Shown here one piece after another: positions 1 to 64,000 of a stretch of 64,000 nt of DNA. This DNA comes from Coriobacteriaceae bacterium (GTDB lineage Bacteria > Actinomycetota > Coriobacteriia > Coriobacteriales > Coriobacteriaceae): positions 124,001 through 188,000 of the forward strand of contig SUUG01000011.1 of NCBI GenBank assembly GCA_015062655.1, written 5' to 3'. The stretch's first letter is position 1. Each line of letters begins with the position of its first letter. A model generated the notes under the pieces. The model made no database searches. It saw only the letters and a list, made by a program, of their open reading frames with translations, and was not told the DNA's origin. The translations under genes and the position numbers were made by a program.

Positions 1-2
1 TC

Positions 3-881
3 ACGCTGCTCATGTCGCTCGTGCTCCTCACGATCATGCTCGTGTGGCGCCGCGGCACGGCGATCGAGCGCACGCAGACCGTCATGCTCCCCATCAAGGA
101 CTACGTGGGCCAGCTCTCGCAGCTGCGCGCCGACGAGCGCTACCCCCTGCTCGCCGACAACCTCGTGTTCCTGCTGAACCGTTCCTCCAAGGGCAACGTG
201 GACCGCGACGTCCTCTACTCGATCCTCGACAAGTACCCCAAGCGGGCACGGGCCTACTGGTTCTTGCACGTCATGGTGACCGACGAGCCGCACACGCGCC
301 TGTACTACGTCGATTCCGTGGGCACGGACTTCGTCTTCCATGTGACGGTGAAGCTCGGCTTCAAGGAGAACCAGCGCGTGAACTCCTACCTCCGCCAGAT
401 CGTGAGCGACCTCATGGCCAGCGGCGAGCTCCCCCCGCAGGAGCACGATTACTCCGTGTACGACGAACCGTCGAGTGTGGGCGATTTCCGCTTCTGCATG
501 CTCCGCAAGGCCCTCACGCCCGAGTCAGACCTGCTGCATATCGACCACTACGTGATGACGCTGAAGTACGCGATCCGCCGGATCTGCGGCTCCCCCCAGC
601 AGTGGTTCGGCCTTGAGAACTCCTCGACCCTCATCGAGTACGTCCCGCTCTTCGTGCGGCGCCGTCAGGCGAGCCACCTCGACCGCGTGTGCGCGGTGGT
701 GCCCACGGCCGTGGCGTCCGTGGCGAACGAGGCCGTCGATGACGCGGCGGCCGGAGCCGATCCGACTGCCGCCGAGCCCCTGCCCGAGGACATCGACCTC
801 GAGGAGGACGAGGCCGAGGACGAGGCCGACGAGGACCTGTTCTCGGAGGGCCTGCCCAGCTCCGTCGAGGAGGGCGAGTAG
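3..881 (+). CDS. kup: Kup-family potassium uptake protein, C-terminal part (cut by window edge)
   Basis: The reading frame is open to the left edge, so only the last ~293 residues are visible. The first residues are the end of a membrane helix (LMSLVLLTIMLVW). Next comes a soluble cytoplasmic domain with the Kup-type segment YVGQLSQLRADERYPLLADN at about residues 30-50. In this family the membrane part moves K+ with H+ symport and the C-terminal domain is cytoplasmic. The protein ends in a very acidic tail (DIDLEEDEAEDEADEDLFSEG). A bidirectional hairpin follows the stop. The family call rests on the C-terminal domain alone. The internal Met at base 12 should not be taken as the true start. 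Confidence 0.85.
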   Translation, partial: TLLMSLVLLTIMLVWRRGTAIERTQTVMLPIKDYVGQLSQLRADERYPLLADNLVFLLNRSSKGNVDRDVLYSILDKYPKRARAYWFLHVMVTDEPHTRLYYVDSVGTDFVFHVTVKLGFKENQRVNSYLRQIVSDLMASGELPPQEHDYSVYDEPSSVGDFRFCMLRKALTPESDLLHIDHYVMTLKYAIRRICGSPQQWFGLENSSTLIEYVPLFVRRRQASHLDRVCAVVPTAVASVANEAVDDAAAGADPTAAEPLPEDIDLEEDEAEDEADEDLFSEGLPSSVEEGE

Positions 882-910
882 GCGCGGTCACCGGGTCATA
901 TCGATAGCGA

Positions 911-941
911 AAAGGCGGGGCCGTCGCAGCCCCGCCTTTTT
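911..941. terminator. Bidirectional rho-independent terminator between kup and polA
   Basis: An 11-bp perfect stem (AAAGGCGGGGC / GCCCCGCCTTT) with a 7-nt loop is flanked by A-rich and T-rich ends, so it works for both convergent genes. It lies 30 bp after the kup stop and about 27 bp from the polA stop. Confidence 0.9.
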
Positions 942-967
942 CATGACAGCTTCGCAGGGTGCGAAGC

Positions 968-3739
968 CTACTTCGCCTCCGCCCAGGTCACGCCCGTGGA
1001 GGCCTCGGCGATGAGCGGGACCTTGAGTTCGACGACCCCCTCCATGGTCTCGCGGACCATCGCCGAGAGGCGCTCGACCTCGGCCTCGGGGCACTCGAAA
1101 TCGAGCTCGTCGTGCACCTGCAAGATCATGCGGGCCGTGAAGCCCTCATCCTCCAAGCGGTGCGCCACCCGGATCATCGCGAGCTTGATGATGTCGGCCG
1201 CGGTGCCCTGCATGGGGTGGTTCATCGCCGTGCGCTCGCCGAAGTGGCGCATGTTGACGTTGCGCTGCCGAAGCTCGGGGATGGGGCGGCGGCGGCCGAA
1301 CATCGTCTCCGCGTAGCCCGTCTTCTTAGCGGACGCCACGATCTCGTCCAGATACGTCCGGACCCCGGGGTACGCCTCGAAGTAGCGGTCGATCATCTCG
1401 CGCGCCTCGGCCTGCGGGATATCGAGGGTCTGAGAGAGCCCGTAGGCCTGCTGGCCGTAGACGATGCCGAAGTTCACCGCCTTGGCGCGGCTGCGGAGCT
1501 CGGGCGTGACCTCGTCGACGGGCACCCCGAAGACGCGGGCCGCGGTCTCGGCATGGAAGTCCTCCCCCTCCTTGAAGGCCGCGACGAGATGCGGGTCGCC
1601 CGAGAGGTGGGCGAGCAGGCGCAGCTCGATCTGGCTGTAGTCGACCGCGAGGAAGACCGAGCCCTCACCGGCCGAGAACGCCGTCTTGACCGTGTGGCCG
1701 AGCTCGGAGCGCGTCGGGATGTTCTGCAGGTTGGGGTTGGAGCTCGACAGGCGTCCGGTGGCGGCGATGGTCTGGTTGTAGGTGGTGTGGACGCGGCCGT
1801 CGCCGCGGCGGAGCGGCCCCAGGGTGTCGAGGTAGGTCGACTTGATCTTGGTCTTCTCGCGGTACTCCAGGATGAGGCGGACGAACTCGTTGTCGTGCGC
1901 GAGCTCCTCGAGGACCTTCGCGTTCGTGGAGTAGTAGCCGCGCTGGGTCTTCTTGAGGCCGCGCGTGGGCAGGCCCATCTGGTCGAACAGGATGCGCGAG
2001 AGCTGCATGGGGCTCGAGATGTTGAACGTGGGGTCGCCCGCGATGTCGCGGATACGGACCGCGAGGTCCTCGATCTGGCCGCCGAGCCGCTCCCCGAGGG
2101 CGGAGAGCCGGTCGGGATCGACGTGCATGCCGGTGCGCTCCATCTGCACGAGCACGGGCACGAGGGGCATCTCGATCTCAGAGAACACGCGCTCGGCGCC
2201 GTGGTCGGCGAGCGCGCGGGAGAGCGGCTCGCGGGCGGCGCGGGCGACGAGGGCGGAGAGCGCCGACGCGGGCAGGGCGTCCTTCGCGGCGCCCTTCTCC
2301 CCCTCGGACAGAGGCAGCGGCGCGCCCAGGTAGGCGTCGGCGATGTAGGCCTCGCCGAAATCGGAGCGGGCCGAATCGAGCAGGTAGGCCGCGATCGCCG
2401 TGTCGAACAGGCGGGTCGGGTCCGCCCCCAGCGGGTCGAGGCGCGCGGGCAGCGACGAATCGGCCGGCGCGAGGCCGCGCAGGAGCGCCTTGGTGTCGGC
2501 CGAGGCGACCCTCCCCTCCTCGATCAGGCGCGCCAGGACGCCGTTCACCAGGCCGTCGGAGAGATCGAAGCCGGGGGCCTCGAGATCGGTCGAGGACGCC
2601 TCCGCGGGTTCCTCGATGAGCGCGAGCGCCTCATCCGTGGCCATCCACAGCAGGCGCGCCGGGCCGAAGAGCGCCCCCGGATCCGCATCCTCGACGAGGG
2701 CGGCGCCGATCCACTGCCCGGCCCCGAGCGCGCGGGAGACCTCCCCGAGCACATCTGCGACCCCCTCGCCCGAAGCCGCGTGGGCCCGGATCACGCGCGC
2801 GGGAAGGGTGAGCGCGGCCGCCTCGGGGACGGCGGCCGCGGCCCCCTCGCCGAGCAGCGCGACGAAGCGGTTCCGCATCGCGTTGATGCCCACCTCCCCC
2901 AGCGCGTCGGCGACCGACGCGGCATCGTAGGACGGGAACGCCGCGCCCTCGAAGTCCACCTCGATCGGCGCGTTCGTGAGGATCGTCGCGACCTTGCGCG
3001 AGAGCAGGGCGTCGTCGATGTGCGCGCGCAGGTTCTCGCCCATCTTGCCCTTGACCTCGCCGGCGTGCGCGATGACCTCGTCCAGGCTCCCGTACTGGGA
3101 GATGAGGGCCGCGGCCTTCTTGGGGCCGATGCCGGGGACACCGGGGATGTTGTCCGAGGAGTCGCCCTTGAGGCCGTAGAAGTCGGGAACGAGCTCGGGC
3201 GTGATGCCGCCGTAGAGGTCCTCGACGGTCTCGGGGGTCATGACCTGCACGTCCGAGAGGCCCTTCTTGGTGCCGACGATGCGCACGTGCTCGGTTGAGA
3301 GCTGGTACATGTCGCGGTCCCCGGTGATGAGCAGGACGTCGAGGCCGGCCTCCTCGCCGAGGCGCGCCACGGTGCCGAGGATGTCGTCGCCCTCCCAGCC
3401 GGCGGCCTCGAGGATGGGCACCGAGAGCTTTCCGAGCAGCTCCTTGACCATGGGGAACTGCTGGCGAAGGTCGGGGTCCATGGGGGGGCGCTGCGCCTTG
3501 TACTGGGGGAGCATGTCCATGCGGACCTGGGGCTTGCCCTTGTCGAAGGCGCAGGCCACGGCATCGGGATGGAAGGCGTCAATCATCTTCAGGAACATGT
3601 TGAGGAAGCCGAAGACGGCGTTGGTGGGGCGCCCGTCCGGCGCCGTCATGGTGGGCGGCACGGCGTGGAACGCGCGGTGCATGAGGGAGTTGCCGTCGAT
3701 GACGGCGATGGTGCGGCGGCTGGGGGCGGTGTCTGCCAT
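968..3739 (-). CDS. polA: DNA polymerase I
   Basis: This 923-residue protein does gap filling and RNA-primer removal in replication and excision repair. The N-terminal third is a 5'-3' flap nuclease (starts near VIDGNSLMHRAF, helix-hairpin-helix GVPGIGPKKAA). The C-terminal half is a family A polymerase: motif A DYSQIELR near residue 700, O-helix RAKAVNFGIVYGQ near 755, motif C QVHDELD near 875. The middle 3'-5' exonuclease domain lacks a recognisable DxE or other metal-ligand motif, so proofreading is probably absent, as in Taq. I chose the start MADTAPS at 3739 because GCGAGG lies just upstream; the open frame extends 48 codons further back without conserved sequence. It is transcribed toward kup. 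Confidence 0.97.
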   Translation of the reverse strand: MADTAPSRRTIAVIDGNSLMHRAFHAVPPTMTAPDGRPTNAVFGFLNMFLKMIDAFHPDAVACAFDKGKPQVRMDMLPQYKAQRPPMDPDLRQQFPMVKELLGKLSVPILEAAGWEGDDILGTVARLGEEAGLDVLLITGDRDMYQLSTEHVRIVGTKKGLSDVQVMTPETVEDLYGGITPELVPDFYGLKGDSSDNIPGVPGIGPKKAAALISQYGSLDEVIAHAGEVKGKMGENLRAHIDDALLSRKVATILTNAPIEVDFEGAAFPSYDAASVADALGEVGINAMRNRFVALLGEGAAAAVPEAAALTLPARVIRAHAASGEGVADVLGEVSRALGAGQWIGAALVEDADPGALFGPARLLWMATDEALALIEEPAEASSTDLEAPGFDLSDGLVNGVLARLIEEGRVASADTKALLRGLAPADSSLPARLDPLGADPTRLFDTAIAAYLLDSARSDFGEAYIADAYLGAPLPLSEGEKGAAKDALPASALSALVARAAREPLSRALADHGAERVFSEIEMPLVPVLVQMERTGMHVDPDRLSALGERLGGQIEDLAVRIRDIAGDPTFNISSPMQLSRILFDQMGLPTRGLKKTQRGYYSTNAKVLEELAHDNEFVRLILEYREKTKIKSTYLDTLGPLRRGDGRVHTTYNQTIAATGRLSSSNPNLQNIPTRSELGHTVKTAFSAGEGSVFLAVDYSQIELRLLAHLSGDPHLVAAFKEGEDFHAETAARVFGVPVDEVTPELRSRAKAVNFGIVYGQQAYGLSQTLDIPQAEAREMIDRYFEAYPGVRTYLDEIVASAKKTGYAETMFGRRRPIPELRQRNVNMRHFGERTAMNHPMQGTAADIIKLAMIRVAHRLEDEGFTARMILQVHDELDFECPEAEVERLSAMVRETMEGVVELKVPLIAEASTGVTWAEAK

Positions 3740-3911
3740 GGGAACCTCGCTTAGGCGGGACGGATCATGTTGACTACAGTGTAGGTCAGCGCGCGGACAC
3801 GGCGGCCGCGGGCCGCGAAGCCCCCTGAAACCTCCCGGAGCGGCCCGGGCCCTCGGTCCGCATCCCGTGATACCATGGCCCAAGCAGTCAACCCACCGTC
3901 AAGGAGGAGCC

Positions 3912-5303
3912 ATGGAGCGCCCGAACGCCTGGAAGAAGTTCAGCCCCGAGCAGCTCGAGGAGGTCGAGGAGCTCGCGCGCGCCTACCGCGCCTTCATCAG
4001 CGAGAACAAGACCGAGCGCGAGTGCGTGACCGCCTCGGTGGCGCTCGCCGAGGCCGCCGGCTACGTCGAGCTCGGCGCCTGCGTCGAGCAGGGCCGCGCG
4101 CTCAAGCCCGGGGACCGCGTCTACGCCGTCTCGCACAAGAAGACCCTCATGCTCGCCCAGATCGGCACCGCCCCCATCGAGCAGGGCATGAACATCCTCG
4201 GCGCTCACATCGACAGCCCGCGCCTCGACCTCAAGCAGAACCCGCTCTATGAGTCGGACGGCCTGGCCTACCTCGACACCCACTACTACGGCGGCGTCAA
4301 GGCCTACCACTGGGTCGCCACCCCGCTCGCCCTGCACGGCGTGGTCTGCAAGAAGGACGGGTCGGTCGTCGAGGTGCGCATCGGCGAGGACGCCGCGGAC
4401 CCGGTCTTTTGCATCTCCGACCTCCTCATCCACCTCGCCCAGGACCAGATGAAGAAGCCCGCCGCCGAGGCCGTCGAGCATGAGAACCTCGACGTCATCA
4501 TCGGGGGGCGCCCCGTCGCCATCGAGGGGGACGAGGATCAGAAGGACCCGGTCAAGAAGCTCTTCTGCGACCTCATCGCCGAGCGCTACGGCATCGACGA
4601 GGAGGACTTCCTCTCCGCCGAGATCGAGGTCGTCCCGGCCGGCCCGGCCCGCGACATGGGCCTCGACCGCTCGATGATCCTCGGGTACGGGCACGACGAC
4701 CGCGTCTGCTCCTACCCCTCGCTCAAGGCCATCCTCGACGCCGAGACCGCCGAGCGCACCTCCATCTGCCTGCTCGTCGACAAGGAGGAGATCGGCTCGG
4801 TGGGCGCCACCGGCATGACGAGCCGCTTCTTCGAGAACACCGTGGCCGAGATCATGGAGCTCGCCGGCGAGGGCGGGCAGCTGGCGCTGCGCCGCGCGCT
4901 CGCCGCCTCGCGCATGCTCTCGAGCGACGTCTCCGCCGGCTTCGATCCGCTCTACGCCGACCGCTTCGAGAAGCGCAACAGCGCCTACCTCGGCCATGGC
5001 CTCTGCTTCAACAAGTACACCGGCTCCGGCGGCAAGTCGGGCTCAAACGACGCCAACGCCGAGTACATGGCCCTCGTGCGCGACATCATGGACGAGGCCG
5101 GCGTGGCCTTCCAGACCTGCGAGCTCGGCCGCGTCAACGCGGGCGGCGGCGGAACCATCGCCTACATCCTCGCCGAGTACGGCATGGACGTCATCGACTC
5201 CGGCGTGCCCGTGCTCTCGATGCACTCGCTGTGGGAGGTCGCCGACAAGGCCGACATCTACGAGGCCTACCGCGGGTACCGCGCGTTCCTCGCCCGCGCC
5301 TAA
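3912..5303 (+). CDS. M18-family aminopeptidase (aspartyl aminopeptidase type)
   Basis: This 463-residue cytoplasmic metallopeptidase removes N-terminal residues from peptides, and members form large dodecameric shells. The di-metal ligands are visible in family order: GAHIDSPR (first His/Asp), GHDDRV, DKEEIGS (catalytic Glu pair), GSNDANAEY, and the C-terminal LSMHSLWE. The length is normal for M18. The start ATG has AAGGAGGAG 4 nt upstream, whereas the frame opens 15 codons earlier without a ribosome site. It is divergent from polA and followed by the short remnant at 5367. The substrate preference within M18 (acidic or broad) cannot be read from the sequence. Confidence 0.95.
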   Translation: MERPNAWKKFSPEQLEEVEELARAYRAFISENKTERECVTASVALAEAAGYVELGACVEQGRALKPGDRVYAVSHKKTLMLAQIGTAPIEQGMNILGAHIDSPRLDLKQNPLYESDGLAYLDTHYYGGVKAYHWVATPLALHGVVCKKDGSVVEVRIGEDAADPVFCISDLLIHLAQDQMKKPAAEAVEHENLDVIIGGRPVAIEGDEDQKDPVKKLFCDLIAERYGIDEEDFLSAEIEVVPAGPARDMGLDRSMILGYGHDDRVCSYPSLKAILDAETAERTSICLLVDKEEIGSVGATGMTSRFFENTVAEIMELAGEGGQLALRRALAASRMLSSDVSAGFDPLYADRFEKRNSAYLGHGLCFNKYTGSGGKSGSNDANAEYMALVRDIMDEAGVAFQTCELGRVNAGGGGTIAYILAEYGMDVIDSGVPVLSMHSLWEVADKADIYEAYRGYRAFLARA

Positions 5304-5366
5304 GGGAACCCGTCCCAACCGATCCAAAGGCGGCGCCCTTTGCGCCGCGCCCGTGAAGGAGGAGCC

Positions 5367-5555
5367 ATGCGCCCCATGCGCTTAAGGAAGCGCGAGGTGA
5401 CCGATGCTGCGGAGAAGGTCCACGGCCTCACGCGCCTGATGGCGCACGCCGCGCCGGGAGCACCCACCGCCTTCACCGAGCAGGGCGTCGCGCGCACGGA
5501 CGTCTGGCGCGTGGACGTCACCTCCCTGACGGGCAAGCAACGGAGCCCCCGGTGA
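5367..5555 (+). pseudogene. Internally deleted pyridoxamine-phosphate-oxidase-like (NimA-type) gene remnant
   Basis: This 62-codon frame has a perfect ribosome site (AAGGAGGAGCC) and an ATG. It starts like FMN-binding NimA/PPOX-fold proteins (MRPMRLRKREVTDAAE; family members begin roughly MRRKDREVTDxAE). It then jumps directly to a segment typical of their C-terminus: EK..GLTRLMAH, about 20 variable residues, and the closing VWRVDVTSLTGKQR. Full-length members have about 150-170 residues, so roughly 90-100 central residues carrying the flavin-binding barrel are missing while the reading frame stays open. The stop overlaps the GTG start of yaaA by 4 bases, so translation of this relic may still feed yaaA. 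The family match is from memory and needs a search. Confidence 0.6.
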
Positions 5556-6400
5556 GCGCCGGCGGGCTTCGGGTCATCATCTCCCCGGCCAAGAAGATGA
5601 TCGAGGGCACCGAGAGCTTCGCCGTGCGCGGCGTGCCGGCCTTCCCTGAGAAGACCGCCCGCTTGCTCGAGGTTCTCTCGCAGATGGACGCCGGCGAGCT
5701 GCAGGGGCTCTGGAAGGTGAGTGACCGCCTGCTCGGGCCCTGCCTGGAGACGCTCGGTCGGCTCAAGGGGCACGGCATCCCCGTCGATGAGGACGACCTC
5801 GCCGACCCCGCCATCTCCGGCCGCGTGTCGCCGGCGATCTTCTCCTATGTGGGGCTGCAGTACCAGAGCATGGCCCCCGCCGTCATGGACGAGGCCGCGC
5901 TCGTCTGGATTCACGACCACCTGCGGGTGCTCTCGGGCTTCTACGGGTGCGTGCGGCCCTTCGACGCCGTGCTCCCCTACCGCCTCGAGATGGGCGCGCA
6001 CCTGGCGGTCGACGGGGCGGCGGACCTCTACGCGTACTGGGGCGCCTCGATCGCCGCGGCCGTCTGCGAGCCGCTCGACGGCGCACCGGTCACCCAGGTC
6101 GTGAACCTCGCGAGCGCCGAGTACTCCCGCGCCGTCCTGCCCCATCTGGCACCGGGCGTCCAAGCGACCACCTGCATCTTCGGGGAGCTCATCCGCAACG
6201 GCAAGCCGGTGCAGCGGGCGACGGCGAGCAAGACCGCCCGCGGCTCGATGGTGCGGTGGATGGCCGAGCGCGGCGTCGAGGACGCCTCGGAGCTCGAGGC
6301 GTTCGACGTGGGCTACCGCCTCGCGCCCGGACTCTCCGCCTACCGTACGGACGGCAGCGCCGAGACGCTCGTGTTCATGCACGAGGGCGCGGGAGCCTAG
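5552..6400 (+). CDS. yaaA: YaaA-family peroxide stress protein (DUF328)
   Basis: This 282-residue protein belongs to the YaaA/DUF328 family. In E. coli it lowers free iron and protects DNA during peroxide stress. The characteristic opening VIISPAKKM lies at residues 8-16. The mid-protein segment LYAYWG and the C-terminal NLASAEY and ASKTARGSMVRWM segments also fit the family. Translation starts at a GTG inside GTGA, which overlaps the stop of the preceding remnant, with CGGAG about 7 bases upstream. Length is about 25 residues over the E. coli protein. The next gene on this side lies on the opposite strand. Confidence 0.9.
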   Translation: MSAGGLRVIISPAKKMIEGTESFAVRGVPAFPEKTARLLEVLSQMDAGELQGLWKVSDRLLGPCLETLGRLKGHGIPVDEDDLADPAISGRVSPAIFSYVGLQYQSMAPAVMDEAALVWIHDHLRVLSGFYGCVRPFDAVLPYRLEMGAHLAVDGAADLYAYWGASIAAAVCEPLDGAPVTQVVNLASAEYSRAVLPHLAPGVQATTCIFGELIRNGKPVQRATASKTARGSMVRWMAERGVEDASELEAFDVGYRLAPGLSAYRTDGSAETLVFMHEGAGA

Positions 6401-6437
6401 GGGTCGCGAGCGGGGGCGTCCCGTCGTTCGCTGCGGT

Positions 6438-6666
6438 GTGGGGCAGGGCGTAAAACGGGATGGCCTCCTCGCAGAAGCCGTAGGTCGAGCCGAGCAGGGC
6501 GAAGACCGCCATCACGGCCGCGATCAGCAGGTTCTCCCAACCGTGGAGCGCACGCACGAGCGCGGCGATGCCGGCGTCGAGCGCCCCCAGGTGATAGCAG
6601 GGTGTATGAGGAGACCATCGCCTTCTGCCTCTTCGAATCCTGCTTCGCGCCTTCCTCCGCTGCCAT
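6438..6666 (-). pseudogene. YfcC-like permease remnant with internal deletion, frameshift and lost C-terminus
   Basis: An ATG with AGGAGG five bases upstream opens a frame (MAAEEGAKQDSKRQKAMVSSYTLL) like the cytoplasmic start and first helix of YfcC-family (basic amino acid/C4-type) permeases. At about 6600 similarity moves to another frame, which reads GALDAGIAALVRALHGWEN, one hydrophobic helix, then the hallmark GSTYGFCEEAIPFYAL. In intact relatives these two pieces are separated by roughly 70-80 residues. Similarity stops near 6440, so about 350 C-terminal residues are absent. The relic runs into the end of convergent yaaA. Assignment rests on the TYG-EE motif and neighbouring segments. 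Confidence 0.6.
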
Positions 6667-6787
6667 GCGAACCTCCTGGAAACACACGTTGACGCGTTGA
6701 CCATCCTAGCAGAAGTTATGCATAGCGGGAGAGATTTAATGCATCAACGGTCCCCTTCGGCCTGTGTGCGGTCGCGCAGGGCACCTC

Positions 6788-7831
6788 TTAGAGGTAGCGT
6801 CTCCAGTCGTCCTCGTCCTCGTCCCGCGCGGCGGCAGCCTCGGCCTCCCGGGCCTTCGCGGCGCGCGCAGCGGCCTCGGCATACGACTCGCCGTTGCGCT
6901 CCGGGAAGGTGGAGAACGCGTGCTCGAAGACGGCGAGATGCTCGTCGTAGCGCGTGCGCGGCACCGCGAAGACCACCTCGCGGGCCGCGTGGCCGCCGCG
7001 GGCGAGCTCGGCGCGAAACGCCTCGGCAACCTCGCCGGCATCCCATCCGAAGACGCCGCAGCCGAACGCGCCGAGGATGAGCTTCTCGTGCCCGAGGTCG
7101 TCGGAGATGGCGAGGATGAGACGGACGCGCTCGGTGAGGGCGCGGGAGAGGGCGGCGCGGTCCACGCGGTACTCCTCGCGGGCCCGGCGGGCGTTGGGGG
7201 CCGCGGCGACGATCACGTCGGCGTAGGCGTGCACCTTGCCGCGCGAGAAGCGGACGGCCGGCACCGCGAGCGCGCGGTTGCGGTACAGCTCGCAGTTGAT
7301 GTTGCGACGGCGGTTCTCGCCGTACCAGGACTTCTGGGTGACGAGGACGTTGTAGAGGAAGGACTCAGCGCACAGCGCCTCCTCCTGGGCCCAGGCGCCG
7401 CGCTCGTATCCCCCGCCGGGGTGCACGAAGGAGGCGAAGTCCAAGACGGCCAGGTCGCAGAACTGGGCGCGCCCGCGACCGCGCGCGATGACGGCGGCGA
7501 CGCTGTCCTCGGCCACCACGGTCACGGTCGGGAGCTCTGGCGCCGGGGCGGCGGGCGGCTCGGCCGCGGCCTCTGCCTCCTGCACGGGCGCCTCCTCAAC
7601 CGAGGCCGATTCGTCGACCGCGGCGGGCGCGGGCTCGGGGATGTCCGGTGCCGCGGCCCTCACCTTGGGGATGCCGTCATACACCTTGACGCCCGCCACC
7701 GACGCCTCGATCTCGCGGCCGAAGCGCGCGGCCATCTCGGCGATGTGGCGCTCGGCCTCGCGGGCCCGCTGCTCGCGGCGACCGCCTCCCCTGCCGCCCC
7801 TGTCCTGCGTGCGCCTGCGATCCTCGGCCAT
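6788..7831 (-). CDS. PARG-like macrodomain protein (TIGR02452/DUF2263 family)
   Basis: This 347-residue protein carries the bacterial poly(ADP-ribose) glycohydrolase signature GGG-x7-QEE (HPGGGYERGAWAQEEALCAES) at about residues 190-210. Other macrodomain-like segments are VLDFASFVHPGG upstream and LGAFGCGVFGWD downstream. Related enzymes remove ADP-ribose chains or ADP-ribose from proteins or nucleic acids. The N-terminal ~45 residues are basic, followed by an Ala/Pro/Glu-rich linker (about 60-115). The C-terminus is an Ala/Glu-rich helix. The start ATG has AAGGAGGAC upstream; the frame extends 123 codons further back into hemH without support. The gene follows ferrochelatase after 62 bases and may be co-transcribed with it. 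Confidence 0.85.
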   Translation of the reverse strand: MAEDRRRTQDRGGRGGGRREQRAREAERHIAEMAARFGREIEASVAGVKVYDGIPKVRAAAPDIPEPAPAAVDESASVEEAPVQEAEAAAEPPAAPAPELPTVTVVAEDSVAAVIARGRGRAQFCDLAVLDFASFVHPGGGYERGAWAQEEALCAESFLYNVLVTQKSWYGENRRRNINCELYRNRALAVPAVRFSRGKVHAYADVIVAAAPNARRAREEYRVDRAALSRALTERVRLILAISDDLGHEKLILGAFGCGVFGWDAGEVAEAFRAELARGGHAAREVVFAVPRTRYDEHLAVFEHAFSTFPERNGESYAEAAARAAKAREAEAAAARDEDEDDWRRYL

Positions 7832-7893
7832 GGTCGTCCTCCTTGCTCGGAACCGGATGCCCCGATGGTAGCACGGCGCCGCGGCCGGCGGGT

Positions 7894-8910
7894 TCAGGCT
7901 CCGTCGAGCACGTCGCGAACGAGGGCGGCCATGAGCCCCACCGCGCCATCGGAGTCGTTCAGGCAGGGGACGTAGACGAACTCGCGCGCCGCGCCATCGG
8001 ACGGGAACGCCGCGCGCGCCCGCTCGGAGAGCTCGCGCTCCACGTCGTAGAGGGTCTCGAGGCAGTCGATCGAGAAGCCCGGGCAGATGAGGATCAGGCG
8101 CCCCTCGGTGCGCGCGGCCTCCTCCCCGACCGCCTCCGCCGTGAACGGCCCGTGCCAGAGGCGCCCGTCGCTGAAGGGCGACTGGTACGAGAGCGTCCAA
8201 CGGTCCCGCGAAAGCCCGAGCCGTCGGGCCAAGGCGGCGCAGGTGGCCTCGACCTGGGCGGGATAGGTGTCGCCCGCCTCGATATCCGGCTGGGGGACGG
8301 CGTGGAAGCTGAACATGACGCGGTCGCGCTCCGGGTCGACGGCGAGCGCCGAGAGGCTCGCGTGCAGCGCCGAGAGATAGGCCTCATGCGCGCCGTAGGA
8401 CTCGACGACATCGAGGTCCGGGTCCCAACCGAGGGCCCCGAGGGCGCCTCGCACCCGGCGCAGGACCGATCCGGTGGTGCACCGGGCGCTTTGCGGGTAC
8501 AGCGGGATCAGCACGACCCGCCCGCAGCCCGCATCGCGCAGCTGCGAAAGGACGGTCGCGAGGGCGGGTTCGCCGTAGCTCATCGCCGCGCGGACCAGCG
8601 GCGGGACGGATCCCTTGGCAGCCGCGGCGGCGCCGAGCCGCGCCTCGACGCGCCCGGCGAGGCGCTCGGCCGTCGACACGAGCGGGGAGCCGTCCTCGCC
8701 CCAGATGAGCCGGTACTTCGCCGCAGAGCGCCGCTTGCGCGACGGCAGGATGAAAAGGTGCAGGATGAGCCACCATGGGAGCGCCGGCATCGGCCTGACG
8801 CAAGGGTCCATCAGGAACTCGGCGAGATAGGACTTGACGGCCGCGGGCTCCGGCGCCGACGGCGAGCCGGTGTTCACCAACAGCACCCCGACGCGCTCCT
8901 TGTGACCCAT
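7894..8910 (-). CDS. hemH: Ferrochelatase (proto- or coproporphyrin ferrochelatase)
   Basis: This 338-residue protein inserts Fe2+ into porphyrin at the end of heme synthesis. Family features in order are GVLLVNTGSP at the N-terminus, a hydrophobic porphyrin-facing segment, the catalytic-His region FSFHAVPQPD near residue 200, SYQSPFSDGRLW, and the C-terminal CPGFSIDCLETLYDVE with the conserved Glu. In Gram-positive bacteria the substrate is usually coproporphyrin III (CpfC), which I consider more likely here. No other heme gene lies in the window. The start has a GAGAGGGGAG ribosome site. The PARG-like gene lies downstream on the same strand. Confidence 0.92.
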   Translation of the reverse strand: MGHKERVGVLLVNTGSPSAPEPAAVKSYLAEFLMDPCVRPMPALPWWLILHLFILPSRKRRSAAKYRLIWGEDGSPLVSTAERLAGRVEARLGAAAAAKGSVPPLVRAAMSYGEPALATVLSQLRDAGCGRVVLIPLYPQSARCTTGSVLRRVRGALGALGWDPDLDVVESYGAHEAYLSALHASLSALAVDPERDRVMFSFHAVPQPDIEAGDTYPAQVEATCAALARRLGLSRDRWTLSYQSPFSDGRLWHGPFTAEAVGEEAARTEGRLILICPGFSIDCLETLYDVERELSERARAAFPSDGAAREFVYVPCLNDSDGAVGLMAALVRDVLDGA

Positions 8911-9033
8911 GAACCGCTCCCCTCTCCGCCGTCATATCCGCGCCCCGCCGTCCGGAGTCGGGCGACGGGGCCGGCCCGTCGCGAACCCCTCGAACGCGCG
9001 GCCGGAAGAGATGATACCGCAGGCGCGCGGAAC

Positions 9034-9801
<768 letters not shown>

Positions 9802-9810
9802 GGCCCCTCC

Positions 9811-11166
9811 TTACAGGCTCGAGATCTGGTCGGGCGTGGCGCCCACGACAGCCGGCTTCCCGCTCTTCGGCGCTCGCGCGGAGCCGCCGCGCAGACGCGC
9901 CTCGAGACGTCCCACCACATGGGCGAGCGGCAGGGTCACCACGAGGTAGAACAGGGCGGCCACCACATAGGGGGTGATGGAGCCCGTCGTGGCGACGATG
10001 GTCTTCGCGTACATGACGATCTCCATGACGCCGACGGCCGCAAGCAGCGAGGTGTCCTTGTACAGGAGGATGAACTCGCTCGTGAGGGTCGGGATGACGT
10101 TGCGGAAGGTCTGCGGGATGATGATCGAGACCATGGTCTGGACGCCGGTCATGCCGAGAGAGCGGGCGGCCTCGCCCTGGCCCGCGGGCACCGCCTGGAT
10201 GCCGGCGCGGAAGATCTCGCAGAGGTAGGCGGCCGAGTTCATGGCCATGACGATGATGCCGAGCGGGTAGTTGTCGATATTCAGGCCGGCGAGAGGCAGG
10301 CCGAAGAACGCGATGTAGATCTGCAGGAAGGCCGGCGTGCCCCGGATCAGGTTCACGTAGAGGCTCGCGATGAGCCGCAGCAGGCGCGACTTGGAGATGC
10401 GCATGAGCGCGAGCAGGAAGCCCACCGGGATGGCGAGCGGGAAGGCCACGACGACGATCGCGAGCGCCATGAGGAATCCGGAGAAGATGACCGGCAGGCT
10501 CGTGACCACGAGCAGCGGGTTCAGGAAGAGGCGGAGGAACCGGTTGGCGTTCCACGCCTGGACCCAGGGCTGGTCCTCGAGGTGGCTCTCGAGCTGCTCG
10601 GTCAGGGAGGTCTCGCGCACCTGGACCGCCGGGAGCGCCGGGGCCTCCTCGGTGCCTCCGTCGGCAAGATCGTAGGTGGCGCTCGCCTGCATCGACCCGC
10701 CCGAGGCCGGGAACTGGACCCCGTAGAGCTCGAAGCGCAGGTAGGTTCCGGCCGGGGCGGGCTCGGGGAAGCGCACGCGCAGGGACTCGCCGTCCTCCTT
10801 GTAGGACGCCCTCACGAAGGTGCGGTCCATCAGGTCGGTGCCGGAGAGCAGCGTCACCCGGGCATCCTCGGTGGTGTAGGTGGTTCCCGCGGGCAGGGTC
10901 AGGGTGAAGCCGGTCAGGGCCTCGTCGGGCGCGGCCTGCACCTCCCAGGTGAGGCGGGTGTCCACGCCGCCCACGACGTCGCTCCCCGAATCGGTGTTGG
11001 GCTGCGCGCTCAGCTTCTTCACCTCGAGGGCCGAGGCGGGCGCGGGAAGGACGGCGCCGAGCACGGCGAGAAGGCAGGCGATCGCGAGGCAGAGGACGCG
11101 GCGTCGGATGCCCGGGGCCCTCAGCATCCCAGCGTCGTGTCCTTTGACCTGCATCTGTGAGTTCAC
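9811..11166 (-). CDS. Amino-acid ABC permease with N-terminal signal peptide and extracytoplasmic domain
   Basis: The last ~240 of 451 residues are a HisM/GlnP-type permease: about five helices and the EAA loop (AVPAGQGEAARSLGMTGVQ) that docks to the ATPase. Ahead of it is an unusual ~200-residue region. It has a signal-peptide-like helix (VLCLAIACLLAVLGAVLPAPASA), then a Thr/Gly/Pro-rich, probably beta-sandwich domain predicted outside the membrane (about residues 48-185), and a short linker. Typical permeases of this family have 210-230 residues. GTG start is preceded by GAAGGAGAC. The added domain could capture substrate or receive the lipoprotein. A perfect palindrome separates it from the binding-protein gene upstream. 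Confidence 0.9.
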   Translation of the reverse strand: MNSQMQVKGHDAGMLRAPGIRRRVLCLAIACLLAVLGAVLPAPASALEVKKLSAQPNTDSGSDVVGGVDTRLTWEVQAAPDEALTGFTLTLPAGTTYTTEDARVTLLSGTDLMDRTFVRASYKEDGESLRVRFPEPAPAGTYLRFELYGVQFPASGGSMQASATYDLADGGTEEAPALPAVQVRETSLTEQLESHLEDQPWVQAWNANRFLRLFLNPLLVVTSLPVIFSGFLMALAIVVVAFPLAIPVGFLLALMRISKSRLLRLIASLYVNLIRGTPAFLQIYIAFFGLPLAGLNIDNYPLGIIVMAMNSAAYLCEIFRAGIQAVPAGQGEAARSLGMTGVQTMVSIIIPQTFRNVIPTLTSEFILLYKDTSLLAAVGVMEIVMYAKTIVATTGSITPYVVAALFYLVVTLPLAHVVGRLEARLRGGSARAPKSGKPAVVGATPDQISSL

Positions 11167-11212
11167 GTCTGTCTCCTTCGCTCATGCCCTGGCGGGCCTT
11201 TTTCACGTCAAA

Positions 11213-11242
11213 GCCGCCGGGCCCCGTACGGGGCCCGGCGGC
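11213..11242. terminator. 30-bp perfect palindrome between binding-protein and permease genes
   Basis: A 14-bp stem (GCCGCCGGGCCCCG and its exact complement) has only TA at the centre, and only TTTGA follows on the transcribed minus strand. It probably stabilises the binding-protein mRNA 3' end and partially terminates, giving more binding protein than permease, as is common in ABC importers. Confidence 0.7.
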
Positions 11243-11258
11243 AGGGCGGGCGCCGAAC

Positions 11259-12089
11259 CTACTTGATGTTGTACTGCTCCATGAGAGCGTCGACGGTGCC
11301 GTCGTCCTCGAGCTCGTCGAGCGCGTCGTCGATGGCGTCCTTGAGGGCGGCGTTGTCCTTGCCGATGGCGATCGCGTACTCCTCGCCGGTCGAGACGAGC
11401 TTCACCACCTGCTCGTTATCGAAGGTGTCCGCCGTCAGCTGCGCCGCGACGGAGCGGTTCGTCACGAGCGCGGAGGCCTGCCCGGCCTGGAGCGCGGAGA
11501 AGCAGTCGGTCGCGTTCTTGAAGGGCACGAGCGTCGCCTCGGGGAAGTTCTCCTTCGCGAACGCCTCGGCGGTGGAGCCCGACTGGACGGCGATCTTGAC
11601 GTCGCCCGCGTTCAGGGCGTCGGCGTAGTTGTCGGCCGTGATCTCGGCGCTGTCCTTCATCGTGACGATCGCCTGGTCATCGATGTAATAGGAGTCGGAG
11701 AAGGAGACCTCCTTCTTGCGATCGGGCGTCACGGTGATCGCCGCGATGCCCACGTCGTACTTCGTGCCGGTGGCGACACCCGGAACGATCGTGTCGAAAT
11801 CGACGTTCTGGATATCGACCGTGAGGTCCAGCTTCTCGGCGATCTTGGTGATCAGATCGAGGTCGAAGCCCTTGTAGGCGCCGTCCTCCACATACTCGAA
11901 CGGCTCGTACTCTGCCGAGGTGCCAACCGTGAGCTTGCCGTCAGCGACGAGCGCGTAGCTGCCGGCGTCGGTGGCGTCGTCCGAGCCCGCCTGCGTCGCC
12001 GGCGCCTGCCCGCCGCAACCCGTGAGCGCGAGCGCGGCGACGACCGCGAGTCCAGCGATGCCTGTGCCGATCTTCTTGAATCCCTTCAT
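11259..12089 (-). CDS. Polar amino-acid ABC transporter substrate-binding lipoprotein
   Basis: This 276-residue family 3 solute-binding protein starts with a lipoprotein signal: basic MKGFKKIGTG, a hydrophobic core, and lipobox LTGC with Cys near residue 25. The mature part has the family pattern KLTVGTSAEYEPFEY, GFDLDLITKIAEKL, DVGIAAITVTPDRKKEVSFS, and VQSGSTAEAFAKENF. I chose the start at 12089, with AAGGGGCAG upstream, over an ATG eight codons earlier that lacks a good site. It is the first gene of the importer operon, anchored to the outer face of the membrane. A GC hairpin separates it from the permease. Confidence 0.95.
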   Translation of the reverse strand: MKGFKKIGTGIAGLAVVAALALTGCGGQAPATQAGSDDATDAGSYALVADGKLTVGTSAEYEPFEYVEDGAYKGFDLDLITKIAEKLDLTVDIQNVDFDTIVPGVATGTKYDVGIAAITVTPDRKKEVSFSDSYYIDDQAIVTMKDSAEITADNYADALNAGDVKIAVQSGSTAEAFAKENFPEATLVPFKNATDCFSALQAGQASALVTNRSVAAQLTADTFDNEQVVKLVSTGEEYAIAIGKDNAALKDAIDDALDELEDDGTVDALMEQYNIK

Positions 12090-12145
12090 GTCCTGCCCCT
12101 TCCGATTTCCCATTGCAAAATTCTGGGTGGAATATAACGAGATTG

Positions 12146-12174
12146 ATTATGCTCATTCATGGATTGAGATGCAA
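12146..12174 (-). promoter_or_regulatory. Candidate promoter of the amino-acid importer operon
   Basis: On the minus strand TTGCAT (-35) and CATAAT (-10) are 17 bp apart, about 55-60 bases before the lipoprotein start. A 10-bp palindrome TATCGCGATA lies upstream at 12209-12218 and could be an operator. Confidence 0.5.
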
Positions 12175-12548
12175 ATGATTCTTTGTGAATGTTTCAAATT
12201 TGTATCACTATCGCGATACAGTGCAGCTTTTTCATCGTGTTTATCGCCATATCATCACCTAGTTTGATATTATAATAACTATAATTCCTATACATGCAAG
12301 TTTTGAACCAAGAGACGACGCCGGGGATATCGGCGGCAAGCATGGCAGCACTGTTGAAGCCCCCAACGTGGCGCAGGGCGGCAGTTCGTTGAACATAATC
12401 CTCGTATGCACGCGTTGTTATCGTGCCGACCTATTCGAAGCACACGCATTAAGAGCCCGAGGGACCATTTTCCATGCTCTGAGCCGGCACCCACCAGTGA
12501 ACGCCCGGGAATTGCGAGCCCTCGCCTGAAACCTTCGCCAAAGTATCG

Positions 12549-12753
12549 CGAGTTGTACTACTTTTGACCGGCGGACGAAAAAACTCGCACCTCTTGTACC
12601 AGTTTTTCGATATGGCTCGAGTAGCAAGCGTCAGCGCACAGCTCTGACCTGCGAGTTCTTTCTTGAGAAATCGGCCTCTACTTCTCGTGTCGCTAAAAAC
12701 TGGTACAAGTCGAGCAAGGTTTTATTCCTGCCGCCCGAAACCGGTACAAGAGG
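12549..12753. repeat. Cluster of four TTGTAC-centred repeats, two inverted to two
   Basis: CTTGTACCAGTTTTT (12593-12607) and its exact reverse complement (12695-12709) are 15-bp perfect inverted repeats. Related copies are GTTGTACTACTTTTGA near 12552 and GAAACCGGTACAAGAGG (12737-12753). The two arms are separated by about 87 bp of gene-free DNA. This could be a degenerate mobile element, a structured RNA, or an operator cluster. I do not recognise it. Confidence 0.7.
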
Positions 12754-12842
12754 GATGAGTTTTGCCCCGCGATGCGAAGTCTCTGTGGAGTGGGCTCGGT
12801 TAGAACCTCGGAGCGCCGCGAATGCCACCGTGCCAGCAGCAG

Positions 12843-13712
12843 CTAGCCGGCAAGACCGCGCAGCAGTTCGATCTCGCGGGCGTAGCCCGCGAGATCGTCA
12901 TGGGGCGTCTCCAAGATGAAAGGCAGATCGCGCAGGGCGGGGTGGGACACGATCCGTTGGAACACCGCGATGCCCCCACCCAGCTCCTTCGAGCCGAGAT
13001 ACCCCTCGCCGATGCGCGCGTGCCAGTCCTTCGCCGCACCGCAGGGGTTCTTGGAGTCGTTGATATGGATCGCACGCAAACGGTCGAGACCGACGATGCG
13101 GTCGAACTCGGCGAGCACCCCGTCCAAATCATGGATGAGGTCGTAGCCGGCATCATGGACATGGCAGGTGTCGAGGCAGACCCCAAGGCGGCCGGAAAGC
13201 GCGGGGGACGCCGAAGAGACCCGGTCGATGATGGTGGCGAGCTCTTCGAAACGGCCCCCGACCTCGGTTCCCTTGCCCGACATCGTCTCGAGCAGAACCG
13301 TGGTGCGCTGGCCCTCGAACATCACCTCGGTGAGGGTCTCGACGATGAGCTCGATACCGCGCTCGAGGCCTTGGCCCACATGCGCCCCCGGATGGAAGTT
13401 GTAGTAGTTGCCGGGAAGCGCCTCGAGCCGGCGCAGGTCTTCGGCCATCGCCTCGTGCGCGAACTCGCGGGCGCGGTCTTTGGCCGAGCAGGCGTTGTAG
13501 GTGTACGGGACGTGAGCGACCAGCGGGCCGAAGCCGCAAGACGAAAGCGTCGCGGTGAGGCCGGCGACGTCATCGGGATCGAGGGCGCGGATGCTCCCTC
13601 CGCGCGGGTTGCGCGTGAAGAACGCGAACGTGTCCGCGCCTATGGAGAGCGCCGCCTCCCCCATCGCGGTATAGCCCTTGGCGGAAGAGAGGTGGCAGCC
13701 GATGGTGAGCAT
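12843..13712 (-). CDS. nfo: Endonuclease IV (apurinic/apyrimidinic endonuclease)
   Basis: This 289-residue TIM-barrel nuclease cuts DNA 5' of abasic sites in base excision repair. Trinuclear-zinc ligands are visible in family order: YNFHPGAH, LLETMSG, CLDTCHVHDAGYD, HINDSKNP, KDWHARIGEG and the closing FILETPHDD. The start MLTIGCHLSSAKGY matches the usual family opening (IGAHVSxxxG). AAGGA lies about 8 bases upstream. ATGs further upstream add unconserved sequence. It follows the ArfB-like gene by 94 bases on the same strand. Confidence 0.95.
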   Translation of the reverse strand: MLTIGCHLSSAKGYTAMGEAALSIGADTFAFFTRNPRGGSIRALDPDDVAGLTATLSSCGFGPLVAHVPYTYNACSAKDRAREFAHEAMAEDLRRLEALPGNYYNFHPGAHVGQGLERGIELIVETLTEVMFEGQRTTVLLETMSGKGTEVGGRFEELATIIDRVSSASPALSGRLGVCLDTCHVHDAGYDLIHDLDGVLAEFDRIVGLDRLRAIHINDSKNPCGAAKDWHARIGEGYLGSKELGGGIAVFQRIVSHPALRDLPFILETPHDDLAGYAREIELLRGLAG

Positions 13713-13806
13713 GAGGAGGTCCTTTGGGATCGGTGACAGCATATCCATGGTACCCAAACCCCCGCGCGGTCCGAATTGGCGCGGGTCGCACCTCGCGATC
13801 CAGGCG

Positions 13807-14184
13807 CTACTCCTCCGCGGGGCGCTGCCGCAGGCGCTTGATCTCGGAGCGCCGGTGCTTGCCGGCGAGCCGCCGTTCGCGCGAGCCCCGCGTGGGCTTG
13901 GTGGCCCGCCGGGGCGTGGGCGGGACAGCGCGGCGTTCGAGGATCTCGCGCAGCTTGCGAAGGGCGCGGCGGCGGTTCTGCCACTGGCTGCGCGATTCGC
14001 GCGCCGTGACCGAGATGCCCGTGGGCCCATGGGTGAGACGGACCGCCGAGTCGGTGGTGTTCACGCCCTGCCCGCCCGGCCCCGAGGCGCGAAACACCTG
14101 GAGCTCGCACTCACGCGCAAGCTCATCGAGGGGCAGCGCCGCAAAGGCCGCGTACTCGCGATATGTCAGATGACCGGTGTCCAT
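13807..14184 (-). CDS. ArfB-like peptidyl-tRNA hydrolase (release-factor GGQ domain protein)
   Basis: This 125-residue protein has the catalytic GGQ motif in [19 protein letters not shown] at about residues 33-51. The GGQ loop hydrolyses peptidyl-tRNA in the ribosomal P site. A long helix and a very basic C-terminal tail follow ([19 protein letters not shown]). In ArfB/YaeJ and ICT1 such a tail enters the empty mRNA channel of stalled ribosomes. There is no stop-codon-recognition domain, so it is a rescue factor and not RF1/RF2. The N-terminal ~25 residues differ from E. coli ArfB. ATGGAG four bases before the ATG serves as ribosome site. PrfH-like function is an alternative. Confidence 0.8.
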
Positions 14185-14276
14185 AACTCCATCCTACCTC
14201 GGCGAGGGTCCGGGCCAGCCTAAAAGGCACCCGCCATCGAGACCCCAGATCCCCCGGCAGCCGGCCTAAGGAAAGA

Positions 14277-14302
14277 GCCTTTCGGGACGCATCCCGAAAG
14301 GC
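14277..14302 (-). terminator. Terminator after uvrA
   Basis: An 11-bp perfect stem (GCCTTTCGGGA / TCCCGAAAGGC) with a 4-nt loop lies 54 bases past the uvrA stop. On the minus strand it is followed by CTCTTTCCTTA. Confidence 0.7.
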
Positions 14303-14355
14303 CCTCATCCGGACTTGAGCCCGCAGCTCGCCGGGCCGCAACCGAGGCGGCAAGC

Positions 14356-17235
<2,880 letters not shown>

Positions 17236-17287
17236 GTGCTCGTTCTCCTCGTGGCATGATCGCCCTATCTCTTTTTCTTGCTGAGTG

Positions 17288-17317
17288 AGTCTACCCCATC
17301 GTGCGGACACATGTTCG
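17288..17317 (-). promoter_or_regulatory. uvrA promoter with LexA/SOS-box-like operator
   Basis: On the minus strand CGAACATGTGTCCG (17317-17304) differs at one base from the Gram-positive SOS box CGAAC-N4-GTTCG. The box begins at the expected -35 position, and TAGACT (17293-17288) follows as -10. The same box-to-minus-10 spacing, within 1 bp, is seen at 34226-34254. Confidence 0.65.
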
Positions 17318-17410
17318 CATGGTGAAAACCACCACGGGAAGCGCAAGCCTTGTTCGCGTACGTGAGCGGCCGCAGCCTCCTCCGTGGTGAGGGCCGCCAT
17401 GGTGAAAACC
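17318..17410. repeat. 13-bp direct repeat CATGGTGAAAACC in the uvrA/LTA-synthase spacer
   Basis: The sequence CATGGTGAAAACC occurs at 17318-17330 and again at 17398-17410, exactly 80 bp apart, in the divergent promoter region. It may be a duplicated regulatory site. Function is unknown. Confidence 0.5.
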
Positions 17411-17500
17411 TTGCACAACGTTGACAATCGGCGGCGCCTTGGAGGAAGCTAAGGGAGTTGCGACAACTGCACCCAGCAGGGCTTTTTGATAGGAACCCAC

Positions 17501-19729
17501 ATGCCCGAATCGACCCCGACAACGCACGCCGCCATCCCCCTGTTCGCGCTCGCCGCACTCATCGCCTGCGTGTGCCTCTCCGTGTTCTGGACGCTGCGCC
17601 GCCCGAAGCGCGCCGCCGCGGCAGACGGCCTCGGGATCCATGCGCACGCGGCGGCCGCCGTGGAGGAGCCCGTCGCGCCCGCCTGGAAGCGCCTGCGGCC
17701 CGGCATGCTCCTCTGGCCGATGCCCTTCGCCGGGACCCTCATCTTCCTGAGCGTCTGGATCGGCCAGGGTCTCGTGGACGCTGAGGCCGACGGGCTCGAC
17801 ATCGGCCTCATATCCGCGGGCATCGCGGCGCTCGGCGCGCTGACGCTGCTGCGCGGCCCCGTGCTCGCCCGCCTGGGCTCCCTGCCGCTCCCGATACGCC
17901 TGCCCGTCGAGATCCTGCGCGACCTGGCCCTCCTCACGGCCGTCGCCTTCATCGGCGCCTGGGTGATCGAGCTGCCGTGGAACGAGAACCTCGGGAACAT
18001 CCCGGTCTATGCCTACCATATCGCCCTGATCGTGATCGGGGCCGCCCTGCTCGCCGCCTACCTCCTCGGTCAGCGCACCGGCATCCTCTGCTGCCTGGTG
18101 CCCGTCGCCTGCTTCGGATTCGGCGTCGCCCAGCATTTCGTGATCCAATTCAAGGGCGCGGCGATCCTCCCCAGCGATCTGCTCTCCATCGGCGCGGCGG
18201 CCGAGGTCGGGGGCAGCTATGTGCTCATGCTCACCGAGCTCATCCTCCAGGGCCTGCTCGCCACGTGCGTCTGCCTGTGCCTGCTGTCGTTCGTGAGCCC
18301 GGCGGCGTTTCGCGGCACGCCGCTCTACATCGCCTCCAACGCCGTCGCGAACCTCGCCCTCGCCGTGGTCGTCATGTTCGGCATCCATCACGCCTATCTC
18401 AATGTCAGCCTCGAGCGCGACCTCGGCATCTCATACGACCGCTGGCAGCCCATCACCACCTTCACCAACATCGGGTTCGTCCCCTCGTTCCTCGCCATCA
18501 TGCAGGACCTCGCGATCCCCGTGCCCGACGGATACGACGATGCGCAGGCTGCGGACACCGAGGCCGCGTATGCGGCGGCCTTCGATGCCACCGAGGGCGC
18601 GAACGAGGGGCGGATGGCGGCCACCGCCCAGTTCGACGACGCCAAGCCCGCGGTCATCGCGATCATGAACGAGTCGTTCGCCGACCTCTCCCTGTACGAC
18701 GCCGTCCGCGAGGCGGGCTACACCGGCCCCGCCTTCTACAACAGCATCCCCGACGCCCTCGTCCGGGGTCGCCTCATGACGCCTGTCGCCGGCGGCGGGA
18801 CCGCCAACACCGAGTTCGAGTTCCTGACCGGCAACTCGTCGGCGTTCATCGGACCGGGCAAGGTGCACTACCAGCTCTACCAGCTCTCCGGCATCGAGAG
18901 CCTGGCCAAGCAGTTCAAGGGGCTGGGATACGACACCACGGCCATCCACCCGCAGAACCCGAACAACTACCACCGCCTGAGCATCTATCGCGACCTGGGC
19001 TTCGACACCTTCCTGCACGAGAAGGACTTCGAGGGCGCCTCCACCTACCACGGCTGGTACTCGGACATGGCGACCTACGAGAAGATCATCGAGCGCCTCC
19101 GCGAGGACCCCGACCCGCAGTTCTTCTTCGATCTCACGATGCAGAACCACGGCGGCTACGCCCTGGGCACCGTGCCCGATGAGGACCTGCCCGGCATCCG
19201 TCCGGCCGGGATCGAGGACGAGACGCTGATCGGCGAGCTCAACACCTACCTCGCCTGCGTCAACAAATCGGACGAGGCGCTCGCATGGCTCCTCGGCGAG
19301 CTTCAGGGCATCGGGCGGCCGGTGATCGTCGTCTTCTTCGGCGACCATCAGCCGAACGTGGGCGGAAGGCTCAATGACGCACTCCATGCCGGCGAGGAGA
19401 GCGAGCTCGAGCACGTCCAGCGCTACCACCAGTCCACCTACCTCGTGTGGGCGAACTACGATGTGGCCGGGCGCGAGCAGGTGAGCTGGAACACCGAGAT
19501 CGGGGCGAACGCGCTGGCCGCCCTCACCCTCGACCTCGCCGGCGCGCCGCTCACCGACCGGCAGAAATCCACCCTCGCCACGCGCGACCAGGTGACCTCG
19601 CTCAACCTCAACGGCTACCTCGGCGCCGACGGGCTTCGCTACGCGCTCGACGCCGAGAGCCCCTACAAGCCGACCATCGATGCCCTGCAGCAGATCCAGT
19701 ACCTGGAGTTCGCCCGGAAGCTGCGGTAG
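17501..19729 (+). CDS. LTA-synthase-family sulfatase-fold membrane enzyme
   Basis: This 742-residue protein has an N-terminal membrane part of about seven helices (to about residue 300) and a C-terminal alkaline-phosphatase-fold domain of the LtaS/phosphoglycerol-transferase type. The domain begins KPAVIAIMNESFADL. The putative nucleophile Thr is in AGGGTANTEFEFLTGN. Metal and phosphate residues appear in MQNHGGY and VFFGDHQPN. Such enzymes polymerise or transfer glycerol-phosphate on the outer membrane face to make lipoteichoic acid or decorate polymers. The start ATG is supported by TAGGAA seven bases upstream; a TTG five codons earlier is possible. A strong hairpin follows. The exact acceptor cannot be told. 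Confidence 0.88.
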   Translation: MPESTPTTHAAIPLFALAALIACVCLSVFWTLRRPKRAAAADGLGIHAHAAAAVEEPVAPAWKRLRPGMLLWPMPFAGTLIFLSVWIGQGLVDAEADGLDIGLISAGIAALGALTLLRGPVLARLGSLPLPIRLPVEILRDLALLTAVAFIGAWVIELPWNENLGNIPVYAYHIALIVIGAALLAAYLLGQRTGILCCLVPVACFGFGVAQHFVIQFKGAAILPSDLLSIGAAAEVGGSYVLMLTELILQGLLATCVCLCLLSFVSPAAFRGTPLYIASNAVANLALAVVVMFGIHHAYLNVSLERDLGISYDRWQPITTFTNIGFVPSFLAIMQDLAIPVPDGYDDAQAADTEAAYAAAFDATEGANEGRMAATAQFDDAKPAVIAIMNESFADLSLYDAVREAGYTGPAFYNSIPDALVRGRLMTPVAGGGTANTEFEFLTGNSSAFIGPGKVHYQLYQLSGIESLAKQFKGLGYDTTAIHPQNPNNYHRLSIYRDLGFDTFLHEKDFEGASTYHGWYSDMATYEKIIERLREDPDPQFFFDLTMQNHGGYALGTVPDEDLPGIRPAGIEDETLIGELNTYLACVNKSDEALAWLLGELQGIGRPVIVVFFGDHQPNVGGRLNDALHAGEESELEHVQRYHQSTYLVWANYDVAGREQVSWNTEIGANALAALTLDLAGAPLTDRQKSTLATRDQVTSLNLNGYLGADGLRYALDAESPYKPTIDALQQIQYLEFARKLR

Positions 19730-19749
19730 GCGAGCGCATCGAGAGCGCC

Positions 19750-19784
19750 GAAAGGGGCCGGGCGGAAGCCGTCCGGCCCCTTTC
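19750..19784. terminator. Bidirectional terminator between LTA-synthase-like gene and flavoprotein gene
   Basis: A 12-bp perfect stem GAAAGGGGCCGG / CCGGCCCCTTTC with an 11-nt loop lies between the convergent stops. A- and T-containing arms serve both directions. Confidence 0.85.
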
Positions 19785-19789
19785 TCATA

Positions 19790-21424
19790 TCACCCCTGCA
19801 TGATCGCCGTCGCCACGCGGATGCCGTCCGTGGCCGCGGACATGATGCCGCCCGCGTACCCCGCCCCCTCCCCGCAGGGGTAGAGGCCGGGGGTGCTCAC
19901 CGAGACGCAGGAGCGGTCGCGCACGACCGAGATCGGCGAGCTCGAGCGCGACTCCACGCCCGTGAGCACGGCGTCGGCCGCCTCGAAGGCGCGAAGCCGG
20001 TGCGCCAGCTGCGGGATCCCCTGCCGCATGGTGTTCACGATGTAACCCGGCAGCGCGTCCTCGATGCTGCCCCACGCGACCCCGCGCGGATACGTGGGGG
20101 CCACGCCGCCGGCCCCGTTGCTCGGCCGACCCGCGAGGAAGTCCCCGACCAGCTGGGCGGGCGCCTTATACGCGCCTCCACCCAGCTCGAAGGCGCGCCG
20201 CTCGCAGGCGCGCTGGAGCTCGACACCCGCGAGGACGTCATCCCCCGGCAGATCGGCCGGGTTCACGTTCACGAGCAGCGCCGCGTTGGCGTTCTCCCCC
20301 GCCCGCGCATGGAGGCTCGCCCCGTTGGTGACCGCCCCTCCCGGCTCGCTCGCCGCCGCCACCACCTCGCCGCCCGGGCACATGCAAAACGTGAAGAGCG
20401 AACGGCCGCCGTCCAGGTGCGCGACCAGCTTGTAGGGCGCGGCCCCGAGCGAGGGATGTCCCGCGGCGGACCCGTATTGGGCGCGGTCGACATCGGCCTG
20501 CCGGTGCTCGATGCGCGCCCCCATCGCGAACGTCTTGCGGGCGAGCTCGATGCCGCGGCGCTTGAGGAGCGAGAAGACGTCGCGGGCCGAGTGGCCGCAG
20601 GCGAGCACGAGGCCGCGGCAGGCGATGCGTTCCTCGGCCGCCGCGCCGGACTGCACGCGGATAGCGCTCACGGCGCCCGTCGCGTCGCGCTCGATGTCCG
20701 TGAGCCGGCAGCGGAACCTCACCTCGCCGCCGCGCTCGCGGATGCGCGCGACGATGTGCGTGACGACATCGGGAAGGATGTCGGAGCCGACATGGGGCTT
20801 GGCCTCCCAGAGGATCTCGCGCGGCGCACCGGCGGCTGCGAGCGTCTCGAGGATGAGGCGGTGCGCGGGGTTCTTGGTGCCGGTGGTGAGCTTGCCGTCG
20901 GAGAAGGTGCCGGCGCCGCCGAGGCCGAACTGGATGTTGCTCTCGACGTCGAGCTCACCCGTGGCGTTGAAGCGCTCGACCGCGGACGTACGGCGGGCGG
21001 CATCGTCACCGCGCTCGATGAGCAGGGGCTCAAGGCCCGCCTCGGCCAGGGCGAGCGCCGCGAACAGGCCCGCGCAGCCGGCCCCGACGACGACCGGCGG
21101 GAGGCGGGCGGCGGGCGCAAAGGATCGCGGCCAGCTGGGGACCACGGGGTCGAGGGCGCGCACGCGGCGGGCGTCGCGGGCGGAAAGCGCCCCGAGGACG
21201 CGGCGCTCGGGCGCGTTGCCTGCGAGCTCGATGCGGACCGAGGCCGTGAAATGCACGTCGGCTTTCTTGCGGGCGTCGACGGACACGCGATAAAGCTCGA
21301 TGCGGGCGAGGTCAGCCTCGCGAAGGCCGAGGGTCCGGGCCGCATCGCGGCGGGCCGCCGCCGTGAGCGCCTCCTCAGAGCCGCCCTTGCCCAGAGGGAT
21401 CCGGATGTCCGAGACTTCGATCAT
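19790..21424 (-). CDS. FAD-dependent dehydrogenase of the COG2509 type
   Basis: This 544-residue protein has an N-terminal ~90-residue domain and then a Rossmann FAD-binding motif (VVVGAGCAGLFAALALAEAG) near residues 110-130. The second dinucleotide-related segment GLVLACGHSARDVF is near residue 290. The closing FAD motif is GLYPCGEGAGYAGGIMSAATDG. The segments FGLGGAGTFSDGKLTTG and CPGGEVVAAASE are typical of this uncharacterised flavoprotein family, which has no settled substrate. AAGGAG lies 7 bases before the ATG. Upstream codons run into a GC-rich spacer and were excluded. It sits alone between hairpins and a repeat. Confidence 0.85.
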   Translation of the reverse strand: MIEVSDIRIPLGKGGSEEALTAAARRDAARTLGLREADLARIELYRVSVDARKKADVHFTASVRIELAGNAPERRVLGALSARDARRVRALDPVVPSWPRSFAPAARLPPVVVGAGCAGLFAALALAEAGLEPLLIERGDDAARRTSAVERFNATGELDVESNIQFGLGGAGTFSDGKLTTGTKNPAHRLILETLAAAGAPREILWEAKPHVGSDILPDVVTHIVARIRERGGEVRFRCRLTDIERDATGAVSAIRVQSGAAAEERIACRGLVLACGHSARDVFSLLKRRGIELARKTFAMGARIEHRQADVDRAQYGSAAGHPSLGAAPYKLVAHLDGGRSLFTFCMCPGGEVVAAASEPGGAVTNGASLHARAGENANAALLVNVNPADLPGDDVLAGVELQRACERRAFELGGGAYKAPAQLVGDFLAGRPSNGAGGVAPTYPRGVAWGSIEDALPGYIVNTMRQGIPQLAHRLRAFEAADAVLTGVESRSSSPISVVRDRSCVSVSTPGLYPCGEGAGYAGGIMSAATDGIRVATAIMQG

Positions 21425-21587
21425 ATGCGTCTCCTTCCATGCGGCGGGACGGGGGCGGCAGGGCGGTGCCGACGGCGGGGGCACCGGAGCGGTGGGGTTG
21501 CGCGGGCACCGGGGCCCGCCGGCGGCCCCAGCGGTGCCGGCACCGTCGCGCGCCGGCGGCCCCAGCGGCGCTGCCCCTCCCGCGTGT

Positions 21588-21657
21588 ATTCACATCCCGT
21601 ATTCTCACGGTTTTCAGCCCGCTTCTCTTCGAAACCGTGAGAATGCGGGAAACGAAT
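21588..21657. repeat. Dispersed palindromic repeat, family B copy 1
   Basis: Long imperfect inverted repeat. The left arm is ATTCACATCCCGTATTCTCACGGTTTT. The right arm ends CCGTGAGAATGCGGGAAACGAAT. About 23 of 27 positions pair around a 16-nt centre. It lies in the spacer between the flavoprotein and GntR genes. A second copy is at 25225-25293. Confidence 0.85.
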
Positions 21658-21715
21658 GAACAAGCCGGCGCAAACGGTCCGCCGACGGGCTGACCGCCGG
21701 CCCGCGGCCAGAACG

Positions 21716-22396
21716 TCACCAGACGTTGTACCGCGCGTTCTCCGTGGACCAGTGGACGTCGCGCACATAGGCCTCGAGTCCGGTGGCGTCCCTTGACTCG
21801 AAGAGCTCCAACATGCGGGCGTGCTCGCGATTCGCCTTGGCCAGGACCTCGTAGACCGCCTCGGGCTCGAGCTCGCTGTAGCCCGGCTTCATGAAGGCGC
21901 GGTCCTGCTCCTCGAGCAGCTGCGCCAAGCGCCTGTTGCCGCAGCGCTCCTGGTACATGCGGTGGAACTCCCGTTGGAAGCCGTCGTAGCGCTCGAGCAT
22001 GCGGCTGCGGATCGCCAGGTCCATGGAATCGAGCAGGAACCGCATGTGGCGCAGGTCCTCCTCGCTGAGGTTGGGCACGGCGAGGGCCGCCGCGTGGCCG
22101 TCCAGGGGCCCGATGACCTCGTACAGCTCCCGGGCGGACTCATGCGAGATGCCGCGCACCCGAAAGCCGCGGCGCGGGATGTTCTCGAGGTAGCCCTCGC
22201 TCGCGAGCTGGATCAGCGCCTCTCGGACCGGCGTGCGGGAGACGCCCAGGGCCTCGCAGATCATCGGCTCGGGAACGCGGTCGCCCGCGGAGAGCTCGTC
22301 TTGGGCGATCTTCCGCGAGATATAATCGTATACGAGATCCTTCAAGGGTCGATATGAATCAGAACGCAACGACCATCGCCCTCCCACCCATCGCAT
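21716..22396 (-). CDS. GntR-family (FadR/FCD type) transcriptional regulator
   Basis: This 226-residue regulator has an N-terminal winged helix, with recognition region EALGVSRTPVREALIQLASEGYLENIPRRGF at about residues 45-75. The C-terminal all-helical FCD domain has candidate metal-ligand Asp/His residues (FQREFHRMY, NREHARM, RDVHWS). FCD domains bind small carboxylates or amino-acid-like effectors. It is divergent from the dimethylargininase-like gene. A palindrome present in that gene's promoter recurs inside this gene's first codons, which suggests control of both units. The start at 22396 has GAGGAG directly upstream; ATGs 10 or 22 codons earlier are possible. Confidence 0.9.
   Translation of the reverse strand: MRWVGGRWSLRSDSYRPLKDLVYDYISRKIAQDELSAGDRVPEPMICEALGVSRTPVREALIQLASEGYLENIPRRGFRVRGISHESARELYEVIGPLDGHAAALAVPNLSEEDLRHMRFLLDSMDLAIRSRMLERYDGFQREFHRMYQERCGNRRLAQLLEEQDRAFMKPGYSELEPEAVYEVLAKANREHARMLELFESRDATGLEAYVRDVHWSTENARYNVW
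22324..22335. promoter_or_regulatory. Second copy of the GntR-type palindrome inside gntR codons
   Basis: AATCGTATACGA contains a perfect 10-bp palindrome TCGTATACGA (22326-22335) and matches the left part of the operator at 22580-22600. It lies about 60-70 bases into the regulator gene, consistent with autoregulation. Confidence 0.5.
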
Positions 22397-22570
22397 CGGC
22401 TCCTCAGTTGACCAGGATTCTACCATGTCTCGCACGCGGCTGCTCCTGCATGTGGACGCCAACCGGGGTCAAAGCCGTCGCCCGCACCCAAGAACCCGCG
22501 CCCGGCAGCAGAAGCGTCCGTTCGCCGCCCCGAATTGACCCTTGGCCGGAACAGTTGGCCCAATCTCCCG

Positions 22571-22600
22571 TTCACGCTAAATCGTATACGAAATACGATT
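22571..22600 (+). promoter_or_regulatory. Promoter and overlapping 21-bp operator of the dimethylargininase-like/permease unit
   Basis: TTCACG (22571-22576) and TACGAT (22594-22599) are 17 bp apart. Between and across them lies AATCGTAT-ACGAA-ATACGATT (22580-22600), with two perfect 8-bp half-sites. An operator over the -10 suggests repression by the neighbouring GntR protein. Confidence 0.7.
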
Positions 22601-22656
22601 AGACTGTACCCAGGGCAAGCGACGAGCTGTTCGCGCACTTCGAGAAAGGAAGCATC

Positions 22657-23433
22657 ATGGCCTCGTTCACGCACACCATCGTCCGCCGTCCCTCCCGATC
22701 CCTCGTCGACGGCATCACGAGCGCCCCCGAACTCGGCAAGCCCGACTTCGAGCTCGCGCTCAAGCAGCACAGCACCTATATCGACGCCCTGCTCGAATGC
22801 GGTGTGGACGTCACGGTCCTGCCGCCCCTCGAGCAGTACCCCGACAGCGTCTTCGTCGAGGACCCGGCCGTCATCACACGCTGCGGCGCCATCGTCACCA
22901 ACCCGGGCGCCGCGTCCCGCAACGGGGAGAAGGACGAGATCGAGCCCGTCTTGCACCGCTTCTTCGATGAGGAGCACATCAAGCGCATCGAGGCACCCGG
23001 GACCCTCGACGGCGGCGACGTCATGATGGTCGGCGACCACTTCTACGTCGGCCGCTCCGCGCGCACCAACGAGGAGGGCATCCGCCAGTTCTTCAGCATC
23101 CTCGAGGGCTGGGGGCTCAGCGGCTCCGAGGTGCCGCTCGAGCTCGTCTTGCATCTCAAGACCGGCGTCAACTACATCGAGAACAACACCATGCTGGTCT
23201 CGGGAGAGTTCATCGAGAAACCCGACTTCGCCGACTACACCAAGATCGTCGTGCCACAGGAGGAGGCCTACGGGGCCAACTGCATCTGGGTCAACGGGAC
23301 GGTGATCGTCGCCGAGGGCTACCCCACCGTCTTGAAGGCGGTCCAGGACGCCGGCTACAAGACCGTCGTGGTGGACACCAGCGAGTACCGCAAGCTCGAC
23401 GGCGGCCTCTCATGCATGTCGCTTCGCTTCTGA
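22657..23433 (+). CDS. Dimethylarginine dimethylaminohydrolase-like amidinohydrolase
   Basis: This 258-residue protein of the guanidino-group-modifying superfamily would hydrolyse methylated arginine to citrulline plus a methylamine. Key residues are visible: DSVFVEDPAVI (substrate-binding Asp/Glu) near residue 65, GTLDGGDVM near 115, catalytic His in LVLHLKTGVNYI near 165, and nucleophilic Cys in the closing GGLSCMSLRF. The length fits DDAH (about 255) and not arginine deiminase (about 410). AAAGGA precedes the ATG. The following permease gene suggests uptake or exchange of the substrate or product. Arginine itself as substrate cannot be excluded. Confidence 0.88.
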   Translation: MASFTHTIVRRPSRSLVDGITSAPELGKPDFELALKQHSTYIDALLECGVDVTVLPPLEQYPDSVFVEDPAVITRCGAIVTNPGAASRNGEKDEIEPVLHRFFDEEHIKRIEAPGTLDGGDVMMVGDHFYVGRSARTNEEGIRQFFSILEGWGLSGSEVPLELVLHLKTGVNYIENNTMLVSGEFIEKPDFADYTKIVVPQEEAYGANCIWVNGTVIVAEGYPTVLKAVQDAGYKTVVVDTSEYRKLDGGLSCMSLRF

Positions 23434-23530
23434 TGGCCGACCGCGCCCCCGCATCACATCAAAACGTGCCGGCCCCGTGCTCCCCGCCCGGCGGCCCGCA
23501 TGCGATCCGTCCATAGTTCCACCCTGTCGC

Positions 23531-23555
23531 GGCGCCCATCGTGCGGTTGGGCGCC
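23531..23555 (+). terminator. Hairpin between the hydrolase and permease genes
   Basis: GGCGCCCA and TGGGCGCC form an 8-bp perfect stem with a 9-nt loop, followed by GCTTCTTG. It is probably an attenuator or processing site, since it lies only about 20 bases before the permease start. Confidence 0.45.
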
Positions 23556-23576
23556 GCTTCTTGAAATGAGGGCGTT

Positions 23577-25055
23577 ATGAACGACACACAGGCAACGAAA
23601 GACCATGAGCGCGACGCGGTCATCAACCCCCGCGGGCTCAACCTGCTGCAGCTCACGATGATGGTCATCACCTCGACGATCTGCGCGGGCATCTTCTCCT
23701 TATGCGGCGACCTCGCCGCAGGCGGGGCCAACACCGGGGCCGTGCTCACCGGCTGGGCCGTCTGCTTCATCGGCGTCTACACACTCATGAGCGCCTTCCG
23801 GGGCCTCTCGCAGGCGCGTCCCGACCTGACCGGGGGGATCTACGCCTACGCGGCCGCCGGCTTCGGCGACTTCATCGGCTTCAACTCCGCATGGGGCTAC
23901 TGGATCAGCGCCTGCTTCTCGAACGTGAGCTTCGCGATCCTGCTCTTCGGGTCGCTGGGCTATTTCTTCCCGGTCTTCGGGGCCGGCAACAACCTCGTCT
24001 CCTTCGTCTGCGCCTCCGTCGCCATCTGGGGCTGCTCCATCTTGGTGTCGCGGGGCGTCAGGGAGGCCGTCAGCCTCAACACCGTCGTGACCATCGCCAA
24101 GCTCGTGCCCCTGGTGCTGTTCGTGGTCGCCATCGTCGTGCTCGGCAGGTTCGATCCCGAGATCTTCTTCGCGAACTTCTGGGGCGAGGCCGCCGGCCCC
24201 GACTTCTGGACGCAGTTCGTCTCGACCATGATCGCGCTCGTGTGGGTTTTCACCGGCATCGAGGGGGCGGTCGTCATCTCCGGCAAGGCGAAGTACGTGC
24301 GTGACGTCGGCCGTGCGACGTCCATCGGGTTCGTCTCGGTCTTCCTTTTGTACCTGCTGATCTCGATCCTCAGCATGGGCGTCGTCCCCCGCGAGGCGAT
24401 GGCGGAGCTGGCCGCGCCCTCGCTGGCGGGGATCTTGGAGGCCGCCATCGGCCCTATCGGTGCCGGGATCGTGAACTTCGGCGTGGTGCTCTCGCTCGCC
24501 GGGGCGCTGATCGGCTACGTGGTGATCGCAGCCGAGACCCCCTATGAGGCGGCGGTCCAGGGGACCTTCCCCAAGTTCTTCGCGAAGACCAACAAGCACG
24601 GCGCGCCCGCGGTGACGATATTCCTCAGCGCGGCGATCATGCAGCTCTTTTTGATCTTGGCGGTCGTCTCGGCCGGCACCTACCAGTTCTTCTACACCTG
24701 CGCCGTCAACACGATCCTGATCCCCTATGTGTGCTCGGCCGCCTACTACATGATCATCGGATGGAAGAACCGCCACCTTGAGAGCCCGCTCGCCCCGGCG
24801 CGCGCGAGCGTCGTCTTGTTCGGGACCCTCGCGTTCATCTACACGCTGTTCCTGGTGTACACCACCGGGCTGGAGGGCGTGATGGTCACGACGGTCACCT
24901 TCGCGCCGGGCCTGATCGTGTACGCCCTGGGCGAGCGCGAACGCGGCAAGCCGATCCTGCCGCACGCCTGGGACAAGATCATCGCGGCGGCCATCGTGGT
25001 GCTGGCGGTCATCTCGGTCTACCTCCAGGTCACCGGTATCGCGCCGGTGGTGTAG
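23577..25055 (+). CDS. APC-family amino-acid antiporter (arginine/ornithine type)
   Basis: This 492-residue membrane protein has about 12 helices. Its opening is GLNLLQLTMMVITSTICAGIFSL, and GI.S and similar segments in helix 1 bind the amino-acid backbone. WVFTGIEGAVVISGKAK is helix 6-like, with the sequence typical of the basic amino acid/polyamine antiporter subfamily. Such proteins swap arginine for ornithine, citrulline or polyamines. GAGGG lies about 6 bases before the ATG. Its place after a methylarginine-type hydrolase under one operator suggests import of (methyl)arginine with export of citrulline or ornithine. No arginine deiminase, OTC or carbamate kinase gene is in the window. Confidence 0.88.
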   Translation: MNDTQATKDHERDAVINPRGLNLLQLTMMVITSTICAGIFSLCGDLAAGGANTGAVLTGWAVCFIGVYTLMSAFRGLSQARPDLTGGIYAYAAAGFGDFIGFNSAWGYWISACFSNVSFAILLFGSLGYFFPVFGAGNNLVSFVCASVAIWGCSILVSRGVREAVSLNTVVTIAKLVPLVLFVVAIVVLGRFDPEIFFANFWGEAAGPDFWTQFVSTMIALVWVFTGIEGAVVISGKAKYVRDVGRATSIGFVSVFLLYLLISILSMGVVPREAMAELAAPSLAGILEAAIGPIGAGIVNFGVVLSLAGALIGYVVIAAETPYEAAVQGTFPKFFAKTNKHGAPAVTIFLSAAIMQLFLILAVVSAGTYQFFYTCAVNTILIPYVCSAAYYMIIGWKNRHLESPLAPARASVVLFGTLAFIYTLFLVYTTGLEGVMVTTVTFAPGLIVYALGERERGKPILPHAWDKIIAAAIVVLAVISVYLQVTGIAPVV

Positions 25056-25224
25056 GGGGCGGGCAGCGGGCGGCGCGGCGCAGCGCGGGCGGGCGCGGGC
25101 TCACAGCGGGCGCTCGCTCCCACGCCAGCGCCTGCGTCGGCGGCCTCGCCGCGGTTGCGCGCTCCCCTCAGCCCCGCGGTGCCGCCCGCATCGCCGCGGC
25201 GACTGCCCGCGGCCCGCAACTGTC

Positions 25225-25293
25225 GTTCACATCCCGTTTTCTCACGGTTCTCGGCGCAACTCTCTTCGAAACTGTGAGAAACGGGAAACGAAT
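25225..25293. repeat. Dispersed palindromic repeat, family B copy 2
   Basis: Left arm GTTCACATCCCGTTTTCTCACGG and right arm CTGTGAGAAACGGGAAACGAAT, with the shared centre ending CTCTTCGAAA. It is clearly homologous to 21588-21657 in sequence and orientation. It lies between the permease and the DUF559-like gene, with very GC-rich DNA (25056-25220) on its left. Confidence 0.85.
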
Positions 25294-25319
25294 GAGGGGC
25301 AGCTCCGCCGACACATCCC

Positions 25320-26381
25320 TCACGGATCCTCGGCCAGCGCGGCAGGACGTATCAGCGGAAGGTCGCACAGGCTGCCCGTCGCGCGCAGCCACGCCCTCCA
25401 CCATGCGCGCGACGCCTCCGCGCTCCTCGGAATGCCCGCCGCCTCGAGGAGCCTGATCAGGCGGGCGGGGACGAGCAGGTCGTCATAGGTGTACCGAAGC
25501 ACCGGGTACCCCAAAAGCGTCAGACGCGATTCGCGCTGGCGCTCCTCGAGAAACACCTCCGTCGTGGTCCTGCCCTGCAAGAGCTCGACGCTACGGTACT
25601 TCTCCTTGCCGTCGAGCTCGCCGATGATCCTGCCGCCCGACGGCAGCAGCCAGAACTGGTCGACGCGGAAGCAGCGGGAGGGATCTACGGGGTCCACCAG
25701 CTCGACTTGAAGGTCGGGGATGAGGAATCCCTCCTCGATCATGAGGCCGCGCGCGTAGGACTCTCCCCCGTTCTCCGCGCGCGCGTCCACATGGGAGGCG
25801 ATCAGCATGGCACGGCGAATCCCCGGGCGATGAGCGCCCGTCCCCTGCAGCAAGCGCCCCAGCTCATGCGCGGGCATCCCGGTATGCCGGAGCACGGCGT
25901 CGGCGACGGCGAGCCCCAAAGAGAACGGGGCGACGCGCAGGCAATCGGCCGCGCAAGCCCAAAACGGCGCGACCCGGCATCCCGAAGCCGGCTCCGATTC
26001 TGCAAAGGACGCCCTCCGAAAGCGGAGGTGAGGACCCGCCTGCGGGATCGACCCTCTTGCGACCGCCACCTGCAGGGGAAAGACCAGCGCATACGGCACC
26101 TCAACGCCGTGCGCGAGAAGGCCCGCCGCCCCGGTGAACGTCCAGCCCGGGTGCCTTCCGGCACAGGATCGCATAAGATGCAGGGCGCGGTCGCAGGGAG
26201 ACAACGCGCCCCAATGGGCAGGCCGCGTGAAAAGTCCCGGGATGGGCTCGGCGAGCTCGTGCCTGTCGGCAAGACGGCGGGCCGCCATGTGGTCGGCGGG
26301 CGACGCGGGATCGATCAGACGCCTGTCTCGCTCCGCCCGTTCCGACATCGCCTCCAAGCGCCTGATGGCCCTGCCGCCCAT
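25320..26381 (-). CDS. Hypothetical protein with DUF559-like (PD-(D/E)XK/Vsr-fold) C-terminal domain
   Basis: Of 353 residues, the last ~150 look like a restriction-endonuclease-fold domain. Its features are an ESYARGLMIEEGFLIPDLQVE start, FRVDQFWL with the first acidic residue, GRIIGELDGKEKY with E-x-D-x-K, a REsRLTLLGYPVLRYTYDDLL closure, and a helical end. The N-terminal part resembles AbiEi-type antitoxin or transcription-regulator proteins (PGLFTRPAHW..., then TFTGAAGLLAHGV). Proteins with this layout are common in actinobacteria and uncharacterised. Nuclease activity is inference. GGAGGG supports the start at 26381; an ATG 19 codons earlier is possible. It stands alone with repeat elements on both sides. 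Confidence 0.6.
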   Translation of the reverse strand: MGGRAIRRLEAMSERAERDRRLIDPASPADHMAARRLADRHELAEPIPGLFTRPAHWGALSPCDRALHLMRSCAGRHPGWTFTGAAGLLAHGVEVPYALVFPLQVAVARGSIPQAGPHLRFRRASFAESEPASGCRVAPFWACAADCLRVAPFSLGLAVADAVLRHTGMPAHELGRLLQGTGAHRPGIRRAMLIASHVDARAENGGESYARGLMIEEGFLIPDLQVELVDPVDPSRCFRVDQFWLLPSGGRIIGELDGKEKYRSVELLQGRTTTEVFLEERQRESRLTLLGYPVLRYTYDDLLVPARLIRLLEAAGIPRSAEASRAWWRAWLRATGSLCDLPLIRPAALAEDP

Positions 26382-26859
26382 ATGCCCTCCCTCGCGCCGC
26401 GTGAGGAAAACGATAGCGAGCGAGGCTTCCTCGCACAAGGTGTCACCGCTCCTTACCTGCGGTTATGCCAGAAAAAAGTTCGGTGGGCACGTCGTCTGAG
26501 CGGTATTCCGAAAAACATGGCCGCGAATCTTAAAATGGGGTCGCCAGGTGCCCGGCCGCGATGCGAGATGTGCGGGATGACCGCCCTGCATCGCGCGGGA
26601 CCCCCGTTAGATGACCGTTTTCTCACGAAAAAGGGCGTGGGGCCACGGTGAAACGTTAGAAAACGGTCTCGCAATGGGGTGGATGGGCGAAGGGCCGGGC
26701 GGCGGAGCACGGAGGCTGCCGCGTTGCCACGGCCCGGTTCGTCCCTGCCGCGCCTCAGCCGACGCGCGGCGCCGTCACCGCCGGCATCTCCGCGAATCAG
26801 CCCGTCCACGCGCCCCCGCCGCGCTCTCCGCGCATCGACGCGCCACCGCCGCAACCGTC
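26382..26859. other. 478-bp spacer with one family A palindromic repeat
   Basis: The spacer holds no credible gene. It contains an AT-richer patch (26440-26540), the family A repeat at 26613-26668, and GC-rich DNA to the end of the BaiN-like gene. The two neighbouring genes are on the same strand. Confidence 0.6.
26613..26668. repeat. Dispersed palindromic repeat, family A copy 1
   Basis: Outer arms GACCGTTTTCT and AGAAAACGGTC are 11-bp perfect inverted repeats. Inside is a second dyad CGTGG..CCACG. The left arm continues as TCACGAAAAAGGGCG, shared with the copies near 55.7 and 57.8 kb. Confidence 0.85.
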
Positions 26860-28119
26860 CTACCGTGCGCCCAGCGCCGTCTCGGCGGCGGAGGATCCGG
26901 CGATGAGGCCGGTCGTCCACGCCCAGGCGAGGTTGTAGCCCCCGCAGTCCGCATCCATATCGAGCGCCTCACCGCAGGCGAACAGGCCCTCGCCCACCGA
27001 AAGCGTCCCGGCATCGACGGCCGCAAGCGGGATCCCGCCGCGACGCACCTGAGCCTGGCCGCGCTCAGCGAGGCCGGACACCGTGAGGGGCACCGCGCGG
27101 CACGCACGCGCGACGGATGCGAGCGAGCCGTCCGCGAGCGCGAGCACCAGCTCGGCGAGGGGTTTCACGAGCAGGCCGTCGAACCAGGCCGCACGCGGGT
27201 GCGCGTCCGCCAGGGCGCCGAGGCGCTCCTCGCGACGGCGAAGATGGCCCAGCAGCCCCTCCTCGTCAAAACCGGGCAGCAGATCGAGCTCGATCACGTC
27301 CCCGGCGCGCACCCGGCGCGAGAGGTCGAAGGACACGATGCCCGAGATGCCGTAGGAGCGCAGCAGCACCTCGCCCTCCTCGCGAAAGATCCGCTCGCCT
27401 GCGCGCACGAGGGTTAGCGCCCCCTCGACGCGCATGCCGTCCACCCGCGAGAGCGCCCCGGCGCCCAGGCCCGCGACCTCGCAGGCGATCGGACACAGCA
27501 CCGGCTCCTCGTCCACATGCGCAAGGTTGAAAAGCCCGCAGACCGCAACGGAGGAGCCGCCGGGCGCGAGCACCGCAGCGTGCGCGAGAAGCGTCCGCTC
27601 GCGGCGCGGTGCGGCCGAAAGCGCTCGTCGGGCGCGGCGGGCGTCCCCCTCGTAGCGGACCGGGCGCGCCGGGGCGGACACGTCGATGCGCCAGCCGGCA
27701 TCCCCGCGCTCAGCGCGCAGCACCTCCGCCCCGCAGACGACCTCCACCCCGCGCCGGGCCGCCTCGGCGAGAAGGGCGTCGCGCACGCTCGCCGCGCGGC
27801 GCGTCACCGGGTACAGCCGGCCCTCAACCTCGGCGGTCACCAGGCCCACGGAGTCGAAGAAGCATGCGAGCAGGTCCTCCGGGTTCTCGCCGAGGACGCG
27901 CCGGGCCCAGGCGGGATCGCGGTAGCGGGCGGGGTCGAGCCGGGCGTTGGAGACGTTGCACCGGCCGTTTCCCGTGGCGAGGATGGGCAGGCCGGCCGCG
28001 ACGTCGCGCTCGAGCACGAGCGTCCGCGCACCGGCGCGGCCCGCGGCGATGGCGGCCGCGAGGCCCGACGCCCCACCGCCGACCACGATGACATCGAACC
28101 TCTCAGCGCGCTCGTCCAC
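26860..28119 (-). CDS. BaiN/YhiN-family NAD(P)/FAD-dependent oxidoreductase
   Basis: This 419-residue flavoprotein opens with FDVIVVGGGASGLAAAIAAGRAG (Rossmann fold, FAD) and continues ILATGNGRCNVSNA, which is diagnostic for this family. The C-terminus has GLFACGEALDMDADCGGYNLAWAWTTG, the closing FAD motif. Family members have been linked to bile-acid dehydroxylation (BaiN) or left without function (YhiN/HI0933), and the substrate cannot be inferred. GTG at 28119 has AAGGGG six bases upstream. An ATG 17 codons earlier has only a weak site. The Mrp gene ends upstream at 28261 on the same strand, so both may be one transcript. Confidence 0.88.
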   Translation of the reverse strand: MDERAERFDVIVVGGGASGLAAAIAAGRAGARTLVLERDVAAGLPILATGNGRCNVSNARLDPARYRDPAWARRVLGENPEDLLACFFDSVGLVTAEVEGRLYPVTRRAASVRDALLAEAARRGVEVVCGAEVLRAERGDAGWRIDVSAPARPVRYEGDARRARRALSAAPRRERTLLAHAAVLAPGGSSVAVCGLFNLAHVDEEPVLCPIACEVAGLGAGALSRVDGMRVEGALTLVRAGERIFREEGEVLLRSYGISGIVSFDLSRRVRAGDVIELDLLPGFDEEGLLGHLRRREERLGALADAHPRAAWFDGLLVKPLAELVLALADGSLASVARACRAVPLTVSGLAERGQAQVRRGGIPLAAVDAGTLSVGEGLFACGEALDMDADCGGYNLAWAWTTGLIAGSSAAETALGAR

Positions 28120-28260
28120 ACCCGCCCCTTCCAGCAAGCGGGCGGCCGCCGAGAGGCAGCCGCCCTGCATGATCGGTATCTCACAGCCTACCTGAGCGAC
28201 CGGGCGCCGCGCACGTGAAACGCGCATTTCCCGCCGCTGCCGCCCAGGTCGCCCGAAGCC

Positions 28261-29091
28261 CTACTCCGAGCGATCACCCTCATGCGGTGCCACGGCAGAC
28301 ACCGCCGCGACCGCATCGGCCAAGAAGCCCTGGGGAAGCTTCGACTCGAACGTGCCGGCGTCGGCCGCCGCCGCGAGCGCTGGGTCGATGGGCAGCCGGC
28401 CGAGCACCTCGAGCCCGTGCTCGGCGGCCACGGCATCGAGCTTGCTCTCGCCGAAGACCTCGATCTTCTTGCCGCAATCGGGGCAGCTCACATAGCTCAT
28501 GTTCTCGACGACGCCCAAGATGGGCACACCCATCTTCTCGGCCATGTTCACCCCCTTGGCTACGATCATGCTGACGAGGTCCTGCGGGCTCGTCACGATC
28601 ACGATGCCGTCGACCGGCAGGGACTGGAAGACCGTGAGCGCCACGTCGCCCGTGCCCGGGGGCATGTCGACGAGCAGGTAGTCGAGCGGCCCCCAGCTCG
28701 TGCCCGACCAGAACTGGCGGATGGCCCCGGCGATCATAGGCGCGCGCCAGAGCACCGGGTCGGTCTCGTTGGCGAGCATGAGGTTGCTCGACATGACCTT
28801 GACGCCGTGCTCGGACACCTCGGGCAGCAGCAGGTTGCCGATACCGCCCACGCGCCTGCCGCTCATCCCGAACATCTTCGGGATCGACGGGCCCGTGATG
28901 TCGGCGTCGAGGATGCCGACACGGCCGCCGCCGCGCGAGAGCTCCGTGGCGAGCGCGCCCGTGACGAGCGACTTGCCCACGCCGCCTTTACCCGACAGCA
29001 CCGCGATCACGCGCTTGACCTCGGATAGCTTATTCTCCTCAAACTGCTCGACCGAGGCCTTGGCCCCGGGAACCGCATGCTCGCACCCCAT
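28261..29091 (-). CDS. mrp: Mrp/NBP35-family iron-sulfur carrier ATPase (ApbC)
   Basis: This 276-residue P-loop ATPase loads iron-sulfur clusters onto apoproteins. The deviant Walker A is AVLSGKGGVGKSLVT near residues 30-45. LDADITGPSIP is the switch region and LLVDMPPGTGDVALT is Walker B. The cluster-bridging CxxC motif is in SYVSCPDCGKKIE near residue 200. Cysteine near the N-terminus (MGCEHAV) may add a site. AAAGGACG precedes the ATG. No fused MIP18 domain is present, as in many Gram-positive and archaeal forms. Confidence 0.93.
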   Translation of the reverse strand: MGCEHAVPGAKASVEQFEENKLSEVKRVIAVLSGKGGVGKSLVTGALATELSRGGGRVGILDADITGPSIPKMFGMSGRRVGGIGNLLLPEVSEHGVKVMSSNLMLANETDPVLWRAPMIAGAIRQFWSGTSWGPLDYLLVDMPPGTGDVALTVFQSLPVDGIVIVTSPQDLVSMIVAKGVNMAEKMGVPILGVVENMSYVSCPDCGKKIEVFGESKLDAVAAEHGLEVLGRLPIDPALAAAADAGTFESKLPQGFLADAVAAVSAVAPHEGDRSE

Positions 29092-29150
29092 GGCACGTCC
29101 TTTCTGCCTGCGCACGGGCCGGCTGCCCGCGCAAGACCCCATTGTACCCA

Positions 29151-29182
29151 CAACGAAACGGGCCGCCCCGAAAGGCGACCCG
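29151..29182 (-). terminator. Terminator after the six-helix membrane protein gene
   Basis: CGGGCCGCC and GGCGACCCG (29159-29182) form a 9-bp stem with one G-T pair and a 6-nt loop. TTTCGTTG follows on the minus strand. Confidence 0.65.
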
Positions 29183-29212
29183 CTGCCGTGATATTCGATG
29201 CCCGCGTGGACG

Positions 29213-29863
29213 CTACACGGCCGCCTCCGCCTTCGCGGCGCGGCGGGAGGCGAAGAAGCGCCTCGGCGCCCCGATGGACTCCTCGATCGAGCCGACGCCG
29301 GAAAGCGACACGGCGCCGTAGGCGAAGCCGAACGCCGCGAGGTAGAGCGTGAGCGACGCCAGTCCCTGAGCGGCCGCGTGCCCGGCGAAGTCCATGATGT
29401 TCACGAACGAGACGATCCAAGTGGCCGCCGCGAGCGCGAGCGCCACGAGCCAGTTGCCCCGACCCGTGCGCTCCATCTCAAAGGAGACGAACATGACGTA
29501 GAAGGCCAGGAAGATCCCGATGAACGCGAAGGTCTGGGAGAACACGCGGATGTCGTAGGGGAAGAAGAGCTCCCAGAAGCCGGCCACGAACATGACGGCG
29601 GCGAGTGCCGGCTCCGTCCAGCTGAGCACCCAGCCGGAGGTGGAGGCAAATGATGCGATGAGGCCGGTGGCGCCGAGGAAGATCCCGATCCAGGGAAGCT
29701 GCGCGAGGATTCCGGGCAGGCCCTCCTCGGGCGTGATCATGAACGTCCCCTCGCCGCCCGTGGCGGGCGTGACGTAGATGTAGGCGGCGTACAGGAGGCA
29801 GAACGCCGCCATGATGACCAGGTTCCACTTCACCCGTCCGAGTTTTCCCATCAGATCCTTCAT
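29213..29863 (-). CDS. Six-helix integral membrane protein of unknown function
   Basis: This 216-residue protein has six predicted helices spread evenly: VKWNLVIMAAFCLLYAAYI, WIGIFLGATGLIASF, ALAAVMFVAGFWELFF, TFAFIGIFLAFYVMFV, WLVALALAAATWIVSFV and GLASLTLYLAAFGFAYG. The C-terminus is short and basic with Ala/Lys. A Thr/Gly-rich loop after helix 1 (TPATGGEGTFMITPEEG) would face outside. I recognise no family. GGAGGGG lies about 10 bases before the chosen ATG. Upstream codons of the open frame look non-coding. It stands between mrp and uvrB on the same strand without overlap. Confidence 0.75.
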   Translation of the reverse strand: MKDLMGKLGRVKWNLVIMAAFCLLYAAYIYVTPATGGEGTFMITPEEGLPGILAQLPWIGIFLGATGLIASFASTSGWVLSWTEPALAAVMFVAGFWELFFPYDIRVFSQTFAFIGIFLAFYVMFVSFEMERTGRGNWLVALALAAATWIVSFVNIMDFAGHAAAQGLASLTLYLAAFGFAYGAVSLSGVGSIEESIGAPRRFFASRRAAKAEAAV

Positions 29864-30004
29864 GGCGATCGCCCCTCCACTCGCTTCGCGCGGCCGACGG
29901 ATCGGCCGGTCTTTGATTCCCCAGTATAGCAGCCCCATGCACACGCGATGCAGTGCACGGGATAAAACTGCGTCTGGGAAAGCAGCTTCCAGCCGCACCC
30001 GCGC

Positions 30005-32257
30005 CTAGTGCTTCATGTGCGGCGTGAACCCCCGGCGCTGGCGCTGCCCGGCGAAGGCCGACCCCTTGCGCGCATCGCGCTTGAGCGCGGCGATGACCTC
30101 GTCCTCCGTGGACCCCTGGGAGAGCGCGCGCAGGTGCACGACGGCATCGCGCAGGCGCGCGGCCTCCTCGAAGTCCATGGCCTCCGAGGCGCTGCGCATG
30201 TCGTCCTCCATCTGCATGATGATGCGCTCGAGCTCGTCGGCCGGCAGGTCCGCGAGCTCCTCGGCGAGGCGCTGCCCGCCCGAGACGCCCACCTCGGGCG
30301 CGGTCTCGGCGCCCTCGCCCTCCGCGGGCGTGAAGAAGGCCCCGTGTCCCAGGCTGTCGCCGCGAGAGCGGTCGCGCTTCCCCACGGTCTCGGAGGCCTC
30401 GGCGATGAAGCTCGAGATGTCGTTGATGGCCTTGCGGACCGTCGTGGGCCGGATACCGTGCTCCTCGTTGAACGCCTCCTGGATAAAGCGGCGGCGCGCC
30501 GTCTCGTCGATGGCCTCGCGCATGGAGTCGGTGACGGTGTCGGCGTACATGACGACCTGGCCCTGGGCGTTGCGCGCCGCGCGGCCGATCGTCTGGATGA
30601 GCGAGCGGCGGTTGCGCAGGAAGCCCTCCTTGTCGGCGTCGAGGATCGCCACGAGCGAGACCTCGGGCAGATCCAGGCCCTCGCGCAGCAGGTTGATGCC
30701 CACGAGCACGTCGATCTTGCCGCGCCGCAAGTCACGCAGGATCTCGACGCGGTCCATCGTGGCGGTGTCGGAGTGCATGTAGTTGACCTTGACGCCGGCG
30801 TCGAGCAGGTGGTCGGTGAGGTCCTCGGCCATGCGCTTGGTGAGGGTCGTCACGAGCACGCGCTCGTGCCTGGCCGTGCGCTCGCGCACCTCGTCCAACA
30901 GGTCGTCGATCTGGCCGCGGACAGGGCGCACGTCGATCTTGGGGTCGAGCAGGCCCGTGGGGCGGATGATCTGCTCAACCTCCTTCTGCGACACCCGCAG
31001 CTCGTAGTCGCCGGGTGTGGCGCTCACGTAGATGAACTGCGGGATGCGCGCCTCGAACTCGTCGAAGCGCAGCGGGCGGTTGTCGAGGGCGGAGGGGAGG
31101 CGGAACCCGTGCTCAACGAGGGTCACCTTGCGCGAGCGGTCCCCCTCGTGCATGCCGCGGATCTGGGGCACCGTGACATGGCTCTCGTCGATGATGCAGA
31201 GCATATCCTTGGGGAAGTAGTCGATGAGCGTGAACGGGGGCTCGCCGGGGCGGCGGCCGTCCAGGTGGCGCGAGTAGTTCTCGATGCCGGTGCAGAAGCC
31301 CATGGTCTCCAGCAGCTCGAGATCGTAGTCGGTGCGCTGCTGGAGGCGCTGTGCCTCGAGGAGCTTGTCGTTGGCGCGCAGCTCGGCCACGCGCTCCTCG
31401 AGCTCCTCCTCGATGGTCTTGAGCGCGGCGGTGACCTTGGGCTTCTCCGTCACGTAGTGGGAGGCCGGCCACACGGGCACGGCGTCGTACTCGCGGGTGA
31501 TCTCGCCGGTCACCTCGTCGATCTCGGCGATGAGCTCGACCTCGTCGCCGAAGAACTCGAAGCGCAGCGGATGCTCGGCGTAGGGCGGGAAGACGTCCAC
31601 CACGTCCCCGCGCACCCGGAAGGTGCCGCGGGAGAGCTCGTAGTCGTTGCGGTCGTACTGGATGTCGATGAGCGTGTGGATGAAGTCGTCGCGCTCGAGC
31701 GGGACCTTCTTGTCGACGTTGGGAGCGAGGCCCGCGTAGTCCTCGGGGCTGCCGATGCCGTAGATGCACGAGACCGAGGCCACCACGATCACGTCGCGCC
31801 GCGAGAGCAGGCTCGCGGTGGCCTGGTGCCGCAGCATCTCGACCTCCTCGTTGATGGAGGAGTCCTTCTCGATGTAGGTGTCTGACTGCGGGACGTAGGC
31901 CTCGGGCTGGTAGTAGTCGTAGTAGGAGACGAAGTAGACGACGGCGTTGTGGGGGAAGAACTCCTTGAGCTCGCTCGCGAGCTGGGCGGCGAGCGTCTTG
32001 TTGGGCGCCATGACGAGCGTGGGCTTGCCGAGCGCCTCGATGGTCTTGGCCATCGTGAAGGTCTTGCCCGAGCCCGTCACGCCGAGGAGCACCTGGTAAC
32101 GGTCCCCCTCCTTCACGCCCTGGACGAGGGCATCGATCGCCTGGGGCTGGTCTCCGGCGGGCTGATAGGGCGAGACGACCTCGAAGGCCGCCGGAGCTCC
32201 CGTCTGGCCGAACCTCCTCAGCTCACCGCCGACGCGCTCCACCTCGAAATGCTCCAT
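30005..32257 (-). CDS. uvrB: Excinuclease ABC subunit B
   Basis: This 750-residue DNA-loading helicase-like subunit of nucleotide excision repair has Walker [13 protein letters not shown] near residue 60. Its beta-hairpin [13 protein letters not shown] inserts at damage. Helicase motifs are [48 protein letters not shown] and QTIGRAARN. The C-terminal UVR motif [20 protein letters not shown] binds UvrC. About 50-70 residues longer than usual, mainly between the helicase core and the UVR motif. Start MEHFEVE has GGGGGAG upstream. The promoter carries a LexA-like box. Confidence 0.98.
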
Positions 32258-32294
32258 GACACGCTCTCCCCCATCTCGGACACACCCACCTCGT

Positions 32295-32324
32295 ATCGTA
32301 CACATGTTCCCCCTCAAGCGTCAA
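32295..32324 (-). promoter_or_regulatory. uvrB promoter with LexA/SOS-box-like sequence
   Basis: On the minus strand TTGACG (-35) and TACGAT (-10) are 18 bp apart. Overlapping the spacer and -10 is GGAACATGTGTACG (32310-32297), two mismatches from CGAAC-N4-GTTCG. It shares the core GAACATGTGT with the uvrA site. Confidence 0.6.
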
Positions 32325-32337
32325 CGGGGGCACGGGC

Positions 32338-32949
32338 CTACGAGAAGGCCGCGGGGTAGATCTGCCGGTAGCGCTCGTGGGCGTTGTTGACGCGCACGAG
32401 GTAGGCCTGGGTCTCCGGGAAGGTGATCGCGTTGTGCAGCGCCGTGTCCTCCCGGGCCCAGTCGTCCACGTTGCCCATGCCGGCGTTGTAGGCCGCGATG
32501 GCGCGGTCGGTGGCGCCGTTGAAATAGGTGCCCAGATAGGACAGGTAGGCGCAGCCGAACTCGATGTTGGTCGCCGGGTCCTCGAGGTTCTCCGCCGAGA
32601 AGGAGCCGCCGTCCACGAGCCCCTTCGTGACCATGTCCTGGGCCGTCTCGGGCATGAGCTGCATGAGTCCGCGGGCACCGCGGTGCGACAGGGCATCCGG
32701 GTCCCAGCCCGACTCCGTGCGGATGACGGCGGCCACGAGGTAGGGATCGACGTTGTGCCGGGCGGCCGAGGTGGTGATCTCGTCCTCGTACTTCAGCGGG
32801 TAGATCGAGGCGAACAGCAGGCCCGGCGCGTAGGAGTAGGCCGCGGCGATGAGCCCCATCACGAGGACGGCGAGCAACGGCAGCATCCGGTACCAGGCAA
32901 GGAAGCGCACGCGGGCGCGCGGCGCGGGCGCCGCCGGCCGCCTAGCCAC
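32338..32949 (-). CDS. Membrane-anchored lytic transglycosylase (Slt-type, GH23)
   Basis: This 203-residue protein has a basic N-terminus, one membrane anchor (MLPLLAVLVMGLIAAAYSYA) and an Slt70-like domain outside the cell. The catalytic Glu is in VAAVIRTESGWDPDALS. Family motifs GARGLMQLMPETAQDM, NIEFGCAYLSYL and AIAAYNAGMGNV follow. It cleaves peptidoglycan glycan strands. I chose GTG at 32949, with GGGGGAG five bases before it, overlapping the coaE stop by 8 bases, which couples the two genes. The longer frame starting at 32985 would overlap coaE further without a ribosome site. Confidence 0.88.
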   Translation of the reverse strand: MARRPAAPAPRARVRFLAWYRMLPLLAVLVMGLIAAAYSYAPGLLFASIYPLKYEDEITTSAARHNVDPYLVAAVIRTESGWDPDALSHRGARGLMQLMPETAQDMVTKGLVDGGSFSAENLEDPATNIEFGCAYLSYLGTYFNGATDRAIAAYNAGMGNVDDWAREDTALHNAITFPETQAYLVRVNNAHERYRQIYPAAFS

Positions 32950-33586
32950 GGGTCTCCCCCGGCACCGCCGCACCGAGCTCCACACCGAGCGCGGCGAGGG
33001 CGCGGTCGAGTTCGATAAAGAGGCTGTCGGCGGCCGCGGTGTTGTCGATCACGACGTCGGCGAGGGCGGCGAGGTCCTCCTCGGCGGGCTGCACGCCGGC
33101 GCGGCGGTCGAAGTCGGCGCCGTCCATGCCGCGCTCGATCGCGCGGGCGCGGCGCACCTCGAGAGGGGCCGTGATCGCGATGACGGCATCGGCGAGGCCG
33201 AAGGCGGCCTCGAAGCCGCGCGGCGCCGAGACCTCCACCACCGTGCAGGGGGCCTGCGGCATCGAGGCCGAGCAGCCCACCCCGGGCACGAGCATGTCGG
33301 CGAGGCGGCCGATGAGGATCGGGTGCACGAGCGCGTTCAGCCGCTCGACGTCCGCGGGCGAGGCGAAGGCGCGGCGGGCGAGGAGGTCGCGCCGCACCAT
33401 GCCGTCGGCGTCCAGCACGTCCCAACCGAACTCCTCGGCGATCTGCTGCACGAGAGGGGTTCCGGGCTGGTAGAGGGAGCGCGCGAGCTCGTCGAGGTCG
33501 ATGCGGCGCGCGCCGCGGCCCTCGAGGTGCCGGGCCGCCGCGGACTTCCCCGACGCGATGTTGCCTATGATGAAGATCGTTTTCAT
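32942..33586 (-). CDS. coaE: Dephospho-CoA kinase
   Basis: This 214-residue P-loop kinase phosphorylates the 3'-OH of dephospho-CoA, the last step of coenzyme A synthesis. It opens MKTIFIIGNIASGKSAAARHLE; the usual loop is G-x-x-G-S-G-K-S, so IASGKS is a small variation. DLDELARSLYQPG carries the conserved catalytic Asp. LNALVHPILI and AVIAITAPLEVRRARAIERG are family segments, and DVVIDNT is the closing motif. The acyl segment VVEVSAPRGFEAAF is a little divergent. No strong ribosome site is seen. It precedes and overlaps the transglycosylase gene. Confidence 0.9.
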   Translation of the reverse strand: MKTIFIIGNIASGKSAAARHLEGRGARRIDLDELARSLYQPGTPLVQQIAEEFGWDVLDADGMVRRDLLARRAFASPADVERLNALVHPILIGRLADMLVPGVGCSASMPQAPCTVVEVSAPRGFEAAFGLADAVIAITAPLEVRRARAIERGMDGADFDRRAGVQPAEEDLAALADVVIDNTAAADSLFIELDRALAALGVELGAAVPGETRG

Positions 33587-33643
33587 AACGAACCATTCTT
33601 CCCGAGGGGCGGCCCCGCCGCAAGCGCGACACGGCATCTACGC

Positions 33644-34125
33644 CTATACACCACGACCGGGCGTCGCCGGCCGGGGCCGCGAACGCGCCCGACCCGAGCC
33701 CCGGTCGCGCACGGCGAGCGAGCGGATGAGGGCCACCAGGCAGCACGCGAGCGAGGCCGCGGCGATGACCGCGCCGACGGCGCCCACCCAGCCGATGCCC
33801 CAACCGCTCACGACCACGCCGCCCAGGGCCGTACCCGAGCCGATACCGAGGTTGAAGATCCCCGAGAAGATAGACATGGCCACCGAGGAGGTGTCGGCAT
33901 CGGTGGCGCGGATGACCTCGGACTGAAAGGCGATGCTGAAGACCGTGGCGCACACGCCCCACAGCACGCAGACCGCCGCCTCGGTGAGGCCGAAGGAGGA
34001 GCCGATGTCGGTCAGCAGGCCGATCGGCATGAACTCGGAGGTGTTGAAGATGGAGGCGGAGAACGTGAGCCCGATGAGCGGCGGCCGCCCTTGAGCTCCA
34101 TGCGCTCCTCGCTGCGCTTCGACAT
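33644..34125 (-). pseudogene. MFS exporter remnant (DHA1/sugar-efflux type) with internal deletion and N-terminal frameshift
   Basis: ATG at 34125 with ACGGAGG upstream begins MSKRSEERMELKG. One frame over, at the GGGCGGCCGCC stretch, a typical first-helix segment PLIGLTFSASIFNTSEFMPIG continues to FGLTEAAVC. It then joins directly, in frame, to sequence typical of helices 10-12 (LWGVCATVFSIAFQ, IFSGIFNLGIGSGTALGG). Intact relatives have about 390-400 residues, so roughly 230-250 central residues are gone. The remaining frame ends in low-complexity Arg/Pro codons at 33644. Loss of nine or so helices rules out transport. Confidence 0.7.
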
Positions 34126-34225
34126 GCGGTCCTCCGTCCTCGCCCGTTTGAATCGGTTGGCGATTACACCGCCGCACCCGGATGCGCCAGGGCGCCACGC
34201 CGCTTCGCAGGCCATCCATCTCACC

Positions 34226-34254
34226 CGAACACCTGTTTGCGTCGATGCTATACT
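34226..34254 (+). promoter_or_regulatory. SOS-box-like promoter of the TerB-domain/ATPase operon
   Basis: CGAACACCTGTTTG (34226-34239) fits the Gram-positive LexA pattern CGAAC-N4-GTTYG without mismatch. It occupies the -35 position, and TATACT (34249-34254) is the -10, with the start codon 38 bases further on. The arrangement matches the uvrA promoter within 1 bp. Confidence 0.65.
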
Positions 34255-34291
34255 GAGGGGATCGACGGCTCGGTGACGGGAGGGGGGAAGC

Positions 34292-36124
34292 ATGGACGAC
34301 GGCCGGCCGCGGGCGCGGCGCCTGATCGACGCCATCGTGGGCAGCGAGGCGATCCGCGAGAGCTCGCATTTCTCGGAGCGCATCGCGAACGGGGAGCCGA
34401 TCCTCACGACGGGCCGGCAGATGGCGAGCTACCTGCCCGAGCGCTACACCGAGATGCGCTCCATCTCGCGGTTCCAGCTCGGTGCGGACGGCCGCGGGCG
34501 CTGGCTGCCCGAGGCGGAGCACTTCCACCAGCAGGCCCTCTTCATGCAGGACTGGGAGGACGACTGCCCCTACCGCGGAACCTTCAAGAGCTACTACCCC
34601 ACCTACAACGCCATGAGCGACCGCCAGCTGCGCGGCTACTTCACCTGGCGGGCCCGCGTGCGGGCGGGCGATGTGGAGGAGACCTCCCCCTCCTTCGCCT
34701 TCGTCTACGTCTACGAGCTGCTCTCGGGCGTGGGCGTGGGCGTCGCCGAGGAGGGCTTCCGGCAGCTGCGGTGGTTCTGGCGCGCCTGGCAGGCCATCTC
34801 AGACGACCTCGACCGCCACATGCCGGTCTGGCTCCTCGACTACTGCGTCTACCACGGGCTCGATCCCGAGCTCGTCGCAGATCTCGGCGCCGTGGCGCAC
34901 GAGCGCGCGCTCGGCGAGCTCATCGCGTCCACTGAGAAGGCGGTGGCGCTGCTGCCCGCGCGCGGCGCCGGGCGCAAGGCGGACGGCGTGCCGCCGCTCG
35001 GGGACGAGCTCGAGGAGCGCCTCTTCCGCACCCTCGACGGGCTCTCGAGCTACCGGATCGCCCGCAGCCGCCTCGCCGCCGAGCACGGCGCCGACCTCCG
35101 CCATGTGGCCTGCGCCGTCTACCTCAGGCTCTTCGAGCACCATCGCGCCCATCGCAAGCTCGGGCTCATCGAGGGCATGTTCGGCCAGGTGATGGAGCTC
35201 CCCTACACGATGTTCGCCTCGGCGATGTTCTTCGACCCGCACGCCCATGCCGACACGGTGTACGAGGTCGGGCCCCTCAGGCGCTACCGCTGCCAAGACG
35301 GCCTGTGGACCTGCGCGCGCCCGCACGGCAAAGGCGGGCGGTCCGGCGAGCTCGGCCGCGCCCTGCGCGCCGTCGACCAGCGCCTGCGCGACGCCCTCGG
35401 CTTCCCCCGCCCCCTGAAGGAGGACGAGGGGCTGCCCAAGTACCTCGCCCGCATCATCGACGCGGAGGTGGCGGCCCGCCTTGCCTGGTCCGAGGCGAGG
35501 CGCCCCGTGGTGCTCGACATCGACCTCGGCCGGCTCTCCGGCATCCGCAGCGCCGCGGCCGAGACCCGCGAGGCCCTGCTCATCGACGAGGAACGCGAGG
35601 ACGGCTCAGACGAGGGGGCCGGGGCGCGGGAGGCATCCCCTGCACCGCCGGAGGAGCGGGCGGGCGACGGGTCGGGGGCGGTCGGCGCCGACGGCGGCGG
35701 GCAGGCGGCAGGAGGCCTGCTCGGACCCGCGCACGCGGGAGGTGCGGATCCGCGGAGCGCGGTGTCTCCCGGCCGCGCCGATGCGGGGCGCACCCGGGAT
35801 CCAGCTGCCGGGCCCGCCTGGACCCCGGCGGGCCCGGCCGCGCCGACAGGCGACGAGGGCGGCACCGCCCTCGCAGAAGACGCGGACACCGCGCTCTCCC
35901 CCGCCCTGGCCTCGTACCTGCGCGCCCTGCTCGCGCACGATGCCGCGGCGGCCGAGGCCGCCCTCAAAGAGGGGGCGCTGACGGAGGACCTCGCGGTCGA
36001 CGCCGTCAACGAGGCCCTCTTCGACCTGCTCGGGGACACCGCCCTCGAGTTCGGCCCCGAGGGCCCCGCAGCCATCGAGGATTACCGTGAAGACCTGGAA
36101 AGGATCGTGAACGATGCCGACTGA
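34292..36124 (+). CDS. TerB-N/TerB-C domain protein
   Basis: This 610-residue soluble protein has a TerB-N-like domain at about 60-230, with the signature run FHQQALFMQDWEDDCPYRG then YNAMSDRQLRGYFTWRARVR. A central helical part follows. The C-terminal TerB-C-like region (about 330-440 and 550-610) is interrupted by a Gly/Ala/Asp/Pro-rich, probably disordered insert near 440-545. These domains are known from ter-related stress networks and have been placed next to BREX-type ATPases and helicases in other bacteria. The molecular function is unknown. GGAGGGGGGAAGC precedes the ATG. It overlaps the ATPase gene by 11 bases. No signal peptide or membrane helix is seen. Confidence 0.85.
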   Translation: MDDGRPRARRLIDAIVGSEAIRESSHFSERIANGEPILTTGRQMASYLPERYTEMRSISRFQLGADGRGRWLPEAEHFHQQALFMQDWEDDCPYRGTFKSYYPTYNAMSDRQLRGYFTWRARVRAGDVEETSPSFAFVYVYELLSGVGVGVAEEGFRQLRWFWRAWQAISDDLDRHMPVWLLDYCVYHGLDPELVADLGAVAHERALGELIASTEKAVALLPARGAGRKADGVPPLGDELEERLFRTLDGLSSYRIARSRLAAEHGADLRHVACAVYLRLFEHHRAHRKLGLIEGMFGQVMELPYTMFASAMFFDPHAHADTVYEVGPLRRYRCQDGLWTCARPHGKGGRSGELGRALRAVDQRLRDALGFPRPLKEDEGLPKYLARIIDAEVAARLAWSEARRPVVLDIDLGRLSGIRSAAAETREALLIDEEREDGSDEGAGAREASPAPPEERAGDGSGAVGADGGGQAAGGLLGPAHAGGADPRSAVSPGRADAGRTRDPAAGPAWTPAGPAAPTGDEGGTALAEDADTALSPALASYLRALLAHDAAAAEAALKEGALTEDLAVDAVNEALFDLLGDTALEFGPEGPAAIEDYREDLERIVNDAD

Positions 36125-37427
36125 CCGCACGCCCGCGGCGCCCCGCGTCCCCAAGCGCGTGGCCGCGACCGTCCTGAACTCCCTCAAGGGCGGCGTGGTG
36201 CCGCGCATCGGCCTGCCCTACATCACCGTGGGCCGCGAGTTTGAGATCCGCGCCCTGCTCACCGACCTCGACCTGATCCGCGAAGGCGGGGCGAGCTTCC
36301 GGTTCCTCGTGGGCCGCTACGGCGCCGGCAAGAGCTTCCTGTTGCAGACGATCCGCACCCATGCCATGGGCGAGGGCTACGTGGTGGCCGACGCCGACCT
36401 CTCCCCCGAGCGCCGCCTCCAGGGCGGTCAGGGGCAGGGGCTCGCCACCTACCGGGAGCTGATCCGCAACCTCTCCACCAAGACGCGGCCGGAGGGCGGG
36501 GCGCTCAGCCTCGTGCTCGACCGCTGGGTGGCCGCCGCACCCGAGCGAGCGGGCGCCGAGGAGGCCGTGTCGGGCCTCACCGAGCTCGTGCACGGGTTCG
36601 ACTTCTCCCGCATGCTCCTGCGCTACTGGGAGGCCTCCCAGGAGGGCGACGACGAGACCCGCTCCGCCGTGCTGCGCTGGCTGCGCGGCGAGTACCGCAC
36701 GCGCACCGAGGCCAAGGGGGACCTCGGCGTGTCGGTCATCATCGGCGACGGCGACTGGTACGACTACGTGAAGCTCTTCGCCGCCTTCCTCGTGTCCGCC
36801 GGCTACCGGGGCCTGCTCGTCCTCATCGACGAGCTCGTGAACCTCTTCAAGATCCCCAACGCCGTCACGCGCCAGTACAACTACGAGAAGATCCTCACGA
36901 TGTACAACGACACCCTGCAGGGGAAGGCCCGCCACCTCGGCATCATCATGGGCGGCACCCCCACCTCCATCGAGGACCGCCGACGCGGCGTCTTCTCCTA
37001 CGAGGCGTTGCGCAGCCGACTCACCCAGGGGCGCTTCGCCACCGAGGACATGCGGGACATGCTCGCGCCCATCATCCGCCTTCATCCGCTCACCCACGAG
37101 GAGCTGCTCGTGCTCATCGAGAAGCTCGCCGAGATCCACGCGGGCTACTTCGGCTACGCGGTGCACCTCACCGAGCAGGACCTCGTGGCGTTTCTGCAGA
37201 TCGAGTTCTCGCGCGTCGGCGCCGACACGCACCTCACGCCGCGCGAGGTGATCCGCGACTTCATCGAGCTGCTGGACATCATGTACCAAAACCCTGAGGC
37301 GGCCATGGAGGAGCTTCTGCGCGGGCAGGTGGCCGGCGACGCGGGCGGGCAGGACGGCGTGGGCAGGCAGGGCCCCTCGTCGGGCACGGCCACAGGGACG
37401 CGCGACTTCGCCGAGTTCACCCTGTAG
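36114..37427 (+). CDS. BrxD-like P-loop ATPase (DUF2791 family)
   Basis: This 437-residue ATPase has Walker A FLVGRYGAGKSFLLQ near residue 65 and Walker B GLLVLIDELVNLF near residue 235. A sensor-like IIMGGTPTSIED follows, and its later segment PREVIRDFIELLDIM is typical of the DUF2791 (BREX system ATP-binding) family. BrxD of type 2 BREX is the best-known relative. The C-terminal ~40 residues are Gly-rich and end DFAEFTL. The gene begins 11 bases inside the TerB gene, with AAAGGA before its ATG, so both proteins should be made together. It converges on znuB with a 9-base gap. Interaction with the helicase at 42247 is inference. Confidence 0.88.
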   Translation: MPTDRTPAAPRVPKRVAATVLNSLKGGVVPRIGLPYITVGREFEIRALLTDLDLIREGGASFRFLVGRYGAGKSFLLQTIRTHAMGEGYVVADADLSPERRLQGGQGQGLATYRELIRNLSTKTRPEGGALSLVLDRWVAAAPERAGAEEAVSGLTELVHGFDFSRMLLRYWEASQEGDDETRSAVLRWLRGEYRTRTEAKGDLGVSVIIGDGDWYDYVKLFAAFLVSAGYRGLLVLIDELVNLFKIPNAVTRQYNYEKILTMYNDTLQGKARHLGIIMGGTPTSIEDRRRGVFSYEALRSRLTQGRFATEDMRDMLAPIIRLHPLTHEELLVLIEKLAEIHAGYFGYAVHLTEQDLVAFLQIEFSRVGADTHLTPREVIRDFIELLDIMYQNPEAAMEELLRGQVAGDAGGQDGVGRQGPSSGTATGTRDFAEFTL

Positions 37428-37436
37428 GCGAACGGG

Positions 37437-38276
37437 CTATCGAGCGGCGGCGTCCTCGCGCGCCGGATGCGCGAGGCGGCGCATGATGCCCCTGACGAGG
37501 AGCAGGAGCAGCAAGATCCCCACCTCCACGAGCACGATGGCGCCGCCGGGGCGCAGGCCCGCGTAGAAGGAGAGGGTGAGGCCCGCGAGCGACGACACGG
37601 CGCCCACCGCGCAGGCCACGACGACGCTCTGGCGCCAGCTCCGGGCGACGGCGAGCGCCGCGGCCACGGGCACCGTCATCATCGAGCTCACGATCAGCGA
37701 GCCCACGGTCCGCGACGCGATGGAGATCGTGAGGGCGCACACGAGCACGAAGGCGGCGTTCACGAGCCCCGTGCGCACGCCCGCGAGCCGTGCGGCGCGC
37801 TCGTCCAGGGCGACCCAGAAGAGCTCCCGGGCGAGAAGGGCGCAAAAGAGGATGACCGCGGCGCCGACCCCGACGACCACGGCGAGCTCGGCGTCGCCCA
37901 CCGTCACGATGCTTCCGAACAAAAAGCTCGAGAACGTCGCCGAGTTGGGGACGAACCCCGAGAGCACGCCGGCGAGGCCGATGCCCGCGGCCATGATGAC
38001 GGCCACGGCCAGATCTGCCCGGGCGGGCATGGCGCGGCGGATCCCCTCGATGCAGAACGCCGAGGTCACGCAGGCGGCGACGGCACCGGCGACCGGGTTG
38101 AGGCCGGCGATGAGCCCCGCCGCCACACCGGCAAGCGAGGCGTGCCCGAGGGCGTCGCCGATCATCGAGAGGCGCTTGAGCACCACCGTGACGCCCACGA
38201 GGGGCACCGCGATGCCGATGACGAGACCGGCCGCGAGGGCGCGCTGCATGAAGGCGTAGTGGAGCATCTCAGGCAT
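37437..38276 (-). CDS. znuB: Zinc ABC transporter permease ZnuB
   Basis: This 279-residue membrane protein of the ABC-3 (metal ion) permease family has about eight helices. LKRLSMIGDALGHASLAGVAAG at about residues 33-55 is the family core motif. SGFVPNSATFSSFLFGSIVTV and the segment VGSLIVSSMMTVPVAAA also fit. It imports Zn2+ delivered by ZnuA. AAGGAG lies five bases before the ATG. It overlaps the znuC stop by 8 bases and is the last gene of the four-gene fur-znuACB unit. Mn2+ as substrate is possible, but the His-rich ZnuA favours zinc. Confidence 0.92.
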   Translation of the reverse strand: MPEMLHYAFMQRALAAGLVIGIAVPLVGVTVVLKRLSMIGDALGHASLAGVAAGLIAGLNPVAGAVAACVTSAFCIEGIRRAMPARADLAVAVIMAAGIGLAGVLSGFVPNSATFSSFLFGSIVTVGDAELAVVVGVGAAVILFCALLARELFWVALDERAARLAGVRTGLVNAAFVLVCALTISIASRTVGSLIVSSMMTVPVAAALAVARSWRQSVVVACAVGAVSSLAGLTLSFYAGLRPGGAIVLVEVGILLLLLLVRGIMRRLAHPAREDAAAR

Positions 38277-39012
38277 GGGTCTCCTTAAGATCCCGCGCCG
38301 TGGCGTGGGCGTGGGCCGGACCGGGAACGGCGGGCACGAGGCGCCCCGCCTCCAAGCGGTGGAGCGTGGCGTCCAGGCCAGCGAGCCGCTCGAGGTCATG
38401 GGTGACGAGCAGCACCGCGAGCTCGGGACGGGCGCGGCGCAGATCGGCCAGAAGCTCCTCGAAGCTGCGCGCGGCCCGGGCGTCGAGGCCGCTCGTGGGC
38501 TCGTCGAGGACGAGCAGGCCGGGCTCGCAGACGAGCGCCCGCGCGAGCAGCACGCGCTGGAACTGCCCACCCGACAGCTCGCCGATCATACGCCGCTCGA
38601 ACCCGGCGAGATCAACCGCGGTAAGGGCCCGATCGACCGCGGGGGCGGTGCGGGAGCGCGCGCGGAAGCGCGGCAGCGAGGGGCGGCGGGCGTAGAGGTT
38701 CGCCTCCACCACCTCCCGCACCGAGGCGGGGAAGCGCTCGTAGGGAACGTCGGTGCGCTGCGGGACGTATCCCACCCGGCCCCAGTCGCGAAAGCGAACG
38801 GGGTCGGCACCGAAGATACGCACCTGGCCGCTTTTCGGCCTCAATTCGCCCAGGATGAGCCGGAGGAGGGTGGACTTGCCGGCGCCGTTCTCGCCCGTGA
38901 CGACAGCGAGCTCGCCGGCACGCACGGTGAGCGAGGCGCCCTCGAGGATCGCCTCGCGTCCGTGCGCGTACGCGACCCCCGTGGCCTCAATGACCGTCTC
39001 GCGATGCTCCAT
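38269..39012 (-). CDS. znuC: Zinc ABC transporter ATP-binding protein ZnuC
   Basis: This 247-residue ATPase has Walker A TGENGAGKSTLLR near residue 40, Q-loop VGYVPQRTDVPY (a metal-importer-type sequence), signature ELSGGQFQRVLLARAL, Walker B GLLVLDEPTSGLD, and switch His in VLLVTHDLERLA. It drives the ZnuB channel. The GAGGGTAGAG run serves as ribosome site. It begins 40 bases after the znuA stop. Confidence 0.93.
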   Translation of the reverse strand: MEHRETVIEATGVAYAHGREAILEGASLTVRAGELAVVTGENGAGKSTLLRLILGELRPKSGQVRIFGADPVRFRDWGRVGYVPQRTDVPYERFPASVREVVEANLYARRPSLPRFRARSRTAPAVDRALTAVDLAGFERRMIGELSGGQFQRVLLARALVCEPGLLVLDEPTSGLDARAARSFEELLADLRRARPELAVLLVTHDLERLAGLDATLHRLEAGRLVPAVPGPAHAHATARDLKETHA

Positions 39013-39052
39013 CCCGCTCTACCCTCGCCGTGAGGTCGACAAACCCGCCATG

Positions 39053-40129
39053 TCAGCCGAGCGCGGCGACGAGGGCCTTCAGGTTCTGGCGCATGAGGGA
39101 GAGGTAGTCCTCGCCGGCGCTCTCCTGCTCCTGCGTGAGCCCCTCGATGGGGTTCAGGACCTGGCAGGAGGCGCCCGTGGCGTCCGCGATCGCCTGGGCG
39201 ACCTTCGGGCTCACGAGCTCCTCGGTGAAGATGGTCTTGATGCCGCTCTCCTTCACGAGATCGATGATCTCGGCCATGGTCCTCGCATCGGGCTCGCCCT
39301 CGGCGTCGATGCCCGTGATGGCACGCTGCGTGAGGCCGTAGGCGTCGCAGAGATAGCCGAAGGCCGCATGGCTCACGACGATCGTCTTGTTGGGCAGCGG
39401 CTCCAGCGCGGTGCGGAACTCCTGATCGAGCTCATCGAAGGCGCGGGCGTGCTCCTCGTAGGCGGCATCGAACTGCTCGGTGTGCTCGGGGTCCACGGCG
39501 GCCAGGCCGTCGCGGATGGCGGCGAGCTCCATCTTCGCGTTGGCGGGCGCGAGCCACACATGGGGGTCGTGGCCATCGTGATCGTGATCGTGGTGGTCAT
39601 GGTCATCGTGATCGTGGTCATCGTGATCGTGGTCATCGTGATCATGGTCATCGTGATCGTGGTCATCGTGATCGTGATCGTGGTCATCGTGATCGTGATC
39701 GTGGTCGTGCTCGCCAACGAGGAGCTCGATGCCCTTCGAGGCCTCGACGACCTTGGCGGTGTCGAGGTCGGAGACGACGTCCTCGACCCAGTGCTCCATG
39801 CCGGCCCCGTTGTACACGAAGAGGTCGGCGGCTTTCAGGTCTTCGATATCGCGTGGGCTCGGCTCCCAATCGTGGGGCTCGGTGCCCGCGGGCACGAGGT
39901 CGGTCACACTCACGAGGTCACCGCCGACCTTCTTGGCGAAATCGCCCATGACGTAGAAGCTCGCGACGACCTTGATGCCGGTATCCGAGCCGGCGTCCGA
40001 GCCGGCAGGCGCGGCAGGGCCGGAACCCGCGCAGCCGGCGAGGAGGGCGCCGCCCGCGGCGGCGAGACCGGCGGCGAGAACCTGGCGGCGAGAGGGATGG
40101 GACAGGTTGGGGGTGTTGGCATCGCTCAT
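39053..40129 (-). CDS. znuA: Zinc-binding lipoprotein ZnuA with expanded His/Asp-rich loop
   Basis: This 358-residue cluster A-I binding protein has a signal with twin arginine (SRRQVLAAGLAAAGG) and lipobox LAGC, so it may be a Tat-exported lipoprotein. Zinc ligands are GTEPHDWEPSP (first His), DPHVWLAP, VVSHAAFGYL, and a late Glu/Asp (TIFTEELVSP). Between the first two lies an exceptionally long loop of alternating His-Asp (about residues 143-187, over 40 residues), encoded by a DNA tandem repeat. Such loops are thought to collect Zn2+. The gene overlaps fur by 4 bases (ATGA) and so is translationally coupled. Confidence 0.95.
   Translation of the reverse strand: MSDANTPNLSHPSRRQVLAAGLAAAGGALLAGCAGSGPAAPAGSDAGSDTGIKVVASFYVMGDFAKKVGGDLVSVTDLVPAGTEPHDWEPSPRDIEDLKAADLFVYNGAGMEHWVEDVVSDLDTAKVVEASKGIELLVGEHDHDHDHDDHDHDHDDHDHDDHDHDDHDHDDHDHDDHDHHDHDHDGHDPHVWLAPANAKMELAAIRDGLAAVDPEHTEQFDAAYEEHARAFDELDQEFRTALEPLPNKTIVVSHAAFGYLCDAYGLTQRAITGIDAEGEPDARTMAEIIDLVKESGIKTIFTEELVSPKVAQAIADATGASCQVLNPIEGLTQEQESAGEDYLSLMRQNLKALVAALG
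39577..39710. repeat. Tandem repeat encoding the ZnuA His/Asp loop
   Basis: About nine near-perfect copies of a 15-bp unit (GTGGTCATCGTGATC), with 6-bp GTGATC half units between, encode HDHD-type repeats in ZnuA. Length could vary by slippage between strains and in assembly. Confidence 0.9.
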
Positions 40130-40587
40130 TTGTGGCGCTCCTTCTTGCTCGTCTCAGTGGGCGCGGCGGCGTGGGCGGAGGACTCGCGGCAGTCGGGGCA
40201 GACGCCGTGGAGGACGGTGTGCGCGGGATCGATGGCGAAGCCGTGCTCGACGAGCACGTGCTCCGCGAACGCCCCCAGGCTGCTGCAGCTCAAGGGCAGC
40301 ACACGGCCGCAGCGGTCGCACCTGAGCTGTCCCTCGACGTCCTCAGGGTCAACCGCCGGCGCGAGGCGGTACTGGGCCGCCCCGCCGCGGATGTCGGCAA
40401 CCTTGAGCATGTCCCCCTCGGAGACCATCCGCTCGAGCGTGCGGTAGACCGTCGTGCGGCCGACCTCCATGCCGTGGGCACGCAGCAGCTGCCCCACCAT
40501 GTCGACGCTCAGGAAGGTGTCCTCGTGGTCCGCCATGACAGCGAGGATCGATTGCCGTTGCCTGGTGTCATACGAACCCCGCGCCAT
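40126..40587 (-). CDS. Fur-family metalloregulator, probably Zur
   Basis: This 153-residue protein has a winged helix (SVDMVGQLLRAHG, then VGRTTVYRTLERM) and a dimerisation domain with two CxxC pairs (CDRCG, CPDCR) for structural zinc. Sensor ligands are HVLVEHGF and HTVLHGV. Its position as the first gene of an operon with znuACB argues for zinc sensing. It likely represses its own promoter (see 40601-40658). The start MARGS has GGGAG five bases upstream; an ATG four codons earlier lacks a site. A C-terminal Lys/Glu-rich tail overlaps the znuA start. Confidence 0.9.
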   Translation of the reverse strand: MARGSYDTRQRQSILAVMADHEDTFLSVDMVGQLLRAHGMEVGRTTVYRTLERMVSEGDMLKVADIRGGAAQYRLAPAVDPEDVEGQLRCDRCGRVLPLSCSSLGAFAEHVLVEHGFAIDPAHTVLHGVCPDCRESSAHAAAPTETSKKERHK

Positions 40588-40600
40588 CTCCGCTCCCATC

Positions 40601-40658
40601 TGAGAATTGGATTTCAATTTCAGATTGAGACTATACCACGCCCTGAGTGCCCGCGCAA
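40601..40658 (-). promoter_or_regulatory. Promoter and candidate Zur operator of fur-znuACB
   Basis: On the minus strand TTGCGC (40658-40653) and TATAGT (40635-40630) are 17 bp apart. Downstream of the -10 lies the imperfect dyad TGAAATTGAAATCCAATTCTCA (40622-40601) with paired AATTG/CAATT half-sites, a plausible Fur/Zur box over the transcription start. Confidence 0.65.
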
Positions 40659-40687
40659 GACGGCCCGCCGCCAGGATGGGGGCTCCC

Positions 40688-42079
40688 TCACGCCCGCGGG
40701 ATGCCCAGGCGCTCCGCAAGGTCGGGGTTCACGGTGACGAGATCGTCCACCGAGAGCTCGCTGATGCGCTCATGGCCCATCACCCGGCAGAACATCTTGA
40801 GATCGTCGAAGGTCGCCCGGTAGAAGTTCTCCACGCGCTGCGCGGCGGCGTCCCAGCCCCTCCTTTCGCGGAGCTCCGGATCTTGCGTGGCGATGCCCAC
40901 GGGACACATGCCGCTGCCGCAGATGCGGTACTGCTGGCAGCCGAGGGCCATGAGCGAGGCCGATGCGAGCGCCACCGCGTCGGCGCCGAGCGCGAGCGCC
41001 TTGACGACATCGGAGGCCACGCGGAGACCCCCGGTGATGACGAGGCTCGCTCGCGAGCCGAGCGCATCGAGGCGCCGGCGGGCGCGCACGAGGGCGTACA
41101 TGGTGGGCACCGATGCCGCGTCGCGCAGCATCACGGGGGAGGCGCCGGTCGCCCCGCCGCGCCCGTCGATCGTGATGAAGTCAGCGCCGGCGGCGTGGGC
41201 CCGGTCGATATCGCGCTCGATGTGCCCGGCGGCCAGCTTGATGCCAACGGGCGCCCCGCCGCTGCGCTCGCGCATCTCATCGACGAGGGCGCGCAGATCC
41301 TCGACGGACTCGACCCCCGGGAAGGTGGAGGGCGACACGATGTCCTCCCCCGGCTGCCGGCCGCGGATGCGGGCGATCTCCTCGGTGACCTTCTTTCCGG
41401 GGAGGTGGCCGCCCATGCCCGGCTTGGTTCCCTGGCCGATCTTGATCTCGATCGCGTCAGCGGCGCGCAGGCTCTCGTCGCTCACGGAGTAGCGCAGCGG
41501 CGCGATCTCGAAGATGTAGCGCGTTGAGGCCTCGCGCTCCGCGGGGAGGATACCGCCCTCACCCGAGCACATGGCCGTGCCGACCGCGGAGGCGCCGCGG
41601 GCGAGGGCTACCTTGGCCTCGGCGGAGAGCGCACCGAAGGACATATGGGACACGAACACCGGCCCCTCGAGCGTGAGCGGGCGCGCGGCGGACCCGCCGA
41701 TCGTGCAGCTGATATCCACCTCGGCGTCCTCGGCGAGCGGCATCGGGTCGAGCTGGGCGCCGAGGACGAGGATGTCCTCCCATGCGGGCAGCGGCAGCGT
41801 GGTGGCCATCGCGCCGTCCGGGGCGCGCCCGTTCTCGGCGAGCTCGTGGATGGTCGACAGATGGCGGATCGACGGATCAAAGCGACGGAGCTCGGCGGGG
41901 ATGGCGAGCGGGCCCTCCTCGGCCTCGCCGGAGGGCTCAGCGGACGCCTCCTCCTCCAGTGGGATGAACTGCGCGGCCGGCGTGCCGCACATCGGGCAGG
42001 CGTCGAGCTCGGAGAGCGGGGCGCCCTCCGCCTCCTCGTCGTAGACCCAACCGCACATAGGACATTGGTACCTCGTCAT
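40688..42079 (-). CDS. Rubredoxin-fused glutamate-synthase-like FMN/Fe-S protein
   Basis: This 463-residue protein starts with a rubredoxin (YQCPMCGWVYD...CPMCGTP, two CxxCG pairs at residues 5-35) and a linker. A GltS-alpha-type TIM barrel follows: SHMSFGALSAEAKVALARGA, IKIGQGTKPGMGGHLPGKKV, TIDGRGGATGASP, and a 3Fe-4S-type cluster segment CQQYRICGSGMCPVGIAT near residue 400. It has neither the N-terminal amidotransferase domain nor a beta subunit nearby, so it is not a complete glutamate synthase. The rubredoxin suggests it receives electrons directly. GAGGGGAG precedes the ATG. It is divergent from the Lhr-like helicase. The substrate is unknown. Confidence 0.88.
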   Translation of the reverse strand: MTRYQCPMCGWVYDEEAEGAPLSELDACPMCGTPAAQFIPLEEEASAEPSGEAEEGPLAIPAELRRFDPSIRHLSTIHELAENGRAPDGAMATTLPLPAWEDILVLGAQLDPMPLAEDAEVDISCTIGGSAARPLTLEGPVFVSHMSFGALSAEAKVALARGASAVGTAMCSGEGGILPAEREASTRYIFEIAPLRYSVSDESLRAADAIEIKIGQGTKPGMGGHLPGKKVTEEIARIRGRQPGEDIVSPSTFPGVESVEDLRALVDEMRERSGGAPVGIKLAAGHIERDIDRAHAAGADFITIDGRGGATGASPVMLRDAASVPTMYALVRARRRLDALGSRASLVITGGLRVASDVVKALALGADAVALASASLMALGCQQYRICGSGMCPVGIATQDPELRERRGWDAAAQRVENFYRATFDDLKMFCRVMGHERISELSVDDLVTVNPDLAERLGIPRA

Positions 42080-42206
42080 AGCTGCTCCCCTCTTGTGTCG
42101 ACACCCATAGCGTAACGCTGCGGAACCTCGTTGCCTCCGAGTTTTCGGCGATAGGCGTCATCCGATTCGGAATCGGCTGGCCTCCTCCCCGCTCCTGTGC
42201 TAATAT

Positions 42207-42229
42207 AGAACACGTGTTCGTAGTATACC
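42207..42229 (+). promoter_or_regulatory. SOS-box-like palindrome before the Lhr-like helicase
   Basis: AGAACACGTGTTCG (42207-42220) contains a perfect 12-bp palindrome GAACACGTGTTC and differs from CGAAC-N4-GTTCG at one end base. Candidate -10 elements are TAATAT (42201-42206) or TATACC (42224-42229). The ATG lies 26 bases downstream. Confidence 0.6.
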
Positions 42230-42246
42230 ATACGTTGGAGGTGAAG

Positions 42247-44709
42247 ATGGGGGTCTTCGATCGGTACGCGCCCTTCGTGCAAGATTTCATCTACAGCAAC
42301 GGCTGGGAGAGCCTCCGGAGCATCCAGGTCGCCGCCGCCGAGGCCGTCTTCGAGAGCGATGACAACATCCTGCTCACCGCCTCCACCGCCTCCGGCAAGA
42401 CCGAGGCCGCCTTCTTCCCCATCCTCACCGAGTTCTGGGAGCGCCCGCCCGCGAGCGTGGGGGCGCTTTACATCGGCCCGCTCAAGGCCCTCATCAACGA
42501 TCAGTTCCTGCGCCTGAACGATCTCTGCGAGGAAGCCCGCATCCCCGTTTGGCACTGGCACGGCGACGTCTCGGCCTCGCATAAGGCGCGCCTGCTCAAG
42601 CGGCCGAGCGGCATCCTCCAGATCACGCCCGAGTCGCTCGAGGCCCTCCTGCTGCACCGGCACAGCGCCGTGCCCCGCCTCTTCTGCGACCTGCGCTACG
42701 TGGTGATAGACGAGGTCCATTCGCTGCTGCGCGGCGACCGCGGGGGTCAGGCCCTGTGCCTCATCGAGCGGCTCTCACACATGGCCGGGGTCAACCCCCG
42801 CCGCATCGGGCTCTCCGCCACCGTCGGCGACCCGGTGCGCACCGGCGCCTTCCTCTCCCGGGGCACGGGGCGCGGCTGCGTGATCCCCCGCTTCGAGGCT
42901 GAGGGCCGGCGCACCTGGCGCCTCTCCATGGAGCATTTCTACATCAGCGGCCCGCAGGCGCCCGAGCGGGCGGCAGCGGGCGGAGGGCCCGTGGCCGCCG
43001 ATGTGGTTTCCGTTGAGCGCGTGGACGGCGCGCCCTCCGTCGACGACCTGCTCAAGCAGGCGTACGCCGAGGGCGATGGGACGCGGCCGCTCGCGCCCCG
43101 GGGAGCGGGGGCCGGGGCACAAGACGCGCATCCCGCGACACCGAAGGAGGGCCAGCCGAGCCCGGAGCCCGTCGACATCCCCGCGGCCGATGACGCCGCC
43201 CTGCTCTCACCCACCGACGCCGCGCCGCGCGACGCCGATCCGGGCATCGGCTACATCTTCGAGCGCACGCGCGGGGCCAAGTGCCTCGTGTTCTCGAACT
43301 CGCGCGAGGAGGCTGAGGCCGTCTGCTCCATGTTGCGCAGCTACTGCGAGGCCAACCACGAGCCCGACCGCTTCCTCATCCACCACGGCAACATCTCGTC
43401 GAGCTTTCGGGAAGCAGCCGAGGAGCTCATGCGGGATCCTGATCGTCTCGACACCACGGTCACCACGGCAACCCTCGAGCTCGGCATCGACATCGGCCGG
43501 CTCGAGCGCGCCTTCCAGATCGATGCGCCCTTCACGGTCTCAAGCTTCCTGCAGCGCATGGGGCGCACCGGGCGGCGCGGGCGCCCTCCCGAGATGCACT
43601 TCGTCATGCGCGAGGAGCAGCCCGAGCCGCGCTCGCTCCTACCTGAGACCATCCCCTGGAAGCTCCTGCAGGGCATCGCCCTCGTCCAGCTCTACCTCGA
43701 AGAGCGCTGGGTGGAGCCGCCCGAGCTCGACCGCCTGCCCTACAGCCTGCTGTACCACCAGATCATGGCGATCCTGGCGAGCACCGGGGAGCTCTCGCCC
43801 GCCGAGCTCGCAGGCCGCGTGCTCAACCTGAGCTACTTCCATCGCGTATCGGCCGATGACCTGAGGACGCTCCTGCGCCACCTGATCGAGACCGATCAGA
43901 TCGAGCAGACCGAGAGCGGCGGCCTCATCGTGGGGCTCGCCGGCGAGCGCGTCACCAACTCGTTCAAGTTCTACGCCGTGTTCCAGGAGAACGAGGAGTT
44001 CACCGTGCGCTCCGAGAGCGCCGAGCTCGGCACCATCGTGAACCCGCCGCCGGCGGGAGAGCGCATCGCCATCGCCGGGCACTGCTGGGTGGTCGAGGAG
44101 GTCGACTGGAAGCGGCACCTGGTTTACTGCACGCAGGTCAAAGGCCGGGTCCCCGCCTATTTCGGCGATGTCGCCGGATCGGTGGACACGCACGTCCTCG
44201 AGCGGATGCAGCGCGCGCTGGCCGAGCACGCGGCGTACCCCTACCTGCTCGGCAACGCCCGGGCGCGGCTCGCCCACGCACGGCACGTCGCGGCGAACGC
44301 GCGCATCAGCGGGGCGGGGTCCTGCCCGCTCATCAATATCGGGGGAGACTCCTGGGCGCTCTTCCCTTGGCTCGGGAGCTACGCCTTCCTCGCGCTGGAG
44401 CGCCTCATCAAGATCAGATGCGGGCGTCGGCTGGGGCTGCGCGCGCTCGACCCCTCGCGGCCCTACTTCATGCAGCTGCGCCTCTCGCCCGAGATCGGGC
44501 CGCAGGAGTTCTTCGAGATCCTCGCCGAGGAAGCCGAGAGACCCTTCGACCCCATCGAGCTCCTCTACCCCACCGAGGTGCCCTACTTCGACAAATACGA
44601 CACCATGCTTCCCGAGAAACTCGTGAGGAAGGGCTTCGCCGAGGCCGTCCTCGATATCGAGGGCATGCGGGCACGCGCCCTCGAATGGCGGGACCGCTTC
44701 TGCGGGTGA
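42247..44709 (+). CDS. Lhr/BrxHI-like superfamily 2 DEVH helicase
   Basis: This 820-residue helicase has motif I TASTASGKTEAAFFP near residue 50, motif Ia GPLKALINDQ, motif II VVIDEVHSL near 155, motif III GLSATVGDP and motif IV LVFSNSREEAEA. Later motifs are HHGNISSSFR, TATLELGIDIG and LQRMGRTGRRGR. A Gly/Ala/Pro-rich insert lies near residues 245-335. After the core is a winged-helix and a C-terminal domain ending with FFEILAEEAERPF. Best relatives are Lhr-type and BREX BrxHI helicases. Its promoter has an SOS-like box like the TerB operon 8 kb upstream. GGAGG is 6 bases before the ATG. It is a monocistronic unit. Confidence 0.88.
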   Translation: MGVFDRYAPFVQDFIYSNGWESLRSIQVAAAEAVFESDDNILLTASTASGKTEAAFFPILTEFWERPPASVGALYIGPLKALINDQFLRLNDLCEEARIPVWHWHGDVSASHKARLLKRPSGILQITPESLEALLLHRHSAVPRLFCDLRYVVIDEVHSLLRGDRGGQALCLIERLSHMAGVNPRRIGLSATVGDPVRTGAFLSRGTGRGCVIPRFEAEGRRTWRLSMEHFYISGPQAPERAAAGGGPVAADVVSVERVDGAPSVDDLLKQAYAEGDGTRPLAPRGAGAGAQDAHPATPKEGQPSPEPVDIPAADDAALLSPTDAAPRDADPGIGYIFERTRGAKCLVFSNSREEAEAVCSMLRSYCEANHEPDRFLIHHGNISSSFREAAEELMRDPDRLDTTVTTATLELGIDIGRLERAFQIDAPFTVSSFLQRMGRTGRRGRPPEMHFVMREEQPEPRSLLPETIPWKLLQGIALVQLYLEERWVEPPELDRLPYSLLYHQIMAILASTGELSPAELAGRVLNLSYFHRVSADDLRTLLRHLIETDQIEQTESGGLIVGLAGERVTNSFKFYAVFQENEEFTVRSESAELGTIVNPPPAGERIAIAGHCWVVEEVDWKRHLVYCTQVKGRVPAYFGDVAGSVDTHVLERMQRALAEHAAYPYLLGNARARLAHARHVAANARISGAGSCPLINIGGDSWALFPWLGSYAFLALERLIKIRCGRRLGLRALDPSRPYFMQLRLSPEIGPQEFFEILAEEAERPFDPIELLYPTEVPYFDKYDTMLPEKLVRKGFAEAVLDIEGMRARALEWRDRFCG

Positions 44710-44720
44710 GTCCCCGCAAC

Positions 44721-44753
44721 CAAAAAGGCCCGCGCCCCCTCGGGACGCGGGCC
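44721..44753 (-). terminator. Terminator between helicase and hcp
   Basis: An 8-bp stem GGCCCGCG / CGCGGGCC with an 11-nt loop is followed by TTTTTGG on the minus strand. It lies about 50 bases after the hcp stop and also shields the convergent helicase gene. Confidence 0.8.
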
Positions 44754-44802
44754 TCAGGGCACAGCGACGGCACCGGGCAGCGGCTGGCGCGTGCCTTCGC
44801 CC

Positions 44803-46398
44803 TTATGCGCCGAGGATCGCCTTCAGGTCCTCCTCCGGCGTGGAGGTCGGGTGGATGTCGTAGTTCTCCACCAGCGCGTTCAGGATGTTCGGGCTCACGA
44901 AGGCCGGCAGGGTCGGGCCGAGGTAGATGCCCTTGATCCCAAGGTGCAGCAGGGTGAGCAGGATCGCCACGGCCTTCTGCTCGTACCAGGAGAGCACAAG
45001 GGTCAGCGGCAGCTCGTTCACGCTGCAATCGAAGGCCTCGGCGAGCGCGAGGGCCACCACGAGCGCGCTGTAGGCGTCGTTGCACTGGCCCATGTCGAGG
45101 ATGCGGGGGATCCCGCCGATCGTCCCGAGGTCCATGTCGTTGAAGCGGAACTTGCCGCAGGCGAGGGTGAGGATGAGCGAGTCCTCAGGGGCGTTCGCTA
45201 CGAAATCGGTGTAGTAGTTGCGGCCGGGGCGGGCGCCGTCGCAGCCGCCCACGAGGAAGATGTGCTTCACGGCACCGGTCTTCACGGCCTCGATGACCTG
45301 GTCGGCGACGCCGAGCACGGTGTCGTGCCCAAAGCCGGTCGTGACGGTGGCGCCGCCGTTGATGCCCGTGAACTCCTGGCGCTCGGCGTAGCCGCCGAGC
45401 TTAAGCGCGCACTCGATTACGGCCGAGAAGTCCTTGGTGCCGTCCTCGGCGGTGTCGATATGGGCGAGCCCGGGGTACTCCACGACGCTCGTGGTGAACA
45501 CGCGGTCCTCATAGCTGGGCTTCGGCTTCATGAGGCAGTTGGTGGTGAAGAGCACGGGGGCCGGCATACCGTCGAACTCCTTGCGCTGGTTCTGCCAGGC
45601 GGTGCCGAAGTTGCCCTTGAGCTGCGGATGGCGGCGCAGCTCCGGGTAGCCGTGCGCGGGGAGCATCTCACCGTGCGTGTAGATGTTCACGCCGCGGCCG
45701 TCGGTCTGCTCGAGCAGCTGCTTCAGGTCCTTGAGGTCGTGACCGGAGACCACGATGAAGGGACCGGGCTCCACGGCGAGCGGGACCTCGGCGGGCTCGG
45801 GCTTTCCGAAGGACTCCGTGTTGGCCTGGTCGAGCAGCTTCATGCAGGTGAAGTTCGCCTCGCCCACGGCGAGCGCCTCGGTCAGGAGCGTCTCGACGGT
45901 GCCGTCGGCGCCGATCGCGCGCAGCGAGCGGTAGAAGTGGGCCGCGAGCTCGTCGTCGGTGTAGCCCTGCACGATCGCGTGGTGGGCGTAGGCGGCCATG
46001 CCGCGCAGGCCGAACAGGATCAGCGACTTCACGGAGCGGATGTCCTCATCGGGCTCGCCCCAGAGCTCGGCGAGGTCGTACTCGGCCGGGGCCTCGCCGC
46101 CGGCGAGCTCGCGCGCCGCCTCGCGCACGCGCCCGGTGACCCGGCGGACGGCCTCGGGATCGAAGTCGACGTTGGTGACGCAGGTGAAAAGCCCCTCGTA
46201 CAGCAGCTCATCAAGGGCCGCACCGGTTTTCTTGCCCTCAGCCGCGCGGGCGAGGCCGATGAGGGCCGAGGTGAGCTCGTCCTGCTCGGCGGAGGTCTCG
46301 GCGTCCTTGCCGCACACGCCGGCGGCGGCCGTGCATCCCGAGCAGTTCGCGGTCTGCTCGCACTGGAAACAGAACATCTTGGTATCAAGCTTGATCAT
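44803..46398 (-). CDS. hcp: Hybrid-cluster protein (hydroxylamine/NO reductase)
   Basis: This 531-residue metalloprotein reduces nitric oxide or hydroxylamine during nitrosative stress. The N-terminal 4Fe-4S cysteines are in MFCFQCEQTANCSGC...GVCGKD. Ligands of the hybrid cluster appear in VSGHDLKDL (His), IYTHGEMLPAHGYPEL (His/Glu), LFTTNCLMKP (Cys), FLVGGCDGARPGR (Cys), LACGKFRFND (Cys) and LSWYEQKAVA (Glu/Lys). The length fits the family. Start MIKLDTKMFC has GAGGGGA upstream, better than an ATG five codons earlier. It is divergent from a Crp/Fnr regulator, with a shared operator. Confidence 0.95.
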   Translation of the reverse strand: MIKLDTKMFCFQCEQTANCSGCTAAAGVCGKDAETSAEQDELTSALIGLARAAEGKKTGAALDELLYEGLFTCVTNVDFDPEAVRRVTGRVREAARELAGGEAPAEYDLAELWGEPDEDIRSVKSLILFGLRGMAAYAHHAIVQGYTDDELAAHFYRSLRAIGADGTVETLLTEALAVGEANFTCMKLLDQANTESFGKPEPAEVPLAVEPGPFIVVSGHDLKDLKQLLEQTDGRGVNIYTHGEMLPAHGYPELRRHPQLKGNFGTAWQNQRKEFDGMPAPVLFTTNCLMKPKPSYEDRVFTTSVVEYPGLAHIDTAEDGTKDFSAVIECALKLGGYAERQEFTGINGGATVTTGFGHDTVLGVADQVIEAVKTGAVKHIFLVGGCDGARPGRNYYTDFVANAPEDSLILTLACGKFRFNDMDLGTIGGIPRILDMGQCNDAYSALVVALALAEAFDCSVNELPLTLVLSWYEQKAVAILLTLLHLGIKGIYLGPTLPAFVSPNILNALVENYDIHPTSTPEEDLKAILGA

Positions 46399-46448
46399 GG
46401 GTTCCCCTCTCACGCTCGCGAGCGCTCGAGTCGCGCTCTCTTAGCGCG

Positions 46449-46491
46449 ATTGTACAAACCGGGTGATCCGTTGTATGTTGTTCTTACAACG
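46449..46491 (-). promoter_or_regulatory. hcp promoter with 23-bp Crp/Fnr-type operator
   Basis: CGTTGTA-N9-TACAACG (46469-46491) has perfect 7-bp half-sites. On the minus strand its centre lies about 40 bases before the expected start directed by TACAAT (46454-46449), the class II activator position. TTGTACAA at 46450-46457 is a second palindrome. There is no good -35, as expected for activation. Confidence 0.6.
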
Positions 46492-46541
46492 TTTTGATGC
46501 TTTTCGAAGGAAAGCTGATTTGCCCCTGATGGGAGGCTAAC

Positions 46542-47234
46542 ATGCCCCTTGATCTCTCCGCGATCGCCGACCAGGTTGCCGGGACCGCGATATTCCACGG
46601 CATCACGCCGGAGGACACCGTCGCCGTGCTGCGCTGCATGCGCGCCCGCGTGCGGACCTTCGAGGACGGCGAGGCCATCTTCCGCATGGGCGAGGCCACG
46701 AGCGTCTTCGGGCTCGTCCTGGCCGGCGGGGTGCGCATCGAGCGGACGGACGCCTGGGGCAGCGTGTCGGTCCTCGGGTTCGTGCGCGCCGGCGAGGTGT
46801 TCGGTGAGAGCTACGCCTGCGCCCCGGGAACCCCGTTGCTCGTCGACGCCCTCGCCGCCGAGCAGACCGCCGTGCTCCTTCTCGACGTCAACTGCGTGCT
46901 CAGCATCTGCAGCGAGCGCTGCCCCTACCATGCGAAGCTGATCTCGAACCTGCTCGCAACCTCCGCGCGCAAGAACATCGGGCTCTCGCGGCGCGCCTTC
47001 CACACGAGCCCCAAATCCATCCGCGGCAAGCTGCTGTCCTACTTGAGCTCCGAGGCGGCGCGGGCGGGCGGTCGCCGGTTCACCATCCCCTTCAACCGCC
47101 AGCAGCTCGCCGACTACCTGGGCGTCGACCGGTGCGCGCTCTCAACCGAGCTGACCCGCATGCAGCGCGACGGGCTGCTGAGCACCAACCGCAGCGAGTT
47201 CGAGCTCTTCACCGACGGCGGGAACGAGGCCTAG
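46542..47234 (+). CDS. Crp/Fnr-family transcriptional regulator, probably controlling hcp
   Basis: This 230-residue regulator has a cyclic-nucleotide-binding-like beta-barrel (about 20-130: FEDGEAIFRMGEATSVFGLVLAGG, GEVFGESYACAPG), a dimer helix and an HTH at the C-terminus (NRQQLADYLGVDRCALSTELTRMQRDG). The Cys residues are not arranged as an Fnr iron-sulfur motif; CVLSICSERC is a local cluster that might bind something. It is divergent from hcp, so an HcpR-like role is likely, perhaps sensing NO through heme or cysteines. GGGAGG precedes the ATG. Its stop overlaps the convergent stop of the next gene by 4 bases. Confidence 0.88.
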   Translation: MPLDLSAIADQVAGTAIFHGITPEDTVAVLRCMRARVRTFEDGEAIFRMGEATSVFGLVLAGGVRIERTDAWGSVSVLGFVRAGEVFGESYACAPGTPLLVDALAAEQTAVLLLDVNCVLSICSERCPYHAKLISNLLATSARKNIGLSRRAFHTSPKSIRGKLLSYLSSEAARAGGRRFTIPFNRQQLADYLGVDRCALSTELTRMQRDGLLSTNRSEFELFTDGGNEA

Positions 47235-48253
47235 GGGCGCGCTGCGGCGTCGTGGATCGGCATACCCGGGAAGGACGCGTCGTATGCGATCGCGCCCGGG
47301 AAGCTCGCCGCGCGATCCGTGGCGACGATCAGGTAGTTCCCCTCGCCGCCCCAGGCCTCGTCGCTCGCGTCGACCACGTGCACATGGTTGAACACCTCGC
47401 GCACGGTGGCGACCTCGTCGCGCAGGAAGCTGAGGTCGCGTCCGCCGTCCGCGCTCACGACGTTGACCAGGTAGGTCCCGCCCGGCGCCAGGCGGGACGC
47501 CGCGGCGCGGACGGCCTCGACCGTGGCGAGCTCAGGCGCCGGGGCGCCTCCCGCGAACGCGTCGTTGATGATGGCGTCATAGCGGGGCAGGGCGATCTCG
47601 CCGTCCTTGAGCGGGCGCAGCGCGCAGCCGGCCCCGTCCGAGATGAAACCCGGCCGACGCCTGCGGGCCGGGGCCTCGCTTGCCGGCTGGGCAGAGGAGG
47701 GCAGGACCTCGCCGACGCCGCGCTCGAGCAGCGCCCTCCCCTCCCCGAAAATCACGCGCAACTCGTTGCCGCGCGCCGTCGCCGGGTCCGAAAGACGGCG
47801 CTCGAGCTCGTCGAGGAAGAACCAGCGCCGCGCCGTGCGCACGAGCGACGCATCGATCTCGACCACGTCCAACTTCACATCATCGGCGGTCGTGAGCAGG
47901 TGCTTGGGGTACGAGAAGCCGCCGCCCCCGATCATGAGGACGGTCGAGGGGCGCGGCTGAGGCGCCGGCTCCGCCTCGAAGAGCACGTCGAAGCCCCGGT
48001 AATATGAGAAGACGGGCTCGAAGCGCCGCTCGCCGAGGTAGCTGGCGCTCTGGTAGACGCCGCCCTGGCTCAGCACCCGCACGCGCTCCCCGTCCTCGCT
48101 TAAGACCATGTGCACGCGGGCGAGCCCGCTGCGGGTCCTGACCACCTGCGGGCAGCGGCGGCGGCCGATCCCCACGGCGGCGGCCCCCAGCAGCGCCCCG
48201 GCGGCGAGGGCGCCCGCCGTGAGCGCCGTGTCCCTGTTCTTCGACGAACGCAT
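47231..48253 (-). CDS. Spermidine-synthase-like methyltransferase-fold protein with membrane anchor
   Basis: This 340-residue protein starts with a short basic end and one hydrophobic helix (ALTAGALAAGALLGAAAVGIG). A PABS-type Rossmann domain follows: the VLMIGGGGFSYPKHLL motif (motif I), VVEIDASLVRTARRWF, YDAIINDAFAGG (near residue 220; the catalytic DDG of true synthases reads NDAF here), and LAPGGTYLVNVV. Many such proteins are of unknown function. The typical aminopropyltransferase acid pair is altered, so polyamine synthesis is doubtful. GAGGA lies before the ATG, 7 bases after the Elp3 stop, so it is probably co-transcribed with elp3. Confidence 0.75.
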   Translation of the reverse strand: MRSSKNRDTALTAGALAAGALLGAAAVGIGRRRCPQVVRTRSGLARVHMVLSEDGERVRVLSQGGVYQSASYLGERRFEPVFSYYRGFDVLFEAEPAPQPRPSTVLMIGGGGFSYPKHLLTTADDVKLDVVEIDASLVRTARRWFFLDELERRLSDPATARGNELRVIFGEGRALLERGVGEVLPSSAQPASEAPARRRRPGFISDGAGCALRPLKDGEIALPRYDAIINDAFAGGAPAPELATVEAVRAAASRLAPGGTYLVNVVSADGGRDLSFLRDEVATVREVFNHVHVVDASDEAWGGEGNYLIVATDRAASFPGAIAYDASFPGMPIHDAAARP

Positions 48254-48260
48254 CGCGTCC

Positions 48261-50123
48261 TCACAGTTCTCGTTGCTGGTACAGGCCATGGTCCCCGAAA
48301 CCGAGGGACCGGTAGTACGCGCGCGTCCCAACCGAGGAGATCACGTTGAGCCTCCGGTAGCCCTCCTCACGGGCGATCTCGACGGCCCGGCCCACGAGCC
48401 GGCGGCCGAGCCCCAGATGCTGGGCCGCGCGCCCGCCCTCGCCGAGCCGCGCCACCGCGCCGTACACGTGCACCTCCCGGATCATCGCCTCGTCGGGCCC
48501 GATCGGCAGGTCCTCCGCAAGATCGCGCATAGCGCGCGCGTCGGGGAGCGAGAGCCGAAGGAACCCGGCGATCCGCCCGGCGGGATCGACCCACTCCAGG
48601 AAGCGCTCCTCGGAGACGGCGGTCACGTAGGCGTGGTCCCGCAGCTCAAGGCCGTCGATGTCGACATCGGCGGTGCCCACCTCCCGATAGCGGATCTCGC
48701 GCACCGCACCGCCCGAGCCCGCGATGCGCTCCTCAACGAGCTGGCGCAGGTTGGGTTTCTTGTTGCCCGCACGGATGTCGTCGGATGAGAAGTCGCGGAT
48801 CATGCGGGATATGCGGCAGAACGACGGCGTCGCGAGGATGTCGTCGGCGAGGAGCGCGAGCAGCTCCTCCTCCGGATACGGCACCCAGCTGCCGTCCTCG
48901 TAGCAGGCGCGCAGGCGGGCGCTCTCGATGAGGGCGCACGGGTAGAGCTTCACCTCATCGGGCAGGAAGGCGGGGTCGGTCATGAGGCGGCGATAGTCGG
49001 CGCGGTCGGCGTCGGGGGTCGAGCCGAGCAGGTTCAGCATCTGGTGGGCGTGGATCTTGAAGCCGAACAGGCGCAGCAGGGCGAACGCCCGCTCGATCTG
49101 AGCCACCTTGGCATGGCGCCGATTGAGATCGAGAACGCGCTGGTCAAGACTCTGGACGCCCATCTGGACCTTGGTGGCGCCGAGCCGGCGGATGCGCGTG
49201 AGCGCCGCGGCGCTCACGGCGTCGGGCCGGGTCTCGATCACGAGGCCGACGACGCGATGGGATGAGGACTCGTTCTCCCGGTGGAGTCGCTCAAGGTCGT
49301 CCCAGGCGGCCGACTGCTGCGAGGAGAGCAGGACATGCGGCGCGCTCGCGGCGTAAAGGCCGCGGACGGCGGCGTTGTAGCCAGCGCGGCCGGCATCGAC
49401 CTCCGCCTGCGCTACCCCGGAGAACGCCGCGTGCGCCCGTTCCCCCTCGGGGAATCCGTGGGCGCGGTACCAGGCGATGCGCTCTGGAACGCCGTCCGGA
49501 AGCCGATCACCCGCACCCTCGGAGGCCTTCGCCGCCCGGGAATTGAACCCGGGGTGGACGGCGGCGTCGTTCAGGGCGCGGAACAGCTCGGATACGAACC
49601 AGATCTGATACGCCTCGGGGTAGTCGGACCAGGTGCCCCCGAGCACGATCAGCTCGATCTTGTCGGTCGCGTGGCCCATCTGCGAGAGCGCGGTGAGCCT
49701 GGCCGCGACCTGCAGGTAGGGGTCGAACCAGTTCTGCTCGGCGCGCTCGCAGGCGGGTTCGCCGTGCAGGTAGCTCTTGGGCATGCGGATGTCGTTGGGG
49801 CAGAAAAGGCAGTCTCCCGAGCAGGGCCAGGGCTTGGTGATCACCGTGATGGTGGCCACGCCCGACGCCGTGCGGCGGGGCTTCATGCGAAGCGCCGCGA
49901 GCAGCCGGCGCTCGATATCGGGCGAGATGTCCCACGCGGCCCAGCGGTCCGGCTCCTCCTGCTTGACCCTGAGGTAGAAGGGCATGAGCCGGCGCTTCGC
50001 GTACTGTCGCTTGTCGCCGCCGTCGCGACGCAGCTGGGCATGGATGATCCTCACGAGGTCGCGGTCGTCGACCGCCTCCCCCGCCCGCAGCACCTCCACG
50101 ATGTCCCTGATGATCTCATCCAT
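48261..50123 (-). CDS. elp3: Elp3-family tRNA uridine(34) acetyltransferase/radical SAM enzyme
   Basis: This 620-residue enzyme builds 5-carboxymethyluridine at tRNA wobble position U34. The radical SAM cluster motif is CSGDCLFCPND near residue 100. Barrel segments GGTWSDYPEAYQIWFV, GLVIETRPDAV, TKVQMGVQSLDQRVLDLNRR and HAHQMLNLLGSTP follow. The zinc-type CxxC segment is partly missing. The C-terminal GNAT domain has QHLGLGRRLVGRAVEIA and SVGTRAYYRSLGF. Bacterial Elp3 proteins act without the eukaryotic Elongator partners. I prefer MDEII at 50123, near the expected transcription start (TACAAT at 50136-50131), over ATG three codons earlier. Neither has a ribosome site. Confidence 0.9.
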   Translation of the reverse strand: MDEIIRDIVEVLRAGEAVDDRDLVRIIHAQLRRDGGDKRQYAKRRLMPFYLRVKQEEPDRWAAWDISPDIERRLLAALRMKPRRTASGVATITVITKPWPCSGDCLFCPNDIRMPKSYLHGEPACERAEQNWFDPYLQVAARLTALSQMGHATDKIELIVLGGTWSDYPEAYQIWFVSELFRALNDAAVHPGFNSRAAKASEGAGDRLPDGVPERIAWYRAHGFPEGERAHAAFSGVAQAEVDAGRAGYNAAVRGLYAASAPHVLLSSQQSAAWDDLERLHRENESSSHRVVGLVIETRPDAVSAAALTRIRRLGATKVQMGVQSLDQRVLDLNRRHAKVAQIERAFALLRLFGFKIHAHQMLNLLGSTPDADRADYRRLMTDPAFLPDEVKLYPCALIESARLRACYEDGSWVPYPEEELLALLADDILATPSFCRISRMIRDFSSDDIRAGNKKPNLRQLVEERIAGSGGAVREIRYREVGTADVDIDGLELRDHAYVTAVSEERFLEWVDPAGRIAGFLRLSLPDARAMRDLAEDLPIGPDEAMIREVHVYGAVARLGEGGRAAQHLGLGRRLVGRAVEIAREEGYRRLNVISSVGTRAYYRSLGFGDHGLYQQREL

Positions 50124-50132
50124 AGCGCGCAT

Positions 50133-50737
50133 TGTACCGCAGCCACCTCGGGGCGCAGGCGGCTGGCGTTTCTGCGGTGAGATCGAGCTCGTATCCGGCT
50201 TCCGAAGCGTATCATTTCGCGCGCTTGGACAAAAATGACGTTAGTCGGTGTTTTTCAGGCCCCGTAGCGGCGAAAACCGCCTCCGAGTCGAGACGAAGCA
50301 GCGCATAACATTACGATTATCGGTATAATGTTGCTTTATTCTTGTCCTTGAGGGAGCGGAGCACGGCCGAAGGGGCTTTGAAATACCGACTAACGTCATT
50401 TTTGTCCACGAAGCGCTACCGAAAGGTTTCGCAAGACTGCCAAGGGCTGAAATCGCATAATTTTGATTGATCGAACTGCAAATGCGCGTGCGTTCCGCCC
50501 CGCCGGCGGGCCTCACACCTCCGTCGGCGGCGCGAATGGGCCTCAACGCGCATCAGATCTTCTCGAAGCCGGGGCCGAAAACCCCAGCGCCGCGCTCGAT
50601 CCAGCGCCGAACACGGACGCGCCCGACCAGGGCCCGCCGCATACCCGCGCTGGGCCCGGCGCCCCATTCCGAACTCGGCGCACCACTGCCCGAGCCCCCC
50701 CATGTCGTAGGATGGTGCAGACCTACAAGGAGGTGCC
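50133..50737. other. 605-bp spacer with an inverted-repeat element
   Basis: This spacer between the divergent elp3 and methyltransferase genes contains the 183-bp inverted-repeat element (50226-50408) and then 300 bp of unremarkable GC-rich DNA. Short open frames inside show no ribosome sites or conserved sequence. The methyltransferase promoter should lie near TAGGAT at 50707-50712. Confidence 0.6.
50226..50408. repeat. 183-bp element with perfect 24-bp terminal inverted repeats
   Basis: TGGACAAAAATGACGTTAGTCGGT at 50226-50249 is exactly repeated in inverse at 50385-50408, and similarity extends inwards (TTTTTCAGGCCCC against GGGGCTTTGAAA). Inside is a smaller dyad AACATTA (50307-50313) / TAATGTT (50326-50332), which also holds TATAAT, and GCGG-N6-CCGC. 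The structure suits a MITE-like element, a large folded RNA, or a terminator pair. No transposase is nearby, and no target duplication is obvious. Confidence 0.85.
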
Positions 50738-51499
50738 GTGCGCCTTGAAACCGTCCGCGCCCTGATCGCGCTCAACAACCGATTCTACGCGGAGAACGCC
50801 GCGACCTTCTCATCGACGCGCAACGCGCCCTGGCAGGGCTGGCATGAGGTCCTGTGCATCGCCCGCGAGCAGGGTGCGTTGCGCTCTCCCGCATCCTCCA
50901 AACGCGTGCTCGACCTGGCGGCCGGAAACCTGCGTTTCGAGCGCTTCCTCGCAGAAGAGGTCCACGACCCCGAGCTCGCAGTGACAGCCGTCGACAACTG
51001 CCCCGACCTGCTCGACGGCGCCCGCCTAGAAGGCCTCCGCTGCACACACGTCGAGCTCGACGTCATAGACGCCCTGCTCGCGGGCGGGCGCCTCCCCGCC
51101 GCGGGGGCGGACCTCGCGGTCTGCTTCGGCTTCGCGCACCACGTCCCCACCGCCGCGCTCCGAGCCCGTCTCGTCCGCGCGTTGGTCGACGCCGTCCGGC
51201 CGGGCGGCGTCATCGCGCTCTCCTTCTGGCAGTTCATGGACGACCCGCGCCTCGCGCGGCAGGCGGCGCGGGTCGAGGCCAGAGCCCCCGCCGGCCTCGA
51301 CCTCGCCGACCTCGAACCCGGAGATCACCTGCTAGGATGGCAGGGCAGCCTGGCCACAGCCCGGTACTGCCACCACATCGACGAGCTGGAGATCGACTCC
51401 CTCGTCCGAGACCTGAAAGGCGTCAGGGAGCTCGCGCGCTTCTTTGCCGACGGCGCCTCGGGCCGGCTCAACCGCTACCTCATCTTGCAACAGGACTAG
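50738..51499 (+). CDS. Trm9/ALKBH8-like SAM-dependent methyltransferase
   Basis: This 253-residue class I methyltransferase has an opening FYAENAATFSSTRNAPWQGW that resembles the F-S-x-T-R-x-x-P-W start of eukaryotic Trm9 and ALKBH8, which methylate cm5U34 to mcm5U34. SAM-binding motif I is VLDLAAGNLRFERFL near residue 60. AVDNCPDLLDGA is motif II, DLAVCFGFAHHVP the post-II segment, and LVDAVRPGGVIALSFW motif IV. GTG start with AAGGAGG five bases upstream. Its location near Elp3, which would make its substrate, supports the assignment. The next gene is TrmB-like on the same strand. Confidence 0.72.
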   Translation: MRLETVRALIALNNRFYAENAATFSSTRNAPWQGWHEVLCIAREQGALRSPASSKRVLDLAAGNLRFERFLAEEVHDPELAVTAVDNCPDLLDGARLEGLRCTHVELDVIDALLAGGRLPAAGADLAVCFGFAHHVPTAALRARLVRALVDAVRPGGVIALSFWQFMDDPRLARQAARVEARAPAGLDLADLEPGDHLLGWQGSLATARYCHHIDELEIDSLVRDLKGVRELARFFADGASGRLNRYLILQQD

Positions 51500-51568
51500 C
51501 CGCTGCCGCCGCACCCGATGCCTCGCGTACAATGGGGCGGCCCGAACCTCAATCTCGCAAGGAGCCCC

Positions 51569-52417
51569 ATGCACGCCCGCAGCCCGAAGAACTTCGTCCT
51601 CGAGGAGCGCCTTGAGCGCTACGCCGACGCCATCGAAGTGGCACCGGAAGGGTATCGCGGCATCTGGGCGCAGGCGTGCGCGCCTGCCGGAGCGGCCCCG
51701 TTCATCAGCGTCCACCTCGACCTCGGCTGCGGCAAGGGGACCTATCTCGTCAAGGCCGCCCGCCGCGACCCGCGCACCCTCTATATCGGCGTGGACTCCG
51801 AGCCCGTCTGCATCGCCTACGCCGCCCAAGCCGTCTGCGAGGGCGGCGTGCGAAACGCCCTTGTGATCCCCGGCCGGGCCGACGACCTCGCGCGCCTGTT
51901 CGCCCCCGGGGAGCTTGCCGCCATCACCTTGAGCTTCCCGACCCCGCACCCCCGCAAGAAGCAGGCGCCGCTCCGCGTCACGCAAGTCGAGCGGCTCCTC
52001 GAGTACCGCGCCATCCTGATGCCCGGCGGGACCCTCACCCTGCGCACGGACAGCCGACCCTTCCTCGACTTCTCGATCACCCAGCTCGAGGGGTCGGGCT
52101 GGCGCACGCTCTGGACCTCGGAGGACGTCCGCGCCGACCACCCCGAGATGCCCGAGAGCGAGTACGAGCGGAAGCTGACCGCCGAGGGCGCCCGCGTGCT
52201 CGGCATCGCGGCCACCCCCGGCCCCGAGCCCACGACGGAGCAGATCGCCGCCGCGCGCTCCGTGCCCCAGAGCCTCTTCGAGTACCTGCCCGACGACCTC
52301 TACGAGGGCTCCTACATCCCCCACGGGATGTCCTGGGCCGTGGAGACGTTCCGCAACCGCCGGGCGAACGCCGAGCGCCGAGCCGACCAGGAGCAGGGCG
52401 CGGGCGGCAACGCCTGA
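51569..52417 (+). CDS. trmB: TrmB-like tRNA methyltransferase
   Basis: This 282-residue methyltransferase opens HARSPKNFVLEERL. SAM-binding motif VHLDLGCGKGTYLVKAA is near residue 50, followed by YIGVDSEPVCIAYA. The segment LSFPTPHPRKKQAPLRVTQ corresponds to the family's N-F-P-D-P-W-P-K-K-R-H with Asp changed to Thr. PGGTLTLRTDSRPFLDF follows. TrmB makes m7G46 in the tRNA variable loop. The altered DPW motif means the function may have shifted. The C-terminal ~60 residues are extra. AAGGAG lies five bases before the ATG. It follows the Trm9-like gene by 69 bases. Confidence 0.78.
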   Translation: MHARSPKNFVLEERLERYADAIEVAPEGYRGIWAQACAPAGAAPFISVHLDLGCGKGTYLVKAARRDPRTLYIGVDSEPVCIAYAAQAVCEGGVRNALVIPGRADDLARLFAPGELAAITLSFPTPHPRKKQAPLRVTQVERLLEYRAILMPGGTLTLRTDSRPFLDFSITQLEGSGWRTLWTSEDVRADHPEMPESEYERKLTAEGARVLGIAATPGPEPTTEQIAAARSVPQSLFEYLPDDLYEGSYIPHGMSWAVETFRNRRANAERRADQEQGAGGNA

Positions 52418-52429
52418 CGCGCATGTGAG

Positions 52430-52618
52430 GGCCGACTCCTCGACGACCGTCACGTCGTCGACGCCCAGGTGGCGCCCGCGGCGCACCTGGGCTAGGCAAA
52501 GCTTCTCCGCCCGCTTCGCGGCGCGGCGTTCCGCGGCCTCACTGCGGGGCTTGCGCTCCGTCGCCTTCCCCTTCCGATCTGAGCGCATGTCATGTTGCTG
52601 TGCTTGCTGCTCCATCAT
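52430..52618 (-). pseudogene. Possible small gene or gene start on the minus strand (low confidence)
   Basis: An ATG with AAAGAGGCG upstream opens a frame beginning MMEQQAQQHDMRSD, rich in Lys/Arg/Ala/Glu for ~45 codons. It ends in LAQVRRGRHLGVDDVTVVEES before it continues antisense through trmB. The start region looks like coding sequence but the continuation does not, so this may be a truncated gene or chance. It is not similar to anything I recognise. Confidence 0.2.
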
Positions 52619-52639
52619 CGCCTCTTTCCAATTCCCAAA

Positions 52640-52835
52640 CTCGCTCTCAGATTCAGATGCAAATGCACCTATCCCGGCGTGCCGACTTTCTTCTCGCGTT
52701 ATTCTGATATCCCGTTTTTTCGCGATTCGATCCTCGTTTACTATCTTATTCGTGCAAAAAAGCCGCTATTCCGAAATACCGGATGCATGACCGCGAAGCC
52801 GGTATGATGGTGCAAACGAGACCGAGAGGATGCCC
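52640..52835. other. AT-richer spacer before the Ski2-like helicase
   Basis: This ~150-bp stretch is clearly lower in GC than its surroundings and includes the short hairpin ATACCGG (52777-52783)...CCGGTAT. It probably holds the helicase promoter. I see no gene in it. Confidence 0.5.
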
Positions 52836-55553
52836 ATGCCAACTATCCAAGACCCCTTCGCCCACGGCTCGCTCGGAGCGCTATCCCCCAGCTGGTGGGA
52901 GCCGGAGGACGGCGGGGCGCCCGAACCCTGGCTCTCGACGGAGGCGGCCTACGAGCGTTTCCTCGCCTGGGTCGAGGCGCGGGACATCACGCCGTGGCCC
53001 CATCAGGAGGACGCCCTCTTCTCGCTCGCAGCCGGGTCGAACGTCGTCCTCGGCACGCCCACCGGGTCGGGCAAGTCCCTCGTGGCGATCGGCATGATGT
53101 TCATGGGCATGGCGAGCGGGCGCCGCGGCTACTACACCGCGCCCATCAAGGCGCTCGTCTCAGAGAAGTTCTTCGCCCTTGTGGAGATCTTCGGCCGCGA
53201 CAACGTGGGCATGATCACCGGCGACTCCCATATCAACACCCAAGCACCCATCATCTGCTGCACCGCCGAGATCCTCGCCAACCAGGCCCTCGGCGAGGGC
53301 GAGGGGGCCGACGTGGGCGTGGTGGCGATGGACGAGTTCCACTTCTTCTCAGACCCCGACCGCGGCTGGGCCTGGCAGGTGCCGCTACTCACCCTGCCGC
53401 GCGCGCAGTTTCTGCTCATGAGCGCCACGCTGGGGGACATGACGGCGATCTCGGGCGCGCTCGCCGAGCGGACCGGCCGCGAGGTCGAGCAGATCGTCGA
53501 CGCGCCCCGCCCGGTGCCCCTCTCCTACGAGTACGTGAAGACCGCGCTCGAGGCCACGGTCGAGCTGGCGCTGCGCGAGGGCGACTCCCCCATCTACATC
53601 GTGCACTTCTCCCAGGACGCCGCCCTGGGCAGCGCGCGGTCGCTCGCGAGCTACGGCGTCGCCACCAAGGGGCAGCGCGAGGCGATCAAGGAGGCCATCA
53701 AGCACGAGCGCTTCACGACGGCCTTCGGCAAGACGCTCAAGCACCTCATCTCCGCCGGCGTGGGCCTCCATCACGCGGGCCTCCTCCCCCGCTACCGCCT
53801 GCTCGTCGAGAAGCTCGCCCAGCAGGGGCTTCTGCCGGTCATCTGCGGCACGGACACCCTGGGCGTGGGCATCAACGTGCCCATCCACACGGTGCTGCTC
53901 ACAGGGCTCACCAAGTTCGACGGCTACAAGCAGCGGCGGCTCCGCTCGCGCGAGTTCCACCAGATCGCCGGCCGCGCCGGACGCTCGGGCTTCGACACCG
54001 AGGGCGTGGTCATCGCCGAGGCGCCCGAGTACGAGATCGAGAACCACAAGGCCGAGCTCAAAGCCGCCGGCGACCCCAAGAAGATGAAGCGGCTCAAGAA
54101 GAAGCGCCCGCCCGAGGGGTTCGTGACCTGGAACGAGGGGACGTTCACCCGGCTCATCGAATCCGAGCCCGAGACGCTGAAGCCGCGTCTGCGCATCACG
54201 CACTCCATGGTCCTCGCCGAGGTCGAGCAGGGCGGCGACGCCTGGGCGCGCGTGCTCGAGCTCATCGAGCGCTCGCTGCAGACGCCGGAGCAGAAGGCCG
54301 CGCTCAAGGCCCGCGCGGCCGAGATCCTCGCCACCCTCATCGACGCCGGCGTGGTGTTGCGCGAGGTCGAGGACGGGGCGGGCGACCCCAGTGCGGGCGG
54401 GGCCGCGGCGCCTGAGGCCGAGGCCGCCCCCGAAGCGGATGCTGCCGCCGTAGCCGAGGCCGAGGCCGCTCCTGAGGACGCCGCACCTTCCCTCCTCTCC
54501 GACACGCGCCCGGCGACCTACACGCTCACCGTGGACCTCCCCGAGGACTTCGCCCTCGACCAGCCGCTCTCCCCCTTCCTGCTCGCGGCCCTCGAGCTCC
54601 TCGATCCGGAGTCGGAGACCTACGCCCTCGATCTCATCTCCTACGTGGAGTCCACGCTCGAGGATCCCAAGCAGGTGCTCCGCGCCCAGGAGCGCCGCGC
54701 CCGCGACCAGGCGATGGCCGAGATGAAAGCCGAGGGCGTGGAGTACGAGGAGCGCCTGGAGCGACTGCAGGAGGTCAGCTACCCGCGCCCGCTCGAGGAC
54801 GAGCTCGATGCCGCCTTCGCCCTCTACTGCGCGAAGGTCCCCTGGGCGAGCGACTACGAGCTCTCGCCCAAGAGCGTGCTGCGCGACATGCTGGAGACGG
54901 GCTGCGACTTCAAGAGCTACATCGCCCAGTACAAGATCGAGCGCTGCGAGGGGATCCTTTTACGATACCTCGCCGAGGCTTTCCGTGCGCTCGACCGCAC
55001 GGTTCCCGTCGCGCGCCGCACCGAGCAGCTGAACGACATCGTGGCGTGGCTCGGGCTCATCGTGCGCTCCGTCGACTCGAGCCTCGTGGACGAGTGGTCG
55101 CGCGCCGGGGAGGTCGAGGCGCCTGCCTCGCCGCTCGCCGCCGAGGCCGTCGTGCGCGACCGGCGTGGGCTCACGCTGCTCGTGCGCAACGCCCTCTTCC
55201 AGCGCGTGCGCCTGGCCGCCCGAGACCGCGCCGACGAGCTCGGGGCGCTCGACGAGGACTGGGGCATGGGCGAGCGGCGCTGGCGGCGCGTGCTCGACGC
55301 CTTCTATGAGGAGCACGAGGAGCTGCTCACCGATGCCGACGCGCGCTCGACGGCGTACTTCTCGGTCGACGAGTCCGACGAGGATGCCGAGCACATCTGG
55401 CACGTGCAGCAGGTCTTCGCCGACGTCGAGGGCGATCACGACTTCAGCATCATGGCCGACGTGGACCTCGACGCCACCCAGGACGGCGACGGGGTCGTCT
55501 TCACCCGGTACCGTGCCGGCGTGATCGAGGACCTGCTCGAAGAAGGGCGCTAG
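52836..55553 (+). CDS. Ski2-like DEAD/DEAH-box helicase with C-terminal DUF3516 domain
   Basis: This 905-residue RNA-helicase-like protein has motif I GTPTGSGKSLVA near residue 75, motif Ia APIKALVSEKF, motif II VVAMDEFHFF near 165 (DEFH), and motif III LMSATLGDM. Later motifs are GLHHAGLLPRYRLLVEKLAQ, TDTLGVGINVP and HQIAGRAGRSGFD. A Glu/Ala-rich insert lies near residues 520-555. The C-terminal ~350 residues match the actinobacterial DUF3516 layout. Role is probably RNA turnover or ribosome-associated, as for other Ski2-like proteins, but this is not established. GAGAGG fits the ATG at 52836 better than the one six bases earlier. A frame-clean single gene. Confidence 0.88.
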   Translation: MPTIQDPFAHGSLGALSPSWWEPEDGGAPEPWLSTEAAYERFLAWVEARDITPWPHQEDALFSLAAGSNVVLGTPTGSGKSLVAIGMMFMGMASGRRGYYTAPIKALVSEKFFALVEIFGRDNVGMITGDSHINTQAPIICCTAEILANQALGEGEGADVGVVAMDEFHFFSDPDRGWAWQVPLLTLPRAQFLLMSATLGDMTAISGALAERTGREVEQIVDAPRPVPLSYEYVKTALEATVELALREGDSPIYIVHFSQDAALGSARSLASYGVATKGQREAIKEAIKHERFTTAFGKTLKHLISAGVGLHHAGLLPRYRLLVEKLAQQGLLPVICGTDTLGVGINVPIHTVLLTGLTKFDGYKQRRLRSREFHQIAGRAGRSGFDTEGVVIAEAPEYEIENHKAELKAAGDPKKMKRLKKKRPPEGFVTWNEGTFTRLIESEPETLKPRLRITHSMVLAEVEQGGDAWARVLELIERSLQTPEQKAALKARAAEILATLIDAGVVLREVEDGAGDPSAGGAAAPEAEAAPEADAAAVAEAEAAPEDAAPSLLSDTRPATYTLTVDLPEDFALDQPLSPFLLAALELLDPESETYALDLISYVESTLEDPKQVLRAQERRARDQAMAEMKAEGVEYEERLERLQEVSYPRPLEDELDAAFALYCAKVPWASDYELSPKSVLRDMLETGCDFKSYIAQYKIERCEGILLRYLAEAFRALDRTVPVARRTEQLNDIVAWLGLIVRSVDSSLVDEWSRAGEVEAPASPLAAEAVVRDRRGLTLLVRNALFQRVRLAARDRADELGALDEDWGMGERRWRRVLDAFYEEHEELLTDADARSTAYFSVDESDEDAEHIWHVQQVFADVEGDHDFSIMADVDLDATQDGDGVVFTRYRAGVIEDLLEEGR

Positions 55554-55898
55554 GGGCGGGGCCGCGAGGCGCGCACGGGTCCGATTGCGGACTGGGGCGG
55601 AGCGTGCCCGCGCGCGATCACGTGACGCCCATGTGATGCCCCCAGCCAACCAGGGGCACCGTACCGCTCACTTGAGTGACCGTATTCTCACGGAATTGAG
55701 GGGCGCACGGCTGTTTTTCGTGAGAAAACGGTCGCTGAGCGAGGGCGCTTGGGAGACGACGGGGGCGGCCGGCTGTTTTTCGTGAGGAAACGGTCATCGA
55801 ATGGCGCGAAGGGGCCGTGCCGCGGTCGTCAGATGGGGCGTGGCGCAGCCGCCGGACGCGGCCGCCGCGGTCGCGCCAGCAGCCGACATCCGCACCGC
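55554..55898. other. 345-bp spacer with family A repeat copies
   Basis: The spacer between the helicase and the ABC-F gene holds one full palindromic repeat (55678-55733) and a half copy of its right arm near 55773-55793. I see no gene. Confidence 0.6.
55678..55733. repeat. Dispersed palindromic repeat, family A copy 2 with trailing half copy
   Basis: GACCGTATTCTCACG (55678-55692) pairs with CGTGAGAAAACGGTC (55719-55733). A following stretch (about 55745-55763, GGGCGCTTGGGAGACGACGGG) is shared with the copy at 57.8 kb. The right arm CTGTTTTTCGTGAGGAAACGGTC recurs at 55773-55795. Confidence 0.88.
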
Positions 55899-57377
55899 TC
55901 AGAGCCGCACGCGGACGGCGCCGCCCTCGATCTCCCAACGGATGCATGTCGTGGCGGCCAGAAAACGCGCATCGTGGCTCACGAGCACGAGCGCGCCGGG
56001 AAAGGCGGCGAGTGCCCGCTCGAGGGCCTCCACAGAATGCAGGTCCAGATGGTTCGTCGGCTCGTCCATGATGATGAGGGCCGGACCGTCAAGCATCCCG
56101 GTGGCAATCATGAGCTTGCGAAGCTCCCCGGGGCTCGCCTCGGCACCGGCCCGGATCCGATCGGGGTCCGAGTTCAGCTGCGCGACCGTTGAAAGCACCT
56201 GCCCGCGCTCCTCGTCCGTGAGCGCCCGCACCCGCGCGAGCACGCGCTCGCGCGAGGCCGCGTCAAGCTCCTGGGGCAGGTCGATCACCGGCAGCGCGGG
56301 ATCGAGGCCGCGGCGCAGGGCGCGCAGGAGCGTGGACTTCCCCGCCCCGTTGGGTCCCGTGAGCGCCACATGGTCGGTGTTCCCCACGAAAAGCTCCGGG
56401 TGCGCGAGCACGCCCTCGCCGCAAGGGATCTCCCCCTCCGCGAGATGCGCCACCACCGGACGCCGCGCCGGGCGCGCGGTGAGCCAGAGATCGCCGTCGT
56501 AGCGCTTTGAGACCCGTGCGGCGGCCAAGCGCTCCTCTGCGGCCGTCACCCGGGCGCCCATCTGCGCCGAGAGCCTGCCGCGTGCGCCGTCCTGCCCCGT
56601 GTAGATCGCGAGGTTGATCCGTGCGATCGCACTGTGATCCGCCGGATCGATCCGGCGCTTCGAGCGACGGGCGTCGGCGCGCGCCGCCTCGTGGGCGCGG
56701 CGGTCCTGCTCGGCGGAAAGGCGCGCGAGCTCGGACTTCGCCCGACTGCGCTCGGCAGCGGCCGCGGCCCGCTCGCCGGCAGCCGCGTCACTTGCCCGCG
56801 TGTAGCCGCCCGAGCGCACGCGGACGCACCCGTCCTCAAACGAGACGCAGCGCCGGACGAGCGCATCGAGCAGGTCGCGGTCGTGTGAGATCAGGATGCC
56901 GATGCCGCCAAACGATTTGAGAGCGCTCAGAAGCTCGGCACGCGTGCGGGTGTCGAGATGGTTCGTCGGCTCATCGAGGACGAGCACGTCCGGGCGCGTC
57001 CAGAGTGCGCAAACCACCTGCAGCTTCTTCTGCTCCCCGCTCGACAGCTCGCCATAGCGCCAGGCCATGTCGTCCCCGATGCCGAGCGCGCCCTTGAGCG
57101 CGCGGGCCTCGCGGTCCCAGGCGATGGCGAAGTCGGGAAGGGAGGGCGGCGGATTCTCGGTTCCCTGCTCGCAGAGGGCGCAGACGAGCCCTTGGGTCAC
57201 CGAGCCTACGTCAGGCGCGATCTCGCCTGCGACGATGCGCGCGAGCGTGGTCTTGCCGCACCCGTTGTCACCGAGCACACCGGTCCAGCCGTCCGGGAAC
57301 GTGAGGGTCAGGTCGTTGAGTATGGGATCGGTCGCCCCGGGATAGGTGTAGGCGACGTCTGACAGCATGAGCTGCAT
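55899..57377 (-). CDS. ABC-F family ATPase (antibiotic-resistance/translation-factor type)
   Basis: This 492-residue soluble protein has two ATPase modules. Walker A is GDNGCGKTTLAR near residue 37 and GPNGAGKSTLLR near 345. The signatures are LSSGEQKKLQVV and ASPGELRKLMIA (a degenerate second). Walker B segments are VLVLDEPTNHLD and LIIMDEPTNHLDL. Between them is an Ala/Arg/Glu-rich linker (about 200-270), which in this class reaches the ribosome. There is no membrane domain. Class fits ribosome-protection or translation factors; a resistance spectrum cannot be predicted. GAGGAGG precedes the ATG. Family A repeats lie in direct orientation on both sides, which suggests possible mobility. Confidence 0.85.
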   Translation of the reverse strand: MQLMLSDVAYTYPGATDPILNDLTLTFPDGWTGVLGDNGCGKTTLARIVAGEIAPDVGSVTQGLVCALCEQGTENPPPSLPDFAIAWDREARALKGALGIGDDMAWRYGELSSGEQKKLQVVCALWTRPDVLVLDEPTNHLDTRTRAELLSALKSFGGIGILISHDRDLLDALVRRCVSFEDGCVRVRSGGYTRASDAAAGERAAAAAERSRAKSELARLSAEQDRRAHEAARADARRSKRRIDPADHSAIARINLAIYTGQDGARGRLSAQMGARVTAAEERLAAARVSKRYDGDLWLTARPARRPVVAHLAEGEIPCGEGVLAHPELFVGNTDHVALTGPNGAGKSTLLRALRRGLDPALPVIDLPQELDAASRERVLARVRALTDEERGQVLSTVAQLNSDPDRIRAGAEASPGELRKLMIATGMLDGPALIIMDEPTNHLDLHSVEALERALAAFPGALVLVSHDARFLAATTCIRWEIEGGAVRVRL

Positions 57378-57762
57378 GCGCGAACCTCCTCGTGATCAGG
57401 GCGTCGGGAATCGACGCCCGTGTGCAGCGGGCCGGGCGATGCCTGGCCACGCGGATGATCGGATTGAGGGGTTAGAGACGCATGTGCTCGCATTCCTTCC
57501 GGACGGCGGGACGCCCTCGCATCGGCTCCTGGCGACGGGAGCGGGCGTGACAACAGTATAGGTGAGGCGCTGGGAAACGCAAGGAGGAGACGGGTGGAGA
57601 GCGCGTGGGTGCCGGTCAGGAGACGAGGCCGGACGTGTGACGGTGCCGGGCGCGGGCGCATAGCGGGACCGGGCGCGTGAGGTGCCGGGCGGAAGTGCGG
57701 GCTGCGGTGGGCGTCGAGGATGTCGTCTGAACCGGACGGCCGATGCCGGAAGCCAGCGCCCC

Positions 57763-57834
57763 CGTTCAATGACCGTTTTCTCACGGAATCGAGGGGCGCG
57801 CAGCTGTTTTTCGTGAGGAAACGGTCGATGAACG
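57763..57834. repeat. Dispersed palindromic repeat, family A copy 3
   Basis: CGTTCAATGACCGTTTTCTCACG (57763-57785) and CGTGAGGAAACGGTCGATGAACG (57812-57834) pair at 20 of 23 positions. The loop GAATCGAGGGGCGCGCAGCTG resembles that of copy 2, and the right flank AGCGCTTGGGGGACGACGGG is also shared. Confidence 0.9.
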
Positions 57835-57883
57835 GGAGCGCTTGGGGGACGACGGGCGTGGCCGCGCCGAGCCCGACCGCCAT

Positions 57884-57915
57884 GAAAAAGGACCCCGACG
57901 CCGTGCGCCGGGGCC
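57884..57915 (-). terminator. Terminator after the MarR-like/RGG protein gene
   Basis: On the minus strand a GC-rich hairpin (GGCCCCGGCG...CGTCGGGGTCC) is followed by TTTTTC about 40-70 bases after the stop. Confidence 0.7.
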
Positions 57916-57951
57916 CGAAGCCGTCAAGAGGCAGCGTATGCGAGCAAACCC

Positions 57952-58986
57952 TTAGTAGCGGTTGCGCCCGCCACCGAAGCCGCCGCGGTTGCCACCGCGG
58001 TCACCGTAGCCGCCGCGCGAGCCGCGGTCGTCACGGCCGCCGCCGAAGCCGCCACGGCCCCCGCGGTCGCCGCCGAAGCCGCCGCGGTTGCCACCGCGAT
58101 CGCGGTCCCCGTAGCCGCCGCGCCCGCCGCGGTCCCCGCCGAAGCCGCCGCGCCCGCCGCGGTCCCCGCCGAAGCCGCCACGGCCCCCGCGGTCGCCGCC
58201 GCGTCCGCCGAAGCCGCCGCGGTCGGAGTGCCCGCCGCGAGAGCCGCCGAAGCCCATGCGCGGGGCGCCGAACTTGCCGTGGCTGCGATCGTTGTCCCGC
58301 CGGTCGCCAACGCGTCTACCGCGACCGCCGCGGTCGTCACGGCCGCCGCGCTCGTCATCGAGGCCCATGGCCACGAGCGGATCGATGACCTTGTCGAGCT
58401 GCGCGAACAGCGCCTCGATCTCCTCGTTGGCAAGACCGGGCACGAGCGGCTCGTCCTTCTTGACGATGTCGCTCACGTGGTCGAGGGCGTCCTCGCTCGC
58501 GAAGACGACGACCTTGCGCATGTCGTTCTCCTCGTTCTCGATGCGGCCCACGAGGTCGGCCTTCTCGGCGTCGGCCAGAAGGGCGTCGAGCTCGCGCAGG
58601 CGCACACCCAGAAGGTCGGACATCTCCTTCTGCTCCATCTTGGGCTTGAGCTCAAGCAGCTTGATGGCGCGGATGAGCTCGTTCACCTTGCTCGCCTGGT
58701 CCTCGGCGGCGCGCTCGAGGGCGACGCGGCGGCGGAACAGGAGGTTCTCGGTGCGCTTGGTTTTGTTGATGAGATCTTCGTTCAGGTTCTTCTGGGGAAC
58801 CTCGGCCTCCTCCTCATCGGAATCAGCCTCGGCGTCGACGGCCTCCACGGCCTCGCCGCCCTCGGTCTCCTCGGCCACCGGGGCCTCGGACTCGGGCTCC
58901 GCCTCGGCCACCTCGGCCACCGGCGAGGTCTCCACCTCCGCGGCCTCGTTCTCGGACACGTTCACGTTCTCGATATCCTCGGACAT
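57952..58986 (-). CDS. MarR-like winged-helix protein with acidic N-terminus and RGG-repeat C-terminus
   Basis: This 344-residue protein has three parts. Residues 1-65 are very acidic (Glu/Ala/Asp) and probably disordered. Residues 66-200 resemble a MarR winged helix: IRAIKLLELKPKMEQKEMSD (helices), LLGVRLRELDALLADAEKAD (recognition region), GRIENEENDMRKVVVFASED (wing), then a dimer helix. Residues 210-344 are a tail of R-G-G, F-G-G and D-R-G-G repeats, over 25 RGG/RG units. RGG tails bind RNA and promote phase separation in eukaryotes, and DEAD-box proteins of bacteria sometimes carry short ones. AAGGAGG precedes the ATG, 6 bases away. This domain combination is unusual, and the ligand is unknown. 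Confidence 0.8.
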   Translation of the reverse strand: MSEDIENVNVSENEAAEVETSPVAEVAEAEPESEAPVAEETEGGEAVEAVDAEADSDEEEAEVPQKNLNEDLINKTKRTENLLFRRRVALERAAEDQASKVNELIRAIKLLELKPKMEQKEMSDLLGVRLRELDALLADAEKADLVGRIENEENDMRKVVVFASEDALDHVSDIVKKDEPLVPGLANEEIEALFAQLDKVIDPLVAMGLDDERGGRDDRGGRGRRVGDRRDNDRSHGKFGAPRMGFGGSRGGHSDRGGFGGRGGDRGGRGGFGGDRGGRGGFGGDRGGRGGYGDRDRGGNRGGFGGDRGGRGGFGGGRDDRGSRGGYGDRGGNRGGFGGGRNRY

Positions 58987-59201
58987 GTCGTCCTCCTTCT
59001 GTGCCGGGCACGGCACCTTCACCGGCGCTTCCGCGCCTCATCACCGGGAATTTCCTACTGTGATCATCCATGTCATTCGTATCGACCCCTCCCGGGGCCT
59101 CCCGGCCGGCTGATAACTGTATCTCCCCCGGCACCCCTTCCATACCGACTATTTCCAGTCCGGGGAAATTCACGGCGCCCACACAACCGCGATTCCCAGA
59201 A

Positions 59202-59270
59202 GTTCAACGATAGTTCAATTGCGGGCGTGATAGCATCTCTTCATCTTGAACTTTGAACAACATGTTGAAC
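59202..59270 (+). promoter_or_regulatory. Array of GTTCAA/TTGAAC half-sites before the HTH-aminotransferase gene
   Basis: GTTCAA occurs at 59202-59207 and 59213-59218 (11 bp apart). TTGAAC occurs at 59246-59251, 59253-59258 and 59265-59270. CAACATGTTG (59258-59267) is a perfect palindrome between the last two. The array ends just before the ribosome site, suggesting autoregulation by the HTH domain of the fusion protein. Confidence 0.65.
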
Positions 59271-59284
59271 TTAAGGAGGTCAGC

Positions 59285-60814
59285 ATGGGTCTCAACAGCT
59301 TCGCGAAGAGACTGCGCAACGTCATGGACGACCGGGGCTTCAAGCAGGTCGACCTTGTGAACGCTGCCGCCGCGCAGGGCAAAAAACTCGGGAAGAGCCA
59401 GCTCAGCCAGTATGTGAGCGGAAAGACGCTCCCGCGGGAGGATGCGATGGAGACGCTGTCGTCGCTGCTCGGCGTGAGCGCCTCCTGGCTCGCCGAGGGC
59501 GACGCGCCCGCCGCCGGCACCGCCTCGCCCGCGACCCCGGCCGCGCCCGCGCCCAAACCCGCACCGTCCGGCAACCCCGTCCCGAAAAGCCCCCACATGC
59601 GCCAGTTCAAGAAATCGTCCAAGCTCGACAACGTCCTCTACGATGTCCGCGGCCCGGTGGTGGACGAGGCCGCCCGCATGGAATCCGAGGGCGTGCGCGT
59701 CCTCAAGCTCAACATCGGCAACCCCGCGCCCTTCGGGTTCCGCACGCCCGACGAGGTCGTCCAGGACATGCGCCAGCAGCTCCCGGATTGCGAGGGGTAC
59801 TCCGATTCGCGCGGCCTCTTCTCGGCCCGCAAGGCCATCATGCAGTACGCCCAGCTCAACCACCTGCCCAACGTCGGACTCGACGACATCTACACCGGCA
59901 ACGGCGTCTCCGAGCTCATCAACCTGTGCATGCAGGCCATCATCGAGACCGGCGACGAGATCTTGATCCCGAGCCCCGACTACCCGCTGTGGACGGCCTG
60001 CGCCACGCTCGCCGGCGGCGTGCCCGTGCACTACCTCTGCGACGAGGAGGCCGAGTGGAACCCCGATATCGACGACATCCGCAAGAAGATCACGCCGCGC
60101 ACCAAGGCCATCGTCATCATCAACCCCAACAACCCCACGGGCGCCGTCTACTCGCGTGAGATCCTCGAGGAGATCGTCGAGATCGCCCGCCAGCACCAGC
60201 TCATGATCCTCTCCGACGAGATCTACGACCGCCTCATCATGGACGGCTACACGCACACGCCCATCGCGAGCCTCGCCCCCGACCTGTTCTGCATCACGTT
60301 CTCCGGCCTCTCGAAAAGCCATATGATCGCCGGCTACCGCATCGGGTGGATGATCATGTCGGGCAACAAGCGCTGCGCGCGCGACCTCATCGAGGGCATC
60401 AACATGCTCTCCAACATGCGCCTGTGCTCCAACGTCCCGGCGCAGTCGATCGTGCAGACCGCGCTCGGCGGCCATCAGAGCGTGAACGGCTACCTCGTGC
60501 CGGGAGGGCGCGTCTTCGACCAGCGCGAACTCGTCTACGAGGCGCTGAACCAGATCCCGGGCATCACCGCCGTGAAGCCCAAGGCGGCGTTCTACATCTT
60601 CCCGAAAATCGATGTGAAGAAGTTCAACATCACCGACGACGAGCAGTTCGCCCTCGACCTGCTCCACGACAAGCACGTGCTGCTCGTGCCCGGCAAGGGC
60701 TTCAACTGGCACAAGCCCGACCACTTCCGCGTGGTCTACCTGCCCCGGCGCCGCGTGCTGACCGAGTGCATGGAGGACATCGCCGACTTCCTGTCCACCT
60801 ACCGCCAGGCCTGA
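59285..60814 (+). CDS. HTH-domain/aminotransferase fusion (AlaA-type class I aminotransferase)
   Basis: Of 509 residues, 1-75 form an HTH (XRE-like) domain: FAKRLRNVMDDRGFKQVDLV, then KLGKSQLSQYVSGKTLPRED, METLSSLLGVSASWLAEGD. A Pro/Ala linker (75-100) follows, then a PLP aminotransferase of the AlaA/AspB type: LNIGNPAPFGFRTPDEV, YTGNGVSELINL, IPSPDYPLWTACATLAGG, IINPNNPTGAVYS, and the Schiff-base lysine in FSGLSKSHMIAGYRIGW. AlaA makes alanine from pyruvate with glutamate. AAGGAGG is five bases upstream. The HTH suggests a regulator that senses PLP-enzyme state, or autoregulation. A GTTCAA-type array lies in the promoter. Confidence 0.9.
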   Translation: MGLNSFAKRLRNVMDDRGFKQVDLVNAAAAQGKKLGKSQLSQYVSGKTLPREDAMETLSSLLGVSASWLAEGDAPAAGTASPATPAAPAPKPAPSGNPVPKSPHMRQFKKSSKLDNVLYDVRGPVVDEAARMESEGVRVLKLNIGNPAPFGFRTPDEVVQDMRQQLPDCEGYSDSRGLFSARKAIMQYAQLNHLPNVGLDDIYTGNGVSELINLCMQAIIETGDEILIPSPDYPLWTACATLAGGVPVHYLCDEEAEWNPDIDDIRKKITPRTKAIVIINPNNPTGAVYSREILEEIVEIARQHQLMILSDEIYDRLIMDGYTHTPIASLAPDLFCITFSGLSKSHMIAGYRIGWMIMSGNKRCARDLIEGINMLSNMRLCSNVPAQSIVQTALGGHQSVNGYLVPGGRVFDQRELVYEALNQIPGITAVKPKAAFYIFPKIDVKKFNITDDEQFALDLLHDKHVLLVPGKGFNWHKPDHFRVVYLPRRRVLTECMEDIADFLSTYRQA

Positions 60815-60840
60815 GGGCGGCGGCGAGACGCCCCGCATGA

Positions 60841-60873
60841 GACGGGCCCCGGCACCCATCGCCGGGGCCCGTC
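60841..60873. terminator. GC-rich hairpin between convergent aminotransferase and Rrf2 genes
   Basis: GACGGGCCCCGGC and GCCGGGGCCCGTC form a 13-bp perfect stem with a 7-nt loop. No T-run follows on either side, so it may end transcription through RNA structure and not a classical U-tract. Confidence 0.65.
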
Positions 60874-60919
60874 GCGTTGCCGGGATGGGAGACCCGTGGC
60901 CGCCGAGGCGCCCGAGCCG

Positions 60920-61348
60920 CTAGATCACGTAGTCGTAGCCGCGCGGGCTCGCCACGAGGTCGGCGATCGTGATGCCGTCGAGATAGCCGCTGATCATGCG
61001 ATCGAGCTCCCGCCACATCTCGATGGTGGGGCACTCCGCCGCGCGACTGCAGCCGTCGCCGTCGCCCTCCAGGCACGACACCGGGGCGAGCGTCCCCTCG
61101 GTGAGGCGCAGCACCTGACCCACGGTGAACTGATCGGGCGACTTCGTGAGGCAGTACCCCCCGCCCTTGCCGCGCATGCCCGACAGCAGGCCGTTGCGCA
61201 CGAGCGTGGAGAGGATGTTCTCGAGGTACTTCTCCGAGACGTCTTGGCGGCGCGCGATCTCCTTCAGGGGGATGCGGCCGGAGGCCTGATGCTCCGCGAG
61301 ATCGATCATGACGCGCAGCGCGTAGCGCCCTTTGGTGGAGACCAGCAT
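60920..61348 (-). CDS. Rrf2-family transcriptional regulator
   Basis: This 142-residue regulator has an N-terminal winged helix (MLVSTKGRYALRVMIDLAEHQ, KEIARRQDVSEKYLENILSTL, MRGKGGGYCLTKSP). A late segment CLEGDGDGCSRAAECPT has three cysteines spaced 7 and 5 apart, close to the IscR/NsrR-type iron-sulfur ligand pattern (IscR is 5 and 5). It may bind a 2Fe-2S or similar cluster. It is divergent from cysK, and proteins of this family (CymR, IscR) control cysteine or iron-sulfur genes. GGAGGGG is five bases before the ATG. Confidence 0.88.
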   Translation of the reverse strand: MLVSTKGRYALRVMIDLAEHQASGRIPLKEIARRQDVSEKYLENILSTLVRNGLLSGMRGKGGGYCLTKSPDQFTVGQVLRLTEGTLAPVSCLEGDGDGCSRAAECPTIEMWRELDRMISGYLDGITIADLVASPRGYDYVI

Positions 61349-61496
61349 GGCCCCTCCTTCCGTTTGATTTTCCAATATCCTATCAGAGTTCAGGGTTATT
61401 TACCCCGAAAGCCGGGCGGCGATGCGCGCTGCCGCTCGCCTGCACAAGGCGGCCGCCCAGGCCGCTTCTCCGTTCCGACACATTTCTAAAATCATA

Positions 61497-61559
61497 TTGA
61501 CAGACTATGATTTCGGTGATGTACTGTCCCTAGTTAACTCCTATTACCCTTTAGGTTAG
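61497..61559 (+). promoter_or_regulatory. cysK promoter with repeated motifs, likely Rrf2 target
   Basis: TTGACA (61497-61502) and TGTACT (61520-61525) are 17 bp apart. Just downstream are TAGTTAACTCCTATTACC and TTTAGGTTAGT (to 61559), an AT-rich run with AGTTAACT palindrome where a repressor such as the divergent Rrf2 protein could act. Confidence 0.55.
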
Positions 61560-61615
61560 TATGAATTAACATTCACCTGAAACGGCTATCGCCGAAACGT
61601 CCTACGGAGGCAATC

Positions 61616-62554
<939 letters not shown>

Positions 62555-62608
62555 CGCCGGACAAGCCGTCCCGACGCCCTTGATAGCGCCGGGACGCACC
62601 TTCGCAAA

Positions 62609-62641
62609 GCGCCGCCGGGCCCCTCCGGCGGCGCACTTTTT
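62609..62641 (+). terminator. Terminator after cysK
   Basis: GCGCCGCCGG and CCGGCGGCGC form a 10-bp perfect stem with a 6-nt loop, followed by ACTTTTT. About 55 bases after the cysK stop. Confidence 0.9.
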
Positions 62642-62697
62642 CCCCGATGAAGATGGCGCGCCCGCCCTCCTTACTGGCCCCGACCGCCGGCACCGAG

Positions 62698-62726
62698 TTG
62701 AGGCGCGGGCCGGCATCTTCTAGAAT
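62698..62726 (+). promoter_or_regulatory. Candidate mnmA promoter
   Basis: TTGAGG and TAGAAT are exactly 17 bp apart, 29 bases before the GTG start codon, immediately after the cysK terminator region. Confidence 0.6.
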
Positions 62727-62755
62727 TGCGCTGCTTTCACTGAAAGGGGTGCGAC

Positions 62756-63976
62756 GTGGCTTCCAAGGGCCGGGTGCTGGTGGCGATGAGCGGCGGGGTC
62801 GATTCGAGCGTGACGGCCCACCTGCTGAATCAGCAGGGATACGAGTGCTCGGGCGCCACGATGCGCCTCACCTGCTCGCGCTCCTTCGACGACGCGGGTG
62901 CGCGCAGCTGCTGCTCGCTGGCCGACATCGCCGACGCCGAGGCCGTCTGCGACCGGCTCGGCATTCCCTTCCAGGTGCTCGACATGCGAGAGATCTTCGA
63001 ACGCACCGTCATCGACAAGTTCGTCAGCACCTACGAGGACGGGCGGACCCCGAACCCCTGCATCGACTGCAACCGCTACCTGAAGTTCGGCTCCCTGCTC
63101 GACTACGCGCTCAAGCACGGGTTCGACTACGTGGCGACCGGGCATTACGCGCGGATCGCCCCGCTCGATGCGCGGGCCGCCGAGGCGGGCGGGGCAGCCG
63201 GTGACCTCCTGCGCCGCCTCAGGTCGGACGCCGGGCCGGACGGGGCCCTCGCCCTCGCCGTCGGCGTCGATCCCGCAAAGGACCAGAGCTACGTGCTCTA
63301 CGCGCTCACCCAGGACCACCTCGCCCACACGCTGCTGCCGCTCGGCGGGCTTGTGAAGGAGCGCGACGTGCGCCGCATCGCCGCCGAGGAGGGCCTCGTC
63401 AACGCCGAGAAGCGCGACAGCCAGGGCATCTGCTTCGTGCCCGACGGCGACTTCGCCGGGTTTATCGAGCAGCGCCGCGGGCAGCTGCTTCCCGAGGGCG
63501 ACATCGTGGACGGCGCCGGCCGCGTGCTCGGCCGCCACGAGGGGGCGCTGCGCTACACCGTCGGACAGCGGCGGGGGCTCGGCGTGGCGATGCTGCACCC
63601 CATGTACGTCACGGGCGTGGATGTGGACGCGAACACGGTGACGCTCGGCGAGGAGGCCGACCTCATGGCTGAGGGGCTCGTCGCCGACGACTGGATCTGG
63701 AGCGCGCCCGCGGGCGCGATACGGGAGCTCCTCGACGAGGACGCCCGCCGCCGCGGCGAAGGCGTTGTCGTGAGTGCGCGGATCCGCTACCGCCAAAAAC
63801 CCCAGATGGCACGTTTGAGCTGGGAAGATGCAGGCAGCGTGGATTTCCGCAGGGAGGAGCGCGTGCGCGTGACGTTCGCCGAGCCCCAGCGCGCGATCGC
63901 CCCCGGCCAGGCCGTCGTCGTCTACGCGGGCGACGTCGTGCTCGGCGGCGGCACCACCGTGGCCGCCCTGCGGTAG
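62756..63976 (+). CDS. mnmA: tRNA-specific 2-thiouridylase MnmA
   Basis: This 406-residue enzyme adds sulfur to U34 of tRNA-Lys, -Glu and -Gln. The ATP pyrophosphatase motif is VLVAMSGGVDSSVTAHLL near residues 8-25. The catalytic cysteine pair is in TPNPCIDCNRYLKFG near residue 100 and RDSQGICFVPDGDF near 225. The central QSYVLYALT and HEGALRYTVGQRRGLGV segments are typical. The C-terminal barrel is present. GTG start with AAAGGGG about 6 bases upstream. An insert of ~30 residues (ARAAEAGGAAGDLLRRLRSD) after residue 138 is slightly longer than usual. Sulfur would come from a cysteine desulfurase outside this window. Confidence 0.95.
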   Translation: MASKGRVLVAMSGGVDSSVTAHLLNQQGYECSGATMRLTCSRSFDDAGARSCCSLADIADAEAVCDRLGIPFQVLDMREIFERTVIDKFVSTYEDGRTPNPCIDCNRYLKFGSLLDYALKHGFDYVATGHYARIAPLDARAAEAGGAAGDLLRRLRSDAGPDGALALAVGVDPAKDQSYVLYALTQDHLAHTLLPLGGLVKERDVRRIAAEEGLVNAEKRDSQGICFVPDGDFAGFIEQRRGQLLPEGDIVDGAGRVLGRHEGALRYTVGQRRGLGVAMLHPMYVTGVDVDANTVTLGEEADLMAEGLVADDWIWSAPAGAIRELLDEDARRRGEGVVVSARIRYRQKPQMARLSWEDAGSVDFRREERVRVTFAEPQRAIAPGQAVVVYAGDVVLGGGTTVAALR

Positions 63977-64000
63977 GCGGGGCGGCTCCGGGCGAGAGCC

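Follow-up and report, generated by a model that had tools for sequence, protein, structure and literature searches.

Shango is a three-gene anti-phage system composed of a TerB part, an ATPase and a helicase (PMC10250203). The Shango of PA14 protects Pseudomonas aeruginosa PAO1 against several phages, and the system was also reported in E. coli (PMC10250203). A published tree places its helicase SngC with BrxHI, DruE and DpdJ (PMC12278908). We found neither a mechanism for Shango nor a paper linking it to LexA in the open-access literature.

Related machinery is known from other settings. BREX type 2 contains an ATPase, BrxD, and a helicase, BrxHI, that are homologous to those of Shango. In mycobacteria, DNA damage induces the repair helicase Lhr (PMC11323726). 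CapW/BrxR, CapH+CapP and CapK+CapS defence operons are likewise immune genes turned on by DNA damage (PMC13373217). They rely on dedicated local regulators, whereas the apparent repressor of the locus described here is LexA of the host.

This locus encodes the same three proteins as the Shango of P. aeruginosa PA14 and E. coli, all of them top HMM matches. Published Shango was defined as three neighbouring genes within a defence hotspot; here sngC is displaced, the system looks core and vertically inherited, and both transcription units carry predicted LexA boxes, a form of control that we did not find reported for published Shango. Shango as an anti-phage system is already known. What is new here is its regulatory and genomic arrangement.

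Gene content of the locus

The window is the whole 64,000-nucleotide stretch of DNA that was analysed. Its positions 34226–44709 hold a complete Shango system, physically split into sngA–sngB and, 4.8 kb downstream behind five opposite-strand genes, sngC. The features are as follows, with the evidence in brackets.

34226–34239, + strand: predicted LexA (SOS) box CGAACACCTGTTTG over the -35 of the sngAB promoter (sequence, conservation in relatives)
34246–34254, + strand: extended -10 TG-C-TATACT of the sngAB promoter (sequence, spacing kept in relatives)
34292–36124, + strand: sngA, TerB_N and TerB_C protein of 610 residues (Pfam and PADLOC)
36114–37427, + strand: sngB, P-loop ATPase of 437 residues (PADLOC, Walker motifs)
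37437–42079, - strand: block that splits sngB from sngC, outside the Shango system (Pfam)
about 37437–38279, - strand: znuB (Pfam ABC-3)
38269–39012, - strand: znuC (Pfam ABC_tran)
39053–40129, - strand: znuA (Pfam ZnuA)
40126–40719, - strand: Fur-family regulator, fur (Pfam FUR)
40688–42079, - strand: rubredoxin/glutamate-synthase-like protein, gltS (Pfam Glu_synthase)
42198–42206, + strand: extended -10 TG-C-TAATAT of sngC (sequence)
42207–42220, + strand: predicted second LexA box AGAACACGTGTTCG, 26 bp 5′ of the sngC start codon (sequence; genome pattern match C10:166208; conserved at separated sngC)
42247–44709, + strand: sngC, SF2 DEAD/DEAH helicase of the Lhr/BrxHI type, 820 residues (PADLOC, helicase motifs)

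ZnuA carries a long His/Asp-rich repeat (HDHDHDD...), typical of the zinc-binding loops in ZnuA proteins.

Gene sngA encodes a protein with TerB_N (1.5e-28) and TerB_C (1.4e-12) domains in Pfam, and its top match among the PADLOC profiles is SngA (1.6e-64, residues 45–605). The sngB product matches BrxC_BrxD (PF10923, formerly DUF2791) at 511 bits. These profile searches bear out all three domains that a sequence-only reading of this DNA had proposed, and the 11-base overlap of the two genes that it described is found exactly, at 36114–36124. Its assignment of the ATPase to BrxD does not hold. The PADLOC score is 573 bits for SngB and 139 bits for BrxD, and the NCBIfam BrxD model gives 139.9 bits, missing its cut-off of 350. 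The sngC product likewise scores 876 bits with SngC and 403 bits with BrxHI.

The homology of SngB and SngC to BrxD and BrxHI might suggest that the locus is a stand-alone fragment of BREX type 2, a BrxD–BrxHI remnant. However, the HMM scores prefer SngB and SngC by hundreds of bits, and the partner is a TerB protein. As the sequence-only reading had also expected, no match to PglZ (PF08665) occurs in the whole genome, a draft that is 98.7% complete. The absence of PglZ shows that this is not BREX, and a BREX remnant is hardly credible.

The same reading had taken sngA and sngB for a stand-alone unit, overlooking sngC. In favor of a TerB–ATPase pair that works without the helicase, the two genes overlap or lie end to end in almost every Coriobacteriaceae locus, as the claim of a conserved pairing had anticipated. 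Against it, the genome also has sngC, whose regulation matches, and in many relatives the three genes form one uninterrupted set. We therefore consider a two-gene unit highly improbable. SngA-, SngB- and SngC-family proteins are all present by the PADLOC profiles, by which we assign the locus to Shango. The usual layout, three adjacent genes in one operon, is absent here, and we do not treat it as defining. A defence or DNA-processing role is plausible as proposed, with the unit being the three-gene Shango and not the pair. Overall, what had been observed in the sequence was confirmed and its interpretation survived in part, the pairing, the LexA control and the lack of PglZ standing while the BrxD identity and the stand-alone pair fell.

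The box at the sngAB promoter

The -10 element of sngAB is TATACT (34249–34254), extended by TG at 34246–34247. It is separated by a 17-bp spacer from the -35 element CGAACA (34226–34231), which falls inside CGAACACCTGTTTG. The CGAAC-N4-GTTTG pattern that had been claimed over the -35, with TATACT as -10, is thus exactly in place.

Pattern searches, on which the box counts for this genome rest, found CGAAC-N4-GTTYG at three sites genome-wide, namely 28 bp upstream of recA, at the sngA promoter and in a phage-like gene cluster. The last site (L002:1501–1514) is inside an apparent prophage structural gene cluster. Because a reversed control pattern occurs 8+7 times in the same genome, the box at the sngA promoter is, in this genome alone, only about a 1-in-1000 event for a promoter. 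It is the conservation across promoters that decisively makes the case for this predicted box being beyond chance. The exact CGAACN4GTTTG is present in 48 of 81 distinct sngA promoters, versus 5 occurrences at other places in these loci, which total 1.59 Mb. In the promoters of relatives, the box and an extended -10 (TG-N-TAnnAT) keep a near-constant spacing while the N4 and the flanks diverge. The box recurs across the Coriobacteriaceae although SngA identity is only about 45–50%. It was found in 52 of 57 non-Atopobiaceae loci and in 1 of 17 Atopobiaceae loci; the latter figure counts against our main model of a Shango under LexA.

The host has the regulator to match. In this genome lexA is located at C14:80457 with three boxes in its promoter, and the recA promoter carries CGAACGGATGTTCG. 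Among the relatives, lexA was found in 30 of 30, always with boxes of the RAACN4GTTY type in the lexA promoter, and the proximal lexA box is often CGAACN4GTTTG, the form found at sngA. We judged membership of the LexA regulon by the presence of LexA and of a host-type box, and such a box is found at both the sngA and the sngC promoters.

A second box at the displaced sngC

The second predicted box is directly behind TGCTAATAT, and the same order of TGCTAATAT and box is seen in several relatives. Genes were counted as separated sngC when the separation exceeded 240 bp. A box is present upstream of 27 of 39 separated sngC genes versus 3 of 34 contiguous ones (Fisher 9e-8). The difference persists when SngC is clustered at 90% identity (19/23 versus 3/18, p 3e-5) or at 85% (7/9 versus 2/12, p 0.008). 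Elsewhere in the loci, such sites occur at a background rate of 0.005 per 271 bp.

The rule was tested on further sngC genes, one split from sngB (G177) and four located elsewhere in the genome (G160, G078, G064 and G168). All five have a box, 34–66 bp before the matched start; four of these tests were fully blind, and the G177 box had already been visible at the edge of an earlier stretch. In G160, G078 and G064, sngC is on a different contig from sngB. In G168 (L254; 97% complete), sngC has its SOS box and SngB was not found, which may be a loss of sngB or an assembly gap. About a third of the separated sngC genes have no strict box in the scanned stretch, which again counts against the main model. 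Some of these box-less calls come from an ORF start called too far upstream; L063/G175, for instance, does have a box.

Three layouts were seen at sngC. The box follows the -10 in the window, precedes an extended -10 in L060 and G064, and is between TTGCAA and TATACT in Atopobiaceae. The three arrangements suggest that the separate sngC boxes reflect repeated selection for SOS control, rather than one inherited site.

Could the boxes be ordinary promoter sequence instead of LexA sites? In this genome alone, the reversed control pattern turns up just as often as the box pattern, as such a reading would have it. However, the position of the box is conserved over diverged promoters with a variable N4, the boxes are identical with those of lexA, and they recur at the displaced sngC and at 5/5 follow-up loci, so that this explanation is very unlikely. 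Control by LexA, which had been predicted for the sngAB pair as DNA-damage control, has strong comparative support for sngAB and sngC in the conserved sngA box, the boxes on displaced sngC and the lexA boxes of the same form.

Distribution, descent and neighbourhoods

SngB was found in 64 of 67 Coriobacteriaceae genomes, and in 58 of the 59 that are at least 90% complete. Shango is therefore core gene content in this family, not a mobile island. The named relatives with the system are Collinsella, Enorma, Olsenella and Thermophilibacter. Outside the Coriobacteriaceae, SngB is present in part of the Atopobiaceae and in single Eggerthellaceae-like genomes; elsewhere in the phylum it is sporadic, with mostly weak BrxD-like matches. 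The distances of SngB and SngC track those of rpoB (Mantel r 0.85 and 0.88, p 0.001). Only 9 of 15 (SngB) and 8 of 16 (SngC) well-supported splits are common to the rpoB tree, which makes some exchange likely in the history inferred for the two proteins.

The order of the trio is kept across Coriobacteriaceae and Atopobiaceae, and the genes are contiguous in C. aerofaciens and many relatives, whereas C. phocaeensis and C. tanakaei have a separated sngC. In many Atopobiaceae, sngA is also apart from sngB. The distance between sngB and sngC varies from an overlap to over 7 kb, and the genes between them are metabolic and vary by lineage. We considered the gap as a site for defence cargo and rejected this; other gaps hold FeFe hydrogenase, an NMT1/ABC transporter, S-layer, MFS, dehydrogenase or PIN protein genes. 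A MAG labelled Atopobiaceae (L057:8381–18847) has a Thermophilibacter-like sngA (89%) and sngC (94%), and its sngB–znuBCA–fur–gltS stretch has 95–98% DNA identity to the window. This mosaic reflects recombination across families or else a chimeric assembly.

The sequence-only reading had advised a check for phage-defence islands around the homologues. The neighbourhoods examined consist of housekeeping genes with no defence island, and ten neighbour genes scanned with PADLOC gave no convincing match. A defence system would not usually be found in nearly every genome and next to housekeeping genes, and we count this against the main model.

These data raise the possibility that the Shango of Coriobacteriia is a domesticated repair module, serving chiefly in SOS genome maintenance like Lhr or MrfA/YprA, with its anti-phage activity secondary or lost. 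Its near-universal occurrence in step with rpoB, its SOS boxes of the lexA/recA type, its housekeeping flanks and the kinship of SngC with Lhr and YprA all agree with such a role. Three observations speak against it. SngA evolves much faster than SngB and SngC, which fits a conflict-driven subunit; the relatives in Pseudomonas and E. coli were anti-phage when tested (PMC10250203); and large numbers of Shango copies reside on conjugative plasmids. A role chiefly in repair is possible, and we regard it as doubtful.

The plasmid copies also bear on the regulation. A clear host-type box was not seen in the plasmid Shango of Klebsiella, Salmonella, Sulfitobacter, Azospirillum and Paenibacillus peoriae; the one box match in Sulfitobacter, 20 bp before the start, is weak evidence. 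In the plasmid Shango of Paenibacillus cellulositrophicus, a perfect SOS-type box, CGAACGTGCGTTC (L204:4070–4083), immediately precedes TATAAT at 160 bp upstream of sngA. The SOS wiring is thus a property of the lineage, outside the definition of Shango. On the Sulfitobacter plasmids (L238:2444–11164), Shango is followed directly and in the same direction by PD-(D/E)XK nuclease and UvrD-like helicase genes, which are AddAB-like.

The proteins and a proposed mechanism

The Walker A motif GRYGAGKS and the acidic Walker B DE of SngB are kept across Coriobacteriia and distant plasmid relatives, and the SF2 helicase motifs of SngC are invariant in a family alignment of the same breadth. SngB has no sequence match among solved structures. 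The nearest solved relatives of SngC are the repair helicases Lhr (5v9x, 7lhl) and YprA/MrfA; unlike them, SngC forms a PADLOC family of its own and has SngA and SngB as partners.

SngA is the fastest-evolving part, with about 45–50% identity versus about 75% for SngB and SngC. Its AlphaFold model is mostly confident (mean pLDDT 81), and neither PDB sequence search nor Foldseek returned a confident relative. The TerB_C part (about residues 534–610) aligned to LysR winged-helix domains, covering 73 residues at 3.1 Å with Z values reaching 6.8; the similarity may be no more than a common arrangement.

A mechanism can be proposed from these features. LexA bound to the box over the sngAB -35 and to the box beside the sngC -10 would hold down the expression of both units as long as the cell is undisturbed. 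Broken DNA or stalled forks, caused for example by phage replication, prophage induction or genotoxins, would lead to RecA filaments and these to the self-cleavage of LexA, so that SngA, SngB and SngC would be produced together. The three most likely form one DNA-directed complex, in which the SngB ATPase and the SngC helicase would load onto DNA that is foreign or damaged and remodel it; SngA, the fast-evolving subunit, may recognize the target or adapt the complex to it. We consider it probable that this whole model is right, that is, a split core Shango in the LexA regulon whose parts are induced together and function in a single DNA-directed complex. The locus is best read as encoding a DNA-acting ATPase–helicase machine that would be made on demand after RecA activation, and from this SOS signal we infer an anti-phage effect in this host.

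Significance of the arrangement

Detection tools that demand adjacency of the genes may overlook systems that are split, like this Shango. RecA/LexA becomes a candidate trigger for the system, and defence would here be tied to SOS directly via LexA, not through dedicated local regulators. That a gut family keeps Shango near-universally, with each split piece under predicted LexA control, suggests that SngA, SngB and SngC cooperate and that cells need them upon DNA damage.

Tentatively, a defence family may have become a domesticated part of the core SOS regulon across an entire bacterial family, serving genome maintenance besides or instead of phage defence. If this is true, Shango would bridge anti-phage helicase systems and DNA repair of the Lhr/MrfA type, and selection for LexA control would have been strong enough to place SOS boxes on the separated pieces after the operon broke up.
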